Part shown: positions 1 to 64,000 of the stretch, one piece after another
Numbering within the stretch: position 1 is the stretch's first letter
How the letters are laid out: each line of letters begins with the position of its first letter
From: Desulfovibrionales bacterium
GTDB taxonomy: Bacteria > Desulfobacterota > QYQD01
Direction: 5' to 3'
Length of the DNA: 64,000 nt
Assembly (NCBI GenBank): GCA_028715605.1
Contig: JAQURM010000002.1
Coordinates: 186,001 to 250,000, forward strand
Program-made: the position numbers and the translations under genes
Notes under the pieces: generated by a model
Database searches by the model: none
What the model was told of the DNA's origin: nothing
Seen by the model: the letters and a program-made list of their open reading frames with translations, nothing else

Positions 1-1
1 G

Positions 2-244
2 CGCATTAATGTCGGGTTGGCTATTTTCAATATTATTCCCATCCCACCTTTAGACGGCAGCAAAATTCTGGCCGGTATTCTCCCGGCCTCACTGGCCGAT
101 AGTTACGCCCGCATAGAGCGTTTTGGTTTTTTGATTTTACTTTTATTACTGTTCACGGGCATTATCGACCGGCTGGTTTTTCCTGTGATAAGAATGCTGA
201 CCGGGTTGCTGTTGCAAAGTGATATGGTTTTCGCCTGCTGTTAA
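2..244 (+). CDS. Site-2 protease family membrane metalloprotease, C-terminal fragment
   Basis: The reading frame is open from the left edge of the window, so only the last ~80 residues are present. It contains NVGLAIFNIIPIPPLDGSKI, the NPDG-like segment of M50 (site-2) proteases in which the Asp is a zinc ligand, followed by a strongly hydrophobic segment (FLILLLLLFTGII) and a second hydrophobic tail, consistent with the last membrane helices. The catalytic HExxH would lie upstream, outside the window. It sits 29 bp before trpS on the same strand, and this protease/trpS/scpA order is familiar in deltaproteobacterial genomes. Small M50 proteins of this kind are mostly of unknown substrate. Confidence 0.85.
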   Translation, partial: RINVGLAIFNIIPIPPLDGSKILAGILPASLADSYARIERFGFLILLLLLFTGIIDRLVFPVIRMLTGLLLQSDMVFACC

Positions 245-273
245 CAGAGCAATTGACCGGTAAGGAGATATTC

Positions 274-1287
274 ATGGCGGAACCGAAGAGGATCCTAAGC
301 GGTATGCGGCCTTCAGGCCGCCTCCATCTCGGACACCTGCACGGTGTACTTAAGAACTGGTTATCCCTGCAAAAGGAATATGATTGTTTTTTCTTCGTGG
401 CCGACTGGCACTCGCTGACCACAGAATACAATAATGCCGGAGAAATTCAGGGCAATATTGTCAACATGGTTATTGACTGGCTGAGTGTAGGCATTGATCC
501 GGTGAAAAGCACTCTCTTTATCCAGTCAGAAATCAAGGAGCACGCTGAACTGCACCTGCTGCTGTCCATGATTACCCCGCTGCCCTGGCTGGAGAGAAAC
601 CCTACTTACAAGGAACAGCAGGAGCAGCTTGTCAATAAGGATCTGAACACCTATGGATTTTTAGGTTATCCGGTGTTGCAGGCGGCTGATATTATCATGT
701 ACAAGGCAAACGGGGTGCCGGTGGGCGTCGATCAACTGCCCCACGTGGAGCTGACCCGCGAGATAGCAAGGCGTTTTAATTTTATTTACAAAGAGGTTTT
801 TCCCATACCGGAACCAATGCTTGCCGAGGTTCCGAAGCTGCCGGGCATTGATGGCCGCAAGATGAGCAAAAGCTATGGCAATGCCATATTTCTCTCGGAT
901 ACGCCGGAAGAAATGTCACACAAGATAAGCCAGATGGTGACGGATACCAACCGTATGCGGCGCAAAGACCCGGGCGACCCGGAAAGGTGCTTTGCCTTTG
1001 CCCTGCATCGCCTTTACTTTCCGTCTGTGGTTCTGGACGAGATCACGGATGCCTGCAAAAAAGCGACTATAGGCTGTGTGGAGTGCAAAAAGAGGCTGGC
1101 ATCTGCCGTCGTTTCCGCTATGGAGCCAATCCGGGAGAAGAGGCGGTCTCTGCTCAAAAAATCGGAGTGGGTTATAGAGATTCTGGAGAAAGGATCACAC
1201 AAGGCCCGGCAGCAGGCCATGGCCACCATGGAAGAGGTGCGTGGCGCCGTCTGGGGTACTCAGAGATGGAATATCAAGTCAAATTAG
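274..1287 (+). CDS. trpS: Tryptophan--tRNA ligase
   Basis: Cytoplasmic class Ic aminoacyl-tRNA synthetase charging tRNA-Trp with tryptophan at the expense of ATP. About 337 residues, the usual bacterial length. The N-terminus has SGMRPSGRLHLGHLHG, the HIGH-type ATP signature, and the second half has DGRKMSKSYGN, the KMSKS loop. The ATG at 274 is preferred over a TTG 21 nt upstream because TAAGGAGA (261-268) lies just before it. The 3' end overlaps the start of scpA by 22 nt, so the two are probably translationally coupled. Confidence 0.95.
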   Translation: MAEPKRILSGMRPSGRLHLGHLHGVLKNWLSLQKEYDCFFFVADWHSLTTEYNNAGEIQGNIVNMVIDWLSVGIDPVKSTLFIQSEIKEHAELHLLLSMITPLPWLERNPTYKEQQEQLVNKDLNTYGFLGYPVLQAADIIMYKANGVPVGVDQLPHVELTREIARRFNFIYKEVFPIPEPMLAEVPKLPGIDGRKMSKSYGNAIFLSDTPEEMSHKISQMVTDTNRMRRKDPGDPERCFAFALHRLYFPSVVLDEITDACKKATIGCVECKKRLASAVVSAMEPIREKRRSLLKKSEWVIEILEKGSHKARQQAMATMEEVRGAVWGTQRWNIKSN

Positions 1288-1973
1288 ATGCCTTTGAGGG
1301 CCCGCTGGATTTACTCCTCCATCTCATTAAAAAGAACAAAGTCAATATCTACGATATCCCCATTGCTGTAATAACCCGGCAATACCTGGAATATCTCGAC
1401 CTTATGCGTGTCCTCAACATTGAGGTGGCCGGAGAGTTTCTGGTTATGGCGGCCACCCTTGCCCATATCAAGTCGCGCATGCTCCTCCCCCAACCTCAGG
1501 CAGAAGATGAAGAGGACCCCCGCCTGGAAATTCTACGTCCCTTGCTGGAACTTTTGGAGATCCAGGACGTCGCCGGGGAACTGGTAAAACGCCCTCTGCT
1601 GGACAGGGATGTCTTTTGCCGCGATTTTGTGCCGGATGAAGTAAAGGAAGGAGATGAGGAAAAGGAGCCGGCCGCATTTGCCGTGGGGATCTTTGACTTG
1701 ATAGACGCCTTTCGCCGCCTGATGGAAAAAGAGTCTGTCGAGCATTTCATGGATATTACCCTGACCCGGATCAGTCTAAGTGAGAAGATAGATGAGATAT
1801 TAAATCTTCTTTCGCCGGGGCAGCCTGTTTCTTTTCACGCCCTTTTTACCGATCCATTGACCCGCCGCGGGATGATCCTTACCTTTATCGCCTTGCTTGA
1901 AATAGCCCGTTTGGGCCTGATCCAGATATGGCAGCGCCCTGCCGGCGGCGAGATAGAGCTTCAACTTAAATAA
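1266..1973 (+). CDS. scpA: Segregation and condensation protein A
   Basis: Kleisin subunit of the SMC-ScpA-ScpB condensin, which bridges SMC heads during chromosome segregation. The N-terminus YQVKLDAFEGPLDLLLHLIK is the family signature that binds the SMC neck; the C-terminal winged-helix part (FHALFTDPLTRRGMILTFIALLEIARLG) is also present. Length 235 aa is normal. The ATG at 1266 lies inside the end of trpS; the frame is open further upstream, but residues before this point are out-of-frame trpS. scpB, which often follows, is absent: the next gene is convergent. Confidence 0.92.
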   Translation: MEYQVKLDAFEGPLDLLLHLIKKNKVNIYDIPIAVITRQYLEYLDLMRVLNIEVAGEFLVMAATLAHIKSRMLLPQPQAEDEEDPRLEILRPLLELLEIQDVAGELVKRPLLDRDVFCRDFVPDEVKEGDEEKEPAAFAVGIFDLIDAFRRLMEKESVEHFMDITLTRISLSEKIDEILNLLSPGQPVSFHALFTDPLTRRGMILTFIALLEIARLGLIQIWQRPAGGEIELQLK

Positions 1974-2181
1974 ATCAGACTTGCTATTTTGAAGGATTTC
2001 CCGGATCTCATCGCCATGCGCATGAGCTTGTTACAACGAGTGCACTTTGTTTTTTTGCCCCCGTTTTTTTATTTACTGGACAATTTTGTGTTTGTGTTGC
2101 CTTTTCGAGGGGGGTTAGCCTCGTGCTTACAGTCCGTCTTTGTGTCTCTATTGGGCGTGAGTAAAGTTGCTGTGTATATCT

Positions 2182-4491
2182 TTAACCCGGGTTACTCGCC
2201 CTTCCCCTGATTACCCCATGCAATGTCTCACCCAGTTCTTTGATTCTATATGGTTTGGCAACCACGGCCCGAAACCCGTATCTTCTAAAATCGGACATTA
2301 CCGGGTCATTGGAATACCCGCTGGAAACGATGGCTTTAACGTTAGGATCTATTTCCAGCAGTTTCTCAATGGCTTCCTTGCCTCCCATCCCGCCCGGGAC
2401 GGTTAAATCCAGGATAACTGCATCGAAAGGCTCACCGCTTTCCTTGGCAATTTTATAGAGTTCTATGGCCTCGACGCCATTTTTAGCAAACTCCACGCTA
2501 TATCCCATATGGCTGAGCATCTCCCCAGCCACATCCCTGACCATCTCCTCATCATCCATCAGGAGCATTCTACCTGTTCCTTTAGATATCTTATCGATTT
2601 CCTTGTCTTTTATCGCTATGCTATGCTCAGAAGCAGGTAAGCAAATAAAAAAGGTTGTCCCAACTCCTAACTTGGATTTTACATCGATATATCCGTTGTG
2701 TTTCTGGATAATAGAATAGGCAACCGTAAGCCCCAGACCGCTCCCCTTCCGTTTGCTGGTAAAATAGGGGTCAAATATTTTTGAGAGATGTTCTTTCAGT
2801 ATGCCGATCCCTTGATCTTCAATGGATATCTTTATATACCTTCCCTCTTTTAGAGGAAGACCCTGTCCGGCGTCTACAACCATATTTTCAGCCCGTACCT
2901 TGATTATCCCGCCTTCGGGCATGGCCTGGCTGGCATTGATTATCAAATTGTTGATGACCTGACTGATTTGCCCTTCATCGATCTCGACCGGCCAGAGATC
3001 GTCTGGTATCGTAAATTCACACCGGATATTGGAACCACTTAGGGCAAAAGGGACTGCATCCCTTAGTGATTCTGAGACAGAAGCTATTTTCTTAATCGGT
3101 GCTCCGCCTCTGGAGAAGGTAAGTAATTGTTGGGTCAAATCCTTTGCCCGCAGGCATGCCTTTTCTGCCTCGGTCAACCTTTCATAAACTTTATGTCCTG
3201 GTTTTGTATACGCCTTTGCCAGCGTAATATTACCCAAAATTGCCGTTAGAATATTGTTGAAATCATGGGCGATACCGCCGGCCAGGATACCGAGAGATCC
3301 AAGCTTATCTGCTTTCAGGAGCTCCTCTTCCATTTTCCGCTTTTCAGTAATGTCGCGAAAGACCAGCACTACGCCGATAATGTTCCCGTCTTTATCACGG
3401 ATAGGCGCACCACTGTCAGCTATAATTCTCTCTGTATCATCTCTGGCCACAAGGACTGTATCGTTAGCCAGACCAACAATACCATTGGTTTTAATTACCT
3501 TCTCAAAAGGATTTTCACAGCGTTTCCGGGTGTTCTCATTGATAATATGAAAGACCTCCGCCAGCGGTCTGTCCATGGCCTCTTCTTGAGTCCAGCCGGT
3601 TAAATCTTCTCCGACTTTGTTGATTAGTACTATTTTCCCTTTTATATCGGTGGTAATTACGCCATCCCCAATGGAGCGCAGAGTAACCGCCAGGCGTTCC
3701 TTTTCAGTGGCCAGCGCTTTTTCCGCCTGGCGGCGCTCGGTGATGTCGCGGAAGACCAAAACTACACCCGTGATATTTCCTTTGTCATCTCTGATCGGTG
3801 CACCGCTGTCATCAATAGGCCGTTTCATTCCGTCTTTGGCTATCAATACGGTATGATTGGCCAGCCCGACGACCACGCCTTCTCGGAGCACCCTGGTGGC
3901 CGGATCCTCCACCTCTCTACCGGTTTCCTCATTTACTATATTGAAAACCTCTTTCAGGGGTCTTCCGACCGCGTTTTCCTGCTTCCAGCCCGTCAGGGCC
4001 TCGGCCACGGGATTCATAAATATTACGCAACCGTGGCTATCGGTGGCCATCACCGCATCGCCTATACTTTTAAGCGTGGTGGCCAGCCATTGTTCACTCT
4101 CTTTTAACTTCCTTTCCATCTTATGCTTGAAAAGGCCCATCTCGATGGCAGTGTGTAATTCTCTTTCCTGGAAAGGCTTGAGTATATAGCCATAGGGCTC
4201 TGTTATCTTGGCCCGCTGCAATGTTTCATCATCTGCATAGGCAGTGAGGTATACTATCGGGATATCAAAACGAGCACGGATTTGCGCAGCCGCCTCCACG
4301 CCGTTCATATCCCCTTCCAGCACGATATCCATCAGCACTAAATCCGGGTGCGTTTCGGCTGCTTTTTTAACGGCCTCCTCGCCAGAGGAGGCGACAGCAG
4401 AAACCGCATATCCCAAAATTTTCAACGTATTTTGTATATCTTTGGCGACGATGCTTTCATCTTCGACAATCAGGATCTGTGCCTTCGCCAT
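2182..4491 (-). CDS. Hybrid sensor histidine kinase/response regulator (REC-PAS-PAS-HisKA-HATPase-REC)
   Basis: A 769-residue cytoplasmic two-component protein without membrane segments. Order: N-terminal receiver (about 1-125, AKAQILIVEDESIVAKDI with phospho-acceptor in LVLMDIVLE), two similar PAS domains (about 130-250 and 260-380, each ending in VVLVFRDITE), dimerisation/phosphoacceptor box GILAGGIAHDFNNILTAILG (His about 405), HATPase with N box (NNLIINASQA) and G boxes (DQGIGI, GSGLGLTVAYS), and a C-terminal receiver (MLLMDDEEMVRDVAGEML, VILDLTVPGGMGG). The ATG at 4491 has GGAGGGGG about 8 nt upstream; a longer start adds seven residues. It follows the kinase-like gene by 44 nt and is probably co-transcribed. 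The signal is unknown. Confidence 0.93.
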   Translation of the reverse strand: MAKAQILIVEDESIVAKDIQNTLKILGYAVSAVASSGEEAVKKAAETHPDLVLMDIVLEGDMNGVEAAAQIRARFDIPIVYLTAYADDETLQRAKITEPYGYILKPFQERELHTAIEMGLFKHKMERKLKESEQWLATTLKSIGDAVMATDSHGCVIFMNPVAEALTGWKQENAVGRPLKEVFNIVNEETGREVEDPATRVLREGVVVGLANHTVLIAKDGMKRPIDDSGAPIRDDKGNITGVVLVFRDITERRQAEKALATEKERLAVTLRSIGDGVITTDIKGKIVLINKVGEDLTGWTQEEAMDRPLAEVFHIINENTRKRCENPFEKVIKTNGIVGLANDTVLVARDDTERIIADSGAPIRDKDGNIIGVVLVFRDITEKRKMEEELLKADKLGSLGILAGGIAHDFNNILTAILGNITLAKAYTKPGHKVYERLTEAEKACLRAKDLTQQLLTFSRGGAPIKKIASVSESLRDAVPFALSGSNIRCEFTIPDDLWPVEIDEGQISQVINNLIINASQAMPEGGIIKVRAENMVVDAGQGLPLKEGRYIKISIEDQGIGILKEHLSKIFDPYFTSKRKGSGLGLTVAYSIIQKHNGYIDVKSKLGVGTTFFICLPASEHSIAIKDKEIDKISKGTGRMLLMDDEEMVRDVAGEMLSHMGYSVEFAKNGVEAIELYKIAKESGEPFDAVILDLTVPGGMGGKEAIEKLLEIDPNVKAIVSSGYSNDPVMSDFRRYGFRAVVAKPYRIKELGETLHGVIRGRASNPG

Positions 4492-4535
4492 GGTCTTAAC
4501 CCCCTCCCGCATACCTTTTGATTACCTAAACTTCT

Positions 4536-7500
4536 TCATTTGTAACGGGCAAATGTAATCTTAAATTCTGTTCCACTCCGCCCTGGTGGACTATCCAGCT
4601 CGATCGTACCCTTGAGCTGTTTTACCAGGGTAATTACTAACTGCAGACCTAATGTTTCTGTATTCCGGAAGTCCAAATCTTTCGGGAAGCCGACGCCATT
4701 ATCACTGACAATTAGTGTAACCCTCTCGCCGGTCTCTGTGTCGCGCACAGGCAAGTCCTTGTCCAAACGGAGCTCGACGTGGATTTTGCCCTTTCCCCCC
4801 CGGGGGAAACCGTGTTGCAGACAATTTGAAACCAGTTCATTTATGATCAAACCACAAGGAATGGCCATATCAATACCCAGAGAGACATCGTCCACGTTTA
4901 TCTCCGAAGTTATGGTCTGTGGATAGATCGCATACGAACGGAACAAATAAGTGGTGAGGTTTCTGGTATATTCCGCAAAGTCAATCCGCGTAAAGTCTTT
5001 GGACTGATACAATTTTTCGTGGATCAGTGCCATCGATCGGACACGGTTCTGGCTTTCCTTGAATATCTCAAGCCCCTGTTTGTCCTTGATATGCGTAGAC
5101 TCAAGCCTGAGCAGACTGGAAATGACCTGTAAGTTGTTTTTAACCCGATGGTGAATCTCCTTCAGAAGCACCTCTTTTTCTTCAAGCGAGGCCTTAATTT
5201 GCTCTCTCGCCTTTTTCATCTCATCTACCAGGCGGGCATTTTCCAGAGAGATGGCCGCCTGGGAGGCCAGGAGTTCGGTCGTTCTCGCCTCTTCCGACGT
5301 GAAAATCAGGTCGGCCAAACGGTTTTCGAGGTATAGAATCCCAATCAATTTAGATTGCTTGGTCAATGGGAGACAAAGTACGGACCGAAGCTGCAGGGTC
5401 TGAACCTCCGGGTTATCCTTGAACTTCCCCTCTTCTGAAGCATTGTCCAGTACCACCTTCTCTTTAGTTCGATACACATAACGGATGATAGCCTTACAGA
5501 CATCTGTGGCCTCTTCCAGGCCATATTTGACAGTCCGGGCCACATCTTTTTCGATGATGTGACTTTCAGCGCGGACCATCAGGCTGCCATCCTCTTCCGT
5601 TAAAAGATATCCGTGCTGCGCCCCCGAGGCCTCCAGAACCACGTTCATAATCTTTTTCAACAGGACATCGGTGTCCATCTCTGCGGAAATGGCCAGGGAG
5701 GATTTCATCAGGTAGTCAACATCCAGACAGGGAAGGGTGTAGCCAGCAGGTTCGGCTTCAACCGGCAGGTGAGCCGGGACCTCTTCCTCAAAATACTCCG
5801 GGTGTTTCTCCATGAGAAAGGCCTCTTTACGTTCTGCCCGGCATCTTTTATACAGACGGGCGGCCTCGGCAAAGTAGACCCCAGCCGTCCCCACCCCGGC
5901 CTCCTTGAGGAGTTCACCCCGGCATTCATTAAGGTGCCCTTCCAAGAGGGTGTATCGCTTTTCATGGGCCATAGCTATGGCATCAAAGTAGAGGCTCCGG
6001 GCCTTTCTGAACTCCCCGGTGACTCTTTCCAGTTCAGCATAGACAAAGGCCAGATAGGGTTTTAACAAAGGCCCCAATTGGGCCCAGGTCTCGACCTTCT
6101 CTATGATTGGTTGGATGTAAGACAGCAATTCTTCCTTGCTCTTGTAACCGATCCCCCTTTCATACAGCCGGAGGGCATTCAGCGCCTGAAAGACATACCA
6201 CTGCCGCTTCAGTACATTGTCGGTAAGCCCGGTCAGATACCGCCTCACTTCCAGCAAATACTGTTCAGCCTTTTCATACTCCCCGAAATAATAATGGGCT
6301 AGGGCCATGTGGACATAATAGCTTCCCGCCGAGGCAATATGATTGTCCCTCTCCCATTTTTTGATCCTATCCTCCATGGGGATAGGCGTATAATTTTTCT
6401 TCATCGGCGCAATCCACCCGGCCTGCATGGCCTCGGCCAGACCAACGGAAAAGGCTAGATTATATTTTTGAGAAAACTGAAGACATTCCTGGGCGTACTC
6501 CTCAATGGCCGACAGGTTGCCTCCCCGCACCTGGAGGTTCCACATCAAGGGGCCGTAAGATAGCCCGGCGTTATACAGGTCACCGCAATTCTTCCCGCAC
6601 TGGATCGATGTCAGGCAATATTTAACCACCTCTTCGGGATGACTCCTGGAATGCATGTTACACCAGACCACCCCATTCATCCCCCGGGTGGCGCCAAAGG
6701 TATTTGGGTACTTTTCAGACAGATTACGCGCCAGGTCTTCATAGCGGAAGGCCTGCTCAAATTCTCCCTGTTCCCCCAAATAGAGACCCATGATCGAAAA
6801 GGAGTAGATTACTGACTCATCCATACCGCCTTCCAGGCAGTGTTGGGTGGACTGTACGGCCGAGAGATAGAGTTGAGGCACCAGACCGGACATATATAAG
6901 TCCGGGATAAGTTCACTATAGAAGGCCAGTTCAATCTTGCCCTTTCTTTCCTGGGTAAACGGCATATTCAGGATAATGTCCCAGATGTTGTCGCCATATT
7001 TAGAGGTGATTTCATTCATCAATTGCTCTCGTTTTTTCTCCGCCAACTCAGGATCGTCGGGGATCGATTTTTCGAAAAAGGCGAGGCCCCGGTTGGCGGT
7101 TTCAACGGCCTTTATAAAATTGCCTATGGATGAGAGCGAGGTGGTCTGTTCGGCCAGGGCCTCGGCCTTGTCCAGATCGGTTTGGGCATGGTCGAGTAAT
7201 TGATTGAGCAGTTTTTCCGAGCCCTCATATCTTCCGCACATCAGCTCGGTCTTGGCCAGTTTCTGGAGTATCTTAAAGGTACGGTCGTACTCTACCTCCC
7301 AGCAGTCATCCGGCAAAACCTCAAGGCTTTGCCGAAAATACTCATTGGCCGCTTCTGTAGCCAGCGAGTCCAGGGACTTGTTACCGGCGTGATAGTTGAT
7401 ATCCGACAATTGGTAGGCCGTTCCTCTGTCCAGCATCCTCTCCCTTCCTAAGTTTAGATGGGAGGCGATGGTGAAGAGGCTATCCAGTTTTTCCAGATCT

Positions 7501-9629
7501 GTTCCTTTGGAGACCGCCGAAAGGAAGTGGTTCCCGATCTGCCAATGTATCTGCCGCCGCCTTTCCGATTTTATGGTGCTCAGGACCGCCTCCTGTACCC
7601 GGTCGTGCACGAATTGCAATTGATCCTTGCTCTCTATCAGAAGCCCTTGCCTTAAGGCCGGCTTCAACTTCTCAAACGTATCCAATAATGTGATCTCTCT
7701 GACCAGGGCAATTTCATCTGGTGCGAAGCGGTTTCCCATGCAAGCGCAGTATTCAAGCAGGTCAATCGTATCCGGAGGCAATTTTTGTACCTTGGAGCTA
7801 AAAAGCGCCACCACCGTGGACGGCATGTCAGACCGCCGGATCTTATCCATGTCCCATTGCCATTGCCTGTTTCCATCTAAAAAGAGCAGATCTTCATTAT
7901 ATAAATAGGCCAGCATCTCGCTTACAAACAAAGGGTTTCCCTCGGTAAGTTTGGTTATAAAATCGGCCAGGACCACAGTTTGTGAAAGAGGAGAATCGAG
8001 GATATAGGAGACCATCTCATCACAGTGCTCGGGTTTAAGGGCTTCCAGCCTGATTTCTTTCAGAGGTTGCGCGTTCTCCTTGACGTTTTTTATTAGCTTT
8101 GCCAGGGGATGGCTTGAATCCACCTCATTATGACGATAGGCTCCTACCAGAAAAAGGTACGGATGCTCCTTATAGTTGGCAAAGATGTTGGCCAGAAAAT
8201 CAAAGGAGGCCACATCGCACCACTGAAGATCGTCGATAAACAGCACCAGGGGGTGTTCCTCTCTGGCCAGGCAGGTCAAAAAGCGGCCAAAGACATCATG
8301 AAAGCGGTTTCTGGATTCCACAGGAGGAAGCGGCTTAACCTCCGGCTGAGACCCGATCAGTATCTCCAGTTCCGGGATCACGTCGGTGACCACCCGACCA
8401 TAGTTTTCCACCGCCTCGATAATCTTTTGCCTCCAGAGAGCGACCCTTTCATCACTTTCCGTTAAGAAGGTCCGCACCAGATTTCTCAGGGCCTGGATAA
8501 GGGAGCTATAGGGAATGTTCTTTTGATAGACATCGAATTTCCCTGAGGTAAAATAGCCCCGGTGCTCCACGATTGGTTTCTGAAGCTCTTGAATCAAGCG
8601 GGTTTTCCCAATGCCGGGCAGCCCGGAAATAAACAGGCAGCGGAAAACCCCTTTAGCCGCTTTATCATATTCCTCAAGGATAATCCCGGCCTCACTAGCG
8701 CGTCCCACCATTTTAGAGATGAAGGCCACTCGATGGGTACGATCGTGAATCCCTAAAGGAAATGCGCTGATTGTTCTAGTGGCTGAATATTCATCCCGGC
8801 ACCACCTGAGGTCGGCCAGAAGCCCGGAGGCGCTCTGGTAACGTTTCTCCGGCTGTTTGAGCATTAATTTGGCTGTGATTTCACTTAAAATAACGGGAAG
8901 TTCGGGATTTAATTCGTGTACGGGCGGCGCTTCTTCCGCCAGGTGGGAATGGATCAATTCCAGGGGGTCGGTAGAGAAGAAGGGAAGCCGCCCGGCCAAC
9001 AGTTCATAGAAGGTAATCCCCAGCGAGTAGAGGTCACTGGAAAAATTGACTCTATGGTGGATGCGCCCGGTCTGTTCGGGAGAGGTATAGGCGAGAGTAC
9101 CCTCCACAAAACTGCGGTCATAAATGAAATGGCTCACATCTCTCACATCGAGGGGGGTTATAAAGTCAATCAGCCGGATATCGAGGGCTTCCGCCTGAAT
9201 TAATATATTATGGGGTTTGATGCCGCCATGAATAATCCCTGCTTCATGAACTTTATTCAGGAGTTCAGTCAGCTTACAAGCTATGGTGAAGAAATCATTT
9301 ATGGTAATCTTAGCTTGTTTTTGGGCCCACTCATCGAGGGTTATTCCCTCGAAATAGTCCTGAGTGAAAAACTGGATATCGCCTCTCACCTCAAAGGATA
9401 AGGGCGTAATAAGCCCGGTATCATGTAAGACCCTAAGATGCTCGATTTTCTGTCGAAAGTGTCTTTTTTGATTTTCGGATAGGGAGACTGCTTTTAGAAT
9501 CTTGAGCGCCAATGGCCGATGCGGATTTTTTTTGTGAAAGGCCTTATAAACGATGGATTGGGGGCCTTCACCCAACTTTTCCACCAGGTCATAATTGGAA
9601 ATTATGGTTATCATTTTGTCCATGTTCAA
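4536..9629 (-). CDS. Giant protein-kinase-like/AAA-ATPase/GAF/sensor histidine kinase
   Basis: About 1697 residues. Order: Ser/Thr-kinase-like domain (about 13-275: LGEGPQSIVYKA, ALKIL), AAA/NACHT-type ATPase (Walker A SGLPGIGKTRLI, Walker B LVLFIDDLQWCD, about 320-600), a long helical TPR-like region (about 650-1230), GAF domain (about 1270-1430), then a HisKA_2-type histidine kinase (EIHHRVKNNLQVISSLLRLE, His near 1490; NELVSNCLQHGF; SDNGVGFP). This matches the large ATP-binding sensor kinases of deltaproteobacteria. The kinase loop reads HGGIKPHN where HRDLKPxN is expected, and the DFG position reads DFI, so the kinase domain may be catalytically dead. The TTG at 9629 is spaced better from AAGGAT than the ATG at 9623. 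No receiver domain; the downstream hybrid kinase may be its partner. Confidence 0.9.
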   Translation of the reverse strand: MNMDKMITIISNYDLVEKLGEGPQSIVYKAFHKKNPHRPLALKILKAVSLSENQKRHFRQKIEHLRVLHDTGLITPLSFEVRGDIQFFTQDYFEGITLDEWAQKQAKITINDFFTIACKLTELLNKVHEAGIIHGGIKPHNILIQAEALDIRLIDFITPLDVRDVSHFIYDRSFVEGTLAYTSPEQTGRIHHRVNFSSDLYSLGITFYELLAGRLPFFSTDPLELIHSHLAEEAPPVHELNPELPVILSEITAKLMLKQPEKRYQSASGLLADLRWCRDEYSATRTISAFPLGIHDRTHRVAFISKMVGRASEAGIILEEYDKAAKGVFRCLFISGLPGIGKTRLIQELQKPIVEHRGYFTSGKFDVYQKNIPYSSLIQALRNLVRTFLTESDERVALWRQKIIEAVENYGRVVTDVIPELEILIGSQPEVKPLPPVESRNRFHDVFGRFLTCLAREEHPLVLFIDDLQWCDVASFDFLANIFANYKEHPYLFLVGAYRHNEVDSSHPLAKLIKNVKENAQPLKEIRLEALKPEHCDEMVSYILDSPLSQTVVLADFITKLTEGNPLFVSEMLAYLYNEDLLFLDGNRQWQWDMDKIRRSDMPSTVVALFSSKVQKLPPDTIDLLEYCACMGNRFAPDEIALVREITLLDTFEKLKPALRQGLLIESKDQLQFVHDRVQEAVLSTIKSERRRQIHWQIGNHFLSAVSKGTDLEKLDSLFTIASHLNLGRERMLDRGTAYQLSDINYHAGNKSLDSLATEAANEYFRQSLEVLPDDCWEVEYDRTFKILQKLAKTELMCGRYEGSEKLLNQLLDHAQTDLDKAEALAEQTTSLSSIGNFIKAVETANRGLAFFEKSIPDDPELAEKKREQLMNEITSKYGDNIWDIILNMPFTQERKGKIELAFYSELIPDLYMSGLVPQLYLSAVQSTQHCLEGGMDESVIYSFSIMGLYLGEQGEFEQAFRYEDLARNLSEKYPNTFGATRGMNGVVWCNMHSRSHPEEVVKYCLTSIQCGKNCGDLYNAGLSYGPLMWNLQVRGGNLSAIEEYAQECLQFSQKYNLAFSVGLAEAMQAGWIAPMKKNYTPIPMEDRIKKWERDNHIASAGSYYVHMALAHYYFGEYEKAEQYLLEVRRYLTGLTDNVLKRQWYVFQALNALRLYERGIGYKSKEELLSYIQPIIEKVETWAQLGPLLKPYLAFVYAELERVTGEFRKARSLYFDAIAMAHEKRYTLLEGHLNECRGELLKEAGVGTAGVYFAEAARLYKRCRAERKEAFLMEKHPEYFEEEVPAHLPVEAEPAGYTLPCLDVDYLMKSSLAISAEMDTDVLLKKIMNVVLEASGAQHGYLLTEEDGSLMVRAESHIIEKDVARTVKYGLEEATDVCKAIIRYVYRTKEKVVLDNASEEGKFKDNPEVQTLQLRSVLCLPLTKQSKLIGILYLENRLADLIFTSEEARTTELLASQAAISLENARLVDEMKKAREQIKASLEEKEVLLKEIHHRVKNNLQVISSLLRLESTHIKDKQGLEIFKESQNRVRSMALIHEKLYQSKDFTRIDFAEYTRNLTTYLFRSYAIYPQTITSEINVDDVSLGIDMAIPCGLIINELVSNCLQHGFPRGGKGKIHVELRLDKDLPVRDTETGERVTLIVSDNGVGFPKDLDFRNTETLGLQLVITLVKQLKGTIELDSPPGRSGTEFKITFARYK

Positions 9630-9870
9630 GGTTCACATCCTTAAGCTCCTGTCTGGGCTGGGGAATAATTTGCGGAGGCGACAAGGGAATCTCATCCATA
9701 ATTTCAAACAGTTAGACAGAATCGCCCTGCTAGCGGGTATGTGAAGTTATATATCTATCTGTTACGGCAGTTTTACTACTTTTCTAAAAATTTTTGCAAG
9801 GCAATTGTGATAGTTGTCAATGGCTGCTATTTTATTTATCTGTCAAAACCGCTGATATGGTCAGTGGTGG

Positions 9871-9890
9871 GGCGTGGGGGGCCCCACGCC
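9871..9890. repeat. GC-rich perfect palindrome in the 9630-10145 intergenic region
   Basis: GGCGTGGGG, two G, then CCCCACGCC: a perfect inverted repeat in an otherwise AT-rich 500-bp gap between the divergent kinase gene and the secreted-protein gene. It lacks a T-tract, so it is not a classical terminator; it could be a protein-binding palindrome or a small repeat unit. The rest of the gap holds a promoter candidate at 9994 but no convincing gene. Confidence 0.5.
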
Positions 9891-9993
9891 TTTGGCGCAT
9901 CTACCGACGTTCAGCTAACGCCTTTTTCTCTAAATTTTATCCGAATTCAATTGAAACACTATATTGACAACTCCTCTGCATAATAATAACTTG

Positions 9994-10022
9994 TTGACAG
10001 GATTTTGGTAGAATGCAATATA
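9994..10022 (+). promoter_or_regulatory. Candidate sigma-70 promoter for the secreted protein
   Basis: TTGACA at 9994-9999, 17-nt spacer, AATATA at 10017-10022, in AT-rich sequence about 125 nt upstream of the GTG start at 10146. A second TTGACA occurs near 9964. The -35 is perfect and the -10 imperfect; inferred from sequence only. Confidence 0.4.
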
Positions 10023-10145
10023 TATATTATTTTTATGTTAAAGATGTAGAGTTTATAGTTACGGGATGGATTACTTAATTGATGAGGCGTAGAACTCTAC
10101 ACATACGACATGAATTATAGGGTCACACACAAGGAGGACTGGATC

Positions 10146-10550
10146 GTGGTTTGGAAGAAGACAGTAGCGAGTTTAGTTCTGACGATAGTTATCAGTTTAG
10201 CTTTCTTCAGTATTGCCTCTGCCCAACTGGGGGAATTAACAGAAATAGCCGGTGGGCCGCTACGGGTGGGAGAGACTCTCACTGTCTCTGCGTATCCGGG
10301 ACATGAGGGACATGGAGACCATAAGACATACTACTGGGTGGATTGTGTCGCCCAGCCCGAAGGCGCGAAGGGAGACATCGAAGTCTATGTCGGAGACAAG
10401 AAGATTGACGCCTTTTCCGTTAATAATAAAGAGATGCGGATGCTTTATTTAGATACCGGCTTCAGCGTGAAATATGCCGGCGGCGAGGCCGAGTCCATGA
10501 AGGTCTCTGTCCGCATAGCACCATACACCGTAGGGCCGGGTGGGCATTAA
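10146..10550 (+). CDS. Small secreted protein of unknown function
   Basis: About 134 residues. AAGGAGG at 10131-10137 lies 8 nt before the GTG at 10146, which is preferred over an upstream ATG (10110) because it gives a clean Sec signal peptide: KK near the start, hydrophobic core LVLTIVISLAFFSI, cleavage after ASA. The mature part is acidic, probably beta-rich, with GHEGHGDH near its start, one Cys (WVDCV) and a GPGGH end. The His residues could bind metal, but no family is recognised. It is monocistronic and convergent with the frameshifted ferredoxin gene; an inverted repeat (AAAAGGG 10549-10555 / CCCTTTT 10573-10579) after the stop could be a weak terminator. Confidence 0.75.
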   Translation: MVWKKTVASLVLTIVISLAFFSIASAQLGELTEIAGGPLRVGETLTVSAYPGHEGHGDHKTYYWVDCVAQPEGAKGDIEVYVGDKKIDAFSVNNKEMRMLYLDTGFSVKYAGGEAESMKVSVRIAPYTVGPGGH

Positions 10551-10632
10551 AAGGGTAAGTATCACCCTAAAACCCTTTTCCACTAAATCACCAGGTGCGC
10601 ACGCCTACGGCGTATCTTCGACAGGTGCAACC

Positions 10633-11474
10633 TTACCAGTCATGTGCTTCTTGCGGGACACTGCTTCTGTTCATCAAACTGATGGCGTTATTCTTACAGA
10701 CAGCCCGGCATATACCGCACCCGTAACAGTTTATGGGATTAACAGAGCATTTTGCATTTTGCCGGTCATACGTGATCGCATCAAAGTAGCACCTTTTTAG
10801 GCACTCCTTGCATCCGTTGCACAGAAGGGGATCGATACCTGCAACATATTCACCTTTCCACATGGCCTTACCGATCTGCATTTTCAACTGGAATCTGTAC
10901 GCCATGCAATCCCTGTCGCAGTTACACAGGGCGCCGATAAAAGGGGTATTGAACGTCCAGACGCTGTGTGTTTGCCCCTCGGCATCAAGATGCCTGATGT
11001 ATTGTTTTGCTTCTTTGCTTGATAGCCGGTCAAAGTCGCTGAGATCAGGGATATCTTTAAATACCGGGGTCAGATCCATGCCGATGCCAAAGCAATACCT
11101 TTTGTTTTCGCCTGTGGTCACCTTCCGGCAAATACACGGCAATCTTACCACGGATGTGAAGTTATCCAGGATATTTTCGATATCTTCGACAGGCACAATC
11201 TGTCCGAAGTGTGTTTTCTTTAAATGCCGCATTCTCTACCGAGCGGAGCGAGGGAGAGAACCAGGGGATAGACAAGAAGACGGTAAATACGGGGAAGACG
11301 TTTTTTCCATGTATATGCCCTTTGTACATCTATGCTCAGAGAATGAAAGAAATTCTTGAGATAGGCCTTCAGCTTTTTTTCGGAGCTTACCTGATGAAAC
11401 ATCTCCTCGGTATAATTGGTGATATTTTCATACCACTTCTTACCTTCTCCGTGTTTTATACAGAATTCACACAT
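10633..11474 (-). pseudogene. 4Fe-4S ferredoxin-like protein, split by a frameshift near 11230
   Basis: Two overlapping minus-strand frames look like one gene. 11474-11220 encodes MCEFCIKHGEGKKWYENITN and about 60 more residues. 11232-10633 encodes HFGQIVPVEDIENILDNFTS, Cys-rich segments, then two ferredoxin motifs, CNGCKECLKRCYFDA and CYGCGICRAVCKNNA. Joined they give about 275 residues with the MCEFCxKHGEGKKWY start and HFGQ-V-P-ED segment I associate with one 4Fe-4S protein family. The join falls at CTCGCTCCGCTCG (about 11236-11250), a short palindrome that may be an insertion. A sequencing error cannot be excluded. Role unknown. Confidence 0.7.
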
Positions 11475-11503
11475 GAAAGACTTCCCTTATCGGCATGAAG
11501 CCG

Positions 11504-11567
11504 GTCCACCGTTCACTGTTGACCGTTTACCGAAAGAAAATGCCGGACAACGGTTAACGGATAACAA
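11504..11567. repeat. Heptad repeat with inverted arms (CCGTTNA / TNAACGG family)
   Basis: Left arm (11504-11532) is built of CCGTTCA-like 7-mers, a short AAAGAAAATG spacer follows, and the right arm (11544-11567) is built of complementary CAACGGT/TAACGGA 7-mers, so the whole can fold as an imperfect hairpin. The family recurs mostly in the 47-63 kb glycan region. Together with the elements at 11570, 11754 and 11792 it fills the 490-bp gap before the antitoxin gene; I see no gene there. Confidence 0.7.
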
Positions 11568-11569
11568 AC

Positions 11570-11640
11570 ATGCTGACAGCTAATCGCTGATCGCTGAAAG
11601 CGTGAAGCCGGAAACGGTAGTTTTCGGATGAACACTAATT
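11570..11640. repeat. Dispersed repeat, copy 1 (second copy at 35717-35815)
   Basis: TGCTGACAGCTAATCGCTGA and the following GAAAGCGTGAAG, then CCGGAAACGGTAGTTT and CGGATGA-CACTAAT, recur almost identically at 35717-35815. The second copy carries a 30-bp insertion after GCGTGAAG, so this copy is the empty site. Non-coding. Confidence 0.75.
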
Positions 11641-11753
11641 ATTATACCTCAGCAGATGCCGCTCAAGGAATCTTTTTCTTTCCGCACCCATCTTGGTTGT
11701 TATAGGGCGGTCAGCTACGTAGGGTGGGTCTTGCCCACCAAGCGGGAGAGCGA

Positions 11754-11787
11754 GTTTCAATCCTCACCCGCCCTTGCGGGCGCTCTC
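11754..11787 (-). repeat. Solitary CRISPR-like repeat of another type (ends GGATTGAAAC)
   Basis: Read on the minus strand this ends in GGATTGAAAC and contains the stem GCCCGCAAGGGCGGG, the arrangement of type I-C/I-B style repeats and unlike the type I-E repeat used here. It lies 4 bp from a solitary I-E repeat. A single copy is weak evidence; it could be chance or a relic of a second CRISPR array. Confidence 0.35.
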
Positions 11788-11791
11788 TCTG

Positions 11792-11820
11792 CGGTTCATC
11801 CCCACGCATGTGGGGAACAC
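11792..11820 (-). repeat. Solitary type I-E CRISPR repeat
   Basis: 29 bp identical to the array repeat except one change (CGCCTGTG to CGCATGTG) within the palindrome. It lies 1.06 kb beyond the trailer end of the array, in the same orientation but not in 61-bp phase with it. Probably a relic of an older, longer array. Confidence 0.8.
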
Positions 11821-11965
11821 GGCGCGAGTCGTAGCCTGATCCGCCGTAAAATCAAACCTAAAAGGGGAATTTCCCCAAAAAATTAGCCCTATTATATGTC
11901 CCATTTTATTAGGTCTTGATTTTATCCCCATTCTGTGGCAAACAAAAAAGAAAAAGGGGGATTCC

Positions 11966-12208
11966 ATGCTGAAACCAACCAAGGTTCAAATTGATCCCAA
12001 AGACTATGAGTTTATTAAGAAGGCATATAGGCGGCTTCGTTACAAAAGTCTGAGCGACTATATGAGAAAAGCGGTGGCAGCCAGAGTGCAGGAAGATCGC
12101 AAGAAGTTTCGGGAACTGAAGAGAAAAGAGGCTATGGAAATGTTGGATGCCACGACATACCGCAACGTCTTCGAGTCAATAGAAGGAGACGATTTTGAAA
12201 ACCGGTGA
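11966..12208 (+). CDS. Antitoxin of a MazEF-type pair (ribbon-helix-helix-like)
   Basis: 80 residues, highly charged. The N-terminus MLKPTKVQIDPKDYEFIKKA followed by LRYKSLSDYMRKAVAARV fits a ribbon-helix-helix DNA-binding domain; the C-terminus would wrap the toxin. AAAAAGGGGG lies just before the ATG. It overlaps the toxin gene by 14 nt, typical antitoxin-first order, and would repress its own operon. The family is assigned from arrangement and the N-terminal pattern, not from a diagnostic motif. Confidence 0.8.
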   Translation: MLKPTKVQIDPKDYEFIKKAYRRLRYKSLSDYMRKAVAARVQEDRKKFRELKRKEAMEMLDATTYRNVFESIEGDDFENR

Positions 12209-12551
12209 AATTTACTGGGTAAATCTCGATCCGACAATCGGAAGTGAAATCCAAAAAAAGCGCCCTGTAATCGTTCTAAACGGTGGCCATAAAAAGCATC
12301 TGAAACTTGCTATTGTAGTACCCTTGACCGCCTGGGACTCCCAATGGACAAATAACCCTCTCTTTGTTCCTATCGAACCTGACAAAAACAACCAGCTGCA
12401 AAAAATATCGGCGGTCGACTGCTTTCAAATCAGGGCAATAAGCCATCAACGCTTTGCTGAAAAGATCGGAAGCATCCCGGAAGAAAAAATACACCTCATA
12501 AAACAAGCGCTGTCTTTAATCCTCGACATAGAACCGGAACACTGTGAGTAA
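12195..12551 (+). CDS. Toxin of the MazF/PemK endoribonuclease family
   Basis: 118 residues. MKTGEIYWVNLDPTIGSEIQ then KKRPVIVLN is the hallmark N-terminus of MazF/PemK sequence-specific mRNA interferases; the LAIVVPLT and ISAVDCFQIRAIS segments match the family's later strands. It overlaps the antitoxin gene. The pair lies between two solitary I-E CRISPR repeats (11792, 12679), in the decayed distal flank of the array. Function by family: translation arrest by RNA cleavage when the antitoxin is lost. Confidence 0.9.
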   Translation: MKTGEIYWVNLDPTIGSEIQKKRPVIVLNGGHKKHLKLAIVVPLTAWDSQWTNNPLFVPIEPDKNNQLQKISAVDCFQIRAISHQRFAEKIGSIPEEKIHLIKQALSLILDIEPEHCE

Positions 12552-12678
12552 ACTCCCAAAGCCGTAAGAAGCGCTGAACAAGCGCATATTGTTCCCTTCG
12601 ACCCACAGAAGATTACTACGGCCACCCTGAAAACAGGCCGGGTTACGGGCGAGTCCGATGAAAAAGCAGGCCATAGTC

Positions 12679-12707
12679 CGGTTCATCCCCACGTGTGTAG
12701 GGAACAC
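12679..12707 (-). repeat. Solitary type I-E CRISPR repeat, degenerate
   Basis: 29 bp with three mismatches to the array repeat (CGCCTGTGGGG replaced by CGTGTGTAGGG). It is followed by the palindrome GGTGGGCGAAGCCCACC (12718-12734), whose relative GGTGGGTCTTGCCCACC occurs at about 11722-11738 outside the other solitary repeat. The remaining 12552-12854 sequence shows no gene. Confidence 0.75.
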
Positions 12708-12854
12708 GAGCGGCGTGGTGGGCGAAGCCCACCCTACATCTACATCTGGCCCGGTATTTCAATATCAGCTGGCCTTCTGTGTCCCAGGCTATCCAACGAG
12801 GTGAACGATTTGCCAAGAAAAATGAGGTTAAGCTATTAAACTAACTCCGTCCCC

Positions 12855-15800
12855 ATTACTCCATTCACGCCTGTGGGGAACACTCACTCGTTATCAATAA
12901 TATCGGGGTTTTTAGCGGTTCATCCCCACGCCTGTGGGGAACACTGGGCTGCCTGCCTTTCGGTCAGGTCTTACGTCGGTTCATCCCCACGCCTGTGGGG
13001 AACACATCTCCATTGTCAACCGTTCCTGGGACCAGCCCGGTTCATCCCCACGCCTGTGGGGAACACTGTTGTAAATCAATTTTGGCATTATCCATTCACG
13101 GTTCATCCCCACGCCTGTGGGGAACACGCCCTTAAATCTATTGCAGGTAGATCCCCTGCCGGTTCATCCCCACGCCTGTGGGGAACACTAGGCACGAGGT
13201 TGTCTGATATAAGATACCGGCGGTTCATCCCCACGCCTGTGGGGAACACGGCGCTGTGGTGTTTGACCAAGGGATTCTATACGGTTCATCCCCACGCCTG
13301 TGGGGAACACATGATGGACGTGATAATCACGTGATAAAATTACGGTTCATCCCCACGCCTGTGGGGAACACCATTTTGGCTCGTTGTAGTTTTTCTGGTG
13401 TGCCGGTTCATCCCCACGCCTGTGGGGAACACTAGCGTGAGATACATAGTCTCGGTATCTATCCCGGTTCATCCCCACGCCTGTGGGGAACACAAGGCCA
13501 GGGAGGTTATAGCTCAATACATCACCGGTTCATCCCCACGCCTGTGGGGAACACTGCGTGCTGACTGCGACGAAATACTAGACGAACGGTTCATCCCCAC
13601 GCCTGTGGGGAACACAAAACCAGCCAGCTGCGGCAGTCCAATTGTGACGGTTCATCCCCACGCCTGTGGGGAACACCATGAGCATGAGCTCATCGCGGGA
13701 AAACATACCGGTTCATCCCCACGCCTGTGGGGAACACATCACGCCCACAGCCGATATGTCGTTGGCCGCCGGTTCATCCCCACGCCTGTGGGGAACACAC
13801 CTCAAAGTTTACATTTTCTAATCTTGCCAGCGGTTCATCCCCACGCCTGTGGGGAACACGTATCTCATAATCGGCGTCGGTGGATTCAATGAGGTTCATC
13901 CCCACGCCTGTGGGGAACACGGCAGTATCGAGGTCTTCCAAGATAATCATACCGGTTCATCCCCACGCCTGTGGGGAACACACAAATTTCATGGAATGAC
14001 TGAGTAAAAGCATCGGTTCATCCCCACGCCTGTGGGGAACACATTTTCACCTTCCGCCTTCCACGCCTCAATCTCGGTTCATCCCCACGCCTGTGGGGAA
14101 CACAAATTTTGGTTTGGAAGATGTTTTTTCTGCCGCGGTTCATCCCCACGCCTGTGGGGAACACCGAACATTCAGAACTGCCGATGATGAATACTACGGT
14201 TCATCCCCACGCCTGTGGGGAACACGTTATAGCCGGCGCGCTTTGTTTTAAGAAAGACGGTTCATCCCCACGCCTGTGGGGAACACTTCAAAATATTAAT
14301 CATTCAAGGAAAGCCGACCGGTTCATCCCCACGCCTGTGGGGAACACTGCTGGATTTTATAATTTTTATGTTACAACTACGGTTCATCCCCACGCCTGTG
14401 GGGAACACTGGAGGAGGCCGGGGTAAAAAAGGTAATAAAACGGTTCATCCCCACGCCTGTGGGGAACACTCCCTTGGTTGGAGCATTTCATCTCTGATAT
14501 GCGGTTCATCCCCACGCCTGTGGGGAACACTTGGACGAGAATCTGGAGGTCACTCCTTACGTCGGTTCATCCCCACGCCTGTGGGGAACACTCCACGGAA
14601 TCGGCGGCCAGGAATTTAAGCACCGGTTCATCCCCACGCCTGTGGGGAACACCTTTCGGTTCCGGCTTTCGGCAGCGGTTCCGGCGGTTCATCCCCACGC
14701 CTGTGGGGAACACCAGGATGTCCAGAGGGCCGCCGTCATAGATGGCGGTTCATCCCCACGCCTGTGGGGAACACGCGGGACAACGTGGCATAGCAGTAAT
14801 ATCCGCCGGTTCATCCCCACGCCTGTGGGGAACACCAGCCCGTCATCAAATTCCGAATCTACATCCCCGGTTCATCCCCACGCCTGTGGGGAACACCAGG
14901 CGGTCTGGTTCTGGCCGGGGCCTCCATGCGGTTCATCCCCACGCCTGTGGGGAACACATTTCTAAAGGAAAAATAAGAGGAGAAAAAATCGGTTCATCCC
15001 CACGCCTGTGGGGAACACCAGGATGTCCAGAGGGCCGCCGTCATAGATGGCGGTTCATCCCCACGCCTGTGGGGAACACGTGATCTCCGGGGGAAATAAT
15101 GTGGAAATCAACGGTTCATCCCCACGCCTGTGGGGAACACACAATAATACCTGTGGGAGCACAGGTCGGCATCGGTTCATCCCCACGCCTGTGGGGAACA
15201 CTTGCATGTGATGTATTCGGTCATTATACCACCCGGTTCATCCCCACGCCTGTGGGGAACACTTTCTGGCGGGGAGCCTACGCTTTACTCTGGACGGTTC
15301 ATCCCCACGCCTGTGGGGAACACGGCGCAGACGTCCCAAAGATGTCATGCAGGTACGGTTCATCCCCACGCCTGTGGGGAACACAGATTTGATATTTGAG
15401 ATTTGAAACTTGAGAACGGTTCATCCCCACGCCTGTGGGGAACACTCAACAACATCAGACCCACAACAAACACGGGTCGGTTCATCCCCACGCCTGTGGG
15501 GAACACATCCAAACCCACACTGTCTTACAGGAAATACACGGTTCATCCCCACGCCTGTGGGGAACACAGGTCCAAATTCTCCATCCAAACCCACACTGTC
15601 GGTTCATCCCCACGCCTGTGGGGAACACTTCTACTCCCGCGGAAGACATTCTTTTATATTCGGTTCATCCCCACGCCTGTGGGGAACACTTGAATCTGAT
15701 CGGTTCGCACTCCATTTAGACCGGTTCATCCCCACGCCTGTGGGGAACACTCGAGTCGAAGGGATCCGATGCCCTCATTGACCGGTTCATCCCCACGCCT

Positions 15801-16787
15801 GTGGGGAACACTTATGAGGGTACATAAAGGAATGCAGAAAAGGCGGTTCATCCCCACGCCTGTGGGGAACACGTCTTGGCCGCAAACATGATCTGCTCGA
15901 CCAGCGGTTCATCCCCACGCCTGTGGGGAACACGTCCACCCGAATGTACGGACCAGGTTGGCCATCGGTTCATCCCCACGCCTGTGGGGAACACGTAGTG
16001 ATCTCGTGCGTAAGGAGGATGGTAGTCGGTTCATCCCCACGCCTGTGGGGAACACACGTAATTTAAACGTTCAAACGGGTTGAACGGCGGTTCATCCCCA
16101 CGCCTGTGGGGAACACGACGGTGTTTCTCTTAACGCCGCTCAAGCTGCCGGTTCATCCCCACGCCTGTGGGGAACACGTCTCAGATTTATGCTGACTGAA
16201 AGAAAGCCCCGGTTCATCCCCACGCCTGTGGGGAACACAAGTGTTATGCCCTAACTGCTTTGGTTTCATACGGTTCATCCCCACGCCTGTGGGGAACACT
16301 TTTAGTCCGAGAGAGGCCGTGGACTCGGTCACGGTTCATCCCCACGCCTGTGGGGAACACCTCGTCGATGTTGGTAAACGCTATGTATCCGTCGGTTCAT
16401 CCCCACGCCTGTGGGGAACACTTGCTGGCTCGCTAAGGCCGTTGTTAAGAGACCGGTTCATCCCCACGCCTGTGGGGAACACTCCATTTCCTGCGTGGGC
16501 ATGTTCCACTTTACCGGTTCATCCCCACGCCTGTGGGGAACACCCGGTGTCCAGGGTTGTAATGCCGTCCTCTAACGGTTCATCCCCACGCCTGTGGGGA
16601 ACACCAATCAACACCAAGGGCATGTCGTCTTTTGAACGGTTCATCCCCACGCCTGTGGGGAACACTGGTCTCGGTCACTACCAGCGTGCCGTATGAGCGG
16701 TTCATCCCCACGCCTGTGGGGAACACCTCGGAGGCCCTCATGAAGCCCTCCCTCCCTGCGGTTCATCCCCACGCCTGTGGGGAACAC
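12855..16787 (-). CRISPR. Type I-E CRISPR array, 64 intact repeats plus a degenerate terminal repeat, 64 spacers
   Basis: 29-bp repeats (plus strand: CGGTTCATCCCC, ACGCCTGT, GGGGAACAC) alternate with 32-bp spacers. From 12916 to 16759 the repeat starts are 63 x 61 bp apart. The minus strand reads GTGTTCCCC...GGGGATGAACCG, matching the E. coli-type I-E repeat, so transcription runs leftward from a leader beside cas2. The left-end repeat (12855-12883) keeps only its last 18 plus-strand bases, as expected of a trailer end. The repeat at 13892 has its first base changed. The spacers at 14714 and 15019 are identical; those at 15507 and 15568 overlap in sequence by 17 nt. Predicted proteins across the array (VHPHACGEH and similar) are artefacts. 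Confidence 0.99.
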
Positions 16788-16860
16788 CCTTCTTCTATCC
16801 CATTGATTTCCTATTTAATTTTCAAAGAGCAAAATTCTACCGAAAAAATAGCGCTAAAAA
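16788..16860 (-). promoter_or_regulatory. CRISPR leader
   Basis: AT-rich 73 bp between the cas2 stop and the first repeat, read on the minus strand (TTTGAAAATTAAATAGGAAA). In type I-E loci this segment holds the array promoter and the site where Cas1-Cas2 integrate new spacers. Position and composition are direct observations; function is by family knowledge. No clear IHF site could be assigned by eye. Confidence 0.75.
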
Positions 16861-18070
<1,210 letters not shown>

Positions 18071-18130
18071 GGCGCAATCCTTTTTCCGGTTTTTTCCCTG
18101 TCGCGCTTCATACGACCGCCGTGCCAGCGG

Positions 18131-18327
18131 CAGTTGTCCGGAATTTTCGGACAACTGGTGCGATGCAAAAATAATTAGCTGCGTTGTTGACATATGAACT
18201 GTTGCATCTTTTGCAACAGCTCGTTGCCAAGAGTTGTCGACATCCTGTCGACGACTGAACCTCCAAGGGGGGTACAATTTGTACCCCCTTCCCAACCCAT
18301 CGTCGCTACCCGTGACAAATTGTCACG
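18131..18327 (-). promoter_or_regulatory. Cluster of five inverted repeats between cas6e and cas1
   Basis: The 289-bp gap (18071-18359) carries five unrelated inverted repeats: CAGTTGTCCG/CGGACAACTG (18131-18157, 10-bp stem); CTGTTGCA/TGCAACAG (18199-18219, 8 bp); AGTTGTCGAC/GTCGACGACT (18232-18256, 10 bp with one wobble); GGGGGTAC/GTACCCCC (18268-18288, 8 bp); CGTGACA/TGTCACG (18311-18327, 7 bp). Loops are 3-7 nt. Centres of the last four are 34-41 bp apart. None has a T-tract. They could be RNA hairpins in the cas mRNA, a small RNA, or stacked operators controlling cas1-cas2. Confidence 0.8.
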
Positions 18328-18359
18328 ACTTCACTTCCCATCCGCACGAGCCCGAACGC

Positions 18360-19040
18360 TCACACCCGCCTCACCAGCATGAGACCGCAGCCGAAGGCTT
18401 TGGCAGAACCTATCCCTTGAAATAAAACTTTCTTGAAGCCTTCAGGCGACGTCACAAGAAGTGTTCCATCTAAATCCAGCGAGGAAAAAGCGATATCAAA
18501 TGTGCCAGCTTTATTTGTCTTCCTGAACTCATGCCACTCATGCTGGGTCACTTGGAAGTCAATTAATTCAAACCCATTATGTTCGCCTTGACGTTTCATC
18601 CATTCCGAAGCTGCCATATGTGCTATTTCCTGATTTGAAGGCATTTCAATCGGGGCCCGTTCATCGCGCAATTTCTTCTTTTTTGCAATCACGATGTCTG
18701 TCTTTTTTAGTTTTCCGTTTTCTTCGTATCTTTTTTTGCAAGCTGAGACTCGTACAGAAAATATGAGTCGTTCGCCATTTACAATCGCCGGATTATATGG
18801 CTTAGCATCCACATACCATGGTGAATTATCAGGGGCAAATGGTCGTTTGTGCGATACTGTATAGATAACCGGATTTCCCCTGATCTTTTCCGTACGAAAT
18901 AGAAAATCTCGTCCACCTCCGTTAGTTGCTAATAAATCCCAGACAGTTTGATGAAGGGCATAATCCTCGGTGCTTACGTGAGACCATACACGTTCTACTG
19001 GATTAATGCCATCTTTAAGCATAATTCTGCTAAAGATCAT
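18360..19040 (-). CDS. cas6e: CRISPR RNA endonuclease Cas6e (Cse3/CasE)
   Basis: 226 residues. Begins MIFSRIMLKDG; YALHQTVWDLL holds the conserved catalytic His of Cas6e, and the C-terminal GIGSAKAFGCGLMLVRRV is the glycine-rich RNA-binding loop of the family. It cleaves the pre-crRNA at the base of each repeat hairpin and stays bound as part of Cascade. The ATG at 19040 overlaps the cas5e stop in an ATGA junction; the frame extends further upstream only inside cas5e. Confidence 0.95.
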   Translation of the reverse strand: MIFSRIMLKDGINPVERVWSHVSTEDYALHQTVWDLLATNGGGRDFLFRTEKIRGNPVIYTVSHKRPFAPDNSPWYVDAKPYNPAIVNGERLIFSVRVSACKKRYEENGKLKKTDIVIAKKKKLRDERAPIEMPSNQEIAHMAASEWMKRQGEHNGFELIDFQVTQHEWHEFRKTNKAGTFDIAFSSLDLDGTLLVTSPEGFKKVLFQGIGSAKAFGCGLMLVRRV

Positions 19041-19816
19041 GGCAACGCCTCCTTTGGCCATGCAGCATATTTGACCATGCGCGATGAAAAAGTCCACGAT
19101 GTTCGCGACACTGGCAAGTCATTATGCGTTCTCGTCATGATCGGCATACCTGCAAGAGGGTTTCCTAGTGAAATACCTTCTTCCCAATAAACAACAGACT
19201 CTTTTCGGTCCTGTAATGGTTTGATGCTGTCAAATTGCTTAAATCGCGTCTCGGCAGTGAGAAAAGCTTCCGAGAGCGTATTGCATGGCACTGTCTGAGG
19301 TTCGAGCGGCAATCCTACAGGGCAAGATTTTCTCCCGAGATATAGCGGAAACCTTGGGCATGTCAACTTTTCTGTGACTGTTTGAAATGTCGGGAAGCTT
19401 TCATTTTTTCGCCAGATAACGACTGTAGCGAGAAAATCAAGAAGGTAATAGCGACTCGTTAAGATAAGGGAGTTTTTCCAGTCGTCTTTTTTCTCCTTAA
19501 GCGCTTGCCTTATTCGTTTTATTTCCTCATGGCGTGTGGCACACAACGACTCCTCATTTTGCTTATAAGTGAACACTGTATGATAATCACCGAGGGGTTG
19601 TTCTGCCGCATGATCAACTTTAATAGCCATGCCGAATGATGTGGCAAATTCACTCCAGAAGCCTTCCGGTTCACTTCTTCTCAGGCCAAGCGCAGCTCCA
19701 ATGAGACCGGCGATTGCTGATTTTGTAGGGGCATGGAGAGTTGGCCGCCGCCTCGTAAGGGTTGTATCACCCCAAGATGCCATCGGGCCGAATAGTCTGA
19801 AGGCTAAGAATTCCAT
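19037..19816 (-). CDS. cas5e: Cascade subunit Cas5e (CasD)
   Basis: 259 residues starting MEFLAFRLFGPMASWGD, the Cas5 N-terminal ferredoxin-like fold signature, with RRRPTLHAPTKSAIAGLIGA following. Cas5 caps the 5' handle of the crRNA in Cascade. It is separated from cas7e by 8 bp and overlaps cas6e by 4 bp, so the Cascade genes form a tight operon. Confidence 0.95.
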   Translation of the reverse strand: MEFLAFRLFGPMASWGDTTLTRRRPTLHAPTKSAIAGLIGAALGLRRSEPEGFWSEFATSFGMAIKVDHAAEQPLGDYHTVFTYKQNEESLCATRHEEIKRIRQALKEKKDDWKNSLILTSRYYLLDFLATVVIWRKNESFPTFQTVTEKLTCPRFPLYLGRKSCPVGLPLEPQTVPCNTLSEAFLTAETRFKQFDSIKPLQDRKESVVYWEEGISLGNPLAGMPIMTRTHNDLPVSRTSWTFSSRMVKYAAWPKEALP

Positions 19817-19824
19817 TGTTCACC

Positions 19825-21093
19825 TCACTCTTTATTCAATTCGGGAAGGTCGCGGCAAAATTCAGCCAGTTTTTCACATGAACCGACTCGTTTGTGAATA
19901 TCGAAAATGTATTCACCTGTTTTCTCATCGGGTTTGGCGAATGAGTAAGCTGAATCGAAATCGGTCTTAACCTTTTTTAGTGCTTCTATCGAATCATTAA
20001 CGACATCCTCACTTCGGATCGGTTTCAGGAATGCCGCGGCAAGAGAACGGGGTTGAATCGGCCCTTTTTCGGCAAGTACAAAAGATGCAAGAGCCCGTGA
20101 TGCGTGTGAATTTTGCTTTCCCCCTGGTGAAACAGAGACCAAAGAGTAAACAAGGGCATCTACAACATCTTTTGCAAGTTTACGGTCCTTCAAATTTTCT
20201 AAAAGCGTTTTCGTGTCGAGGCATACGTACAGATAATAAACGCCGGAATTGAAACCAGCGGAACTAACAAGCGCTGCGCCTCTTTTGTTAATGTCGTCAA
20301 CAGCCGTAAAATAATCGACTTCATTGACAATAGGATGCACTGTGAAACTATGGGCAACCTGACATGCTGCTTCCACATTCCAATCAGGGCGTGATGCCGA
20401 CATACGACCGAAAAGTGAAATATCAATGGAAGGAGCATAATCCTTTGCGTAGATCTCCATTTGTTCAGCCAACTTATCTGCAACAGGATTTTTTTGGGCT
20501 TGGCTTTGTCTTTTCTTGTTGCCCTTGTCAGCTTTTTCTTCCTTTTCTTTTTTTGATGCTACATCCTTGCGCAATTTCTCGATTTCGTCGATATAAGCAG
20601 GATGCTCTTTCTTTTTCACATAGGTGGCGATGTCCGCAGCAATTTTCTCAAGCGCTTTGACTTCACCAGCCTTGATAACAATCACCTGGTTGTGCGAAAA
20701 TTTAGCCCATTTGCCATCGTCTATTTCTGGCTCCGTTTCATCGAGATTCTCGCTTTTTGGATCGGATGCGTCTTCGTCTACCTTGCCGCCAAGCATCTTA
20801 AATACATCCGTAGACCAAAGCCTAATTTCCGCTTCTGGAACTTCATGTTCCTCCAAGCATGGCGCAAATATTGCGGAAACATATTTCCTCGTGTGCAGAC
20901 CCTTTACTAGACTTCCAAATACATCACCATTTCGATACCAGTATTTATTGCACTGTGACGATATTCTTCCACGATTGACACTGCCAAATTTCGCAGTTTT
21001 CGGCATCCCTGACTCATCACGATTCAAGTTCGACGGTGGATAGGCCGTAAGAATGTGAAGCTGCAGAAACGTATTTTGTTTTTCTAGTTTCAT
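19825..21093 (-). CDS. cas7e: Cascade backbone subunit Cas7e (Cse4/CasC)
   Basis: 422 residues, somewhat longer than the E. coli protein (about 360). The N-terminus NTFLQLHILTAYPPSNLNRD and GRISSQCNKYWYR are typical Cas7e. The extra length is a Lys/Glu-rich charged stretch (about residues 175-205, KKEKEEKADKGNKKRQSQ), probably an exposed loop. Six copies form the helical backbone along the crRNA in known I-E Cascades. AAGGAG lies 9 nt before the ATG. Confidence 0.95.
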   Translation of the reverse strand: MKLEKQNTFLQLHILTAYPPSNLNRDESGMPKTAKFGSVNRGRISSQCNKYWYRNGDVFGSLVKGLHTRKYVSAIFAPCLEEHEVPEAEIRLWSTDVFKMLGGKVDEDASDPKSENLDETEPEIDDGKWAKFSHNQVIVIKAGEVKALEKIAADIATYVKKKEHPAYIDEIEKLRKDVASKKEKEEKADKGNKKRQSQAQKNPVADKLAEQMEIYAKDYAPSIDISLFGRMSASRPDWNVEAACQVAHSFTVHPIVNEVDYFTAVDDINKRGAALVSSAGFNSGVYYLYVCLDTKTLLENLKDRKLAKDVVDALVYSLVSVSPGGKQNSHASRALASFVLAEKGPIQPRSLAAAFLKPIRSEDVVNDSIEALKKVKTDFDSAYSFAKPDEKTGEYIFDIHKRVGSCEKLAEFCRDLPELNKE

Positions 21094-21110
21094 ATTGTTT
21101 TCTCCTTTTC

Positions 21111-21611
21111 TTAAATGTCTGTATTACCATGATATCTATAAAGCCAATCACGCCGTGTCCAGTCATTCCAATTGACAACAGCATCCGCTAGATCAGTAAT
21201 GTTTGCACGGTCTCCCATTATCCGAATGGCCGAAGAAAGTTCCCTTATTACGTCCTCATGCTCTTCTGCGGCGAGGATACGCTTCAATCGCATTTTCGAT
21301 ATGAAAGGCGTGCCCTTAAATTTTTCTTTTGCCATTTGTGCCGCAAAGAAGTTATTACCGTTGTGATACCTGATCCGCGCAACAAGGGCAGCCGCAACCG
21401 CCACTTTATCTGAGTTATATGAATTTAAACCGTAACCTGCTTTTCTGAGCCTGCGAATTAGGACATGGTAAAACCCAACTTGTGCAACATCCAAAGGCGT
21501 TTGCGCTCGCCTAAGCTCGGCCCGGGCCGCTGTGTGCTTCGCCAATTCTTTGCGCCATGCCATAAGAATATCACAAGCCTTCTCGTCACCGTGGAATCTT
21601 ATTCTTTCCAC
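21111..21611 (-). CDS. cse2: Cascade small subunit Cse2 (CasB)
   Basis: 166 residues, all-helical and basic, with the family-like N-terminal segment and the repeated RIRYHNGNNFFAAQMAKEKF / MRLKRILAAEE pattern; identity is secured by its place between cse1 and cas7e. A Cse2 dimer stabilises the R-loop. GTG start at 21611 preceded by AGGAGG (spacing 6), overlapping the end of cse1. Confidence 0.92.
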   Translation of the reverse strand: MERIRFHGDEKACDILMAWRKELAKHTAARAELRRAQTPLDVAQVGFYHVLIRRLRKAGYGLNSYNSDKVAVAAALVARIRYHNGNNFFAAQMAKEKFKGTPFISKMRLKRILAAEEHEDVIRELSSAIRIMGDRANITDLADAVVNWNDWTRRDWLYRYHGNTDI

Positions 21612-23163
21612 TTTTGTCCTCCTTCCTCGTCTTATAGAGATTACTTAATGATTTTATTAGAATAGCTCTATGCTCTGCGACAATACTCATCGTTCCTGAA
21701 TTAAAGGCATCAAACTCAGCGAACGAATCGAATACATTGATGGCATGGAATTTTACTTGTTTGCTCCAACTCAGCAATACTTCTTCCAGGCTTATATCGC
21801 CAGAGACAACATCCAGCAATCTTTTTACATGCAAATAGAAATCTTGCTCTGAAACCTGCCAGAAGCGAGTAGAAAACGGCTCTTTATCAATTACGGGCAA
21901 CTTCACCTTTCTCCCTTTCTCGCCTTTAGCAATCAATGCTATCGCCTTACCTGCGTACTTTTGCAAATGTTCTGCAGCCTTCGTAGCTATGTCCACCAAT
22001 TGATGTACCACATGCTCTGCATCTTTTTCTGCTAATTTATCTCCAGTGGGGAGAGAAATAATAGAAAACTCTCCATCGTCCCAAAAAAGAGCCATTTTTG
22101 AGCTACAAACATATCCGAACGCCCATAGTTTTTCTGCTTTATTTCTTTGCTTCGCAGCAATTATGCAGGGTGCAGGTTCTGCCCGCGTCAATGCAAGCCA
22201 ATGCTTGTAGCGCGCACCATATTCGCTGTGGTCAAATAACTTGTAAAATGGTTTCTCATCATTTATCTTTACTGGTGACAATGGATGAAACCAATTCTCG
22301 CCGGTCTGTTTTCTGCCCTTTGAATCGATACCGTAATAGTGCACACCTCTTGGGCTTGAAACTACCTTTGTCACACATGTGTCCTCGCCATGACAAAGCA
22401 TACAGTTACCCTTATTAGTGCTCTTTAGAAAAACCCTCCGAGGCATTTGCCAGTAGCAATGGAGAAGTGACACATCTTCTGATTTTAATTCGACCCGCTC
22501 CGTTGATGTTAGAGCCCAAGGGAATATATCTTCAGGCATGCTTTTCTTGGCGTTTCCATACTTTTCGACTGTACTCTTCCCCATAACGTTGAGCCAACAA
22601 GTTTCCCACAATGTTTCCCCCTTCACAATAGTTGTAAATGCATTGGCAGCGCGTATATTTTGTCTGTGACCGCTTCCCCCGGAATAGGCTCTTACTTGCA
22701 ACGTGTAAAGCACAGCGGTCATACATGAAAGACAGAGGGATTCCATTCGTTGTTTTCTGAAATGAGACCGGTTAGCGTCAATATCGATGAGAAGTTCGCC
22801 AGGATCGAGTTCTTTCTCATTTGTTTCATCACGAATTGAACGATCTTGCATAAATCTGATACCGTCACCAAGCAGATTGAAATATGGCGCAAAGGGTTCA
22901 AAGGCAGCATGCAGTTTATCAGAATCAGGATTATTGTAAACATACGACCAGTCCATACCTTTGACACGCTCATCCGGGCAATAGAATGTTTGTAGCATCC
23001 CGATAAGCATTTCTACAACGGTTGCATCAAGGTCCGGGCGGTTAAAAGCAAGGGAGACCGCCGGGTTGCTCCGGGGGTTCTTCGCTAACTCATACGGCGC
23101 AATCTTCACTCTCCGCCCGTCCTTCAGATAAACCGGCAACCAATCACTCAAAAGGATATTCAC
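21586..23163 (-). CDS. cse1: Cascade large subunit Cse1 (CasA/Cas8e)
   Basis: About 525 residues. The N-terminus NILLSDWLPVYLKDGRR matches the family's (N)LL-D-W-PV opening. A Cys-rich segment CMLCHGEDTC lies mid-protein, as in Cse1 proteins with a zinc site. Cse1 reads the PAM and recruits Cas3. The GTG at 23163 with GGAGG five nt upstream is preferred; a GTG at 23175 would add four residues. It overlaps cse2 by 26 bp and follows cas3 by 28 bp. Confidence 0.94.
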   Translation of the reverse strand: MNILLSDWLPVYLKDGRRVKIAPYELAKNPRSNPAVSLAFNRPDLDATVVEMLIGMLQTFYCPDERVKGMDWSYVYNNPDSDKLHAAFEPFAPYFNLLGDGIRFMQDRSIRDETNEKELDPGELLIDIDANRSHFRKQRMESLCLSCMTAVLYTLQVRAYSGGSGHRQNIRAANAFTTIVKGETLWETCWLNVMGKSTVEKYGNAKKSMPEDIFPWALTSTERVELKSEDVSLLHCYWQMPRRVFLKSTNKGNCMLCHGEDTCVTKVVSSPRGVHYYGIDSKGRKQTGENWFHPLSPVKINDEKPFYKLFDHSEYGARYKHWLALTRAEPAPCIIAAKQRNKAEKLWAFGYVCSSKMALFWDDGEFSIISLPTGDKLAEKDAEHVVHQLVDIATKAAEHLQKYAGKAIALIAKGEKGRKVKLPVIDKEPFSTRFWQVSEQDFYLHVKRLLDVVSGDISLEEVLLSWSKQVKFHAINVFDSFAEFDAFNSGTMSIVAEHRAILIKSLSNLYKTRKEDKSGKNKIPR

Positions 23164-23191
23164 ATATACCTCCACAAAGCCTGGCTCAATT

Positions 23192-25843
23192 TCATTGTTC
23201 GGTAACCTGCAATCCTTTGCTATGACTATACTCGATTTTGACCACTTTCTCCTTCTTATTTACTGCCCGGCCGACCCACCACTCTCCGTTTTGCGACAGA
23301 ACAACAAACACTCGTTTTTTCCTTACAGTCTTGGTAGCTGCAATCTCTTCCTTCTCGGCGGAATTTTCCTCGTAGATAAGGGCGCTCCTTATCGTAAGGC
23401 TGGACGCATCCCATCCGTGCTTTCCAATGTTATGCAAAGGACAAATTTTCCCGCTTTTATCCCTTTTGCACAGAACAACGGTAGATGTAGGTGCGCCAAG
23501 TCTTGTCGGTGCGCTCTCATCATCAAGCCATGTTTTCCATCCTTCCGGCGAATAGCCCTCATCGAAGTCAAGGGCTTTCAACCTTCCCATTTGCGCATCT
23601 GCGGCATCGTCGCCGATGCTCCGGGTTTCCGATGATAACAGCGGTTTCGGTATTTCAGTATCACCTCTATAAACAAACTCGATCATTTCACGAGCATCAA
23701 ATGGCATCCGAAAGCTTCCATGATCCACAAGCCAGCGTGCGGTTAACCACAGTTGCCCCCAGTGACGATAGACATAGTGGGCAGTCCTCGGGAACATGAA
23801 TGAGTACCAGTCACGTCTGTCAACCTTATCAGGATCGGGCATAAGAACATAGAGAATGCGCTCATCTCTGATACGATGGCGATGGAGTCTGCCCGAACGC
23901 TGAATAACTGAATCGATGGGAGAAAGGTCTGTAATCATAACATCAAAATCAACGTCAAGTGACTGTTCAATGACTTGTGTTGCAATCACAAGCTTCCCTC
24001 TCCGCTTTTTAGTTGATGTTTTGATTCCGAACAAAGTTTCCACTTCCATCCCAATCCGTAGCCGGTCCCCGAGGGTGAATCTGGCATGAAATAGGATGGG
24101 CTTAAACTCAAGACATTTCTCATAGGCTTCATAGGCATCAATTACTGTATTTCGAACCCAACAAACACATTTGCCATTTGATACAGACTGCTTGATAACT
24201 TGTATGGCTTGATCGAGACTGTGAATCGTTATAACTTTGACTGGCCGGTAAGAAGGCCGTTTGTCCATTTCAGCATCGTTTGGCAATGGAATTGGCAACG
24301 GTGGCTTTATATTTTCATCATACTGCGTGATAAGAGGAAACGAACCCTCTTTTAAGGTTACAACATCATTACCTCTTCCCTTTGCAAAGGCATTTACAAG
24401 TTTCATTCGCAGCCCTGTGGGAATCGTCGCCGATAGAAGTATTGCGCTCCCCCCTTGTGCAGCGTGGTAAGCCAGCAACTCCTGAAGTATCTCCAGAACG
24501 TAAGGTTCACACGCATGTATCTCATCGATCACAAGAACTTTTCTCGAAAGCCCAAGGAGCCTCATAGACTGGTGTTTGACTCTGAGCGCACCCATAAGGG
24601 CTTGGTCTATCGTCCCTACCCCCACATGCGCCAGAAGTGCTTTTTTACGACTATCGGCTATCCATGCACTGCATTCGGTAACCGAATCCTCCTCATGGTC
24701 TTGTCCGGTGGCAATATAACGTTCCAAAGCAAGTGCTGTCGCTCCCGCACTATGAGCAAGCACAATACTGGGCCTACCGCCTCTATAAAATTTTCGGTAA
24801 ACTTTGCGTATTCGCTCATACATTCTATTTGACGTCGCCATGGTAGGAAGGGCGAAATATATTCCATCTCCTCGTCCAGCCATCATCAGACGATGCGCTA
24901 TCACAATCGCGGCCTCGGTTTTACCTGTCCCCGTAGCATCTTCAATAATAAAAAGAGTCGGCGTGGCATCGATTTCAACTGTTTGTGCCAGTGTTTGCAA
25001 TTCTGTAGGCTGTTTAATAGTTGGGAAAAGGCGTCTCATGCCTGTTTTCGAAGATACTCCAATGGGTTTCAATCCGCATTCACTGAGGGCTTTTTTAGCA
25101 TTTGGCAGAGCTTTTTTCTCCCAGTACATCTTCAACGTATCAACGGGCTTACTGTTGGTTGGTAGATCTGCATATCGAAACCAAGTAGGATTTGAGCCTA
25201 TCCAGTCGGATATTATTATAAGCCCAGCTATGATCCATGATGCGTGATTATAGTCGGCCTTTACTTCACTCCCTATGACAGGCATTTGGCCGTTTAGGAA
25301 GATTTTTGCAAGATCGTCGATTAATAGCTCTAGCTCGTCACATCTATCAGGTGGGAAACATTGTCGTAACATGACAGAAGTTCCATCCTGCCGAGGCGGA
25401 TGACCATGATGGGCAAGAGATGCAAAACACCAAGCATCAAACCTGTAGCTCAAGTCAATTTTGTCACGAAGCTGCTGCATCGAAGGCAGTTCGTTCCAGA
25501 TACGCCACCCCGGCAACACGTGTCCGATAAATGATCTTTCCCCCTCCCGGTTATCATCACAGGGCTTTTGTATGGATATGGACTCTTGAAAGGGCACGCT
25601 TAGTTTTCCTATATCATGAAAAGATGCAAAAAATGAAACGACATCAAGAATGTCATCAGGGGTTGCTCGCAAAATAGCGCTTAACGAAGACAAGAGATTG
25701 CTATGCATTTTGAGATAAGTTCGCGCCACCGCCGCAACATCCAGACAATGGTACACCAGCGGATGCCATTTCGGCTCGCTAGGATAGTTCGGGTCAGCCT
25801 TCCCCCAATACCGATAGTAGCTTTTGAGTTCCGCTTCTTTCAT
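23192..25843 (-). CDS. cas3: CRISPR-associated helicase-nuclease Cas3
   Basis: 883 residues in one chain. N-terminal HD nuclease: HPLVYHCLDVAAVART, then ASFHDIGKLSVPF with the metal-binding HD pair. Superfamily 2 helicase: IEDATGTGKTEAAIV (motif I), VIDEIHACE (DExH box), LLSATIP (motif III), TQVIEQSLDVDFDVMITD and QRSGRLHRH (motifs V/VI). It is recruited by Cascade and degrades target DNA. The ATG at 25843 is preferred; a GTG 21 nt upstream is possible. The palindrome at 25888-25931 lies in its 5' leader. Confidence 0.96.
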   Translation of the reverse strand: MKEAELKSYYRYWGKADPNYPSEPKWHPLVYHCLDVAAVARTYLKMHSNLLSSLSAILRATPDDILDVVSFFASFHDIGKLSVPFQESISIQKPCDDNREGERSFIGHVLPGWRIWNELPSMQQLRDKIDLSYRFDAWCFASLAHHGHPPRQDGTSVMLRQCFPPDRCDELELLIDDLAKIFLNGQMPVIGSEVKADYNHASWIIAGLIIISDWIGSNPTWFRYADLPTNSKPVDTLKMYWEKKALPNAKKALSECGLKPIGVSSKTGMRRLFPTIKQPTELQTLAQTVEIDATPTLFIIEDATGTGKTEAAIVIAHRLMMAGRGDGIYFALPTMATSNRMYERIRKVYRKFYRGGRPSIVLAHSAGATALALERYIATGQDHEEDSVTECSAWIADSRKKALLAHVGVGTIDQALMGALRVKHQSMRLLGLSRKVLVIDEIHACEPYVLEILQELLAYHAAQGGSAILLSATIPTGLRMKLVNAFAKGRGNDVVTLKEGSFPLITQYDENIKPPLPIPLPNDAEMDKRPSYRPVKVITIHSLDQAIQVIKQSVSNGKCVCWVRNTVIDAYEAYEKCLEFKPILFHARFTLGDRLRIGMEVETLFGIKTSTKKRRGKLVIATQVIEQSLDVDFDVMITDLSPIDSVIQRSGRLHRHRIRDERILYVLMPDPDKVDRRDWYSFMFPRTAHYVYRHWGQLWLTARWLVDHGSFRMPFDAREMIEFVYRGDTEIPKPLLSSETRSIGDDAADAQMGRLKALDFDEGYSPEGWKTWLDDESAPTRLGAPTSTVVLCKRDKSGKICPLHNIGKHGWDASSLTIRSALIYEENSAEKEEIAATKTVRKKRVFVVLSQNGEWWVGRAVNKKEKVVKIEYSHSKGLQVTEQ

Positions 25844-25887
25844 ACTGCTCGTAAGATATATCACCCGTCAAATTATGTCGTAGTAGA

Positions 25888-25931
25888 TTTCCACCACACG
25901 GCTACCGGAAGCCCAGCGTTTGTGGTGGAAA
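25888..25931. promoter_or_regulatory. 44-bp palindromic element upstream of cas3, copy 1
   Basis: TTTCCACCACA (25888-25898) and TGTGGTGGAAA (25921-25931) form an 11-bp perfect stem around GGCTACCGGAAGCCCAGC-like inner sequence. A relative lies at 28147-28192 upstream of the WYL gene, where the stem reads CCGCCAC/GTGGCGG: an A-T pair has become G-C on both arms, so pairing is conserved. It could be an operator shared by the two genes, or a dispersed hairpin repeat. Confidence 0.7.
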
Positions 25932-25943
25932 ATCAATCGCTTT

Positions 25944-26450
25944 TCATCTTTTCATCAATTCCAACCACACCCGCGCCACCATTCTGGCATCGCTGAGAGC
26001 ACGGTGTGCCTGCATTTCTGTGGTCGTTTTACCAAACAGATGCCGGAATACTGTTTCCAGTTTGTGATTCGGGAGCCACGGATAACGCTTTCTGCTCATT
26101 TCCAGCGTACAGCGGTATCTGTTATTCAGGCCCAGCCCCAAACGACCAAGTTCATGTTGCAGAAACCTGATGTCGAATTGCGCATTGTGGGCCACCAGAA
26201 TACTGTTTCCGATGAATTCCTGAAACCGTGGAAATACCTCTTCCGGTTCCGGATTGCCGACCAGCATCTCATTCGTTATCCCATGTATCTGCTGAACCAG
26301 CGTAGGAATAGGTTTTCTCACAAAAACAAGGCTGTGAAATTCGGCAAGAGCGATCCCTGCGTCAATAGCCACCGCCCCGACTTCTATGACCCGATCCCCA
26401 TTTACCGGGGACAAACCGGTGGTTTCAACATCCACCACAACACAACGCAT
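25944..26450 (-). CDS. DnaQ-like 3'-5' exonuclease (DEDDh family)
   Basis: 168 residues, exonuclease domain only. All DEDDh motifs are visible: CVVVDVETTG (Exo I, DxE), LVAHNAQFDIRFL (Exo II) and HRALSDARM (Exo III epsilon, HxxxxxD). No polymerase or helicase domain is attached. The ATG at 26450 is used because AGGAAGG precedes it; the further-upstream frame only translates a CGCAAAG repeat. It lies about 100 bp upstream of cas3 on the same strand. In some I-E systems a DnaQ domain is fused to Cas2 and trims prespacers, so a role here is plausible but unproven; it could equally be a proofreading or general repair paralogue. Confidence 0.88.
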   Translation of the reverse strand: MRCVVVDVETTGLSPVNGDRVIEVGAVAIDAGIALAEFHSLVFVRKPIPTLVQQIHGITNEMLVGNPEPEEVFPRFQEFIGNSILVAHNAQFDIRFLQHELGRLGLGLNNRYRCTLEMSRKRYPWLPNHKLETVFRHLFGKTTTEMQAHRALSDARMVARVWLELMKR

Positions 26451-26520
26451 TCCCGCAAAGCCTTCCTGTCTATTTTGCACTATACCAAACCCACTCCCCC
26501 AAATAATTACCGAGTGAGAA

Positions 26521-26680
26521 TTTTTTATTTCACCGCAAAGGCGCAAAGTTACGCAAAGTAAAACCATAAACATTTTTCAGCACATCTCTTGACACCTTCG
26601 CCTCTGTGACACGTGCAGGCACAGAACCACGGGTTCTTTTTAAACGTTGCGTCCCATTGCGTCCATTGCGGTGAAAACTA
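26521..26680. repeat. CGCAAAG-type repeats between exonuclease and GxxExxY genes
   Basis: Two blocks (26521-26556 and 26643-26678) of about 9-bp units, CGCAAAGGCGCAAAG and complementary TTGCGTCC / TTGCGGTGAAAA, flank the gap. A third block (CCTTTGCGTTCGTGGCGGTG, 27070-27089) lies between the GxxExxY and WYL genes. Thus the GxxExxY gene is bracketed by the same repeat type. No gene is seen in the gap. Confidence 0.6.
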
Positions 26681-27055
26681 CAGTCCGTTGACCATCCTCT
26701 TTATCCCGTCTTTCAAAAGCGTGACATTGAAGTTAAGTAAGAATCCCAACTTGCACCCGCTCAACTTGAGATAGGTTAGGAGTTGAGCCTCATGAATGGG
26801 AGCGATCTGATCTACAGACTTCAATTCCAGAATGATCTTGTCCTCCACCAGGATGTCAATCCGGTAACCGGCATCTACCTGGACGCCTTCATATGAAACC
26901 GGGAGTAAGCACTGATTCTCTACCTTCAGACCTGTGTTCTTAAGCTCATACACCAGGCATGCTTCATACGCACTCTCGAGCAGGCCTGGACCAAGTGCCC
27001 GGTGGATCTTGAAAGCTGCATCCAAAATGATCTTGCTCAGTTCATTTTCAGTCAT
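26678..27055 (-). CDS. GxxExxY protein (PD-(D/E)XK nuclease-fold superfamily)
   Basis: 125 residues. ALGPGLLESAYEACLVYEL contains the name-giving G-x-x-E-x-x-Y motif, and GYRIDILVEDKIILELKSV has the D...ExK arrangement of PD-(D/E)XK-fold enzymes; the C-terminal GFLLNFNVTLLKDGIKRMVN is typical. Biochemical role is not established. Both ends lie in CGCAAAG-type repeats, and a second, broken copy at 53187-53625 is also embedded in short repeats. Confidence 0.9.
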   Translation of the reverse strand: MTENELSKIILDAAFKIHRALGPGLLESAYEACLVYELKNTGLKVENQCLLPVSYEGVQVDAGYRIDILVEDKIILELKSVDQIAPIHEAQLLTYLKLSGCKLGFLLNFNVTLLKDGIKRMVNGL

Positions 27056-27095
27056 ATGGTTACTTTGAGGTCCTTTGCGTTCGTGGCGGTGAGAC

Positions 27096-28064
27096 CTAAT
27101 AAATACCCCCCATCTTCTCTATCTCCGCCTTGATTTCTTCACGGAGGGCGGCAGGCGCCAGGACTTCCACGTCCGCTCCGTACTTCAGGATTTCCCGCTT
27201 GATCTCCCGGAGGTCGGAGACCGGTATCCTCAAGACCAGGCGGCCGTCTTCCTTATGCTCCAGCGCCTGTTTCTTGTGCCATATCTGCTCTCTTACAAAA
27301 CCCGCTACCCTGGGTGAAAAACAGAGAGCCACCTCAATGCTTTCTCCGCCGTAAAAGATCCCGAAGTTTTCCCGGATATAGTCTTTAAGGCGCGGAATGT
27401 CCTCCGGTAGAGGAATCCGGCCGTCTGTGGGATTGTATTCCTGTATTCTGGAGAGCACGAAGGTGCGCAGGGCCTTCTTCTGCGTACAATAGGCAATGAG
27501 GTGCCAGTTGCCCATATAGTTCAGGAGATGCAGGGGGAGGATTTTTCTCGCAGAGGTCTGGTCCAGGTGGGGCGAGTAATATACAATTTCCGCCGGATGG
27601 CCCCTGAAGAGCGCGGTGAGCACTTTTTCGAAGAGGGTCTCGTCCGTACCGTAATACTCGACATTCTTTAAAGATATCTTCTCGGCGATGTCCTCATACT
27701 CAATACCTATTTTATTGGAGAGATGCCGGAAGAATGTCTTCAGAACCTTAGCCAGAGAATCCTTCAGTTTCCGATTCGGGATTGATGCGGCAAGTTGCCG
27801 GGCCAGGGTGAGGGCAATGATCTCTCTTTCATTCAACCAGATAGCCGGAAGTTCGAAGGAATCATCCGTATAGAAATATCCCTTCTGTTTGTAGGAATAC
27901 TCAAGCGGGGCGGCCAGGCGGTCCCGAAAGAATTCGATATCGAGCTGGGCTGTCTTGGGTGAGACCTCGAACTCCTCAGCCAGCTTTCGGGCATTTGGAT
28001 GGCGCCCGGCCTTAATCTCGCTATGGAACCAATAAAAACGCTCATAGGCGAGTTTTTTCGCCAT
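27096..28064 (-). CDS. WYL-domain transcriptional regulator
   Basis: 322 residues. N-terminal winged HTH (about 5-60, NARKLAEEFEVSPKTAQLDIEFF), central WYL domain (NYMGNWHLIAYC, then TFVLSRIQEYNPTDGRI) and a C-terminal WCX-like domain. Such proteins sense nucleic acid or nucleotide ligands and often sit by CRISPR-Cas and other defence loci. The ATG at 28064 has AAAGGTG upstream; the frame extends to 28157, but those residues translate repeat DNA. It is the first gene of a same-strand run leading into cas3 and carries the same palindrome upstream as cas3, so it may regulate the cas genes. Confidence 0.88.
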   Translation of the reverse strand: MAKKLAYERFYWFHSEIKAGRHPNARKLAEEFEVSPKTAQLDIEFFRDRLAAPLEYSYKQKGYFYTDDSFELPAIWLNEREIIALTLARQLAASIPNRKLKDSLAKVLKTFFRHLSNKIGIEYEDIAEKISLKNVEYYGTDETLFEKVLTALFRGHPAEIVYYSPHLDQTSARKILPLHLLNYMGNWHLIAYCTQKKALRTFVLSRIQEYNPTDGRIPLPEDIPRLKDYIRENFGIFYGGESIEVALCFSPRVAGFVREQIWHKKQALEHKEDGRLVLRIPVSDLREIKREILKYGADVEVLAPAALREEIKAEIEKMGGIY

Positions 28065-28146
28065 ATAAACACCTTTGGTGGCAGTAAGAATAAGGTGCGG
28101 GGCAACCTCGTTTTCTGCTCTGCCACGTTGATGGGCTTTTTTACTT

Positions 28147-28192
28147 TTTTCCGCCACACGGCTACCGCAATCCCAGCATTTGTGGCGGAAAA
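28147..28192. promoter_or_regulatory. 46-bp palindromic element upstream of the WYL gene, copy 2
   Basis: TTTTCCGCCACA (28147-28158) and TGTGGCGGAAAA (28181-28192) form a 12-bp perfect stem; the interior (CGGCTACCG-AA-CCCAGC-TT) matches the copy at 25888-25931 at most positions. It lies about 83 bp before the WYL start. Confidence 0.7.
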
Positions 28193-28215
28193 GTGCAAGG
28201 CCTTCCTTTGATTAG

Positions 28216-28316
28216 ACCGTTTGAACCGTTCAAACAGTTCAAACAGGTTAGACCGTTCAAGCAGTTCGAGCCGTTTAAGCCGTTCGAGCCGTTTAAGCCG
28301 TTCAAACCGTTTTGTT
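28216..28316. repeat. Nonad tandem repeat array, downstream of the four-helix-bundle gene
   Basis: About eleven degenerate 9-bp units, in gene orientation C-N-G-Y-T-Y-R-A-A (for example CGGCTTAAA, CGGCTCGAA, CTGTTTGAA). The last codons and stop of the four-helix-bundle gene (KTV then TGA) lie in the first unit. A matching array of about eleven units lies on the other side of the gene. Confidence 0.9.
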
Positions 28317-28766
28317 TTTATCGGACTTAAATTCCTTCATAATTTCTTCCATCTCTTCTTTCATACTCTTTGGTCGCGGCATCTTGTATTTCGCGCCCTT
28401 GTATGGGCTTCCTTTCAGATATTCCATGAACTTATTGATCATGATGGAAAGTCTTTTAAAGGCGTCGATTAGCGACTCACATTGTTCCTTACTCACATAC
28501 CCCTGATCCATTGCCACATATAATTGAGAACGTACCTCACCGCACGATCCCTTAGCTATTGACAGGAACTGAATTAATTCCTGATTGCCGCCCCGCTCAT
28601 ATCCTTCTGCGATATTGGACATGACGGAGACTGCCGCTCTTCTTATCTGATCTCTCAGTCCATAATCTTTTGAGAAGGCGCCGTCGGTAGTTATTCCATA
28701 AATTTTGTTGGTTAATTCCCTGGCTGATTTCCAGATTTCGAGGTCTTCAAAGTACCTGGCAGGCAT
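28302..28766 (-). CDS. Four-helix-bundle protein (23S rRNA intervening-sequence protein family), copy 1
   Basis: About 154 residues. [20 protein letters not shown], then [20 protein letters not shown] and [20 protein letters not shown], are hallmarks of this family (TIGR02436-like), a pentamer-forming helical bundle related in fold to the Avd protein of diversity-generating retroelements. Molecular role unknown. A Lys/Glu-rich tail (about 125-154) extends beyond the usual length. The ATG at 28766 has GAGAGG upstream; an ATG five codons earlier is possible. Bracketed by two 9-bp repeat arrays. Confidence 0.9.
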
Positions 28767-28785
28767 GGTTATCCTCTCCATGAGT

Positions 28786-28888
28786 GTTTAAACCGTTCAA
28801 GCTGTTTAAGCAGTTTAAGCTGTTTGAGCAGTTCGAGCCGGTTAAGCAGTTTAAACTGTTAAAGCCGTTTGAACCGTTTAAACAGTTA
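28786..28888. repeat. Nonad tandem repeat array, upstream of the four-helix-bundle gene
   Basis: About eleven 9-bp units in gene orientation (CTGTTTAAA, CGGTTCAAA, CAGTTTAAA, CTGCTTAAC, CAGCTTGAA and similar), same unit type and number as the array on the other side. Translated it gives a spurious Asn/Leu-rich peptide. Confidence 0.9.
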
Positions 28889-28943
28889 AATATTTGTGGA
28901 TTGTAGGGCAGGGGGTGTTCAAATGTCAATTAAATTGCAGTCC

Positions 28944-29069
28944 CCTGAACACCAGCAAGACATCATCTGCGGCGTTGCCTTCGATCGCTCCTCCTTGCGG
29001 CGTATTGCTCCATACGCCTCAGTTGTCGCTCCTCGGCGCCTTGCATCTAATATCTTGCTGGTGATCAGG
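28944..29069. mobile_element. MITE-like element with 17-bp terminal inverted repeats, copy A
   Basis: Ends CCTGAACACCAGCAAGA and TCTTGCTGGTGATCAGG are inverted repeats matching at 16 of 17 positions. The core (CTGCGGCGTT, TGCGGCGTAT, ATACGCCTCA, GGCGCCTTGCA) resembles the core of the element at 42841-42994, though the termini differ. No coding capacity. It occupies most of the gap between the repeat array and the acyltransferase gene. Confidence 0.65.
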
Positions 29070-29171
29070 AATACTCCATAATCTGCTGATTTTAATCTTG
29101 ATAGCCAAATTAGACGGTGGATTTGGGAGTTCCTGAAGGCAGCGGGGGATTGGGCGGGCTATCGGGATGGC

Positions 29172-29828
29172 TTACCGCAGATAATCTTCCGCCTTTTGCA
29201 CCAGGGCGTTCAGTCTGTCTTCCAGTTCCTTGCGGTATTTCTCTAATTCGGCGCCTCGCGCGGTGGGTGGGACAAATAGGGGTTCGCCGTAGAAGAAGGC
29301 CATGCGTGAAAAGGGCAGGGACAGGACGGTTTTATCCCAGCTATTAAACCGGATGGCTCCCTTTGTGGCATGGGTAACCGGGACGATGGGGGCGCCCGTC
29401 TCGCGGGCGATGACCATTACGCCTTTTTGTACCACGCGGGCCGGGCCTTGCGAGCCGTCGGCTACGATTCCGCCTCCATATCCTGCCTTCACCAGGTTTA
29501 TGATTTCTTTAACGGCAGTCAGTCCCCCTTTGGTCCTTGAGCCTCGTACGGTTGTATAGCCGAGGCGCTGCATAACGCGGGCCATTAGCTCGCCGTCTTT
29601 ACTGGCGCTGACCATGGCCACCCCCTGCCGATGCCGGAAGTGGTAAGTACAGTAAAAGAGGCTGAAATGCCAGAGGGCGCAGAGCACCGGCTGACCTTTG
29701 CGCATAAACTCTTCCTCGTATGCCCGGCCAAAGACCTCGATGCGGCAGGTCTTATAGAGGGCGGAGAGCAAGGAGGTAAAAAGGGGCGGCCCGAGGCGGA
29801 GGATCAGTTTGTTCTGCCAGTCGTTCAT
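29172..29828 (-). CDS. Lysophospholipid acyltransferase family protein (DUF374-like)
   Basis: About 218 residues. LCALWHFSLFYCTYHFRH contains the His of the acyl-acceptor motif (HxxxxD-like), followed by MVSASKDGELMARVMQRLGY, TVRGSRTKGG and GIVADGSQGPARVVQKGVMVIA, the pattern of DUF374/LpxL-like acyltransferases; members are linked to lipid A or phospholipid acylation. The ATG at 29828 is the only internal Met before the conserved part; the open frame up to 29975 translates a TTCGAAAT heptad repeat (FEHLNFEFVSDFEIRISD), so those residues are probably not protein. Confidence 0.85.
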   Translation of the reverse strand: MNDWQNKLILRLGPPLFTSLLSALYKTCRIEVFGRAYEEEFMRKGQPVLCALWHFSLFYCTYHFRHRQGVAMVSASKDGELMARVMQRLGYTTVRGSRTKGGLTAVKEIINLVKAGYGGGIVADGSQGPARVVQKGVMVIARETGAPIVPVTHATKGAIRFNSWDKTVLSLPFSRMAFFYGEPLFVPPTARGAELEKYRKELEDRLNALVQKAEDYLR

Positions 29829-29905
29829 GGCATCATTCGCAGTTCGTAACGCTTTAGTTGTTTGAAAGTAGCTATTCAGCCTTTGTATTTTAGACAGCGA
29901 TCCCC

Positions 29906-30052
29906 ATAAATCCGAAATCCTAATTTCGAAATCCGAAACAAATTCGAAATTAAGATGTTCAAATGACCAAAACAAAATCGTCTAGAATTTTGAGTTTTGG
30001 TTATTTGGTATTGTTTAGAATTTCGTGCTTCGAGTTTCGAATTTAAAATCAT
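29906..30052. repeat. Heptad repeats, TTCGAAAT family
   Basis: Two blocks (29906-29957 and 30000-30050) of 7-bp units such as GAAATCC, TAATTTC, TTCGAGT, TTCGAAT. They fill the gap between the ATPase end and the acyltransferase start. No terminator or gene was recognised in the gap. Confidence 0.7.
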
Positions 30053-30098
30053 ACCAGACATAGTAGCTAAATACGTATGTAGAACAATTTGCAAAAAG

Positions 30099-32762
30099 CT
30101 AACTTGTTACAATAATTCTACTTATATTCCGGCGCTTATACCACTTCTCTATCTCCACTGCCCAGAAGACCACGGATGACAGAAGAAGACAGGCCATAAG
30201 TTCTGAAAAACTCAGGGCTTGCGTCTTGAATATACCATGAAGCGGCGGGATGTAAATGGTCGCCATCTGGAGCCCAAAGGTGAGCAGAAAGGCTCCGAGC
30301 AGGGGACGGTTGGTAAATATCCCCTGCTTAAAGATCGACTCGGTTTCCGACCTGATAGCCAGGACGTGCCCCATCTGCGAAAGACAGAGGACGGTAAAGA
30401 CCATGGTCTGCCAGTGGGCGTGACCGGTCCGGATAGACCAGGCCTGGGTAAAGATAGACGCAAACCCCATGAGGAGCCCTACCCAGATTATATGGACGCC
30501 AAGACCATGGGCAAAGATGCTTTCCTGAGGGTGTCGCGGCGGCCTGTTCATCACGCCTTTTTCTGCCGGTTCGGCGGCCAGGGCCAGGCCGGGAAGCCCA
30601 TCCGTGACCAGGTTGATCCAAAGTATATGAATCGGCAAAAGAGGTATAGGGAGTCCCAGAAAGGGCGCAAGGAATATGGTCCATATCTCTCCGGAGTTGC
30701 TGGTCATGGTATATTTTATAAACTTGCGGATGTTGTCAAAGATCCGCCGGCCTTCCTTGACGGCCTTTACAATGGTGGCAAAGTTGTCGTCGAGAAGTAT
30801 CATATGGGCGGCCTCTTTTGAGACGTCGGTCCCGGTAACGCCCATGGCGATGCCGATATCGGCCCTTTTTAAGGCGGGGGCATCGTTAACGCCGTCCCCG
30901 GTCATGGCCGCGAATTGGCCTTTATCCTGTAGGGCCTTGACTATCTTCAGTTTCTGCTCAGGGGCCACCCTTGCATAGACGCGGATATGCTCAACCCTTT
31001 TTTCAAAGTCCTCCAGGGATAATCTATCCAGTTCTCTCCCTGTGATTACGGCCTTTGAACCATCCTCAATAATGCCGAGCCTCCGGGCTATGGCCTTTGC
31101 CGTAAGGGGGTGATCCCCGGTTATCATTACCGGCCTTATCCCGGCTGTCTTGCATAATGTTACCGCCTCCCGGGCCTCTTCCCGGGGCGGATCCATCATG
31201 CCTATAAGGCCCAAGACAGTAAGCCCGGTCTCGACACTCTCAGGAGACATATCCTCAGGCAGGCTATCCCACTCTCTCATAGCCATGCCAAGGACCCTCA
31301 GTCCGTCAGCGGCCATCTTTTCATTTATCTTGATAATCTCTTCTCTGTTCATTGATCTTGGCCCTTCCGATGTCAAAACATCCTTTGACCTATCCAGCAG
31401 GACATCTATAGCGCCCTTTGTGAAGGATATGTATCCGTTCTTTTCTCCAGACTCCAGACTTCTGACTCCTGACTTCTTGTGGAATGTAGTCATGCACTTT
31501 CTATCAGAGTCAAAAGGAATCTCGGCAACCCGCGGGAAATCCCTTTCCAATTCCCCTTTATCAAAGCCGTTGTCCTTTGCGATGTTATACAGCGCGATCT
31601 CGGTGGGGTCTCCGATTATATTTCCTCCGGAATCCGGCCGGGAGTCATTGCTTAAGGCGAGCGCCCGGAAGAGGGTGATGAGTGATGAGTGATGAGTAAT
31701 GGGTTGTAACCCGTCGCTCGTTACTACCTTTCCATCTACATAGACTTCTTCCACGGTCATCTTGTTGAGGGTGAGTGTGCCCGTCTTGTCGGAGCAGATG
31801 TAAGTAACAGAACCGAGGGTTTCCACGGCCGGTAGTTTTCTTATGAGGGCGTTTTGCCCGACCATCTTATTCGCGCCGAGGGCGAGGGATATGGTTATTA
31901 CCGCCGGGAGCGCCTCCGGGATGGCTGCAACGGCCAGGGAGATAGCGGTAAGGAGCATCAAAAAGACCTGTTCTCCCCTCATAATGCCCACGGTAAAAAC
32001 AATAGCGCATATAGCCAGGACAGCAAGGGCCAGCCTCCGGCCAAAGGTCGCCAGTCTCTTTTGCAGGGGCGTCTTGACCTCTTCCTCCTCCTGTAGCATG
32101 GTGGCAATCTTGCCAAGCTCTGTATCCATGCCTGTGGCTATGATAACACCCGCGCCGCGCCCATAGGTTACAAATGTGCCTTTGTAGGCCATGTTCTTAC
32201 GGTCGCCGACGGGTAAAAGCTCATCACGGAGCGCCTTTGTGTGTTTTTCAACGGGCACGGATTCACCGGTGAGGGCCGCCTCTTCCACCTTCAACTGGGC
32301 GGCCTCAATAAGTCTCAGATCTGCCGGCACGACCTTCCCGGCCTCAAGGAGCGCCAGATCGCCGGGGACGAGCCGGGATGCAGGGATATTTTCAGGGGTT
32401 CCGTTTCTCATGACCGTGGCCGTCGGGGCCGCCATTTTTTTAAGGGCGGCCATGGCCTTTTCCGCACGGTATTCCTGGACGAATCCAATAATGGCGTTCA
32501 GGATGACGATTACCGCTATGGCGATGGTATCCGAAGGCTCGCCGATGATTCCCGATATAACCGCGGCAGCCATGAGGACAAGGATCATGAAGTCCTTGAA
32601 CTGGTCGAGGAACATCATGAAGGGGGTCTTTCTCTTTTTTTCCTTTAATTCATTAGGCCCGTATTCCCGCAGCCGTCTCTCCGCTTCCTCCGAAGAGAGG
32701 CCCTTAAGTGAGGAACCCAGCTCTTCAATAACCTCGTCTATCTTCTTCTGATGCCAGCGCAT
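30099..32762 (-). CDS. Cation-transporting P-type ATPase (type II), riboswitch-controlled
   Basis: 887 residues, full length. Actuator motif TGESVPV, phosphorylation site CSDKTGTLTLNKM, nucleotide-binding KGAIDVLLDR, hinge MTGDGVNDAPALKRADIGIA, membrane helix 4 IPEALPAVITISLALG, and a C-terminal cation-ATPase domain. The N-terminal domain and PEALP motif put it with Ca2+/Mn2+-type (SERCA/PMR1-like) pumps. A yybP-ykoY riboswitch in its leader points to Mn2+ export. Two short stretches look like in-frame repeat insertions: GVRSLESGEKN (DNA 31444-31476) and PITHHSSLIT (31673-31704), both in the nucleotide-binding domain. AGGAG precedes the ATG. Confidence 0.94.
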   Translation of the reverse strand: MRWHQKKIDEVIEELGSSLKGLSSEEAERRLREYGPNELKEKKRKTPFMMFLDQFKDFMILVLMAAAVISGIIGEPSDTIAIAVIVILNAIIGFVQEYRAEKAMAALKKMAAPTATVMRNGTPENIPASRLVPGDLALLEAGKVVPADLRLIEAAQLKVEEAALTGESVPVEKHTKALRDELLPVGDRKNMAYKGTFVTYGRGAGVIIATGMDTELGKIATMLQEEEEVKTPLQKRLATFGRRLALAVLAICAIVFTVGIMRGEQVFLMLLTAISLAVAAIPEALPAVITISLALGANKMVGQNALIRKLPAVETLGSVTYICSDKTGTLTLNKMTVEEVYVDGKVVTSDGLQPITHHSSLITLFRALALSNDSRPDSGGNIIGDPTEIALYNIAKDNGFDKGELERDFPRVAEIPFDSDRKCMTTFHKKSGVRSLESGEKNGYISFTKGAIDVLLDRSKDVLTSEGPRSMNREEIIKINEKMAADGLRVLGMAMREWDSLPEDMSPESVETGLTVLGLIGMMDPPREEAREAVTLCKTAGIRPVMITGDHPLTAKAIARRLGIIEDGSKAVITGRELDRLSLEDFEKRVEHIRVYARVAPEQKLKIVKALQDKGQFAAMTGDGVNDAPALKRADIGIAMGVTGTDVSKEAAHMILLDDNFATIVKAVKEGRRIFDNIRKFIKYTMTSNSGEIWTIFLAPFLGLPIPLLPIHILWINLVTDGLPGLALAAEPAEKGVMNRPPRHPQESIFAHGLGVHIIWVGLLMGFASIFTQAWSIRTGHAHWQTMVFTVLCLSQMGHVLAIRSETESIFKQGIFTNRPLLGAFLLTFGLQMATIYIPPLHGIFKTQALSFSELMACLLLSSVVFWAVEIEKWYKRRNISRIIVTS

Positions 32763-32840
32763 AAAACTCCTCTTATACTCGTCGTATTGTCAAAAGATTA
32801 ACCACAGAGCGCACAGAGAAAATAAGAACAAATAACAAAC

Positions 32841-32884
32841 AAAAAAACCCTTACCACGATTGAATAATCATCGTGGTAAAGGTC
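32841..32884 (-). terminator. Riboswitch-controlled intrinsic terminator
   Basis: On the minus strand, CCTTTACCACGAT, a 9-nt loop, ATCGTGGTAAGGG, then seven T: a 13-bp stem with T-tract between the aptamer and the ATPase start. Its 5' arm CCTTTAC is also the 3' strand of the aptamer's P1 helix (paired with GTAAAGG), so aptamer and terminator are mutually exclusive and ligand binding should allow read-through. Confidence 0.9.
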
Positions 32885-32975
32885 TCGCTTGTTAGGCTTG
32901 CCTAACCGGTGGTACCGGCTCGCCTCAGGCGAACGTGCTGACGATAGCCGCCGATTCAGCTACTCCCCTTTACTG
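32873..32975 (-). promoter_or_regulatory. yybP-ykoY (manganese) riboswitch aptamer
   Basis: Minus-strand sequence has the conserved elements in order: AAAGGGGAGTAGC, then CGTCAGCACG, GCCGGTACCACCGGT, AGGCAAGC, GCGAGACCTTTACC. P1 is GTAAAGG/CCTTTAC. Known members bind Mn2+ and turn on Mn exporters and P-type ATPases. It lies about 110 nt upstream of the ATPase ATG. The CGTTCGCCTGAGGCGAGCC hairpin is the variable internal stem. Confidence 0.9.
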
Positions 32976-33114
32976 TTGGGAATGAATACTATCTGAGAGG
33001 CCGGATTTGTGTCAAGCTTTTTATTCGAAATGGGGAAAGCCCAAATGAAGATTTCCTTGCTTACTTCACCGGGTTGTGCTAAATGATGCCAGAAATCCAG
33101 AGAAGGAGTCTCTT

Positions 33115-34029
33115 ATGCTGAAAAAATCAGGCTACATAGTTCTCATGCTTATGTTGTGTGTCGCGTTTTGCTCCTGTGGCAAGGAAGAGCCGAAGCAGCC
33201 GGAAGAGGTCGTGGTTACTGAAGGGCCTGCGCAACCGGATGCCTCGCCGGTGGTGGCTGAGATAGGGGAAGAGAAGATTACCTTAAATCAGCTTGACCGG
33301 GCCATTCAACGCCTTCCGTTGCCTTATCAGGAACGGTTTAAGACTGAAGAAGGCCGGAAATATATTCTTGATGATCTCATTACTACCGTCCTTCTCAGCC
33401 GGGAGGCCGAGCGCCTTAAGCTCGACCAGAAGCCGGAGATAAAGGAACAACTGGTGAACATTAAAAAACGAATCTTGTCGGCAGAACTGCTCAAGTCTGA
33501 GATGGCCAAGGAGCCTGTTCCAGGGCAAGAGGAGGCCAGGCAGTATTATGAATCGCATAAGGAACAGTTTACTGAGCCGGAAAAGGTCAGGATGAGGCAG
33601 ATTGTGGTCCGGACGGCAGAGGAAGGTCAGGGCGTTATAAATGCCTTGCGGGAAGGGCATGACTTTGTCCAACTGGCTAAAGAAAAGTCCGTCGATCCCT
33701 CGAAGGCAAACGGCGGCTATATCGGATGGGTAAGCCGCGACCGGATGAAACCTGATTTTGCCGAAACTATCTTTAAGTTAGGCAAGGGAGAGTTCAGCGC
33801 GCCTATGCCTACGGCAAAGGGTTATGTGATTATATTGATTGAAGATAAAAAGGCCGCCGCGCCGGTGGACTATAGCAAGGTAGAACCGGCTATCATCCAA
33901 AGGCTCCGCGCGGAACGGGAGGAGAAGGTGCTTGGCGCCCTGCGCACCAGGCTTTTCAAGGAGATGAATGTCACGATTTACGAGGATAAACTGGCGCAGA
34001 GCGGTGGACGTAATCAGGAAGCAAAATAG
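33115..34029 (+). CDS. Lipoprotein parvulin-type peptidyl-prolyl isomerase (SurA/PrsA-like)
   Basis: 304 residues. Signal peptide MLKKSGYIVLMLMLCVAFCS ending in a lipobox-like Cys, so probably membrane-anchored in the periplasm. A SurA_N-like helical part follows (about 50-160, ITLNQLDRAIQRLPLPYQER), then a parvulin domain (about 165-265: EKVRMRQIVV, GHDFVQLAKEKSVDPSKANG, GYIGWVSRDRM, GYVIILIEDK). It would assist folding of exported proteins. The ATG at 33115 has AGAAGGAG upstream. Its 3' end overlaps the convergent flavoprotein gene by 59 bp. Confidence 0.92.
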   Translation: MLKKSGYIVLMLMLCVAFCSCGKEEPKQPEEVVVTEGPAQPDASPVVAEIGEEKITLNQLDRAIQRLPLPYQERFKTEEGRKYILDDLITTVLLSREAERLKLDQKPEIKEQLVNIKKRILSAELLKSEMAKEPVPGQEEARQYYESHKEQFTEPEKVRMRQIVVRTAEEGQGVINALREGHDFVQLAKEKSVDPSKANGGYIGWVSRDRMKPDFAETIFKLGKGEFSAPMPTAKGYVIILIEDKKAAAPVDYSKVEPAIIQRLRAEREEKVLGALRTRLFKEMNVTIYEDKLAQSGGRNQEAK

Positions 34030-35644
34030 GGGCAACCCGTTTTGTCTTTACGCCTGTTTTTATTAAACTGTCGTGGTAACTCCTGACATGACCAAGAGAA
34101 AGCCGGTTGCCCTTTTTTCCGGCCTTGATGAATTCGCTGACCTTTACCCCGACCCGCCGCCCAAAGACATGTATGTCCAGAAGGGAATTCCCCATAAGAC
34201 GGTTGTCGCCATGTATGCCTCCGGTTACTTCCCCGGCGGCAAAGAGCCCGGAAATTCTGGTCGCTCCCCATTCATCAATTTCTAATCCCCCGTTCTGATA
34301 GTGAAGAGTCGGATAAACGATAATAGGCTCGATGGAAATATCTATGCCATATCGTTTGAACTGCAGATACTTGGCGCTCAGTTCCTTCTCCACTGTCCCT
34401 TTGCCCCGCAGCAGGTCAATCATCGGGGTATCCAGCCAGACGCCGTAGTGGCTGGTTGGAGCCGTAACACCACCGCTTTTCTCTGCACATTCCCGGATAA
34501 TACATGAGGAGGCAATGTCCCGGGGTTCGAGGGGATGGGCAAATTCCCTGCCGCGCGCGTTTATAAACTGCGCGCCAAGGGTGCGCACCTTTTCTGTAAT
34601 GAGCAGGCCGAAGTTCTGTTCCGGAAATACCGTGCCTGTAGGGTGGTATTGTGCGTAACGCATATTGACCAGCGGCACGCCTGCACGATAGGCCAGCGCT
34701 AACCCATCGCCGGTTGCCCCATAGTGGTTGGTTGTGGGAAACCCCTGAATATGGAGGCGGCCAAAACCACCGGTGGCCATGATAACGGCTTTGGCCTTGA
34801 CTATACTGTACTCCCTGGTTTCAAGATTATAGAGTACGGCTCCGCTTACGGCCTTTGTCTCGTCGATGAGCAGTTCAACGGCCGGCGAGAATTCCAGTAC
34901 CTGTATTTCCTCCGGGTGATTGCGTATTTCATCCCTCTGGACACGCATTATCTCGGCCCCGATCATATCCGCGGAAGAGTGCATACGCCTCCGGCAGATA
35001 CCCCCGCCTTTAAGCTCGATCATATTACCCGCGTTATCCTTATCAAACATAACGCCCAGACCTTCCAGCCATTGGATGATAAGCGGGGCATCCATGGTCA
35101 GGGCCTTTACCAGCCGGGGGTTATTGGTAAAATGGCCACCGCCCATGGTATCCAGGTAATGGTAGTATGGCGAGTCAGCCGGCCGGTCTGCCGCCTGTAT
35201 TCCGCCTTCGGCCATAATGGTGTTTGAGTCACCATGGCGAAGCTTTGTGGCAATAACGACCCGTAGGCCGTTCTGACGGGCGAAGAGGGCGGCCACCGCA
35301 CCCGCCCCACCGCCACCGAGGATCAGGACGTCAGTCTCATAATCAGGTTTTTTCAGCCGGTTATCGAAGGCATCCGGATCGATACGGCTATAGGATTCCA
35401 GGAGGTCGGCTACTTCATCAGCCAGAATTTCGCCTTTATTGACGCCGACCTTGAGTCTGCGGCGTCCACCCGGCCTGTAGTCCGGGTGGTAAGACTTGAG
35501 CACTTTTTCGCCTTCTTCCCGGGTTAGCCTGGGGAAATGTTGGTTGGCCTTTATCCGCGCGAGGCGCTCAGGTCTCGTCTGCTCTACTGCCCGGATAAGT
35601 TTTTTCAGCTCCGGGGGATAACCGATGGCCTGCCCTTCCACCAT
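33971..35644 (-). CDS. FAD-dependent fumarate reductase/succinate dehydrogenase-like flavoprotein
   Basis: 557 residues. FAD-binding TDVLILGGGGAGAVAALFAR, covalent-FAD-type region RHGDSNTIMAEGGIQAA, GGICRRRMHSSADMIG, catalytic-type segment QYHPTGTVF, and GLFAAGEVTGGIHGDNRLMGNSL. An N-terminal extension of about 110 residues (PPELKKLIRAVEQTRPERLA) precedes the FAD domain. It is the last gene of the hdr-kor operon, after its 2Fe-2S/4Fe-4S partner. Fumarate or another enoate may be the acceptor; the substrate cannot be told from sequence. ATG at 35644 with AAAGGAG at 7 nt. Confidence 0.9.
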   Translation of the reverse strand: MVEGQAIGYPPELKKLIRAVEQTRPERLARIKANQHFPRLTREEGEKVLKSYHPDYRPGGRRRLKVGVNKGEILADEVADLLESYSRIDPDAFDNRLKKPDYETDVLILGGGGAGAVAALFARQNGLRVVIATKLRHGDSNTIMAEGGIQAADRPADSPYYHYLDTMGGGHFTNNPRLVKALTMDAPLIIQWLEGLGVMFDKDNAGNMIELKGGGICRRRMHSSADMIGAEIMRVQRDEIRNHPEEIQVLEFSPAVELLIDETKAVSGAVLYNLETREYSIVKAKAVIMATGGFGRLHIQGFPTTNHYGATGDGLALAYRAGVPLVNMRYAQYHPTGTVFPEQNFGLLITEKVRTLGAQFINARGREFAHPLEPRDIASSCIIRECAEKSGGVTAPTSHYGVWLDTPMIDLLRGKGTVEKELSAKYLQFKRYGIDISIEPIIVYPTLHYQNGGLEIDEWGATRISGLFAAGEVTGGIHGDNRLMGNSLLDIHVFGRRVGVKVSEFIKAGKKGNRLSLGHVRSYHDSLIKTGVKTKRVAPILLPDYVHRSAPVYPRKS

Positions 35645-35716
35645 TTTGGACTCCTTTGTCAGCATACAGCACTCAGCTCTCAGCGTTCAGCTGAATGTGT
35701 TGTTTGGTTTAGGTTT

Positions 35717-35815
35717 TTGCTGACAGCTAATCGCTGATCGCTGAAAGCGTGAAGTTCGCCTCGGCGAATCTGCCTGTGGCACGACCGGAAACGGTAGTTT
35801 CCGGATGAGCACTAA
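35717..35815. repeat. Dispersed repeat, copy 2, carrying a 30-bp insertion (35755-35784)
   Basis: Same sequence as 11570-11640 but interrupted after GCGTGAAG by TTCGCCTCGGCGAATC followed by TGCCTGTGGCACGA. The inserted unit starts with a small hairpin (TTCGCC/GGCGAA). A longer 52-bp relative is inserted at 50982-51033. It lies in the gap between the flavoprotein and iron-sulfur genes and so within the operon transcript. CAGC-type heptads at 35661-35694 precede it. Confidence 0.75.
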
Positions 35816-36573
35816 TCCAATACCAGATATTTCGTTTCTTCCGGCCGCCAGTCCGGATTTTCATAGGACTCCGGCTCCCATTCCCGCCGGGCGTAGCGCT
35901 GTTTCAGTTCATGGTTATTCAAGGACATGATTTCGTCCATCATGGGATCAAATTTTCCTTCTTTTATCTGCTTAACCCGTTTTTCCAGGTGCCTGGCCCG
36001 CGGCTGGAGGTACCGGCCATAGAGCCGGCGGGCCAGCATGGCCATGTGGAATTGCTGCAACTCGGCCGGACAACGGAGGGCGCAGATACCGCACATGGTG
36101 CAGCTATGCGAAAGGCGGGCGCACCCGGCGATATCGCCTTTGAGAAGGGCCTGCACATAGTCCATCACACTGATACCCATGGGGCAGGCCTTGCTGCAGG
36201 TATTGCAGGCCAGACACCGGTAGAGATCAGGATAAACCCGGCCGATGCTGTTAATGTCCGGTGTGAGTTTTTCAATATCATATATGGCCTTGTTTGCCGG
36301 GACAAACGGTATCTGTGCCAGGTACATATCCGGGGCCACCACGGTCTGACAGGCCAAGCCGAATTTGAGACCATACTCCCCGGAGAGACGATAGACCGTA
36401 GCACAGGCCCCGCAGATACCGCCGCGGCATCCGCAGCCCCGGATATGCCGGTAGCCTGCGTATTCCATGGCTGTAAGGATAGTTAAGGTCTCAGGTACCT
36501 CATACTTTTTACCCATTATGTATATCGGGATCATTTTCGCCCCGTTTCCTGTGGCTTGTTTCTTACCGGCCAT
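35812..36573 (-). CDS. Iron-sulfur subunit (2Fe-2S plus two 4Fe-4S), succinate dehydrogenase/fumarate reductase type
   Basis: 253 residues. N-terminal 2Fe-2S fold with GCGCRGGICGACATVY and a later Cys (LACQT), then CLACNTCSKACPMGI and CTMCGICALRCPAELQ for two 4Fe-4S clusters. This is the SdhB/TfrB-like wiring between an external donor and the flavoprotein gene that follows. GGAGGAA precedes the ATG; the gap from korBC is 24 bp. It probably passes electrons between the Hdr/Kor proteins and the flavoprotein. Confidence 0.9.
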   Translation of the reverse strand: MAGKKQATGNGAKMIPIYIMGKKYEVPETLTILTAMEYAGYRHIRGCGCRGGICGACATVYRLSGEYGLKFGLACQTVVAPDMYLAQIPFVPANKAIYDIEKLTPDINSIGRVYPDLYRCLACNTCSKACPMGISVMDYVQALLKGDIAGCARLSHSCTMCGICALRCPAELQQFHMAMLARRLYGRYLQPRARHLEKRVKQIKEGKFDPMMDEIMSLNNHELKQRYARREWEPESYENPDWRPEETKYLVLD

Positions 36574-36597
36574 CGCTATTCCTCCGACCTTGCCATC

Positions 36598-38094
36598 TCA
36601 CGCCCTATCACTCGTCCCTCCCCTGCCGTAGTCATAGCCTGTTTCAAAGGCGCGCAGATTGAGTTCTTCCGTCCCTTTGGGGATTGAACCCTTCAATGCC
36701 TTCTGCATAGCCGTTAAACTGATGTGTGGAACAAGCGCCGTAAAAAAGCCGAGGATGACGATGTTGGCCACCACTTTCTGGCCTATTTCCTCGGCCAGCC
36801 GCGTGGCCGGTATGGCCTGTATCCGGACGGAATCAGGCAGGTCTTTGGGCCTTACCAGGTCTTTATCTATGATGAGACGGCTTCCCGGCCGCACGTCCTT
36901 CTGGTATTTGTTGTAGGCCCCTTGGGCCATAACAACCATTATATCCGGTTCGGTAACGTAGGGCGCATGGATTTGTCCCGAGGCGACGATTATACTGGAA
37001 GCCGACGCCCCGCCACGCGCCTCCGGGCTGTATTCCTGGGTATAGACGGCCTGGTTGTGGTCGAAAATCGCGGCCGCCCGGCCGATGATGAGACCGCAGA
37101 GCCCTATACCCTGGCCACCCAGACCGGCCAGCTTGATCTGGACGGGGCGCTCGATTATGGGTCTTTCCGAAGGAACCTCCGCTGGTTTCCCGGGAGCCTT
37201 GGCTGCTGCGGGTTTCACCGGCGCTTCCTCCAGCGGCACCCGTCCGTCCCCCCGGAAGTCATAGACCTTGACCTTGGCGGATATTGCCTCTCTGAGGGCT
37301 GCCAGGTACGAAGTCCGTTCCAGGTCCACGAACTTACCGCACAGGATGGGTGAATCCAGTTCTATATCCGCCTTTGCGATATCGGGTTGGGATTCGAGAA
37401 CGGCCTGCTCCAGATAGCGCTGGAGGAGCTTAATGTCCCGGAGTTTATTCCGGCGACCGAAATTGGTTGGGCAGGGCGCAATAACCTCCAGGAAGGAAAA
37501 GCCTTCCTTTTTCAGCATCTCGCCCATGGCGATCTTCATATAATGAGGATGGGCGGATGTCCAGCGGGCCACATAAGACGCGCCGCAGGCCGCCATCAAC
37601 TGGACGAGGTTGAAGGGTTTTTCCACATTTCCATAACTGGTCGTGGTGGTACGGGCCAGCCGGGGGGTAGTCGGTCCGCCCTGTCCGCCGGTCATGCCGT
37701 AGTTGAAGTTATTAGCGCAGATGACCTTTAAGTCCACATTGCGGCGGGCTGCGTGGATGAGGTGGTTGCCGCCGATGGCGGCCAGATCGCCGTCTCCGCT
37801 GAAGACGATGACCGTCAGATCCGGGTTGGCCAGTTTCAGTCCGGTGGCATAGGGAATAGCGCGGCCGTGGGTGGTGTGAAAACCGTCCAGGTTGAGATAA
37901 CCGGCGGCGCGGCCGGTGCAGCCGATACCGGATACGACCGCCACGTTTTTAAGGTCCAGACCGGAAGTCCTCAAGGCATCCATCAGGGCCGAAAGCACCG
38001 ATCCCAGGCCGCAGCCGGGACACCAGATATGTGGGATCCTCTCTTTACGCAGGAGCAGATCCTTGGGATGGTCTAAAATCTGTGGTTCGATCAT
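36598..38094 (-). CDS. 2-oxoacid:ferredoxin oxidoreductase, fused beta (TPP) and gamma subunits
   Basis: 498 residues. Residues 1-280 are the beta subunit: HIWCPGCGLGSVLSALMDAL and the thiamine-diphosphate motif SGDGDLAAIGGNHLIHAARR ending NFNYGMTGGQ. Residues about 310-495 are the gamma subunit: IKLAGLGGQGIGLCGLIIGR, YSPEARGGASASSIIVA. A proline/alanine-rich linker (about 290-310) joins them. In most relatives these are separate genes. With the adjacent alpha and delta genes it forms a complete KorABCD-type enzyme, oxidising a 2-oxoacid (2-oxoglutarate most likely) to acyl-CoA and reduced ferredoxin. The start overlaps the korA stop by one base (TAATG). Confidence 0.92.
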   Translation of the reverse strand: MIEPQILDHPKDLLLRKERIPHIWCPGCGLGSVLSALMDALRTSGLDLKNVAVVSGIGCTGRAAGYLNLDGFHTTHGRAIPYATGLKLANPDLTVIVFSGDGDLAAIGGNHLIHAARRNVDLKVICANNFNYGMTGGQGGPTTPRLARTTTTSYGNVEKPFNLVQLMAACGASYVARWTSAHPHYMKIAMGEMLKKEGFSFLEVIAPCPTNFGRRNKLRDIKLLQRYLEQAVLESQPDIAKADIELDSPILCGKFVDLERTSYLAALREAISAKVKVYDFRGDGRVPLEEAPVKPAAAKAPGKPAEVPSERPIIERPVQIKLAGLGGQGIGLCGLIIGRAAAIFDHNQAVYTQEYSPEARGGASASSIIVASGQIHAPYVTEPDIMVVMAQGAYNKYQKDVRPGSRLIIDKDLVRPKDLPDSVRIQAIPATRLAEEIGQKVVANIVILGFFTALVPHISLTAMQKALKGSIPKGTEELNLRAFETGYDYGRGGTSDRA

Positions 38095-39239
38095 TACGCT
38101 ATCTCCTCAACGGCCTGAAAGACTTTTTTGGGGTCGTGGACCGTCCCGCCGCCATGTCCAACGAGCCGCGTTAGACATTTGCCGGCAGCACAGCGCTCTA
38201 CCTCCAAAGCGATCTGGCCGTAGTTGATTTCCACGGTGAGAAATGCCTTGATGCGGCCGGCCATCTCTCGTACCCGTTTTTCCGGGAAGGGCCAGATGAT
38301 CTCCAGCCGGAGCAGGCCAAGATTTATACCCTTTTCACGGGCCATTTCCCGGACGGCGCGGCATATCCTGGTGGAGATGCCGTAAGAGACAAGGACAATC
38401 TCGGCCCCCTCCACGCCGGTTTCTTCCCATGATGCGATCTTGGCGGAATTGAGGCGGATCTTTTGCACGAGACGGGATACCAGCTTTTCCTGCGCCTCCC
38501 ATTCTATCGCCGGGTAGCCCCGTTCATCATGGGTAAGGCCGGTGACATGAACGGCATATCCCTGTCCGGCCACGGGCATCTCCGGGATGAGATCCTTTTT
38601 AGACTTAAATATCTTAAATTTGCCGGGGGGTTCGCTCGGCCCCCGTCTGTTCGCCACCTTTATATCCTTTTTCTCAGGGATGACCACGCGCTCGCGCATG
38701 TGTCCCACTACTTCGTCCATGAGCAGGATTACCGGTACGCGCCAAGTCTCCGCCAGGTTAAAGGCCCTTATGGTGTAGTCGAAGGCCTCCTGCGGTGAGG
38801 AAGGAGAAAGGGCTATAATCTCGTAGTCGCCGTGGCTTCCCCATCTGGCCTGCATGACGTCGGCCTGTCCAACCAGGGTGGGAAGGCCGGTGGAAGGCCC
38901 GCCGCGCATAACGTTGACCACGACGCAGGGTGTTTCCGTCATTACCCCGAGACCGATATTTTCCAGCATGAGGCTGATGCCCGGCCCGGAGGTGGCGGTC
39001 ATACTCTTGGCCCCGGCCCAGGATGCGCCCAGTATGGCGGCCATAGAGGCGATCTCGTCTTCCATCTGGATATAGACTCCCCCTACCTGGGGAAGGCGGA
39101 TGGACATCCGTTCCGCTATCTCACTGGATGGCGTGATGGGATAACCGGCGAAGAAACGGCAACCGGCGGCCAGCGCTCCTGCCGCGCAGGCCTCATTCCC
39201 GGTCAGAAAATAAGTCCCTGTAAGTACATCCTTCCCCAT
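38094..39239 (-). CDS. korA: 2-oxoacid:ferredoxin oxidoreductase alpha subunit
   Basis: 381 residues. GNEACAAGALAAGCRFFAGY then PITPSSEIAERM is the classical alpha-subunit N-terminus; MTATSGPGISLMLENIGLG and the C-terminal transketolase-like domain follow. Sequence favours the 2-oxoglutarate (Kor) rather than pyruvate branch, but substrate choice is an inference. It lies between the delta ferredoxin (1-bp gap) and the beta-gamma fusion. Confidence 0.92.
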   Translation of the reverse strand: MGKDVLTGTYFLTGNEACAAGALAAGCRFFAGYPITPSSEIAERMSIRLPQVGGVYIQMEDEIASMAAILGASWAGAKSMTATSGPGISLMLENIGLGVMTETPCVVVNVMRGGPSTGLPTLVGQADVMQARWGSHGDYEIIALSPSSPQEAFDYTIRAFNLAETWRVPVILLMDEVVGHMRERVVIPEKKDIKVANRRGPSEPPGKFKIFKSKKDLIPEMPVAGQGYAVHVTGLTHDERGYPAIEWEAQEKLVSRLVQKIRLNSAKIASWEETGVEGAEIVLVSYGISTRICRAVREMAREKGINLGLLRLEIIWPFPEKRVREMAGRIKAFLTVEINYGQIALEVERCAAGKCLTRLVGHGGGTVHDPKKVFQAVEEIA

Positions 39240-39240
39240 G

Positions 39241-39516
39241 TTATCCCTGCTCCTTTTTGTCGATTACATAGATAGCGAAATCCGGGCATACCTCTTCGCA
39301 GAAACGGCAGGATATGCAATATTTCTCTTCTGTCTCTTCGATCACCGGATAACGGTAGCCTTTGAAGTTGTAGTCCGTTGACCAGGCCAGGACCTTATTC
39401 GGACAGTACTCAAGGCAGAGGCCACAGCCCTTGCAGCGTTCGGAAATGATCTGCACCTTGCCGCGGGGGACCTGATATTGATCCAGGTTGAATAACTTGC
39501 GTTTTACCGGGGACAT
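39241..39516 (-). CDS. korD: 2-oxoacid:ferredoxin oxidoreductase delta subunit (2[4Fe-4S] ferredoxin)
   Basis: 91 residues with two ferredoxin motifs, CKGCGLCLEYCPNKVL and CISCRFCEEVCPDFAI. It carries electrons out of the TPP site. Sandwiched between hdrA (overlap of one base) and korA in a gapless operon. Confidence 0.93.
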   Translation of the reverse strand: MSPVKRKLFNLDQYQVPRGKVQIISERCKGCGLCLEYCPNKVLAWSTDYNFKGYRYPVIEETEEKYCISCRFCEEVCPDFAIYVIDKKEQG

Positions 39517-41477
39517 CAGACCATCTCCTCCAGTTGGGCAAATATCTGTTTAAATGAAGAGCCCCTAAGGTTTATAGCCCCGGAAAGGCAACCGGCCGCG
39601 CACAGGCCGCACCCCTTACACAAGACGGGGTTGATACCGGCCACCATTGCGCCGGTTTTTTCTGACGGAGACATCGTTACCGCGCCGAAGGGACAGATGG
39701 AGGCGCAAAGTCCGCAACCGCGGCAGAGCCCCTCTTCCACCTTGGATACCGTGGGCTCGAGTTTTATAAAATCATTGGCCAGGAGAGACAGGGCCTTGCC
39801 CGCCGCACCGGTGGCCTGGGAAACGGTGTCGGTAATATCCTTGGCAAACTGCGCCGCTCCGGCCAGAAATATGCCATCAGTATTGCTTTCCAGCGGTCCT
39901 AATTTGGGGTGCGCCTCGCTAAAAAATCCGCCGAGGTCGCTGGCTATGTGTAAGGTACGGGCCAGCTTCTGACTGCCGGACGACGGGATAACAGCCATGG
40001 CCAGCACCACCAGATCGGCCTCAATCTCTACCTGACGGCCGGACAGGGTATCTGCTCCCCAGACCACTAATTTATCGCCGGACTTAAAGATCTTTGAGAC
40101 CTTACCCCGCAGATAGAGGATTCTTTCCTCGCTCATGACCTTTTGCACAAATTCTTCGTGTCCCTTTCCGGCGGCACGGATATCGATATAAAATACGTAG
40201 GCCTGGCCGTCCGGCACCGCATGCTTATACAGCAAGGCTTGCTTGGCCGTGTACATGCAGCAGACCTTTGAACAGTAGGGGACTCCGTGTTCAGGGTCGC
40301 GCGAACCCGCACACTGGACAAAGACCACGTTTTGGGGGATGCGGCCGTCGGAAGGCCGGCGCACCACGCCCCCGGTGGGGCCGGAGGCCGAGAGCATGCG
40401 TTCGAATTGCAGGCCGTCGATCACATCTTCATACCCATCGCCTCCGTATTCGCCGATATGGGCCACGGGCATCAGTTCATAGCCGGTGGACAGGATGATG
40501 GCCCCCACCTCGAAGGTTATTTCCCGGGGCTCCATGAGGAAATTTATGGCCCTGGCCTCGCAGCTCTTATAGCAGTTCTCACAGATAATTAATTTATCGG
40601 TGTTGAGGCAGGCGTCCCAGTCAATGGTATAGACCGCGGGCACGGCCTGCGGAAAGGGCAGATAAACGGCCTTTCGGGCCCCCAGCCCCTGGTCGAATTC
40701 ATTGGGTACGACCACCGGACAGGTTGGCACACAGTCGCCGCAACCGGTGCAGAGCGTCTCATCAATGTAGCGGGGTTTGAAGCGCACGGTGACCTGGAAC
40801 TGGCCGATGTTACCTTCGACGCGGGTTGCCTCGGCATAACTGAAAAGATGGACGTACTCGTTCTGGCTTACCTCTACCATCCTGGGCGTAAGGATACAGG
40901 AGGAACAATCAAGCGTGGGAAAGGTCTCTCCCAACTGGGCCATGTGTCCCCCCAGAGATGGCGATTTCTCCACGAGATAGACCTCGTGGCCGCTGTTGGC
41001 TATATCCAGGGCGGCCTGTATGCCGGCGACGCCGCCCCCGATTACGAGCACCCTTTTAGTTACCGGGCTCTGGAAAGGCTCCAGCGGTTCGGCATAGTGC
41101 AGTCGGCCCAGACTTCCTTTGATGATAGAAAAGGCCTTCTCTGTGCCTTCCGCCCCGTCTATATGCACCCAGCTACAGTGCTCCCGTATGTTGGCCATAT
41201 CCAATAGATAAGGGTTCAGGCCGGCCCGCTGTGCGGTTTGCGCAAAGGTTTTCCCGTGGAGCCTGGGGCTGCAGGCGGCAACCAGCGCCCCGTCCAGACG
41301 GTGTTCGCGGATGTCATCGGCAATCATGGTCTGACCGGGTTTGCTGCACATATAGAGGTAGTCTTTGGCCAGAACTACATCGGTCAGGGTTGACACCTTC
41401 TTCCTTAAGGCTTCTATATTCACGGTGCGGGAGATATTCTTTCCGCAGTGACATATAAAAACGCCGAGGCGGGTCAT
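39516..41477 (-). CDS. hdrA: Heterodisulfide reductase subunit A-like flavoprotein
   Basis: 653 residues. N-terminal iron-sulfur domain (GVFICHCGKNI), FAD domain (RVLVIGGGVAGIQAALDIA, SLGGHMAQLGETFPTLDCSS), an inserted ferredoxin (CTGCGDCVPTCPVVV), and two C-terminal ferredoxin motifs (CRGCGLCASICPFGAV, CKGCGLCAAGCLSGAI). HdrA is the FAD electron-bifurcating hub in known Hdr complexes. The ATG at 41477 overlaps the hdrB stop (ATGA) and has GGGAGG upstream. In non-methanogens the physiological disulfide or quinone partner is unknown; the neighbouring kor genes suggest coupling to ferredoxin. Confidence 0.93.
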   Translation of the reverse strand: MTRLGVFICHCGKNISRTVNIEALRKKVSTLTDVVLAKDYLYMCSKPGQTMIADDIREHRLDGALVAACSPRLHGKTFAQTAQRAGLNPYLLDMANIREHCSWVHIDGAEGTEKAFSIIKGSLGRLHYAEPLEPFQSPVTKRVLVIGGGVAGIQAALDIANSGHEVYLVEKSPSLGGHMAQLGETFPTLDCSSCILTPRMVEVSQNEYVHLFSYAEATRVEGNIGQFQVTVRFKPRYIDETLCTGCGDCVPTCPVVVPNEFDQGLGARKAVYLPFPQAVPAVYTIDWDACLNTDKLIICENCYKSCEARAINFLMEPREITFEVGAIILSTGYELMPVAHIGEYGGDGYEDVIDGLQFERMLSASGPTGGVVRRPSDGRIPQNVVFVQCAGSRDPEHGVPYCSKVCCMYTAKQALLYKHAVPDGQAYVFYIDIRAAGKGHEEFVQKVMSEERILYLRGKVSKIFKSGDKLVVWGADTLSGRQVEIEADLVVLAMAVIPSSGSQKLARTLHIASDLGGFFSEAHPKLGPLESNTDGIFLAGAAQFAKDITDTVSQATGAAGKALSLLANDFIKLEPTVSKVEEGLCRGCGLCASICPFGAVTMSPSEKTGAMVAGINPVLCKGCGLCAAGCLSGAINLRGSSFKQIFAQLEEMV

Positions 41478-42394
41478 TTTGCGGCCTCCCATGCCGATGC
41501 CCGGCATCGGCCAGGGGGGACGCTGGTTGGCGTCATGTTGGCTGCGTCTGTTTGGTAGTTCAGCCCCATGGCCCGGGCCATAATCTCGGTAAAATAGATA
41601 ATGGGCATGGCCTTTGGGCCGGACTGCCTTGAATTCGTCGCGTTTTGCAAGGCGGAGAGGTTGTAGTGACAGAGGGGACAGCTCACGGCTATCATGTCCG
41701 CGCCTTCAGACTGCGCGGAACTGATTATCCGGCAGGCCCGCCGGGCTACGGCCTCCGGATGCATGGCAGTCTGGTAAGCGCCGCAGCATTCGTTATTAAG
41801 AGGGAAATCTATTACCTTCGCTCCGAGCGCCGAGAGGAAGGGTGTTAATATCTCCGGTTTCTCGGGATCGTCGATAGCTATCTCTTTTGGCCGGAGAAGC
41901 AGACAGCCGTAATAGGGGGCCACGGCCAGTCCATCCAGGGGTCTTACCACCAGGTCTTTGACCTGTTCCGGTTTTATCTTTTCCCGCAGGAATTCAAGGA
42001 AGTGATAAATCTTTACCCGGCCGCTATAGCCGGGATCCAGACAGAGGAAGTCATTGATGGCCGTGCGCCACGGCGCATCTGCGACAACGGCGCTATTTAT
42101 TGAGGTAAAAAGGTTATTCGTCCGCTTAAGGGTGTTATAGCACATGGAGCAGAGGGTCATTATCTCAGAAAAACCTTCTTCCTCTGCCCGGATAAGGTTG
42201 TGAACGGAAGCCAGCCTGGGCATGAGATTTACGGCATCAAGGGAGTAAACCGTACCGCAGCAGTTCCAGCGGCTTAGCTCGGCCACTTCGATGCCCAGGG
42301 CCCCGGCTACGGCCAGGGCGGAGGACTCAAAGTCACGGGCGTCGGTTTTTAATGTACATCCGGGGAAATATCCTACACGTAAACCTTCAGGCAA
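41474..42394 (-). CDS. hdrB: Heterodisulfide reductase subunit B-like protein (CCG domains)
   Basis: 306 residues with two Cys-rich CCG regions: WNCCGTVYS with LCSMCYNTLKR, and NNECCGAYQTA with CPLCHYNLSALQ, which bind the non-cubane [4Fe-4S] clusters that reduce disulfides in HdrB. TTG start at 42394 with AGGAGAT nine nt upstream. Between hdrC and hdrA. Confidence 0.92.
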   Translation of the reverse strand: MPEGLRVGYFPGCTLKTDARDFESSALAVAGALGIEVAELSRWNCCGTVYSLDAVNLMPRLASVHNLIRAEEEGFSEIMTLCSMCYNTLKRTNNLFTSINSAVVADAPWRTAINDFLCLDPGYSGRVKIYHFLEFLREKIKPEQVKDLVVRPLDGLAVAPYYGCLLLRPKEIAIDDPEKPEILTPFLSALGAKVIDFPLNNECCGAYQTAMHPEAVARRACRIISSAQSEGADMIAVSCPLCHYNLSALQNATNSRQSGPKAMPIIYFTEIMARAMGLNYQTDAANMTPTSVPPGRCRASAWEAAK

Positions 42395-42411
42395 GAAAGG
42401 TTATCTCCTGA

Positions 42412-42828
42412 CTACACATTAAATTTTCGGAAATGGCTGACGAGGGCGATCTGAGGCAGAGTCCCGGTATCCTCACAGGATGGTTGCTCTGTGATGGGCT
42501 TGCCGTCCATCATTTGTATTGTACGCACTGCCTCCATGATCCTCGCTATATCTATCCCCTTGGGGCAGCGCACCGCACAGGCAAAACAGGAGGAACAGAA
42601 CCATACCGCGCGGCAGGACATAAGGACAGGCCCATTATTCAATTGCGCTTCCCTGATGACCCGGTTGGGCAGAAGGTCCATGGATTCAGCCATGGGACAG
42701 CCGGAGGAACATTTGCCGCACTGGTAGCAGGCAAAGAGTTTCTGCCCGCTGAGCGCCTCTATCCTCTGCGCAAAAAGTGACTGCGGATGTGAGTTGCCCA
42801 AGATAATCTTCACGGCATTTCCTATCAC
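42412..42828 (-). CDS. hdrC: Heterodisulfide reductase subunit C-like 2[4Fe-4S] protein
   Basis: 138 residues. CYQCGKCSSGCPMAESMDLL and CSSCFACAVRCPKGIDIARI are the two HdrC cluster motifs. First gene of the operon hdrC-hdrB-hdrA-korD-korA-korBC-FeS-flavoprotein, which runs about 9 kb with short gaps or overlaps apart from a repeat-filled gap before the last gene. The GTG at 42828 is used; an internal GTG five codons later is also possible. Confidence 0.92.
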   Translation of the reverse strand: MIGNAVKIILGNSHPQSLFAQRIEALSGQKLFACYQCGKCSSGCPMAESMDLLPNRVIREAQLNNGPVLMSCRAVWFCSSCFACAVRCPKGIDIARIMEAVRTIQMMDGKPITEQPSCEDTGTLPQIALVSHFRKFNV

Positions 42829-42840
42829 TTACACAAACTT

Positions 42841-42994
42841 GACGGCTTCGTAAAAAGTCCATTTGCTGCGTTGTCCGCCTCCGGCGGATCACTGCGGCGT
42901 AGCTACAAGTACGCCTCATTCCTCGGGATTTGCGCGCCTTGCAACTGGAGCTTTTTACTGTGCCGTCCAAACCTTGACTTTTTACGAGGTCATC
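42841..42994. mobile_element. MITE-like element with terminal inverted repeats and possible 6-bp target duplication, copy B
   Basis: Ends GACGGCTTCGTAAAAAGTC and GACTTTTTACGAGGTCATC are imperfect inverted repeats, and AAACTT lies directly outside both (42835-42840 and 42995-43000), a likely target-site duplication. The core (CTGCGTTGTCCGCC, TACGCCTCATTCCTCGGGAT, GCGCCTTGCA) matches a repeat type common in deltaproteobacteria and the core of copy A at 28944. It lies directly upstream of hdrC, where the promoter should be. Confidence 0.7.
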
Positions 42995-43078
42995 AAACTT
43001 TATTTGATTAACAAATCGACCGTCCCTTGTCAATAATAAGAATGTTCCCTGTTATGCAAGGCCATTTTGCCTGTTATG

Positions 43079-43131
43079 GCGTCAAAATTATGACTATTTC
43101 CCTACCACAAAGCCGTATTTCCATGCGTTAT
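43079..43131. repeat. Direct repeat, left copy, flanking the Phd/PIN toxin-antitoxin pair
   Basis: GCGTCAAAAT, then TGACTATTTCCC, then ACCACAAAGCCGTATTTCC, then TGCGTT: about 53 bp repeated with few changes at 43967-44021. The rest of the 42995-43248 gap shows no gene. Confidence 0.75.
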
Positions 43132-43248
43132 CGATATAGCTGGCAACCGCAAAGAGTATTTCCCTCATCCCTTACGGTTAAACTTCTTCTTGACATGTTG
43201 AAGTGAAGTAATTACTATTTACTCTAAATATCTACTTGGATTGGTAAA

Positions 43249-43512
43249 ATGAATACAATAACCGCAAAGCAATTGAAACAAAAAACCGGTGAGGTTATTA
43301 AAAAGATAAAGTTGGGCGGGCGATTGACTATCACATATCGGGGAAAACCTGTGGCCACTATTACCCCAGTAACAACAGAGGAGAAAAAAGACGTTGAGGA
43401 ATTAAGGCCATATGGCGAGGCATGGAAGGACATTGAAGAGACTTTACAAAAGACAAAACCGGCTTTCAAGGGATGGCGGGAGGCCACGGCGTGGGTTCGA
43501 AGCAGGACTTAG
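43249..43512 (+). CDS. Type II antitoxin, Phd/YefM family
   Basis: 87 residues. MNTITAKQLKQKTGEVIKKI and GGRLTITYRGKPVATITPV are the Phd/YefM N-terminal DNA-binding fold; the C-terminal half is charged and would contact the toxin. It overlaps the PIN gene by about 22 nt, in the usual antitoxin-first order, and would autoregulate the pair. Confidence 0.9.
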   Translation: MNTITAKQLKQKTGEVIKKIKLGGRLTITYRGKPVATITPVTTEEKKDVEELRPYGEAWKDIEETLQKTKPAFKGWREATAWVRSRT

Positions 43513-43958
43513 TCCTTATCGATACCAATATTTTTGTTATAGACCTTCGTTATAAAAGGGATGTGCATTATAAGAAAAATCTGGCCTTTCTCAGTGACGT
43601 GGCCCAGAGAAAAACGGGTTTTACAACCATTGTGAACCTGTTAGAGCTTTGCGGCATCCTGTCGTTTAATCTGAACGGAAGGCAACTGATCGAATTATGG
43701 TTCTACTTTCAAGATAGGTACAAAATTACGGTCCTCCCCTCCCCGGACCTTAAAAATAATTTCCCCGACATAGGACTTAGCGAATTATTTGATCTTCTCA
43801 GGGACAGAACTGCTCTGGGCGATGCCTTAATGATAGCGGTTGCCCGTAAGCATTTACCCTTCGTTTCAAAAATGATTACCTGGGATAAGGAGCATTTTGA
43901 TGGCAAATTTCCCGGTACGGTACTGACCCCTAAAGAATTTATGCAGAGGACCAAATAA
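43491..43958 (+). CDS. PIN-domain toxin (VapC-like ribonuclease)
   Basis: About 155 residues. LVLIDTNIFVIDLRY carries the first PIN Asp, TTIVNLLELCGIL the Glu, GDALMIAVARKH and SKMITWDKEHF the later acidic residues, so the active site looks intact. The GTG at 43491 is preferred because GGGAGG lies 7 nt upstream; an ATG at 43473 is the alternative. By family it would cleave RNA when freed from the antitoxin. Confidence 0.88.
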   Translation: MGSKQDLVLIDTNIFVIDLRYKRDVHYKKNLAFLSDVAQRKTGFTTIVNLLELCGILSFNLNGRQLIELWFYFQDRYKITVLPSPDLKNNFPDIGLSELFDLLRDRTALGDALMIAVARKHLPFVSKMITWDKEHFDGKFPGTVLTPKEFMQRTK

Positions 43959-43966
43959 TCCTTCCA

Positions 43967-44021
43967 GCGTCAAAATCCTGACTTTTCCCGCCTACCACAA
44001 GGCCGTATTTCCGTGGCGTTT
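43967..44021. repeat. Direct repeat, right copy, flanking the Phd/PIN toxin-antitoxin pair
   Basis: GCGTCAAAAT, TGACTTTTCCC, ACCACAAGGCCGTATTTCC, GGCGTT: matches 43079-43131. The two copies enclose exactly the toxin-antitoxin pair, as if it entered, or is maintained, by recombination between them. 44022-44216 shows no gene. Confidence 0.75.
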
Positions 44022-44393
44022 GACCTGCCGGGTTATCACCAGCTTGCCTAACTCGTTGAGATCATGCATATTTGCCTATCTTATCTCCTCTGGCATACAA
44101 GTTGCTAAAAACTTAGGATTAACTCTCACATCCCAAAATAATACTAACTCCATAAGGGGACGCGGCAGTTAGTTTCCATTTGGAACCCCAAAAGTTCTCC
44201 TCTCCCGTCGAAGGAGATGGAATATAGCGGTTCTGGATGGGAACTAATTAAGTTAAGTAACGAAGAGGTAGATGAGGAGGGTTGGGCATCAAAATTCAAA
44301 ATGAAGCCCGCAATTTCACTGCCTGTGCGGTGCATGCAGACAGGGAAAATAATCTCAAGGCCAGCAATATCAAAGATCAACGGGAATACTCAT

Positions 44394-46370
44394 ATGCAAA
44401 AACCTAACCGGACAATGCTGTCTGATTATAAAACCCAAGATTTTTTTACCGGCGAACGGGCGATGCCGCTTGCCCCAAATATGGACCAGCAAGTTATGCG
44501 AGAGCATTGGGCAAGGTATAAATGCGTGGTTCCTATCGTTGAGGGGAAACGGGTTTTAGACATTGCTTGCGGTGCGGGCTATGGTTCAAACCTGTTAGCG
44601 GAAACGGCTCAGCTGGTAGTGGGCGGTGATATTTCGCATGAGACAATCACATACTGCAAGGCACGCTACTACCAGAAACCCAATCTGCAGTTTGGCGTAA
44701 TGGATATCCGTAAGTTACCTTTCGTAGACAACTCCTTTGATCTTGCTGTCAGTTTCGAGACCCTGGAACATATAGTGGAGGGAGATCAGTTTTTAAGGGA
44801 GATATGCCGTGTCCTTTCAGAAGATGGGGCATTGGCAATATCAACACCATTCGGAGGGCCATGCGGTAATCCGTATCACGTAGCATATTACCAGAGACAA
44901 AGTTTTGAAGAATATTTACTCGATTACTTTAAAGAGGTAAACCTTAAGTTCCAGAGAGGATCCCAATTTTACTCCTCAAGCATATCCCCGGGTTACGCAC
45001 CCACTTTTACCGGCGAATATGGACTGGCTATCTGCCGCAAACCCAAAAAAGAGTTTCAGAAACTGACCTCCATTATCATCCTCACCCACAACCAGCTCGA
45101 ATACACTAAAAAGTGCGTCGATAGCATCTTTGAACATACCGGAGAGCCTTTTGAGTTGATTGCAGTTGATAACGGCTCTACTGATGGCACGGCGGAGTAT
45201 CTGGAATCAGAAGCCAGAAGTCATAAGGCAGGAGTCAGGATAAAAATAATCAAAAATAAAGAGAACTTTGGGTTTGCTGCGGGGAATAATCAGGGGATGG
45301 CTGAGGCTAAGGGAGACCATATCATTTTGATGAATAATGACGTGGTAGTTACCCCGGGCTGGCTGGAGCGGTTGGTTGCGTGTGCGGAGCGGAGTCCGAG
45401 AATCGGTATTGTTGGACCGATGTCCAACTATGTTTCCGGTCCGCAATTGGTCAACGGGGTTGAATATGGCACAACCTCCCTCGCCGGTTTGAATAAATTT
45501 TCTCGGTCATTTGCCAAAAGGTATGCGAGCCACGCTAAGCCCTTCTGGCGGGTAGTCGGCTTTTGTATGCTCATCAAACGGGCTGTGATCGAGAAAATCG
45601 GCGGGCTGGACGGTCGCTTTGGGTTGGGTAATTTTGAGGATGATGATTTCAGTCTGCGTGCGGCCCTGGCCGGCTTTGAGTCGTGGATTGCAGGGGATTG
45701 TTTTGTCCACCATTTTGGCAGCCGTACATTTGCCGGCGCAGCGATTGACTATCGTGAAAGTCTGCATACAAATTGGGAAATATTCAAACAAAAATGGGGC
45801 ATACCGGCTGAGGTTAACTACGGAGCTCCGTATGACATGGCCGCAGTTATAAAAGATGGTTTTATTCCTGCAAAGCATTATTGTCCGTTAACTCCTCAGG
45901 AATATACGGTGGCAGATGGTGAAAAACTCTTTGAAGTGGGAGATATTAAAGGGGCCAGGAGGATATTTGAAAAAATACTTTTGGTTGCGCCGGACAATAT
46001 TGAGGCCATTAATAACCTAGGCGTAATTGTCTTCCAGCAGGGTGAGATCGACGAGGCGATTTCCTGTTTTACCCGTGTTCTGGAAATAGACCGCGATTAC
46101 TTTGAAGCCATAGAAAATCTGGGTAAGTGCATGGGGACGAAAAAGGACTATGCCGAGGGTATCAAGTGGTTTAAACGGGCGGTGGAGTTGAGGCCGGATG
46201 ACGCGACCGTGTTAAATTCCCTGGGGAACTGCTTCATTCAGGTCAAGGATTTTGCCAGTGCGAAAGAGGTCTACGAAACATCACTTATGGTTGATGGCAA
46301 ACAGAGTGGTATTGAGATAATGCTTCGGGAAATTGATAGATTAGAAAAGGCAATAATGTCTGTAACGTGA
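44394..46370 (+). CDS. Methyltransferase / family 2 glycosyltransferase / TPR fusion protein
   Basis: About 658 residues from the ATG at 44394 (the frame is open from 44217, where AAGGAG abuts an ATG too closely). Residues about 20-220: class I SAM-dependent methyltransferase (KRVLDIACGAGYGSNLLAET, LPFVDNSFDLAVSFETLEHI). About 235-470: GT2 (TSIIILTHNQLEYTKKCVDS, VDNGSTDGTAEYL, MNNDVVVTPGWLERL). About 510-650: TPR repeats (NIEAINNLGVIVFQQGEIDE). ESEARSHKAGVRIK, coded by a 7-bp repeat block (45202-45239), looks like an in-frame insertion in the GT domain. First gene of the glycan locus; such fusions often build or modify flagellar or surface glycans. Confidence 0.85.
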   Translation: MQKPNRTMLSDYKTQDFFTGERAMPLAPNMDQQVMREHWARYKCVVPIVEGKRVLDIACGAGYGSNLLAETAQLVVGGDISHETITYCKARYYQKPNLQFGVMDIRKLPFVDNSFDLAVSFETLEHIVEGDQFLREICRVLSEDGALAISTPFGGPCGNPYHVAYYQRQSFEEYLLDYFKEVNLKFQRGSQFYSSSISPGYAPTFTGEYGLAICRKPKKEFQKLTSIIILTHNQLEYTKKCVDSIFEHTGEPFELIAVDNGSTDGTAEYLESEARSHKAGVRIKIIKNKENFGFAAGNNQGMAEAKGDHIILMNNDVVVTPGWLERLVACAERSPRIGIVGPMSNYVSGPQLVNGVEYGTTSLAGLNKFSRSFAKRYASHAKPFWRVVGFCMLIKRAVIEKIGGLDGRFGLGNFEDDDFSLRAALAGFESWIAGDCFVHHFGSRTFAGAAIDYRESLHTNWEIFKQKWGIPAEVNYGAPYDMAAVIKDGFIPAKHYCPLTPQEYTVADGEKLFEVGDIKGARRIFEKILLVAPDNIEAINNLGVIVFQQGEIDEAISCFTRVLEIDRDYFEAIENLGKCMGTKKDYAEGIKWFKRAVELRPDDATVLNSLGNCFIQVKDFASAKEVYETSLMVDGKQSGIEIMLREIDRLEKAIMSVT

Positions 46371-46548
46371 AGACTATGAAGGCCAGATATTATTGGTTAG
46401 CAGTTTCGTTTGGCCCCCCTACTTTTACGATTAGGCCTTGTACGCGGAAGAACTTGTTTTAGGCAAAGGCTAAGGAACACTTACACGATTTATTAAAATC
46501 GGGAGACGAAGAGGGAGAGTGCCGCTAAGCGGGCCCGTGTAACCTGTT

Positions 46549-47736
46549 GTGGCAACTTTAAATATTCCAGGCGTATGTTTTCTTACTTCATCTGTTCCGT
46601 TGGAGTTTAACACAGATGGCTGCACGACGTCGATTCAGCCCTCGGCTCACCATGGTTTTGATCCGGAGCATGTGTTGGTTTTGACAGATATGCATGTCAA
46701 TCTTTTCGGCTTGCGGTCTGTCCCCGGGCTTTCGCTCTATAACTCAATAGCGACTCCTGAGAACATTAAATTTCCCCAAATCTATGACAGCACCCAGCAC
46801 CTTGGTGGCAAGCGAGTCTTGATCCTCATGCTGACCGGCTGGGGTGACATGATCCTGATCCAGCCTGCATTAGCGGCCTTATACAAAAAGACTATGGTGA
46901 AGGGCGATCCCCCGTATATCACCCTGGGCTGCAATTGGATCCATAACTTTCCCTATCCCGGTGCGCCTTATGTGACCGACGTGCGACCGAATATTTTGAG
47001 CCTGCGAGAATTAAGCACGTTTGATTTCCTTGTCAATTTTATTCCGGTAAACTATCAGAGGTCTCTGCACAAATCGATGAAGGATTTATGCCTTGAAATA
47101 CTTAAACTGAGTCCACATGAAGGGATCGATTCACCTTATATTAGACCTGATGCCGAGAGGGTAGAAAAGGTTAAGCCTGTGCTGGACCGGATTCGAAAGG
47201 AAACGGGCAAAAAGCTGCTTTGCCTTAATTGGAAATCGAGATTTCAACATAAGAATGCCTCGCCGGTCCTTTTTGCCGGGATAGCGAGCAAACTACAGGA
47301 TAGATACCAGGCCTTGCTTATTAAGGATAAAGAGGCCTCAAGGCTTATGCAAAAAGAAATTGATGTCTTAAGGACGCCGATAATAAATCTTTCACATCTT
47401 GTTCACGACTACCATGACACGGTTGCGGCTATGTCATTGATCGATGCCTTCATATCTGTTGATACCGGTATTGTTCATGCGGCGGGGGCTATGGGCATAC
47501 CCGGCATAGCCCTTTTCGGGCCGTTTCCCCCGGAAACGCATGTGGCCGATTATCCTTCTGTCGTCGGCATCAGGGCGCCGTACGAGGGCAAAACGTGTAA
47601 AGGCCCTTGTTTGGAAACGCACCGCGGCTGCAAGGAGGTTGATTTTACGCCGACCGAAGTGAGTCCTTGTTTTGAGGCGTTGCGGCCGGACGAAGTGGTT
47701 GAGGCATTTAATAAGCAGTTGACCGTTGTCCGTTAA
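46549..47736 (+). CDS. Glycosyltransferase family 9-like protein
   Basis: 395 residues. GGKRVLILMLTGWGDMILIQPAL is the N-terminal half-domain of ADP-heptose-transferase-like (GT9) enzymes, and FISVDTGIVHAAGAMGIPGI with ALFGPFPPETH is the C-terminal nucleotide-sugar half. The N-terminal 85 residues are an unrelated extension. The GTG start at 46549 lacks a good ribosome site and is uncertain. The last residues QLTVVR and the stop are encoded by a CCGTTNA heptad repeat. Acceptor unknown. Confidence 0.82.
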   Translation: MATLNIPGVCFLTSSVPLEFNTDGCTTSIQPSAHHGFDPEHVLVLTDMHVNLFGLRSVPGLSLYNSIATPENIKFPQIYDSTQHLGGKRVLILMLTGWGDMILIQPALAALYKKTMVKGDPPYITLGCNWIHNFPYPGAPYVTDVRPNILSLRELSTFDFLVNFIPVNYQRSLHKSMKDLCLEILKLSPHEGIDSPYIRPDAERVEKVKPVLDRIRKETGKKLLCLNWKSRFQHKNASPVLFAGIASKLQDRYQALLIKDKEASRLMQKEIDVLRTPIINLSHLVHDYHDTVAAMSLIDAFISVDTGIVHAAGAMGIPGIALFGPFPPETHVADYPSVVGIRAPYEGKTCKGPCLETHRGCKEVDFTPTEVSPCFEALRPDEVVEAFNKQLTVVR

Positions 47737-47790
47737 CCGTTGACCGAATAAAAGCAGTTAGCCGTGAACGAATATTGTCGGAGGCAATAG

Positions 47791-48786
47791 ATGCGTATCC
47801 TGGTTGTTGGGGCAATTTATGGCGGCACCGTACCCATGGGACGGGCCATTTATCAGGCCTTCAACGAAATCAAGCTTGAGGCCGATTTTCTTGATTATGC
47901 AGACCTTCAGAAAGAACTGCTGGAGATAAGAAGCGTACGGGATGAGCAGAAATCATATCAGTTTTATTTGAAAGTTAGAATAAGGCTATTGGAAAGGGTT
48001 AGTAATTTCAAGCCCGATGTTATTTTCGGCGTTGCCCAGTCTCCCCTTAACGATTCCGAAATGCTGCAGGGGTTCAAAAAGGCGGGCATACGGCTGTGCT
48101 ACTGGTTTATGGAAGACTATCGTATTTTTGAGTACTGGAGGGCCATAGCACCCCATTTTGATCACTTTTTTACAATACAAAAAGAAACCTTTTGGGACCA
48201 GTTAAACCAGATCGGCTGCAATAACTATTATTACTTGCCTGCTGCGTTCGACTCCAATTTGGAATGTCCGGTCCGCGAAAAGAAGCCAAAAATATCCGTT
48301 TCTTTTGTGGGGGCCCCATATCCGAATCGCGTTCATTTTTTTGGTAAGCTGCGAAGGACGGACTTTAAAATATATGGCGAAGGATGGAACAAACATCCTA
48401 ACTCATCGGTGGTTGTCGGCGATCGTAGGATCACGGAATGTGAAGCGCGGGATATATATCAACGTTCGGTCATAAATATTAATCTGCATTCATCCCCGTT
48501 TCCGCACACATTTGAGGGAGGGGACTTTTTAAATCCGAGAACATTTGAATTGGCCGGGCTGGGCGCTTTTCAGTTGACCGACATGCGAAAGCCTCTGACA
48601 CTTCATTTTGATCCGGCGGAAGAGGTAGTTTCCTTGAACACCTGGGAGGATATGGAACGGGCCATAGATTATTTTCTTGAACATGAAGCTGAGCGCGAGG
48701 CAATTGCAAAAAGGGCTCAGGAGCTTGTGTTAAAAAAGCATACGTATAAACACCGCGCAGAGGAAGTTTTGAGTGTTTTGTCATAA
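47791..48786 (+). CDS. CgeB-like glycosyltransferase
   Basis: 331 residues. MRILVVGAIYGGTVPMGRAI, the central FMEDYRIFEYWRAIAPHFDH, and C-terminal INLHSSPFPHTFEGGDFLNP then RTFELAGLGAFQLTD with EEVVSLNTWEDMERAIDYFL correspond to the CgeB/glycosyltransferase group 1 family found in spore and flagellar/surface glycosylation loci. GGAGG just upstream. Sugar specificity unknown. Confidence 0.85.
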   Translation: MRILVVGAIYGGTVPMGRAIYQAFNEIKLEADFLDYADLQKELLEIRSVRDEQKSYQFYLKVRIRLLERVSNFKPDVIFGVAQSPLNDSEMLQGFKKAGIRLCYWFMEDYRIFEYWRAIAPHFDHFFTIQKETFWDQLNQIGCNNYYYLPAAFDSNLECPVREKKPKISVSFVGAPYPNRVHFFGKLRRTDFKIYGEGWNKHPNSSVVVGDRRITECEARDIYQRSVININLHSSPFPHTFEGGDFLNPRTFELAGLGAFQLTDMRKPLTLHFDPAEEVVSLNTWEDMERAIDYFLEHEAEREAIAKRAQELVLKKHTYKHRAEEVLSVLS

Positions 48787-48795
48787 GAGCCTGTT

Positions 48796-49150
48796 CGTAA
48801 CAAGTTAGCGTTTTTAGAATACATGATAAAAAGTGCAAAGAACATATCAAATCAGGAACTCGGGGAGGAGAGGGCTTGAAAGAATTCAGGAAGACGTTTG
48901 AATTAGGAACTCAGGAAATCAGGAAAATAAGGCTGATAATCAGGAACTCATGAACTCAGGAAAAATGTTGTTCCATTCCTGATTTTTTGATTTCCAGATT
49001 CATTCATATAAATTGTTACCAGGAAAGTATTATTGAGAAATTGATTTTCAGCAGTCCGGCTTCTGGTTGCTCTGTTCTTTCATGAGTTCGTGAGTTCCAG
49101 ATTGATAGCCCTTTCTGAATGTAGGACTGTTTCAAACACCTAAGGTGTTA
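48796..49150. repeat. Dispersed repeat R1, copy 1 (about 355 bp)
   Basis: Starts CGTAACAAGTTAGCG, continues ACATGATAAAAAGTGCAAAG, then an 8-bp-period block (GAACTCAG, GAAATCAG), then GAGAAATTGATTTTCAGCAG, ATGAGTTCGTGAGTTCC, and ends AACACCTAAGGTGTT (a palindrome). Related copies: 50852-51208 and 61442-61645. It lies between two glycosyltransferase genes; no ORF of note. Confidence 0.85.
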
Positions 49151-49225
49151 TTGATATTCTTATTTTTTCTGTGTGCTTTGTGGTTAATCTTTTGACAATA
49201 CGGGAAGCCCGGAAAGGGGATTTAT

Positions 49226-50872
49226 ATGGACGATGGAAAAATTTTGATAATCCATCTCAGTCGTCTGGGTGACATGGTTCAGAGTCTTCCGGCATTAAAG
49301 TTATTGAAAGAGGAGCAGCCTCACAGCGTAATCACTTATCTTGGCATTGAGGATTTTTGCCATATTCTTTCTGATGTTCCGTGGATCGATAATTTAGTGA
49401 CACTTCCGTGGCAGGAGATCGGTTCTATTGTGGGGGAGTTAAGCGAAGGAAGTCTAGGTGCGCTCGACCGATTATGGAACAGGGTTCCTGAGTTGGCCGA
49501 AGAGTATGACTTATTAGTCAATTTGACCCATAATTGGGGCAGCAGTTACTTGTCCGGGAGGGTGAGAGCCAGGCAGAAGAGAGGCAGGGTATTTTCGGAC
49601 AAAGATGAGATTGTCGTCTCCGGCAAATGGGGAAAATATCTTTTTGCTATGACAAGAAATCAGAAAGACAACTTACTAAATTTAGTTGATATTTACATGG
49701 GAATGGCTGGTGTCAAAAACAGGCCGGCAGGGCAGTTTTTGCCTACTGATCCGGCGTTAGATCAAAAATGCGCCTCTCAACTATCCGATCTCGGAGTTCG
49801 AGGTGGAAAGTTATCCGTTGGTTTTCAGCTCGGAGCAAGCAAACCCAACAGGGCGTGGCCGTTGGAAAATTTTATCAAATTAGGAGAACTCCTTTTCCAG
49901 CACCTGGATGCACAGATCGTTCTTTTCGGATCTGAAAGAGACCTGGCTCTTGCCGATAGGTTTCATGAACAGGCGACCTATCCCCTTACAAGCCTTATCG
50001 GGAAGACGAGACTTTCGGAGCTGGGTTCATTTTTTAAGGGGATCGATCTATTAATAGGTAATGATACAGGTCCGATCCACATCGCGGCTGCGGTGGAAAC
50101 CAAAGTGGTCGGGATCTTCGTTAGTACGGCCCATTTCGGGGTGACAGGTCCTTATGGGGCCGGACATGTGGCCGTCCAGTCGAATTATCCATGTGCGCCG
50201 TGCCTAGGCTCAACTGCGTGTTATTATCCCTTATGCAGAGAAAACATAAAACCTGAAACCGTGGAGCAAGGGGTGAGGCTGTGTTTGGGTCTGGATGAAG
50301 GCATAGCGGCTGCGGGGCCGGAAGCCAGCTTATACAAATCTTCCTTCCATACCGATGGAACGTTGAGATACCGGTTGATCAGCCCAAATACAGACGGTTT
50401 TTTGCCCTGGCTGAGGTCGTTCCACTATCTAAAAGCATCAGTCAGCCAAAACCTCTGGAATGACTGGCTTGGCCTGCACTCGGACTTTGTTGATGTTGAA
50501 GTGAAAGGTAAGGACTTACGGACAGAAGAAATCTTAGCCGCCATTAAAACAGCTTGTTCATCCTATAAAAAGATCTATGAAGACGGAAGGACTTTATGTC
50601 AGAAGATAATCGATCAATTTCAAAGAGATAAACCGGATATCCCGCTTGTCCAGGTTATGATCGAATCCTTAAGGCAGATTGAGGAAAGGGTAAGAGGTTT
50701 AGAATGCCCGCTTTCCATTCTGAAAGAGATGCATGAGTACTATATGGCGGAAATGGAGCCTTGCAATTTTCCTGAGCTCGCGCACAAGTTTTTGGAAAAG
50801 TATATGGCACTAACGGATATTGTAACCAGTTTTGAGATAACGCTTAAAAAACGTAACAATTTAGCGTTTTGA
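49226..50872 (+). CDS. Glycosyltransferase family 9 protein with C-terminal helical extension
   Basis: 548 residues. ILIIHLSRLGDMVQSLPALK is the GT9 (heptosyltransferase) N-terminus; SVGFQLGASKPNRAWPLENF, VLFGSERDLALADRF and DLLIGNDTGPIHIAAAVETK mark the C-terminal half. Residues about 360-548 form a Cys-poor helical extension seen in flagellar-locus relatives. AAAGGGG precedes the ATG. The last residues RNNLAF and the stop come from the first bases of repeat R1 copy 2, so the natural C-terminus has been replaced or extended. Confidence 0.88.
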   Translation: MDDGKILIIHLSRLGDMVQSLPALKLLKEEQPHSVITYLGIEDFCHILSDVPWIDNLVTLPWQEIGSIVGELSEGSLGALDRLWNRVPELAEEYDLLVNLTHNWGSSYLSGRVRARQKRGRVFSDKDEIVVSGKWGKYLFAMTRNQKDNLLNLVDIYMGMAGVKNRPAGQFLPTDPALDQKCASQLSDLGVRGGKLSVGFQLGASKPNRAWPLENFIKLGELLFQHLDAQIVLFGSERDLALADRFHEQATYPLTSLIGKTRLSELGSFFKGIDLLIGNDTGPIHIAAAVETKVVGIFVSTAHFGVTGPYGAGHVAVQSNYPCAPCLGSTACYYPLCRENIKPETVEQGVRLCLGLDEGIAAAGPEASLYKSSFHTDGTLRYRLISPNTDGFLPWLRSFHYLKASVSQNLWNDWLGLHSDFVDVEVKGKDLRTEEILAAIKTACSSYKKIYEDGRTLCQKIIDQFQRDKPDIPLVQVMIESLRQIEERVRGLECPLSILKEMHEYYMAEMEPCNFPELAHKFLEKYMALTDIVTSFEITLKKRNNLAF

Positions 50873-51208
50873 AAATGCATGATAAAAAGTGCAAAGAAAC
50901 ATATCAAATTAGGAACTTAGGAAAATAAGGCTGATAATCAGGAACTCAGGAAATCATGAAGAAAAATGCATTCCTGATTTTTCGCCTCGGTCGAAGATAC
51001 GCCGTAGGCGTGCGAATCTGCCTATGGCACGACTTGATTTCCAGATTCATTCATATAAGCAGTAACACTTCAGGCATTACAACCCCTCGCATTTACGACA
51101 GGCCTTCAAAAATCTAAATTGTTGCCAGGAAAGTATTTTTGAGAAATTGATTTTCAGCAATTCGGCTTCTGGTTGCTCTGTTTTTTCATGAGTTCCTGAG
51201 TTCCAACT
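50852..51208. repeat. Dispersed repeat R1, copy 2, with a 52-bp insertion at 50982-51033
   Basis: Matches copy 1 from CGTAACAA-TTAGCG on, with an extra 52-bp unit (TCGCCTCGGTCGAAGATACG to GGCACGAC) placed precisely between CCTGATTTT and TTGATTTCC, which are contiguous in copy 1. A second extra segment (about 51060-51115) is also absent from copy 1. The 769-bp gap up to 51641 otherwise holds a heptad repeat and no gene I can recognise. Confidence 0.85.
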
Positions 51209-51443
51209 GTAAAAATCTACAGCATTTCAGACGTTGTCGTCAAATCTTTGACTTATTTGCCTAGTACCCGGAACAATTTGCCTACCCTCGTTCCTACTGA
51301 AGATTCAGCAATTACTCTAACTACCTGGTTTCATAAGTAAAATAAGTACAAATAATTATGGCATAGCAATTGCTAATCCTAAAGTGAATCTAAAAGTTAA
51401 ATTAAAGTTTCTTCTCCCATGTGCCGAGAACGGTAATAATAGT

Positions 51444-51631
51444 TGACCGTTATCCGTTAACCGTTGACCGAAAACAGACGCCGGGACTGGCAGGCGCGGT
51501 GACAACCGATTTCGGGATTGGGGAATGATAACGACAGAATCGGAGAGCCGGTGATACGGAGAGCAATTGAGGACTTCAATGCTATCCGGTCGGTAAACGG
51601 TGAACAGTCAACGGTGAACAATCCAACAGTG
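51444..51631. repeat. Heptad repeat with separated inverted arms upstream of pseB
   Basis: Left arm 51444-51473 of CCGTTAA/CCGTTGA units and right arm 51593-51631 of complementary CGGTGAA/CAACGGT units enclose about 120 bp. The right arm ends 10 bp before the start of the MerR-PseB gene, so the arms could pair in its mRNA leader. Confidence 0.7.
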
Positions 51632-51641
51632 GAGCGTGACT

Positions 51642-52970
51642 ATGGATTACAGGGTGCAAGAGGTGAGTAAGAAGTTAGGTGTCCCAACATCTACGATCCG
51701 ATATTGGGAGTCCGCCTTTCCTGCGTTTGTCAAACCAATAAGGACGAATGGCGGGCAGAGAAGATATTCTGATGAGGATATTGATGCATTGATGCAAATC
51801 AAGGAATTGCTTCACGGCAAGAATAGAACAATTGAGCAGGCCAAGGGACTTCTTAAAAAAGGGAATGCCGACATCGGAAAGATAGATTGGGAAAAACAAT
51901 CGATTCTCTTAACCGGTGGAACGGGGTCTTTTGGAAAACATTTCTGTAAGGTAATGGTCGAAAAGTATAACCCAAGGGTCATAAGAATTTACAGTCGTGA
52001 TGAGTTAAAACAACACGAGATGCGCCAACAATTCGGCGAGGAGGTTTTAAGGTATTTTATCGGTGATGTAAGAGATGCTGACCGTTTAAAAAGGGCGATG
52101 GAGGGAGTAGATATAGTCGTACATGCCGCAGCGCTTAAGCAGGTTCCCTCCTGCGAATATAATCCTTTTGAGGCGGTAAAAACCAATATCTACGGGGCGC
52201 AGAATGTCATCGATGCTGCCATCAACACCGGTGTGAAGAAAGTAGTGGCACTGAGTACGGACAAAGCCGTAAACCCGGTCAACCTCTATGGAGCTACCAA
52301 ACTCTGTGCGGACAAGCTTTTCATCCAGGGAAATTCCTACTCCGGTTCACGGGGTACGCGGTTTTGTTGCGTGCGGTACGGCAATGTTATTGGAAGTAGA
52401 GGCAGCGTTATCCCTCTATTCAAAGAGCAGAAAAAGAGCGGAAAGGTAACCATAACGGACAGACGGATGACCAGGTTCTGGATTACGCTCGATCAGGCGA
52501 TTGAATTGGTTATTAAGGCCCTCTGCCATATGCAGGGAGGGGAAATTTTTGTGCCTAAGATACCAAGTATGAAGATCATGGATTTAGCCAGAGCAGTAGC
52601 CCCGGGATGTGAAATCGGATTTATAGGGATAAGGCCGGGCGAGAAACTCCATGAGGCTCTGATTACAGAGGAGGAAGGGCGGAACACTGTTGCCTACGAT
52701 GGTATGTATATCATCATGCCACGCTATTCATGGTGGGAAAACCGTAATCGTTATGACATCGGTCAGAAGCTGCCGGATGGCTTTGTATACACCAGCGATA
52801 AGAATGACGAATGGCTGACGGAGGATCATTTGAGGGAAATCATCTACGACTCCCCAGCGGCGGAAGACGATTCGGCTCACGAATTATTATCCACTATTCA
52901 TCATTTAAACGAGAAGGTGATCTTGAACATGCTGAATTCCGAAGAAGGATTGGAAGGAGTTCACCGTTGA
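51642..52970 (+). CDS. pseB: MerR-like HTH fused to UDP-N-acetylglucosamine 4,6-dehydratase (PseB)
   Basis: 442 residues. Residues 1-75 are a MerR-type winged helix (YRVQEVSKKLGVPTSTIRYW, RTNGGQRRYSDEDIDALMQI). From about 85: NAD-binding ILLTGGTGSFGKHFCKVMVE, ALKQVPSCEYNPFEAVKTNI, NPVNLYGATKLCADKLF (YxxxK) and FRYGNV-like CVRYGNVIGSRGSVIPLF, the inverting C5 dehydratase PseB that makes the first intermediate of pseudaminic acid. The fusion is unusual; it could tie DNA binding to sugar-nucleotide status. ATG at 51642 has GGAG upstream; a GTG at 51636 is possible. EGVHR at the C-terminus is encoded by a heptad repeat. Confidence 0.9.
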   Translation: MDYRVQEVSKKLGVPTSTIRYWESAFPAFVKPIRTNGGQRRYSDEDIDALMQIKELLHGKNRTIEQAKGLLKKGNADIGKIDWEKQSILLTGGTGSFGKHFCKVMVEKYNPRVIRIYSRDELKQHEMRQQFGEEVLRYFIGDVRDADRLKRAMEGVDIVVHAAALKQVPSCEYNPFEAVKTNIYGAQNVIDAAINTGVKKVVALSTDKAVNPVNLYGATKLCADKLFIQGNSYSGSRGTRFCCVRYGNVIGSRGSVIPLFKEQKKSGKVTITDRRMTRFWITLDQAIELVIKALCHMQGGEIFVPKIPSMKIMDLARAVAPGCEIGFIGIRPGEKLHEALITEEEGRNTVAYDGMYIIMPRYSWWENRNRYDIGQKLPDGFVYTSDKNDEWLTEDHLREIIYDSPAAEDDSAHELLSTIHHLNEKVILNMLNSEEGLEGVHR

Positions 52971-53186
52971 CCGTAAGGCTTTTAGCCGCAGACGCATTTC
53001 AAGACTGTCTTGCCACAGAGGACACAGAGGGCACAGAGAAAATTCAATGACTTCCAAAAAATCAAAAGAAAAAGGCAAGGCAGTTAAGAAAAACCGTCCA
53101 GACTGCTACCCGTGGGAAAACGGATTCTGGCTTGAATTACTGATCTCTGTGCCCCTGTGGCAAGATTCTGATTTTGGGAATAAGAC

Positions 53187-53625
53187 ATGGCAGATAAACT
53201 AACGGAACAGATCATAGCGGCGGCAATAGGTAACCGTTCACCGTTGACTGTTCACCGTTGTCCGTAAGAATTCGAAAAGCATCTTTTTGGCAAAGGGGCA
53301 CGGTGATCGCGTATTCCATCGGTCTCCGGTCCTGGTGCCAAGAGACTAGGGACCAGAGATCAGGAGCCAAGTATTCTCTGAAAAGCACAAGGAACGTCTT
53401 TTCGGTGAACGGTCAACAATGAACGGTGAACGGTTACAGGGACAACGGATTGATTTACTGGTGAATAATGAAGTTGTGGTCGAAATTAAGTCGGTTCGCA
53501 GGCTGGAGGATATCTTTACGGCTCAGGTATTGTCGTATCTAAAAAGCATGGGCTTAAAACGGGGCCTGCTTATCAACTTTGGCGAAAGCAAACTGGTCAG
53601 CGGTGTGAAAAGGCTGTCTCTATGA
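53187..53625 (+). pseudogene. GxxExxY protein gene broken by short repeats
   Basis: An N-terminal piece (MADKLTEQIIAAAIG, 53187-53231) and a C-terminal piece (RIDLLVNNEVVVEIKSVRRL to LLINFGESKLVSGVKRLSL, to 53625) match the two ends of the intact gene at 26678. The middle, which should hold GPGLLESAY, is replaced by about 200 bp of repeats: CCGTTCA heptads (53228-53265), another 7-bp block GACTAGGGACCAGAGATCAG (near 53345) and TGAACGG heptads (53402-53450). Non-functional as a full protein; the C-terminal piece still has an ATG in the repeat. Confidence 0.8.
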
Positions 53626-55010
53626 ACTCTGTGACCTCTGTGCCCTCTGTGGCAAAGAGTATTGGTGAACGGTCAACGGATAACGGTGAGCGTCCCCTTA
53701 TTCCCTACGGCCGGCAGTCGGTTGATGACGACGACATAGCCGCAGTGGTTGAGACCCTGCGATCAGATTGGCTAACCCAGGGCCCCAGGGTGCGGGAATT
53801 TGAGGAGGCTTTTGCCGTCTATGTCGGTTCCAGATACGCTGTAGCGGTGAACAGTGGGACGGCTGCGCTGCATCTGGCATGTTTAGCCGCCGGCCTTGGT
53901 CCAGGAGATGAGGTTATAACCAGCCCGATTACTTTTGTGGCCACGGCCAACTGTGCGCTTTATGTGGGCGCCCGGCCCGCTTTCGTGGATATTGACCCTG
54001 CAACCTTCAATCTGGATCCCGGGCGGTTGGAAGCATATCTAAAAAGTCGTCCACCGTTTACAGTTCACCGTTCACAATCAAAAGGTCGGGCAACGGTCAA
54101 CGGGCAACGGTCAACGTCCAGGCCTCGTGCAGTCATCCCTGTCCACTTTGCCGGCCTTCCCTGCGACATGTCTGAAATCCACCGGGTCGCAAAAAAGTTT
54201 GATTTAGTCATTATTGAGGACGCCTGCCATGCTCTGGGGGCCAAGTACAGAGTAGGGCGGGAAGAAGACAGCCGATGGATCAGTATCGGGAGTTGTTCTC
54301 ATTCCGATATGACTGTGTTCAGCTTTCATCCTGTTAAGCATATCACTACGGGTGAAGGTGGTATGGTGACTACCAACGACGCAGCTCTGTATGGGCGTCT
54401 GGTCCTCCTCAGAAACCATGGTATTACGCGTAACCCTGAAGAGTTCACGGTTCACAGTTCACAGTTGACCGTGAAAGGCAATTCAATTGTTTCCGTCGGT
54501 GAACGGACAACGGTGAACGGACAACGGGCCATGCCCCCATGGTATTACGAGATGCAGAACCTCGGCTATAACTACCGGATCACCGATATCCAGTGTGCCC
54601 TCGGGAGATCTCAACTGAACAAAATAGGGTCTTTCGTGGAACGAAGGCGTTCCATCGCCGGGCAGTATTCACGAATAATAGGAGGGCTCCCCAAATTACG
54701 TCATCAGACGGAGCCGGACGGGTGCCAATCCTCCTACCACCTTTATGCCATACTTATACACGATGAGGCCAGGATGTCGAGAGACGAGGTCATGGCAGAG
54801 CTTAAGAGGATGGGAGTGGGCGCACAGGTCCATTATATACCGGTTTACAGGCACCCTTTTTACCAGAAATTGGGCTTTAAGGCTAATAGCTGGCCCAATG
54901 CCGAGCACTTTTTCCGGCATTGCCTGTCCATTCCCATGTTCCCCGGAATGTCCGAGAAGGAGATAGAGCAAGTGTCGAATGTCTTGGAAGAAGTAGGAAG
55001 CAGACTTTAG
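53622..55010 (+). CDS. pseC: UDP-4-amino-4,6-dideoxy-N-acetyl-beta-L-altrosamine transaminase (PseC)
   Basis: 462 residues against about 380 for the family. DegT/DnrJ/EryC1 fold: RYAVAVNSGTAALHLACLAA, EVITSPITFVATANCALYVG, VIIEDACHALGAKY and the PLP lysine in FSFHPVKHITTGEGGMV. The excess length is explained by repeats: the first ~25 residues are encoded by CTCTGTG and GGTCAACGG repeats, and two in-frame insertions, about 25 residues (DNA 54048-54122, FTVHRSQSKGRATVNGQRST) and about 30 residues (54443-54532, FTVHSSQLTVKG to TTVNGQRAM), are made of inverted CCGTTNA/TNAACGG heptads. It transaminates the PseB product. It overlaps the upstream pseudogene by 4 nt. Confidence 0.9.
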   Translation: MNSVTSVPSVAKSIGERSTDNGERPLIPYGRQSVDDDDIAAVVETLRSDWLTQGPRVREFEEAFAVYVGSRYAVAVNSGTAALHLACLAAGLGPGDEVITSPITFVATANCALYVGARPAFVDIDPATFNLDPGRLEAYLKSRPPFTVHRSQSKGRATVNGQRSTSRPRAVIPVHFAGLPCDMSEIHRVAKKFDLVIIEDACHALGAKYRVGREEDSRWISIGSCSHSDMTVFSFHPVKHITTGEGGMVTTNDAALYGRLVLLRNHGITRNPEEFTVHSSQLTVKGNSIVSVGERTTVNGQRAMPPWYYEMQNLGYNYRITDIQCALGRSQLNKIGSFVERRRSIAGQYSRIIGGLPKLRHQTEPDGCQSSYHLYAILIHDEARMSRDEVMAELKRMGVGAQVHYIPVYRHPFYQKLGFKANSWPNAEHFFRHCLSIPMFPGMSEKEIEQVSNVLEEVGSRL

Positions 55011-55019
55011 AGAAGCAAT

Positions 55020-56039
55020 ATGAGAATTGCTGTAGTCGGCTGTGGTTCTATTGGAAGACGTCATATCAGGAATCTGATTGTTCTGGGTGTACAGGACATT
55101 ATCGGATGCGATGCCGACCCTGAACGGCTTAGTATTGTGAGAGCGGAGAATGGCATTACAGGGTTTTCCAGGTTCCCGGACGTTTTAGCGGCAAGGCCTG
55201 ACGCAGTCGTTATTGGCACGCCCCCGAGCCTTCATGTTCCCCTAGCTCTGGAGGCGGCGAGAACAGGATGCCATCTTTTTATCGAAAAACCATTGTCGAA
55301 CAGCTTCGATCAAGTAGCTGATTTGGTAGAAGAGGTGGAGAGGAAACAGCTTATTACCTTAATCGGTACTAACTTCAAATTCCACCCGAGCTTTGTAAAG
55401 ATGAAGAAAATCCTCGAATCTGGTGTTTTGGGAAGAATGCTGTCGGCACGGTGCCAGTTTGGTCAGTACCTGCCCGACTGGCATCCGTGGGAGGACTATC
55501 GGAAGACTTACAGCGCCCGGCGGGAGCTTGGCGGTGGTATCCTTTTTGACTCCCACGAGTTTGACTATATGAGCTGGTTCATGGGCGATATAAAAGAGAT
55601 CTTTTGTATGGCCGGGAAACTGAGCGATCTCGAAATCGATACAGAAGATACCGCCGAGGTGATTCTGAGATTCAGCAGCAGCACTATCGGCGAAATTCAT
55701 CTCGACTATACGCAGAGACGCTATCAGAGGAACTATGAGTTTTTTGGAGAACAGGGAACGTTGAAATGGGACTTCAACGACCGTGAGGTTCGTCTCTATA
55801 AGGCAAAGGAAGAAATGTGGGAGGTATTCCAGGAGCAGAGTGGCTATGACCTGAATATGATGTATGTCGAGGAGATGAAACATTTCCTGGATTGCGTCCG
55901 GAACGGGAAGCAAACGATTACGGATATCCATAGTGGGGTGAAAATCCTCCAGGCCATCCTGGCAGCCAAGGAATCGGCCCGCGACGGACAAATAAAGAAG
56001 ATGTTGAATCTGGAACTCAGGAACTCAGGAAAGAAATGA
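55020..56039 (+). CDS. Gfo/Idh/MocA family NAD(P)-dependent oxidoreductase
   Basis: 339 residues. Rossmann motif RIAVVGCGSIGRRHIRNLIV, then PDAVVIGTPPSLHVPLALEA, CHLFIEKPLSNSFDQV (EKP motif) and the C-terminal beta-sheet domain (LGGGILFDSHEFDYMSWF). Probably a sugar dehydrogenase in nonulosonate or side-chain synthesis; no assigned step in the standard Pse pathway. The C-terminal tail ELRNSGKK comes from an 8-bp-period repeat (GAACTCAG). Ten bp after pseC. Confidence 0.88.
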   Translation: MRIAVVGCGSIGRRHIRNLIVLGVQDIIGCDADPERLSIVRAENGITGFSRFPDVLAARPDAVVIGTPPSLHVPLALEAARTGCHLFIEKPLSNSFDQVADLVEEVERKQLITLIGTNFKFHPSFVKMKKILESGVLGRMLSARCQFGQYLPDWHPWEDYRKTYSARRELGGGILFDSHEFDYMSWFMGDIKEIFCMAGKLSDLEIDTEDTAEVILRFSSSTIGEIHLDYTQRRYQRNYEFFGEQGTLKWDFNDREVRLYKAKEEMWEVFQEQSGYDLNMMYVEEMKHFLDCVRNGKQTITDIHSGVKILQAILAAKESARDGQIKKMLNLELRNSGKK

Positions 56040-56203
56040 AAAGATGCTTGCCACAGAGCGCACAGAGTTCACAGAGATTTCTTTCTTTTCCCGGCGGAAC
56101 CCATAGGGCTATCTTGACGGTCAGGGTTCCATTCCGACGCCCTCGCCATGATACTGAATTCCTCTGTGCCCTCTGTGACCTCTGTGGCTAGAAAGGGACT
56201 TAT

Positions 56204-58255
56204 ATGATTTTGGCTATTATTCAGGCGCGTATGGGGTCCACTAGACTACCGGGCAAGGTGCTTGCAGACATCTGCGGGAAACCCATGCTCTGGCATGTGT
56301 GGAACAGGGTACGGACAGTCCCGTCTGTAGACAAAGCGGTAGTAGCGACTTCAGTAAGCCAGGCCGACGATCCTGTAGTCGATTTCTGTATGAGACACGA
56401 AATCGAGTATTTTCGCGGTAACGAGGCGGATGTGCTTGACCGTTTTTATCAGGCTGCAAAGACATTTTGTGCGGATGGGGTGGTCCGTATCACTGCGGAC
56501 TGCCCGTTGATCGATCCCGGTGTCGTTGACAGGGTGGTTCGTGTCTATCTCGGAGGCGATTACGATTACGTCTCCAATACGCTAAGATACACGTACCCTG
56601 ATGGTCTGGATACAGAAGTACTTACGTTTGCGGCATTAGAGGCGGCCTGGGGGGAAGCAAGGCGGGCAAGCGAGCGGGAACACGTAACGCCATACGTTCG
56701 CACCTCAGGACGATTTCGACTGATGAATGTTGAAAACGCCGTAGATCTGTCTGCCCGCGGATTTCGATGGAGTGTTGATGAGACGCGTGATCTGGACTTC
56801 GTACGTGCCGTTTACGCCAGACTCGGCGGTAACGGCCGGCTCTTTGCTCTCTCTGATATCACGAATCTGCTCGATCAGGAGCCGGATCTAGCGAAAATCA
56901 ATCAGGGCAGTGTTCGAAACAGCGGATACTATATTTCCCTGGCGAGAGAGCCTCGCGTTTCCCAGAGAACGAGAGAACTGAAGAATTCCGGTGAGCTAAA
57001 GGCAAAAGCTACGAGACTTATTCCCTCCTGCAGTCAGACCTTCAGCAAGGGGCCCACGCAGTTTGTGCAGGGTGTCGCGCCGGTATTTCTCAAGCGCGGT
57101 CAGGGTAGCCATGTATGGGATGTGGACGGCAATGAATACATCGACTACCCTATGGCCCTGGGACCGATCATCCTGGGCCACAACTATCCGGCCATAACCG
57201 AGGCGGTTAACCGCCAAATGCAGGACGGGATAACATTTTCACTGCCGCATCCGCTGGAAGTGGAAGCGGCAGAAATACTTGTCGAGATTATTCCCTGCGC
57301 CGAGATGGTACGCTTCGGAAAGAACGGATCCGATGTCACCGCAGGGGCTGTCCGTGTTGCACGGGCCTATACCGGTAAGGAGGTCGTGGCCTGCTGCGGC
57401 TATCACGGTTGGCAGGATTGGTACATAGGGACCACCACAAGGAACAGGGGGGTGCCGAAGGCCGTACAGGAACTGACTGTTGCCTTTGAATACAACAATA
57501 TTGCCAGCCTGGAACGGGTATTTGACGAGCACAAGGGCCATGTGGCAGCGGTAATCATGGAGCCGGTTGGAATAATAGAGCCGTGCGACGGGTTCCTGCA
57601 ACAGGTGCGGGAACTGACGCAGCGCGAAGGGGCATTACTGGTTTTCGACGAGGTGGTTACGGGCTTTCGCCTGGCGCTGGGCGGAGCGCAAGAATACTTC
57701 GGAGTTGTGCCTGACCTAGCTTGCGTTGGAAAGGCCATGGGCAATGGATATCCGATTGCGGCGGTGGTGGGACGCCGTGAGATTATGGAGGTTTTTGACG
57801 AAATATTCTTTTCCTTTACCTTTGGCGGCGAGACAATTTCTCTGGCGGCAGCGGTGGCTACCATTGCCGAGATCCGTAGGCAGAATGTAATTGGGCATCT
57901 TTGGGAGCAAGGGACGAAGTTGAAGGACGGATACAACGTCCTGGCACGAGAGTTCGGTGTAGATGCTTTCACAAGATGCATCGGTTTGCCGCCTCGTACG
58001 GTTATCACCTACAAGGACGAGAACGGAGAAGAGTCCTTGGTCTTCAAAAGCCTGTTCCAGCAGGAATGCCTGAAGCGAGGGATCCTGTTCTCCGGAGGCC
58101 AGAATATCTGTTTCAGCCACAGCGATGCGGATATCGACTATACCTTGCGTGTGTATCGGACGGCGTTGGAGATACTGGCCGAGGCCATCAAATGCGGGGA
58201 TGTGGCACAGAGGCTCGAAGGCAAACCGGTGCAGCCGGTATTTAGAAAGCCATGA
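56204..58255 (+). CDS. Fusion of PseF/SpsF-like cytidylyltransferase and class III aminotransferase
   Basis: 683 residues. Residues 1-235: MILAIIQARMGSTRLPGKVL and GVVRITADCPLIDPGVVDRV, the SpsF/PseF nucleotidyltransferase family that makes CMP-nonulosonic acid. Residues about 260-680: glutamate-1-semialdehyde-aminotransferase-like PLP enzyme (GSHVWDVDGNEYIDYPMALG, LLVFDEVVTGFRLALGG, PLP lysine in CVGKAMGNGYPIAAVVGR). As the only cytidylyltransferase in view it is the best PseF candidate; the aminotransferase substrate is unknown. AAAGGGA precedes the ATG. CTCTGTG repeats (56156-56192) lie just before it. Confidence 0.88.
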   Translation: MILAIIQARMGSTRLPGKVLADICGKPMLWHVWNRVRTVPSVDKAVVATSVSQADDPVVDFCMRHEIEYFRGNEADVLDRFYQAAKTFCADGVVRITADCPLIDPGVVDRVVRVYLGGDYDYVSNTLRYTYPDGLDTEVLTFAALEAAWGEARRASEREHVTPYVRTSGRFRLMNVENAVDLSARGFRWSVDETRDLDFVRAVYARLGGNGRLFALSDITNLLDQEPDLAKINQGSVRNSGYYISLAREPRVSQRTRELKNSGELKAKATRLIPSCSQTFSKGPTQFVQGVAPVFLKRGQGSHVWDVDGNEYIDYPMALGPIILGHNYPAITEAVNRQMQDGITFSLPHPLEVEAAEILVEIIPCAEMVRFGKNGSDVTAGAVRVARAYTGKEVVACCGYHGWQDWYIGTTTRNRGVPKAVQELTVAFEYNNIASLERVFDEHKGHVAAVIMEPVGIIEPCDGFLQQVRELTQREGALLVFDEVVTGFRLALGGAQEYFGVVPDLACVGKAMGNGYPIAAVVGRREIMEVFDEIFFSFTFGGETISLAAAVATIAEIRRQNVIGHLWEQGTKLKDGYNVLAREFGVDAFTRCIGLPPRTVITYKDENGEESLVFKSLFQQECLKRGILFSGGQNICFSHSDADIDYTLRVYRTALEILAEAIKCGDVAQRLEGKPVQPVFRKP

Positions 58256-58262
58256 AAATGCA

Positions 58263-58297
58263 GCCATCAGCTGTCAGTCATCAGCTATCAGCAGGAG
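58263..58297. repeat. CAGCTRT heptad repeat upstream of the second four-helix-bundle gene
   Basis: Five 7-bp units: CAGCCAT, CAGCTGT, CAGTCAT, CAGCTAT, CAGCAGG. The last unit supplies AGGAGG, the ribosome site of the gene. Complementary units (GGCTGAA, AGCTGAC, AGCTGAT) lie at 58640-58674 beyond the stop, so the gene is bracketed by inverted heptad arrays. Confidence 0.8.
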
Positions 58298-58303
58298 GTT
58301 GGG

Positions 58304-58663
58304 TTGGGAGATTTTAAGAAATTGAAAGTATGGCAAAAGAGCCATGCGGTGACACTTGCTGTTTACAAAGCATCCAGGAAATTTCCTAAAGAAGAGATTT
58401 ACGGGCTTACCAGCCAAATAAGGCGAGCCAGTGTTTCGGTACCTGCCAACATCGCTGAAGGTTGCGGCAGGAATGGAGACACGGAATATGCACGGTTCCT
58501 ACAGATAGCCATGGGGTCAGCAAGCGAGCTGGAGTATCACCTGCTTCTTTCTCAGGATCTCGGTTTTCTGGTGCCCTCAGATTATGACCAGATCGTTCGC
58601 GATCTCAGCGAAGTGAAACAAATGCTAACATCCTTCATTAAAAGGCTGAAAGCTGACGGCTGA
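58304..58663 (+). CDS. Four-helix-bundle protein (23S rRNA intervening-sequence protein family), copy 2
   Basis: 119 residues, the usual family length. FKKLKVWQKSHAVTLAVYKA, LTSQIRRASVSVPANIAEGC and YARFLQIAMGSASELEYHLL are the family signature. TTG start at 58304 six nt after AGGAGG. KADG and the stop lie in a heptad repeat. It interrupts the pse operon between the PseF-like fusion and pseG without any sugar-related function. It shares only the family pattern with copy 1 at 28302 and is flanked by a different repeat type. Confidence 0.92.
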   Translation: MGDFKKLKVWQKSHAVTLAVYKASRKFPKEEIYGLTSQIRRASVSVPANIAEGCGRNGDTEYARFLQIAMGSASELEYHLLLSQDLGFLVPSDYDQIVRDLSEVKQMLTSFIKRLKADG

Positions 58664-58703
58664 AAGCTGATAGCTATTTGTGTGTGGGTCTGTGGCTAAA
58701 GAA

Positions 58704-60254
58704 ATGAACTCTGTGTGCTCTGTGCCCTCTGTGGCGAAGAATCTTGTTATCCGGGCGGATGCCGGGACCGAAATCGGCGCCGGGCATGTGATGCGCTGCC
58801 TCGCATTGGCCCAGGGATGGCAGGATGCCGGGGGGCATCCCATTTTTGCGATGGCCACGGAGGCGCCCAATCTGGAGGTCCGCTTGAAATCAGAAGGTGT
58901 CGAGGTTGTTCATCTGGCGGTCAAGCCGGGAAGCGCCGAGGATGCCACAGCTACGGCAAGTCTGGCGCAAGAGGCAGGGGCGACATGGATAACCGCGGAC
59001 GGCTACCGGTTTGACACGCGGTACCAGCGAATGGTCAAGGGCCGCGGCGCAAGGCTCCTGATAATGGATGACTATGGCCATGCTAGTCATTACTACGCAG
59101 ATATCGTGTTGAATCAGAATATATATGCCTCTGAGGAGATATACAGGAATAGAGAGCCTTATACGAAGCTTTTATTGGGTACTTGCTATGCTCTTCTCCG
59201 ACGTGAATTTATGAAATGGCATAACTGGAAACGAGAGATCCCTGATATGGCTCGGAAAATTCTGGCAACCCTGGGCGGAAGCGATCCGGATAATATTTCC
59301 CTGAAGGTGATCGATTCCATAAAGATGCTTAGTCATTCAGATCTGGAAGTAAAGATCATAGCAGGTCCTTCCAATATGCATGTTAGCAGCCTGAAGCAGA
59401 CTATTTATGAAAGGTCGGTGAACGGTCAACGGTCAACGGTTAATATATCTCTTCTCTCTGCTCCGCACAATATGCCCGAGCTAATGGCCTGGGCGGATTT
59501 GGCCATTTCAGCCGCGGGAACTACCTGCTGGGAACTGGCATTCATGCGGTTGCCTGCTCTGCTGCTGGTCGTGGCCGACAATCAAAACTGCGTAGCCGAT
59601 CGGCTGGAAGCGGCCGGAGCAGCGATTAATCTGGGCAGGCAGAGCGCGGTCCCGCCGCACGAGATATCCCGGGCGCTTCTTCGGTTGCTCAGGGATCGGG
59701 GAGAGCGGGAGGCGATGGCCCGGTCCGGCCGGAATTTGGTCGATGGTGAAGGCGCCGCAAGAGTAGTGAAATGTTTGCAGGGTGGGGAAATGGAACTGCG
59801 TCCGGCATCTGTCGATGATTGCCGGCTTTTGTGGAAGTGGGCGAATGATCCGGAGACGCGTGAGGTCTCTTTTTCGCCGGAATCTATCAAGTGGGAGGAT
59901 CACGTTAAGTGGCTGGAGTCAAAACTGGGCGACCCTGGCTGCGTTTTTTGGGTGGCAAGCAACGGAGAGGGGACTTCTATCGGACAGGTGCGGTTTGACG
60001 TGGACGGCGGCGAAGCGATAATCTCGGTCAGCGTGGACAAAGCGTTTCGAAACAGGGGGTACGGTAACAGAATCATTCGATTGGCCTGCGGAAAAGTATT
60101 TGAAACTGCGCGGATTGGCTCCATTCATGCATACGTGAAGGAGGGTAATTACGGATCCGCGAAGGCCTTTTTCAATGCCGGATTCAAAAGGTCCGGGATT
60201 TGCGTGGTCAAGGGGCAGAAAGCCTTCCATTTCGTCATGGAGAGACCTCAGTGA
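58704..60254 (+). CDS. PseG-PseH fusion: UDP-sugar hydrolase and N-acetyltransferase of pseudaminic acid synthesis
   Basis: About 516 residues. Residues 15-350: PseG, a GT-B-like hydrolase (VIRADAGTEIGAGHVMRCLA with the catalytic His, ILATLGGSDPDN, ADLAISAAGTTCWEL) that releases UDP. From about 360: GNAT acetyltransferase (ELRPASVDDCRLLWKWANDP, RNRGYGNRIIRLACG), the PseH role. In most bacteria these are separate genes. SVNGQRSTVN (DNA 59412-59442) is an in-frame heptad insertion in PseG. The first residues MNSVCSVPSVAK are encoded by a CTCTGTG repeat, which thus supplies the start codon; a GTG at 58680 is an alternative. Confidence 0.9.
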   Translation: MNSVCSVPSVAKNLVIRADAGTEIGAGHVMRCLALAQGWQDAGGHPIFAMATEAPNLEVRLKSEGVEVVHLAVKPGSAEDATATASLAQEAGATWITADGYRFDTRYQRMVKGRGARLLIMDDYGHASHYYADIVLNQNIYASEEIYRNREPYTKLLLGTCYALLRREFMKWHNWKREIPDMARKILATLGGSDPDNISLKVIDSIKMLSHSDLEVKIIAGPSNMHVSSLKQTIYERSVNGQRSTVNISLLSAPHNMPELMAWADLAISAAGTTCWELAFMRLPALLLVVADNQNCVADRLEAAGAAINLGRQSAVPPHEISRALLRLLRDRGEREAMARSGRNLVDGEGAARVVKCLQGGEMELRPASVDDCRLLWKWANDPETREVSFSPESIKWEDHVKWLESKLGDPGCVFWVASNGEGTSIGQVRFDVDGGEAIISVSVDKAFRNRGYGNRIIRLACGKVFETARIGSIHAYVKEGNYGSAKAFFNAGFKRSGICVVKGQKAFHFVMERPQ

Positions 60255-60258
60255 ACGT

Positions 60259-61314
60259 ATGAACAGCCTGATTGAGATAAATGGTCGCCCTGTTGGAGAG
60301 GGATATCCGGTGTATATTGTCGCCGAGTTATCCGCCAACCACCGTCAGGAATTTGACAGGGCGGTTGAACTTGTCAAGGCGGCCAAGGCAGCGGGGGCAG
60401 ACGCCGTAAAGTTGCAAACCTATACTCCGGACACCATGACCATCTGTTGTGATAACCGTCATTTTCAGATTGGGAAAGGCACCCTGTGGGAGAACCGTAG
60501 TCTATACGACCTCTACCGTGAAGCCTATATGCCGTGGGAATGGCAGCCCAAGCTGAAAGCAGTCGCCGAAGACCTGGGTATGGACTTGTTTTCCGCAGCG
60601 TTTGATTACTCGGCTGTGGACTTTCTGGAAGAAATGGGCGTGCCGGTCCATAAGGTGGCATCGTTCGAGATTGTAGATATTCCGCTCATCGAAAAAATGT
60701 CCCAAACCGGGAAGCCATTGATCATCTCAACCGGAATGGCGAACCTGGGAGAAATCGAGGAGGCGGTTCAGACCGCGCGCCGTGCAGGAGCCACGCAGAT
60801 TGGCCTCCTCAAGTGCACCAGTGCATACCCGGCGCTGCCGGAGGATATGAACTTGCGGACTATTCCACACATGATGACTGCATTTAACGTCCCGGTGGGG
60901 TTGTCGGATCACACCCTGGGTATAGCCGTGCCTGTGTCGGCGGTGGCGCTGGGGGCGTGCATTGTAGAGAAACACTTCACTTTGTCGCGGGCTGTCCCCG
61001 GTCCCGATTCTGCCTTTTCCCTGGAACCGCATGAATTTGCGGCGATGGTGGAGGCGATCCGCACATCCGAAAAGGCCCTCGGAACAGTCAACTATGGTGC
61101 GAGCAGTGAGGAATCCAGGAGTCTCATGTTCAGGCGATCCCTTTTTGTGGTGCAGGACATGGAGGCCGGCGAGGTATTTAGTGCGGAGAATGTTCGGTCT
61201 ATCCGACCCGGATACGGCCTGCCGCCCAAATTTTTGAAAGAAGTTCTAAGTCACCGGGCCTCAAAAGATATTAAAAAAGGCACACCCGTTGACCGGAGTT
61301 TAATGGTTGTTTGA
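60259..61314 (+). CDS. pseI: Pseudaminic acid synthase
   Basis: 351 residues. NeuB-type TIM barrel: VYIVAELSANHRQEFDRAVE, AGADAVKLQTYTPDTMTI, KVASFEIVDIPLIEKM, then a C-terminal SAF domain (SLFVVQDMEAGEVFSAENVR). It condenses 2,4-diacetamido-2,4,6-trideoxy-L-altrose with phosphoenolpyruvate to give pseudaminic acid. The ATG at 60259 is 5 nt after the pseG-pseH stop; residues before it are out-of-frame pseH. Confidence 0.94.
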   Translation: MNSLIEINGRPVGEGYPVYIVAELSANHRQEFDRAVELVKAAKAAGADAVKLQTYTPDTMTICCDNRHFQIGKGTLWENRSLYDLYREAYMPWEWQPKLKAVAEDLGMDLFSAAFDYSAVDFLEEMGVPVHKVASFEIVDIPLIEKMSQTGKPLIISTGMANLGEIEEAVQTARRAGATQIGLLKCTSAYPALPEDMNLRTIPHMMTAFNVPVGLSDHTLGIAVPVSAVALGACIVEKHFTLSRAVPGPDSAFSLEPHEFAAMVEAIRTSEKALGTVNYGASSEESRSLMFRRSLFVVQDMEAGEVFSAENVRSIRPGYGLPPKFLKEVLSHRASKDIKKGTPVDRSLMVV

Positions 61315-61441
61315 ACATGCATAGCGAGCGCATTCCCTGCTGCTTGCAGCGGGGTTAGCGAGCGAATATGATGCATTTTACCTTGCATACGGAGATTCCC
61401 CATCCGCCGCCCGCCTGCGGCGGACGGGGAGCTTCAATTAT

Positions 61442-61645
61442 CGTAACAAGTTAGCGTTTTGAAAATGCATGATAAAAAGTGCAAAGAAACATATCAAATC
61501 AGGAACTCAGGAAATCAGGGAAGTATTTTTGAGAAATCGATTTTCAGCAGTTCGGCTTTTGGTTACTCTGTTTTTCATGAGTTCATGAGTTCCAGATTAA
61601 TAGTCTTCTCTGAATGTAGGATTGTTGCAAACACCTAAAGTGTTA
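61442..61645. repeat. Dispersed repeat R1, copy 3 (shortened)
   Basis: CGTAACAAGTTAGCGTTTT, ATGATAAAAAGTGCAAAG, a short GAACTCAG/GAAATCAG block, then GAGAAATCGATTTTCAGCAG and AACACCTAAAGTGTT. It lacks about 150 bp of the middle of copy 1. It ends about 28 bp before the amidotransferase start and with 61315-61441 fills the gap; no gene seen there. Confidence 0.8.
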
Positions 61646-61672
61646 CGAATTATCTAATCGGAGGTGCATACA

Positions 61673-62896
61673 ATGAATGATCTCAGGCGTTGCACTAAAT
61701 GCGTTCTTCCTGAGACGCACGAAACCATTGTTTTCGACGAAGAAGGCGTTTGCAACATTTGCCGCCAGCACGAATACAAGCAGACGGCTATCGACTGGGA
61801 TGCAAAGAAGCGCGAACTTGATAAACTCATCGGGGCTTATCGCGGTAAGTACGATTATGACTGTATCGTTCCTTTCAGCGGCGGTAAGGACAGTACCTGG
61901 ACGCTTTACTATCTGGTAAAAGAGTATGGCATCAAACCTCTCGTAGTCCGTTTCGACCATGGTTTTTTGCGTCCCAATCTACTTGAAAATACTATTCGCA
62001 CCATCCGCAAGCTCGGTGTTGACCTGCATGTCTTTACGCCAAACTGGCACGTTGTACAGAAGTTGATGCTCCAAAGCTTCCTCGAAAAAGGGGACTTCTG
62101 CTGGCATTGCCACACGGGAATTTTTGCCTATCCCATGTGGGTGGCAATCCGGTATAAAGTTCCTCTGATCTTTTGGGGCGAACCTTCCGCCGAGTATACC
62201 GCGTACTACAGTTATGATCAACCGGAGGAAGTGGACGAAAAACGCTTCAACCGTTACATAAATCTTGGGATTACGGCTGAGGATATGTTTGTGCGGTTCG
62301 AAGGCCGCATCGATGAGCGCGACCTTCAACCTTTTAAATATCCGCCCCTAAAGGAACTTCGCAAGATCAATTACCGATCAGTCTGTCTCGGAAGTTTCAT
62401 CCCTTGGGACGTCAAGCGACAGAAAAGCATCATTGAGGCCGAGCTGGGGTGGAAAGGTGATGAAGTGGAAAATGTTCCCCCTGGGTACGATTATGAAAAA
62501 ATAGAATGCTATTTGCAGGGCGTGCGCGATTATATCAAATACATTAAGCGAGGTTATACTCGCCCTGCCCACCTCGCATCCATCGATATTCGCAATGACC
62601 GTATGAGGCGTGACGAGGCGCTGGAGATGATCAAAGGATTCGAGGGGAAACGTCCTCCCAGTCTCGATATTTTCCTGGAATATACCGGATTGACGGAAGA
62701 CGAATTCCTTGAGATCGCAATGAGTCACGGTGTTTCGCCTTACAAACATGACCCTTCGAAGGTTGAACCTGGCGGGAAAGTTCATGATGTTGAGATGTGG
62801 CCCAGACACGGAGCCATGTCCCGGGAAGAAACAGAGGTTCAGCTTGACCGCTGGCGTCGCAGAAATGGACGAGTCCCGTTGCGAGCAGCGCTTTGA
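61673..62896 (+). CDS. N-acetyl sugar amidotransferase (PseA/WbpG-like)
   Basis: 407 residues. N-terminal zinc-type Cys pairs CTKCVLPET and CNICRQHEYK, PP-loop IVPFSGGKDSTWTLYYLVKE for ATP activation, and a later CWHCHTGIF pair. Such enzymes convert an N-acetyl group to acetamidino using ammonia from a HisH/HisF-like pair, which follows here. ATG at 61673 with GGAGG eight nt upstream. Expected product: an acetamidino derivative of pseudaminic acid, inferred from neighbours. Confidence 0.9.
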   Translation: MNDLRRCTKCVLPETHETIVFDEEGVCNICRQHEYKQTAIDWDAKKRELDKLIGAYRGKYDYDCIVPFSGGKDSTWTLYYLVKEYGIKPLVVRFDHGFLRPNLLENTIRTIRKLGVDLHVFTPNWHVVQKLMLQSFLEKGDFCWHCHTGIFAYPMWVAIRYKVPLIFWGEPSAEYTAYYSYDQPEEVDEKRFNRYINLGITAEDMFVRFEGRIDERDLQPFKYPPLKELRKINYRSVCLGSFIPWDVKRQKSIIEAELGWKGDEVENVPPGYDYEKIECYLQGVRDYIKYIKRGYTRPAHLASIDIRNDRMRRDEALEMIKGFEGKRPPSLDIFLEYTGLTEDEFLEIAMSHGVSPYKHDPSKVEPGGKVHDVEMWPRHGAMSREETEVQLDRWRRRNGRVPLRAAL

Positions 62897-63039
62897 TTAT
62901 GGGACGCAGATGAACGCAGATTTTCAGGATTTTATCAAAAGATGTTGCGCGTTACGAGTTACGGGTTGCGGGTGCTGCAAATTCAGGGTTGAGGCTAAGG
63001 GGTTACGGTCAACAGTGAACGGAGAACGGTGAACGATCA

Positions 63040-63657
63040 ATGATCGGTATCGTTGATTACGGTATGGGGAATCTGCTTTCCGTTTACCACGGGTTGGAGA
63101 TGGTGGGAGCGGAGGTGAAAGTCTGCACCCGGGGGGAAGATCTCAAAGATGTTGAGCGAATTGTGCTTCCGGGTGTCGGCGCTTTCGGGGATTGTATGAC
63201 GAACCTGACAGAGAAAGGTTTCACAGAAGCCCTGAATAAGGCGATTCTCCAGCAGGGCAAGCCCATTCTGGGTATCTGCCTCGGCATGCAGGCCATGGCG
63301 CGCCGAGGTTTCGAAGGCGGGGAACACAAAGGATTGGGTTGGATCGAGGGTGATGTCGTCCGCCTCCAGCCTGACGATCCGCTTCTGCGAGTGCCCCACG
63401 TGGGCTGGAATGAGGTTCATTACCGTCAAGAGAGCCCGCTTTTTGCAGGGTTACCGCTGTCCCCTGATTGCTACTTCGTCCACTCCTATCACTTGAGGTG
63501 CGATCATGAACACGATGTGGATGCGATCTGCAATTACGGCGGCGCGGTAACCGCAGCGGTCAGGCGTAATAATATCTTCGGCACCCAGTTTCACCCGGAA
63601 AAAAGCCAGGATTATGGCCTACAGGTGCTTAGCAATTTTCTCAAATGGAAGCCATGA
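63040..63657 (+). CDS. hisH: Imidazole glycerol phosphate synthase subunit HisH-like glutaminase
   Basis: 205 residues. Class I glutamine amidotransferase: GMGNLLSVYHGLEMVGAEVK, nucleophile in PILGICLGMQAMARRG, and the His-Glu pair in IFGTQFHPEKSQDYG. Here it most likely supplies ammonia to the amidotransferase (HisH2-type) rather than to histidine synthesis, since no other his genes are present. A TGAACGG heptad block (63002-63038) ends directly at its ATG; GAGTTAC repeats follow the stop. Confidence 0.9.
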   Translation: MIGIVDYGMGNLLSVYHGLEMVGAEVKVCTRGEDLKDVERIVLPGVGAFGDCMTNLTEKGFTEALNKAILQQGKPILGICLGMQAMARRGFEGGEHKGLGWIEGDVVRLQPDDPLLRVPHVGWNEVHYRQESPLFAGLPLSPDCYFVHSYHLRCDHEHDVDAICNYGGAVTAAVRRNNIFGTQFHPEKSQDYGLQVLSNFLKWKP

Positions 63658-63659
63658 CC

Positions 63660-63798
63660 GAGTTGCGGGTTACGTGTTTCGCGTTCCGAGTTAGGAGTTA
63701 CGGGTGGGCCTTATAAGTTGCGGGTTGCGAGTTATGGGTTACGGCATGCCGTCCATGTCAGGGTTGAGTCTGTGTAAGTCAGTGTGGGTCTGTGGCTG
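63660..63798. repeat. GAGTTAC/GGGTTGC heptads and CTGTG repeats between hisH and hisF
   Basis: 7-bp units (GAGTTGC, GGGTTAC, GAGTTAG, GAGTTAC) occupy 63660-63746, and GTCTGTG/GTGTGGG units 63769-63798 run up to the hisF ATG. A related GTTAC block is at 62944-62982 before hisH. No ribosome site other than repeat sequence is evident for hisF. Confidence 0.7.
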
Positions 63799-64000
63799 AT
63801 GTTGAAGAAGCGCCTTATACCAAAGTTACAGATGAGAGCGAGCCGTTTCGGGTCAACAACCCAGATGGTTCTCGTGACTACCGTTCAGTTCGGAGAGGTT
63901 ATCGAGATAGGGGATCCAGTCTCCCAGGCCAAGATCTATGAGGCCCAGGCTGCAGATGAATTGATATTCCTGGATCTCGATGCTTCGCTGGAAAATCGAG
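63799..64000 (+). CDS. HisF2/AglZ-like acetamidino modification protein, N-terminal fragment
   Basis: 67 codons run to the window edge. MLKKRLIPKLQMR, VQFGEVIEIGDPVSQAKIYE and AADELIFLDLDAS follow the HisF beta/alpha-barrel N-terminus, with the HisF2-type IGDPVSQAKIY spelling. With HisH it would form the glutaminase-channel pair feeding the amidotransferase. The ATG at 63799 directly follows a CTGTG repeat. Confidence 0.85.
   Translation, partial: MLKKRLIPKLQMRASRFGSTTQMVLVTTVQFGEVIEIGDPVSQAKIYEAQAADELIFLDLDASLENR

Follow-up and report, generated by a model that had tools for sequence, protein, structure and literature searches.

The 289-bp gap between cas6e and cas1 in a type I-E cas operon of a Desulfovibrionales bacterium holds five near-perfect palindromes, and every one of them matches a palindrome in a BRO-N, RhuM or DUF1016 gene, or in the leader of one, at 44 to 56 bits. 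Genes of these families occupy the same junction in related cas operons. We suggest that the five hairpins are gene-less copies of the palindromes of such defence-embedded cargo genes, and that the array is a record of past or incoming occupants. We give this explanation about an even chance of being right.

The operon lies in the window, by which we mean the whole 64,000-nucleotide stretch of DNA that was analysed. Its genes run on the minus strand in the order cas3, cse1, cse2, cas7, cas5, cas6e, the 289-bp gap, cas1 and cas2, and a CRISPR array of about 63 repeat-spacer units lies downstream of the operon. The features are the following:

16861 to 17166, minus strand: cas2 (Pfam Cas_Cas2CT1978)
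17147 to 18070, minus strand: cas1, 307 aa (Pfam Cas_Cas1; relatives by tblastn)
18131 to 18157, minus strand: hairpin 1, RhuM-type palindrome CAGTTGTCCGAAAATTCCGGACAACTG (on the minus strand it reads VVRKFRTTAA); 33 bp at 94% to the RhuM gene of L062, including 7 nt past the palindrome
18196 to 18222, minus strand: hairpin 2, RhuM-type palindrome GAGCTGTTGCAAAAGATGCAACAGTTC; 25 to 26 bp at 96% to the RhuM genes of L045, L063, L141 and L146
18232 to 18256, minus strand: hairpin 3, BRO-N-type palindrome AGTCGTCGACAGGATGTCGACAACT; 30 bp at 93% to a unit of the L032 leader array (DUF1016 gene) and 29 bp at 90% to the BRO-N gene of L029
18268 to 18288, minus strand: hairpin 4, BRO-N-type palindrome GGGGGTACAAATTGTACCCCC; 24 bp at 100% to the BRO-N genes of L030 and L040, including 5 nt past the palindrome
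18311 to 18327, minus strand: hairpin 5, BRO-N-type palindrome CGTGACAATTTGTCACG (reads SEVVTICHG); 32 bp at 97% to the BRO-N gene of L019, including 11 nt of upstream flank
18339 to 18359, minus strand: probable remnant of a second Cas6e 3' end (AFG..LVR), at the gap start
18360 to 19097, minus strand: cas6e (Pfam CRISPR_assoc)
19037 to 25864, minus strand: cas5, cas7, cse2, cse1 and cas3, the remaining type I-E effector operon (Pfam)

The gap starts of the window and of two related loci, L016 and L032, look like a second 3' end of Cas6e. The stretch from 18339 to 18359, together with the flank of hairpin 5, matches locus L026 (40 bp, 90%), and duplicated "LMLVRRV" ends also precede the arrays of L016 and L032. 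Such a second end would be expected if a new effector module had joined upstream of the old junction. The cas1 frame is open through most of the gap (18071 to 18295, minus strand, with a TTG at 18295). The closest Cas1 relative lacks such a gap, and therefore this extension is probably not translated. Elsewhere in the window, a 45-nt direct repeat (89%) with the internal dyad TTTCCACCAC...GTGGTGGAAA lies just upstream of cas3 (25888 to 25932), with a second copy 2.3 kb off (28148 to 28192). Two 9-bp tandem-repeat arrays of the GTTCAAGCA/GTTTAAGCC type lie about 500 bp apart (28216 to 28311 and 28785 to 28890).

The earlier note had called the hairpin cluster in the gap non-random, and the counts bear this out. 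At a stem of at least 7 and a loop of at most 9, the gap holds five hairpins with scores of 8 to 10. Among 1,000 dinucleotide shuffles, 846 had no such hairpin, 142 had one, and 12 had two. The gap also folds strongly as RNA, with z-scores of -5.3 on the minus strand and -6.1 on the plus strand, which were equalled in 0 of 200 shuffles. It is the sole cluster of at least three such hairpins within the window. A 400-kb sample of this genome gave one comparable cluster only, a set of three in-frame palindromes in an ORF6N gene. The window palindromes are nearly intact, with few broken pairs; hairpins 1 and 3 each have one internal mismatch. That there are five near-perfect palindromes was thus correctly noted before, but the loops, given as 3 to 7 nt, are 1 to 5 nt when the arms are fully extended, and the hairpins, described as different in sequence, are not unrelated to each other or to known genes. 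No intrinsic terminator (a G+C-rich stem followed by a T run) was found in the gap, and no Rfam family matched there. The palindromes are spaced 34, 35, 41 and 65 nt from centre to centre, near the 36- to 39-nt period of the in-gene tandem copies described below.

CRISPR repeats and integron attC sites are likewise rows of hairpin-forming units. Unlike a CRISPR array with its variable spacers, however, the gap units share no constant repeat, and there are no spacers or cassettes between them. We also considered remnants of CRISPR repeats (CreA-like) and saw by eye no similarity to the array repeat CGGTTCATCCCCACGCCTGTGGGGAACAC.

The matches of the units to cargo-gene palindromes exceed what palindromy as such would give. 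When the arms were shuffled with palindromy kept (100 sequences per unit), the best scores were 28 to 32 bits, and the real units scored at most 22 bits against an equal amount of ordinary DNA from their own genome. Moreover, the units carry the sense-strand flanks of the matched genes, so that each consists of the palindrome plus 0 to 11 nt. Hairpin 3 has its best match in the array unit of a DUF1016 leader, and its match to a gene is weaker (34 bits). Hairpin 5 is also 93% identical to an antirepressor gene on a Candidatus Megaera plasmid, and a palindrome like hairpin 1 occurs in the BRO-N gene of L021 in another codon phase. From these alignments, the assignment of hairpins 5, 4 and 3 to BRO-N genes and of hairpins 2 and 1 to RhuM genes is well supported. 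The window array itself is gene-less, and its units stand in different frames, away from the fixed codon site that they have in genes. A single decayed gene as the source of the array was rejected, since the units differ in reading frame and their matches fall into two families. Pfam models detect neither a BRO-N nor a DUF1016 gene in the genome, which leaves units 3 to 5 without a local source. Near-identical dispersed copies were not found either: the patterns of hairpins 1 and 4 each occur at a single place in the genome, and the 400-kb sample showed no dispersal. The AGTTGTC-GACAACT pattern was present in only 8 of 395 genomes, and a search of viral contigs with the array patterns gave no match.

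Inside the BRO-N, RhuM, ORF6N and DUF1016/YhcG genes, a near-perfect palindrome of 17 to 35 nt sits at one or two fixed codon positions per family. The survey loci are a sample, and family membership was assigned by BLAST seeds and Pfam searches. Among loci taken from the phylum, 39 of 44 RhuM, 32 of 36 ORF6N and 14 of 29 BRO-N genes had hairpins whose arms measured 8 bp or more, and within each family these nearly always shared a single codon position. Most DUF1016 genes examined had one or two hairpins at similar positions. Arms of this length occurred in the palindrome region of 76% of RhuM, 81% of ORF6N and 48% of BRO-N genes, versus 2.5%, 1.6% and 0% in other segments of the same genes. 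The best stems were 9.9, 11.2 and 7.8 bp, respectively, compared with 4.7, 5.0 and 4.5 bp in synonymous-codon shuffles.

The symmetry covaries, and it is kept at the level of DNA. We aligned 36 RhuM windows on the flanking protein only and found Watson-Crick pairing of 76% with 111 double-sided changes; slid-arm controls reached at most 30% and 25, respectively. The paired cells comprised 256 Watson-Crick, 2 G-T and 6 C-A cells in the 30 windows counted, which were those already mostly paired. With only 2 G-T against 6 C-A cells, the conserved feature is not an RNA helix of the message strand. The wobble counts of ORF6N and BRO-N agree, but they come from hairpins preselected for pairing, and hairpin calling, which allows one mismatch, is biased against wobble pairs everywhere except in the protein-anchored RhuM test. 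The codon phase of the palindrome centre (twice the centre modulo 6) is 0 in ORF6N, 2 in BRO-N and 4 in RhuM, and palindromes that resemble each other (GTTGTCCG...CGGACAAC) differ in reading phase between BRO-N and RhuM. The palindrome is also exchanged as a module: BRO-N pairs in which the following 60 aa are 97 to 100% identical carry unrelated palindrome modules. Where palindromes stand in tandem within a gene, the period is 36 to 39 nt, with an A/T-rich centre between two half-sites.

Two genes illustrate the tandem arrangement. In E. coli K-12 MG1655, yhcG, a gene of unknown function, has three in-frame palindromes 39 nt apart (L253:5130-5237; EIHQTMSGEL, LGIPQTPSAEFP and AKIWQTLSAKSF). 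The ORF6N gene of the window's own genome (L090:10236-10339; C2, about 30236 to 30339) has three tandem in-frame palindromes, LRSQIVTLE, LRFQIGTSK and IRSQFATLN, also with a 39-nt period. Immediately upstream of this ORF6N gene is an apparent hsdM-type methyltransferase gene. The RhuM palindrome is present in genes of a Phocaeicola plasmid, a Vibrio plasmid, a Streptococcus satellite phage and a siphophage; it was not found in the RhuM of Wolbachia phage WO, and a RhuM scan of viral contigs confirmed none. Of eight BRO-N relatives fetched from viral contigs, two had the palindrome by anchored search. RhuM is found between hsdM and hsdS on plasmids of Rhodobacter and Roseomonas. Its occurrence in restriction operons was described earlier, with a proposed role as a toxin (PMC3710099). 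A RAYT transposase was considered as mover of the palindromes and set aside, with a single candidate seen: in one locus (L005:1830-2318), an ORF that by eye reads as a RAYT-like, REP-associated Y1-type transposase lies directly upstream of a palindrome-bearing RhuM gene.

At the protein level, the AlphaFold model of BRO-N is weak (mean pLDDT of 59) and puts the residues encoded by the palindrome in a low-confidence turn that leads into a beta hairpin. A fold search with this model gave no significant match, and we found no solved structures related by sequence to RhuM or YhcG. YhcG proteins carry a PD-(D/E)XK nuclease domain, and the YhcG-type domain was predicted to resemble Holliday-junction resolvases (PMC1189080). 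We speculate that this nuclease could suit a role in a palindrome exchange process.

To describe the junction in other operons, we fetched 47 loci with a Cas1 relative and measured the distance from the last effector gene to cas1. The gap was absent in some; in many it was 0.6 to 2 kb and held a gene in the direction of the operon. Pfam was checked for examples of the cargo families. The slot held BRO-N in L019, L020, L021, L029, L030, L040, L049, L052 and L056, among others. RhuM or RhuM-Fic occupied it in L018, L023 and L042, and a DUF1016/YhcG nuclease in L016, L028, L032 and L044. In L045, a RhuM gene adjoining cas1 is truncated directly after its own palindrome. Judged by sequence, the slot also holds Fic (L022, L024 and L027), BrnT/BrnA (L015 and L034) and small four-helix proteins (L037 and L041). 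In PADLOC, the family examples matched PDC-S13 (BRO-N), PDC-S02 (YhcG), PDC-S23/S05 (RhuM) and PDC-S05 (ORF6N). Genes embedded in immune operons are reportedly defence candidates (Payne et al. 2024), and the slot cargo consists of these very candidates (PDC-S02, S05, S13 and S23), inside CRISPR or restriction operons. A Geobacteraceae locus has a cluster of another type between its cas genes and cas1 (L050:2487-3270), made up of near-identical REP-like palindromes, GGGCGATC...GATCGCCC.

The closest relative, from the same genus (L014/L066 compared with window 16861 to 19816), has 97% identical Cas1 and 100% identical Cas2, but its Cas6e and Cas5 are only 27% and 35% identical, and its gap is 2 bp. 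Therefore, the effector half has been exchanged beside the gap. The earlier note was right that the architecture is conserved while the stems differ. Among the related type I-E loci, homologous arrays of this kind were present in L032, L016/L017, L026 and L044, but not in this closest relative. L032 has hairpins 5, 4 and 3 in the window's order and direction, ahead of a DUF1016 gene. L044 has hairpins 4 and 3 and a hairpin-1 type before DUF1016, and L016 and L017 have a decayed version of the array with hairpin 4 intact. L026 has types 5, 4 and 1, and its left flank matches that of the window over 40 bp; an apparent hicAB pair follows, and then cas1. This HicA/HicB-like pair (L026:3422-3893) lies in opposite orientation between the gene-less array and cas1-cas2. 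No effector genes were found upstream of the L026 array. The arms in L016 and L032 have lost pairs without compensation, which suggests that there the units are relics rather than constrained sites. The same-genus genome G001 carries two palindromes of this kind in a restriction operon, between hsdS and a BRO-N gene. An upstream hairpin array was not seen as a general partner of DUF1016 outside the cas slot. In L269 (G418, C205 near 7843), three RhuM- and BRO-N-type palindromes lie in apparently non-coding DNA outside the cas slot.

The scenario that we propose starts from what the comparisons show. BRO-N, RhuM, ORF6N and DUF1016/YhcG genes keep their palindrome as DNA, and the short module is exchanged or rewritten while the surrounding protein stays constant. 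The cas6e-cas1 junction is a cargo slot, in which genes of this kind come and go. Each unit of the array, a palindrome with 0 to 11 nt of sense flank, would be a remnant or copy of a former or incoming cargo gene. The palindromes may be sites or products of hairpin- or cruciform-directed recombination or copying, and we infer that a process of this type moves and maintains them. The array would then be a largely unselected record of three BRO-N and two RhuM alleles and would not regulate cas1-cas2. The units keep almost exactly the palindrome, unlike the products of simple gene decay, which counts against this scenario. The near-intact state of the window palindromes fits selection as well as youth.

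The main rival is an operator array, which we consider unlikely. Here, dimeric proteins of the BRO-N, RhuM or ORF6N type would bind the palindromes, in genes for autoregulation and in the gene-less array to control cas1-cas2 or a cargo gene. Dyad symmetry in the DNA without wobble, the A/T-rich centre between half-sites, the period of about 36 to 39 nt and the annotation of these families as DNA-binding or phage regulatory domains would all suit it. There is also a precedent in RptR, where type I restriction operons carry identical 6-bp palindromes in the promoter that are read by one repressor, so that a defence island is repressed through a row of palindromes (PMC12255303). That system resembles ours in having such a row in a defence operon. 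However, the palindromes described here are long, all different and mostly inside genes. Their sequence changes completely between proteins that are otherwise nearly identical, and therefore one conserved DNA-binding surface cannot read all of them. The lack of a BRO-N gene (by Pfam) in the array's genome and the loss of symmetry in the L016 and L032 units also speak against operators.

A mobile palindromic element of the RPE, REP or MITE type, moved by a transposase and inserting into genes and operon gaps, seems quite improbable. It would account for the recurrence of palindromes across families and codon phases, for the in-frame tandem copies in ORF6N and yhcG, and for the copies after hsdS in G001, and mobile-type palindromes in protein-coding sequence have been described (PMC2996958, PMC10969869). 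However, nearly all members of a family have the palindrome at the same fixed position, neither shared ends nor target duplications were seen, and the searches with the hairpin 1 and 4 patterns, the AGTTGTC-GACAACT pattern (8 of 395 genomes) and the 400-kb sample revealed no dispersal in genomes. Rickettsia palindromic elements likewise lie within open reading frames without disrupting them, but they measure 100 to 150 bp and are dispersed through the genome in unrelated housekeeping genes (reviewed in PMC10969869; PMC4316617). Ours are 17 to 35 nt, hypervariable and restricted to one or two sites per family. The palindromic amphipathic repeat coding elements (PARCEL) encode a 25-aa amphipathic repeat of surface proteins (DUF285) (PMC2996958). 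They share with our palindromes the coding DNA, the in-frame tandems, the wide spread by horizontal transfer and a dyad symmetry of unknown function. By contrast, we found single short near-perfect palindromes at fixed sites of BRO-N, RhuM, ORF6N and DUF1016 defence-operon genes, plus gene-less arrays. The units, 17 to 27 nt and gene-less, form no 25-aa amphipathic tandem repeat of the DUF285 type, and their host genes are BRO-N, RhuM, ORF6N and yhcG.

The earlier note had favoured a structured RNA specific to the cas transcript, and this is the least supported of the functional readings. Such an RNA would uncouple cas1-cas2 from the effector genes by processing or attenuation, or would pair with the mRNAs of cargo genes through identical palindromes. 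The strong folding on both strands, the position between the effector and adaptation halves, and the capacity of palindromic RNA copies to pair with each other are in line with it. However, G-U pairs are not tolerated, there is neither a terminator nor an Rfam family, and in most related cas loci the slot is empty or taken up by a gene. The same palindromes occur in coding sequence of BRO-N, RhuM, ORF6N and DUF1016 genes, in restriction operons, plasmids, phages and E. coli K-12. We therefore regard this reading as very unlikely. Chance or ordinary hairpins (terminators or REP), which the commonness of single hairpins would favour and nothing further does, are refuted by the dinucleotide shuffles, the arm-shuffled palindromes and the lack of a terminator, and have next to no chance of being the answer.

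Tentatively, and in the expectation that it will probably prove wrong, we consider that the four families of defence-embedded genes share a hypervariable self-complementary DNA cassette at a fixed site. A dedicated hairpin-directed process would swap the cassette whole and would also build the gene-less arrays in CRISPR and restriction operons. These arrays would then store or record alleles, or provide cross-immunity against competing cargo. The coding palindromes are a widespread feature and are likely to be new as a class; no description of them or of gene-less arrays was found in the open-access literature that was searched.

For the window, this wider explanation replaces that of a new regulatory RNA in type I-E loci. 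The three in-frame palindromes of E. coli K-12 yhcG make the choice between a DNA-level and an amino-acid role directly testable by recoding. BRO-N, RhuM, ORF6N and DUF1016/YhcG are common and poorly understood anti-phage candidates, and a variable DNA palindrome within a constant protein offers a way into the question of how they diversify and pass from one immune operon to another.

What the first reader, a model, noticed from the sequence alone, without database searches (positions are those of the whole stretch)
28216..28888. Four-helix-bundle gene bracketed by two equal nonad arrays
Copy 1 of the four-helix-bundle (IVP/Avd-like) family lies between two arrays of about eleven 9-bp units each of the same consensus, with its stop inside one. 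Copy 2 (58304-58663) is bracketed by CAGCTRT heptads in inverted orientation, which provide its ribosome site and stop. The same association in two unrelated places with two different repeat sequences suggests that repeats and gene travel as one cassette. The related Avd protein works with a reverse transcriptase, so a templated copying function is conceivable. Candidate undescribed system.
Basis: partly seen in the sequence, partly recalled or inferred. Interest (0 to 1): 0.72.

Follow-up and report, generated by a model that had tools for sequence, protein, structure and literature searches.

The report
Small gene between mirror-image repeat arrays
A small bacterial gene of unknown function sits between two mirror-image runs of a 7-9-letter DNA repeat, gene and repeats come and go as one package in many unrelated microbes, and in the genomes sampled the number of such genes went with the number of these repeats.

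Summary
Confirmed, and wider than reported. Genes of the 23S-IVP/four-helix-bundle family (PF05635) are bracketed, across many bacterial phyla, by short-period tandem arrays (period 7, less often 8 or 9). The two arms are usually inverted and match each other but not the arms of other loci: inverted score >=13 in 31 of 34 phylum loci and 57 of 78 named loci, against 36 of 1122 and 115 of 6006 swapped pairs, HEPN 1 of 30 and L9 0 of 30. GxxExxY nuclease-like genes behave alike (26 of 33). Arms and gene insert as a unit: six of ten fetched cassette-less relatives at four slots lack both. In sister species one slot can hold different cassettes; copy 2 sits where a relative has GxxExxY. Genome-wide density of lone heptad arrays follows IVP gene number (12 genomes, rho 0.79, p 0.002); IVP arms recur as lone arrays in their own genome for six of nine loci. 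A reverse transcriptase is not needed; arm mismatches show no RNA-pairing signature. Best reading: a transposase-less mobile cassette with locus-specific repeat ends. How it moves, and whether the IVP ring binds the repeats, is inferred.

The parts
28216..28311 (.). nonad array 3' of copy 1, about 10.7 units of GTTYRARCN, overlapping its stop codon
   Evidence: TRF; sequence
28302..28781 (-). copy 1, IVP/four-helix-bundle gene (159 aa)
   Evidence: PF05635 126.7 bits, TIGR02436 119.4 bits
28786..28887 (.). nonad array 5' of copy 1, about 11.3 units of the same degenerate unit
   Evidence: array length and Y/R positions vary between G000, G001 and G004 at the same site
58261..58292 (+). left heptad arm of copy 2 (CAGCYRT type), running into the ribosome site
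58304..58663 (+). copy 2, IVP/four-helix-bundle gene (119 aa)
   Evidence: PF05635 136.4 bits; AF2 model pLDDT 96.6
58644..58675 (-). right heptad arm of copy 2, reverse complement of the left arm, holding the stop codon
   Evidence: inverted score 18.5, direct 11.0
58704..58735 (.). leftover right nonad arm of a GxxExxY cassette that occupies this slot in sister species G001
53229..53438 (.). gene-less element with inverted heptad arms (GTAACCGTTCACC / GGTGAACGGTTAC) interrupting the GxxExxY gene that is intact in G001; related arm pieces occur many times per genome
53014..53651 (+). GxxExxY remnant (53422-53613) between inverted nonad arms CACAGAGGA / CTCTGTGNC

Best explanation
The gene and its two arrays form one small mobile cassette: arm, IVP gene, inverted arm. 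SHOWN: (1) the arms are usually inverted, match each other and differ from locus to locus; (2) arms and gene are absent together at most empty sites and present together at occupied ones, in intergenic slots between co-oriented genes, where the array often abuts the upstream stop codon and leads into the ribosome site; (3) slots can change occupant between sister species; (4) in the genomes sampled, lone arrays are about ten times denser where IVP genes are numerous, and for six of nine loci they carry the same units as that genome's IVP arms. INFERRED: IVP forms a pentameric ring like its relative 2gsc, and each subunit contacts one repeat unit through a conserved AG core, so that an arm of about five units loads one ring. 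Ring-loaded arms hold the ends together while host replication or recombination copies the cassette into a new slot, because the cassette encodes no recognised transposase and needs no reverse transcriptase. Lone arrays are one-ended products or scars. The arms stay matched because one is copied from the other at the DNA level.
For: Matched inverted arms: IVP 31 of 34 and 57 of 78, swapped pairs 36 of 1122 and 115 of 6006, HEPN 1 of 30, L9 0 of 30. Empty sites without arrays: G004, L378, L379, L380, L375, L377. Swapped slots. Array density against IVP count: rho 0.79, p 0.002, 12 genomes; 18.3 arrays per 100 kb in HEPN and L9 loci of genomes with three or more IVP, 0 with one or two, 1.5 with none. 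Own-genome recurrence of arm 14-mers. Units shared by proteins 60% or more identical. No excess of G.U-type mismatches. Fold of 2gsc and Avd. Conserved AG core.
Against: No recognised nuclease or transposase domain in the gene. No target-site duplication seen by eye; insertion often replaces intergenic bases. Arms are in direct orientation in some loci (11 of 78 reach direct 13, 9 of these also inverted 13; L369). One site keeps arms without the gene and three hold other repeats. Copy 1, L030 and L013 units do not recur in their own genome. Lone arrays are mostly single, 5 of 95 have an inverted partner within 350 bp. Heptad sites in two xanthomonads are mostly in the same gene context and were generally not found with mobile elements (PMC4692102 passages). 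The genome correlation is not corrected for phylogeny.
Confidence: 0.65

Rival explanations
1. The arrays arise on their own, by replication slippage in intergenic DNA, and IVP genes merely land in or between pre-existing arrays.
For: Lone arrays are common in IVP-rich genomes; other cargo (GxxExxY, DUF559, a DUF433/DUF5615 pair) is found between similar arrays; some arms are in direct orientation; L373 and L381 have arrays without the gene.
Against: Landing inside one tandem array gives direct, not inverted, arms; inverted arms dominate (57 against 11 of 78). Six of ten cassette-less relatives have no array at the slot. Genomes without IVP have almost none.
Confidence: 0.15
2. The arms act as an RNA hairpin around the gene, as in the 23S rRNA intervening sequences: the transcript folds, RNase III cuts it, and the hairpin controls expression of the IVP gene.
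For: Same protein family and ORF-between-inverted-repeats plan as the 23S IVS, which RNase III cuts (PMC4990558, passages); arms lie at start and stop of the gene.
Against: Arm mismatches of G.U type are not in excess over A.C type (143 against 166 in 96 loci). Some arms are in direct orientation.
Confidence: 0.12
3. A retroelement: the IVP protein acts like Avd with a reverse transcriptase in trans, and arrays are made by templated copying.
For: Avd-like fold; weak Avd profile hit of copy 2, 26.1 bits.
Against: No RVT_1 match in G024 (7 IVP) and G041 (5 IVP), both single contigs, nor in G001, G010, G013, G015. The copy-2 Avd score is far below the cutoff of 80.
Confidence: 0.03
4. The cassettes are moved in trans by an unlinked enzyme such as a Y1 transposase or the GxxExxY nuclease.
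For: GxxExxY genes have the same matched arms, 26 of 33; a DUF559 gene sits in such a cassette.
Against: Array density does not follow Y1_Tnp (rho 0.24, p 0.45) or GxxExxY (0.33, p 0.29) counts in the 12 genomes. G018 has 11 Y1_Tnp and G028 has 4, both with 0 period-7 arrays; G041 has no GxxExxY and 9.5 per 100 kb.
Confidence: 0.05

Closest known systems
23S rRNA intervening sequences (IVS) with S23p/IVP reading frames
   Same: Same protein family (PF05635); a reading frame enclosed by inverted repeats; long suspected of mobility (PMC4990558, passages)
   Different: Not in rRNA genes; arms are tandem arrays of 7-9 bp with a locus-specific unit; the same units recur as lone arrays in the genome; no RNA-pairing signature
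RAYT transposases with REP/REPIN repeats
   Same: Each gene has its own repeat class next to it and that class is dispersed in the same genome (PMC3116915, passages; here)
   Different: No Y1 transposase; tandem heptads instead of palindromic REPs; lone copies are not inverted doublets
Diversity-generating retroelement Avd
   Same: Four-helix-bundle fold, 4dwl and 8ub7, TM 0.74-0.80 by query
   Different: Below the Avd score cutoff; no reverse transcriptase required in the genome
Heptameric repeats of Xanthomonas, Nostoc and Beggiatoaceae
   Same: Abundant low-copy heptad arrays, some in inverted pairs (PMC4692102 passages; PMC4679880 abstract, passages and section 10)
   Different: In the parts read, those papers tie the repeats to no gene family; here they are tied to IVP and GxxExxY genes

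Membership tests
23S_rRNA_IVP / TIGR02436 protein family | Profile score over the curated cutoff | tested here: met
   PF05635 126.7 and 136.4 bits against 33.8; TIGR02436 119.4 and 136.6 against 24
23S rRNA IVS element | Located inside a 23S rRNA gene | tested here: not met
   Both window copies lie between protein-coding genes
23S rRNA IVS element | Reading frame enclosed by inverted repeats | tested here: met
   Copy 2 and 31 of 34, 57 of 78 family members; copy 1 by its near-palindromic unit only
23S rRNA IVS element | Excised from the transcript by RNase III | not testable with these tools
   Needs an experiment; the mismatch test gives no sign of RNA pairing
RAYT/REP(IN) | Y1 (HUH) transposase gene at the repeat | tested here: not met
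   The window genes match PF05635 only; array density does not follow Y1_Tnp number
RAYT/REP(IN) | Repeat class beside the gene is dispersed in its genome | tested here: met
   Six of nine loci, copy 2 included; not copy 1, L030, L013
RAYT/REP(IN) | Dispersed copies are mainly inverted doublets | tested here: not met
   5 of 95 lone arrays have an inverted partner within 350 bp
Diversity-generating retroelement Avd | Avd profile score over cutoff (NF033474, 80 bits) | tested here: not met
   26.1 bits for copy 2, none for copy 1
Diversity-generating retroelement Avd | Reverse transcriptase partner | tested here: not met
   No RVT_1 in several IVP-rich genomes; the window genome has one, on another contig (C1) than both copies (C2)
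Classical insertion sequence | Target-site duplication | tested here: inconclusive
   None evident by eye at the occupied and empty pairs; insertion often replaces intergenic bases

The most novel reading that the evidence does not exclude
IVP proteins are the agents behind the long-unexplained excess of 7-bp tandem repeats in bacterial genomes. A pentameric ring reads one AG-core unit per subunit, and this makes or spreads locus-specific arrays and moves its own gene between two mirrored arms without a transposase or reverse transcriptase. GxxExxY and DUF559 nuclease-like genes would be parallel cassettes of the same new class of element.
Probability: 0.4. Interest if true: 0.92.

Novelty: categorically new. 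Interest (0 to 1): 0.8.

Why it matters
Heptad repeats have been noted as over-represented in bacterial genomes since 2007 and set down to polymerase slippage (PMC4692102, passages). The IVP protein has two crystal structures and no known function; the 23S IVS has been suspected of mobility without proof (PMC4990558, passages). A tie between the two would explain both, would define a very small mobile unit without a recognised enzyme, and makes clear predictions that can be tested in laboratory cyanobacteria.

Tried and rejected
Reverse transcriptase in trans: rejected on RVT_1 absence from IVP-rich genomes. RNA-hairpin selection: no G.U excess. REPIN-like doublets: lone arrays are mostly single. 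A TRAP-like ring reading about five repeats (TRAP recalled, from no call) is kept only as inference, because the 4-5 copy peak (63 of 111 period-7 arrays) is partly a threshold effect and the YAGK core could be ribosome-site selection; lone arrays show only a weak version of it. Paper searches gave nothing useful. The phage collection has no match to one IVP query. PADLOC has no match to either IVP copy.

Paper use. Seen as passages only: PMC4990558, PMC8934634, PMC10053308, PMC10910872, PMC3116915, PMC4692102 (several also as the start of the abstract in a listing). PMC4679880: abstract, passages and section 10. The 2007 finding of heptad over-representation is cited at second hand from PMC4692102. 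The statement that I found no description of the IVP-repeat link rests on the ten searches in an open-access library only.

Rows dropped: 2 of 35 GxxExxY loci and 2 of 80 named loci had flanks under 60 nt. The 80 named loci are the best-scoring of at least 591. The phylum IVP set holds all five matches of the own genome and the best match of each of 29 relatives. Some IVP loci have in-frame stops or frame breaks and were left out of protein alignments only. Two scripts stopped with errors after part of their output: table printed first; correlations printed first; the rest redone.

Full report
OBSERVATION. Both copies are as described. Copy 1 (28302-28781, minus) and copy 2 (58304-58663, plus) are members of PF05635/TIGR02436, the 23S rRNA intervening-sequence protein or four-helix-bundle family. 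Copy 1 lies between period-9 arrays of 10.7 and 11.3 copies, with its stop codon inside one. Copy 2 lies between heptads of CAGCYRT type and their reverse complement; the left array runs into the ribosome site and the right one holds the stop codon. The nonad arrays of copy 1 are in direct orientation (direct 44.0, inverted 17.5), but the unit GTTYRARCN is nearly its own reverse complement.

ENRICHMENT. I took 34 IVP loci from the window's genome and phylum relatives and compared them with GxxExxY (PF13366), HEPN (PF05168) and ribosomal L9 (PF01281) loci from the same set of genomes. Arrays on both sides (score >=11) occur in 18 of 34 IVP, 6 of 33 GxxExxY, 0 of 30 HEPN and 0 of 30 L9 loci. By period, 110, 24 and 8 of 226 IVP flanks pass at 7, 8 and 9 bases and 0 to 3 at any other period from 4 to 13; GxxExxY flanks pass at 8 (9 of 68) and 9 (7 of 68); 120 control flanks give 1 at each of 7, 8 and 9.

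MATCHED INVERTED ARMS. The unit differs from locus to locus, but the two arms of one gene match each other as reverse complements. Local alignment of the 5' flank with the reverse complement of the 3' flank reaches 13 in 31 of 34 IVP loci, 26 of 33 GxxExxY, 1 of 30 HEPN and 0 of 30 L9. Pairing the flanks of different loci gives 36 of 1122 for IVP and 61 of 1056 for GxxExxY. A second set, 80 named genomes from Bacteroidota, Cyanobacteria, Planctomycetota, Chloroflexota, Acidobacteria, Firmicutes, several Proteobacteria and candidate phyla, with two Methanophagales archaea, gives 57 of 78 inverted, 11 of 78 direct (9 of these also inverted) and 115 of 6006 swapped. Of the two archaeal loci one reaches the inverted threshold (L187, 14.5) and one does not (L181, 6.5). 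The 3' array overlaps the stop codon of the IVP gene in 19 of 46 and lies within 30 nt in 42 of 46 measured loci.

EMPTY AND SWAPPED SITES. In the window's genus, G004 lacks an IVP cassette that G001 has, between 93-95% identical flanks; array and gene are both absent and the two neighbour genes nearly abut (site 1). On named cyanobacterial plasmids: at an integrase slot (N2) the two Calothrix brevissima NIES-22 plasmids, which share the surrounding DNA, carry a cassette with GGGTGTA/TACACCC arms, while Tolypothrix sp. PCC 7601, Aulosira laxa and Nostoc carneum have a 3-nt gap. At a TraM slot (N1) two plasmids carry the cassette; of four fetched without it, two have no array (L375, L377), one keeps arms of the same unit without the gene (L373) and one holds another inverted element (L376). 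At a cas6-cas4 slot (N3) two plasmids carry different IVP cassettes, one of them with direct arms; of two fetched without, one has a lone heptad array of another unit and one another insert. So of ten fetched cassette-less relatives at four slots, six have no array, one keeps the arms and three hold something else. Not every cassette-less record listed was fetched. In three further slots of the genus the occupant differs: window copy 2 against a GxxExxY cassette in G001, with the right arm of the GxxExxY cassette left behind at 58704-58735 in the window; IVP with GACTTCT-type arms in G000 against another IVP with CAGC-type arms in G001 and G003, between the same two genes; and a divergent IVP in G001 against a DUF433/DUF5615 pair in G004 with similar ATTCGAA heptads. 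No target-site duplication was seen by eye, and insertion often replaces intergenic sequence.

GENOME-WIDE LINK. In 12 relatives sampled at 120-200 kb each, away from the IVP loci (a GxxExxY gene falls in one stretch), period-7 arrays per 100 kb were 12.0, 7.0, 9.5 and 7.5 in genomes with 5 to 7 IVP matches, 2.9 and 0 in two with one, and 0 to 0.5 in six without; control lags 10, 11 and 13 gave 0 to 1.5. Spearman 0.79, p 0.002 for IVP, against 0.24 for Y1_Tnp, 0.33 for GxxExxY and 0.39 for RVT_1, none significant. The correlation is not corrected for phylogeny, and stretches were taken from long contigs, not at random. In the 60 HEPN and L9 loci, which are other DNA, arrays were 18.3 per 100 kb in genomes with three or more IVP, 0 with one or two, and 1.5 with none. 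For six of nine IVP loci the 14-mers of the arms recur in the same genome's sample well above other genomes (for example 1.55 against 0 to 0.07 for copy 2), but not for copy 1 (L002), L030 or L013. Unit similarity is 0.74 for proteins 60% or more identical and falls to about the shuffled level (0.51) below that: units are inherited with the protein for a while and then drift.

WHAT IT IS NOT. A reverse transcriptase is not needed: RVT_1 has no match in G024 (7 IVP) and G041 (5 IVP), both single contigs, nor in G001, G010, G013 or G015. The arms show no excess of G.U-type over A.C-type mismatches (143 against 166 in 96 loci), which an RNA hairpin under selection should show. Lone arrays are rarely inverted doublets, 5 of 95 in five genomes, unlike REPINs. 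Only two inverted array pairs enclosing 220-1500 bp turned up in the 100 sampled stretches; one encloses a DUF559 gene.

PROTEIN. The AlphaFold2 model of copy 2 has four helices, pLDDT 96.6. Nearest solved structures are 2gsc (XCC0516; TM 0.88-0.93 by query) and 2rld (five chains each), then Avd of the Bordetella phage element alone (4dwl) and in its reverse-transcriptase complex (8ub7 and others; TM 0.74-0.80). 2gsc is described as a pentameric ring (PMC4990558, passages). Units aligned across loci share a YAGK core at period 7 (2.40 bits against at most 2.12 in shuffles, 5' arms) and CRAGG at period 8. Arrays have a median of 5.0 copies at period 7 (63 of 111 round to 4 or 5). A ring with one repeat per subunit fits these numbers but is inference; the count depends on the threshold, and the core may partly be a ribosome site.

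BEST EXPLANATION. A cassette of two matched arms and one small gene moves as a unit into intergenic slots, and its kind of repeat is spread in its genome. Shown: association, inversion, locus specificity, joint absence at most empty sites, swaps, correlation in the sampled genomes. Inferred: the role of the ring, the copying of one arm from the other, the use of host replication or recombination, and the origin of lone arrays as one-ended products or scars. Against it stand the lack of a known enzyme, the direct-arm exceptions, the site that kept its arms, the loci whose units do not recur, and a report that most heptad sites keep their gene context between two xanthomonads and were generally not found with mobile elements (PMC4692102, passages).

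KNOWN KINDS. The protein belongs to the 23S IVS protein family; the element fails the IVS location test and gives no RNA-level signal, but shares the ORF-between-inverted-repeats plan. It works somewhat like RAYT/REP but fails on the transposase and on doublets. Heptad repeats were described in Xanthomonas, Nostoc and Beggiatoaceae without a gene partner in the parts I read. I rate the kind as new, with the caution that a reader may prefer 'new variant of the IVS'.

Noticed in passing
window 54050-54116 and 54442-54527 (ORF 53622-55010); window 31450-31477 (ORF 30099-32762): Heptad repeats sit in frame inside intact protein genes: two inserts in a DegT-family aminotransferase (PF01041) and one in a P-type ATPase, where the solved relative 6zhf has a gap of 10 residues.
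   Followed up: partly
window 28943-29128: A repeat of about 185 bp with many copies at 91-97% identity in all five genomes of the genus; not a heptad array.
   Followed up: no
L158:1319-1421; L159:6861-6975: Two further short repeats, about 103 and 115 bp, with dozens of copies across the genus.
   Followed up: no
L369:1785-2466; L382:673-1450; L372:2456-2885: IVP cassettes inside CRISPR-cas operons on cyanobacterial plasmids: cas6-cas4 (type I-D) twice with different cassettes, and cas10-cmr3 (type III-B).
   Followed up: partly
L273:12095-12616: A DUF559 (PF04480) gene between inverted heptad arms, suggesting a third gene family with the same architecture.
   Followed up: partly
L261:795-1392 (minus): A DUF433/DUF5615 gene pair, possibly toxin-antitoxin (function recalled), occupies in G004 the slot of an IVP gene in G001, with similar ATTCGAA heptads.
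   Followed up: partly
window 13038-16727: A large CRISPR-like array with period 61 (repeat CGGTTCATCCCCACGCCTGTGGGGAACAC).
   Followed up: no
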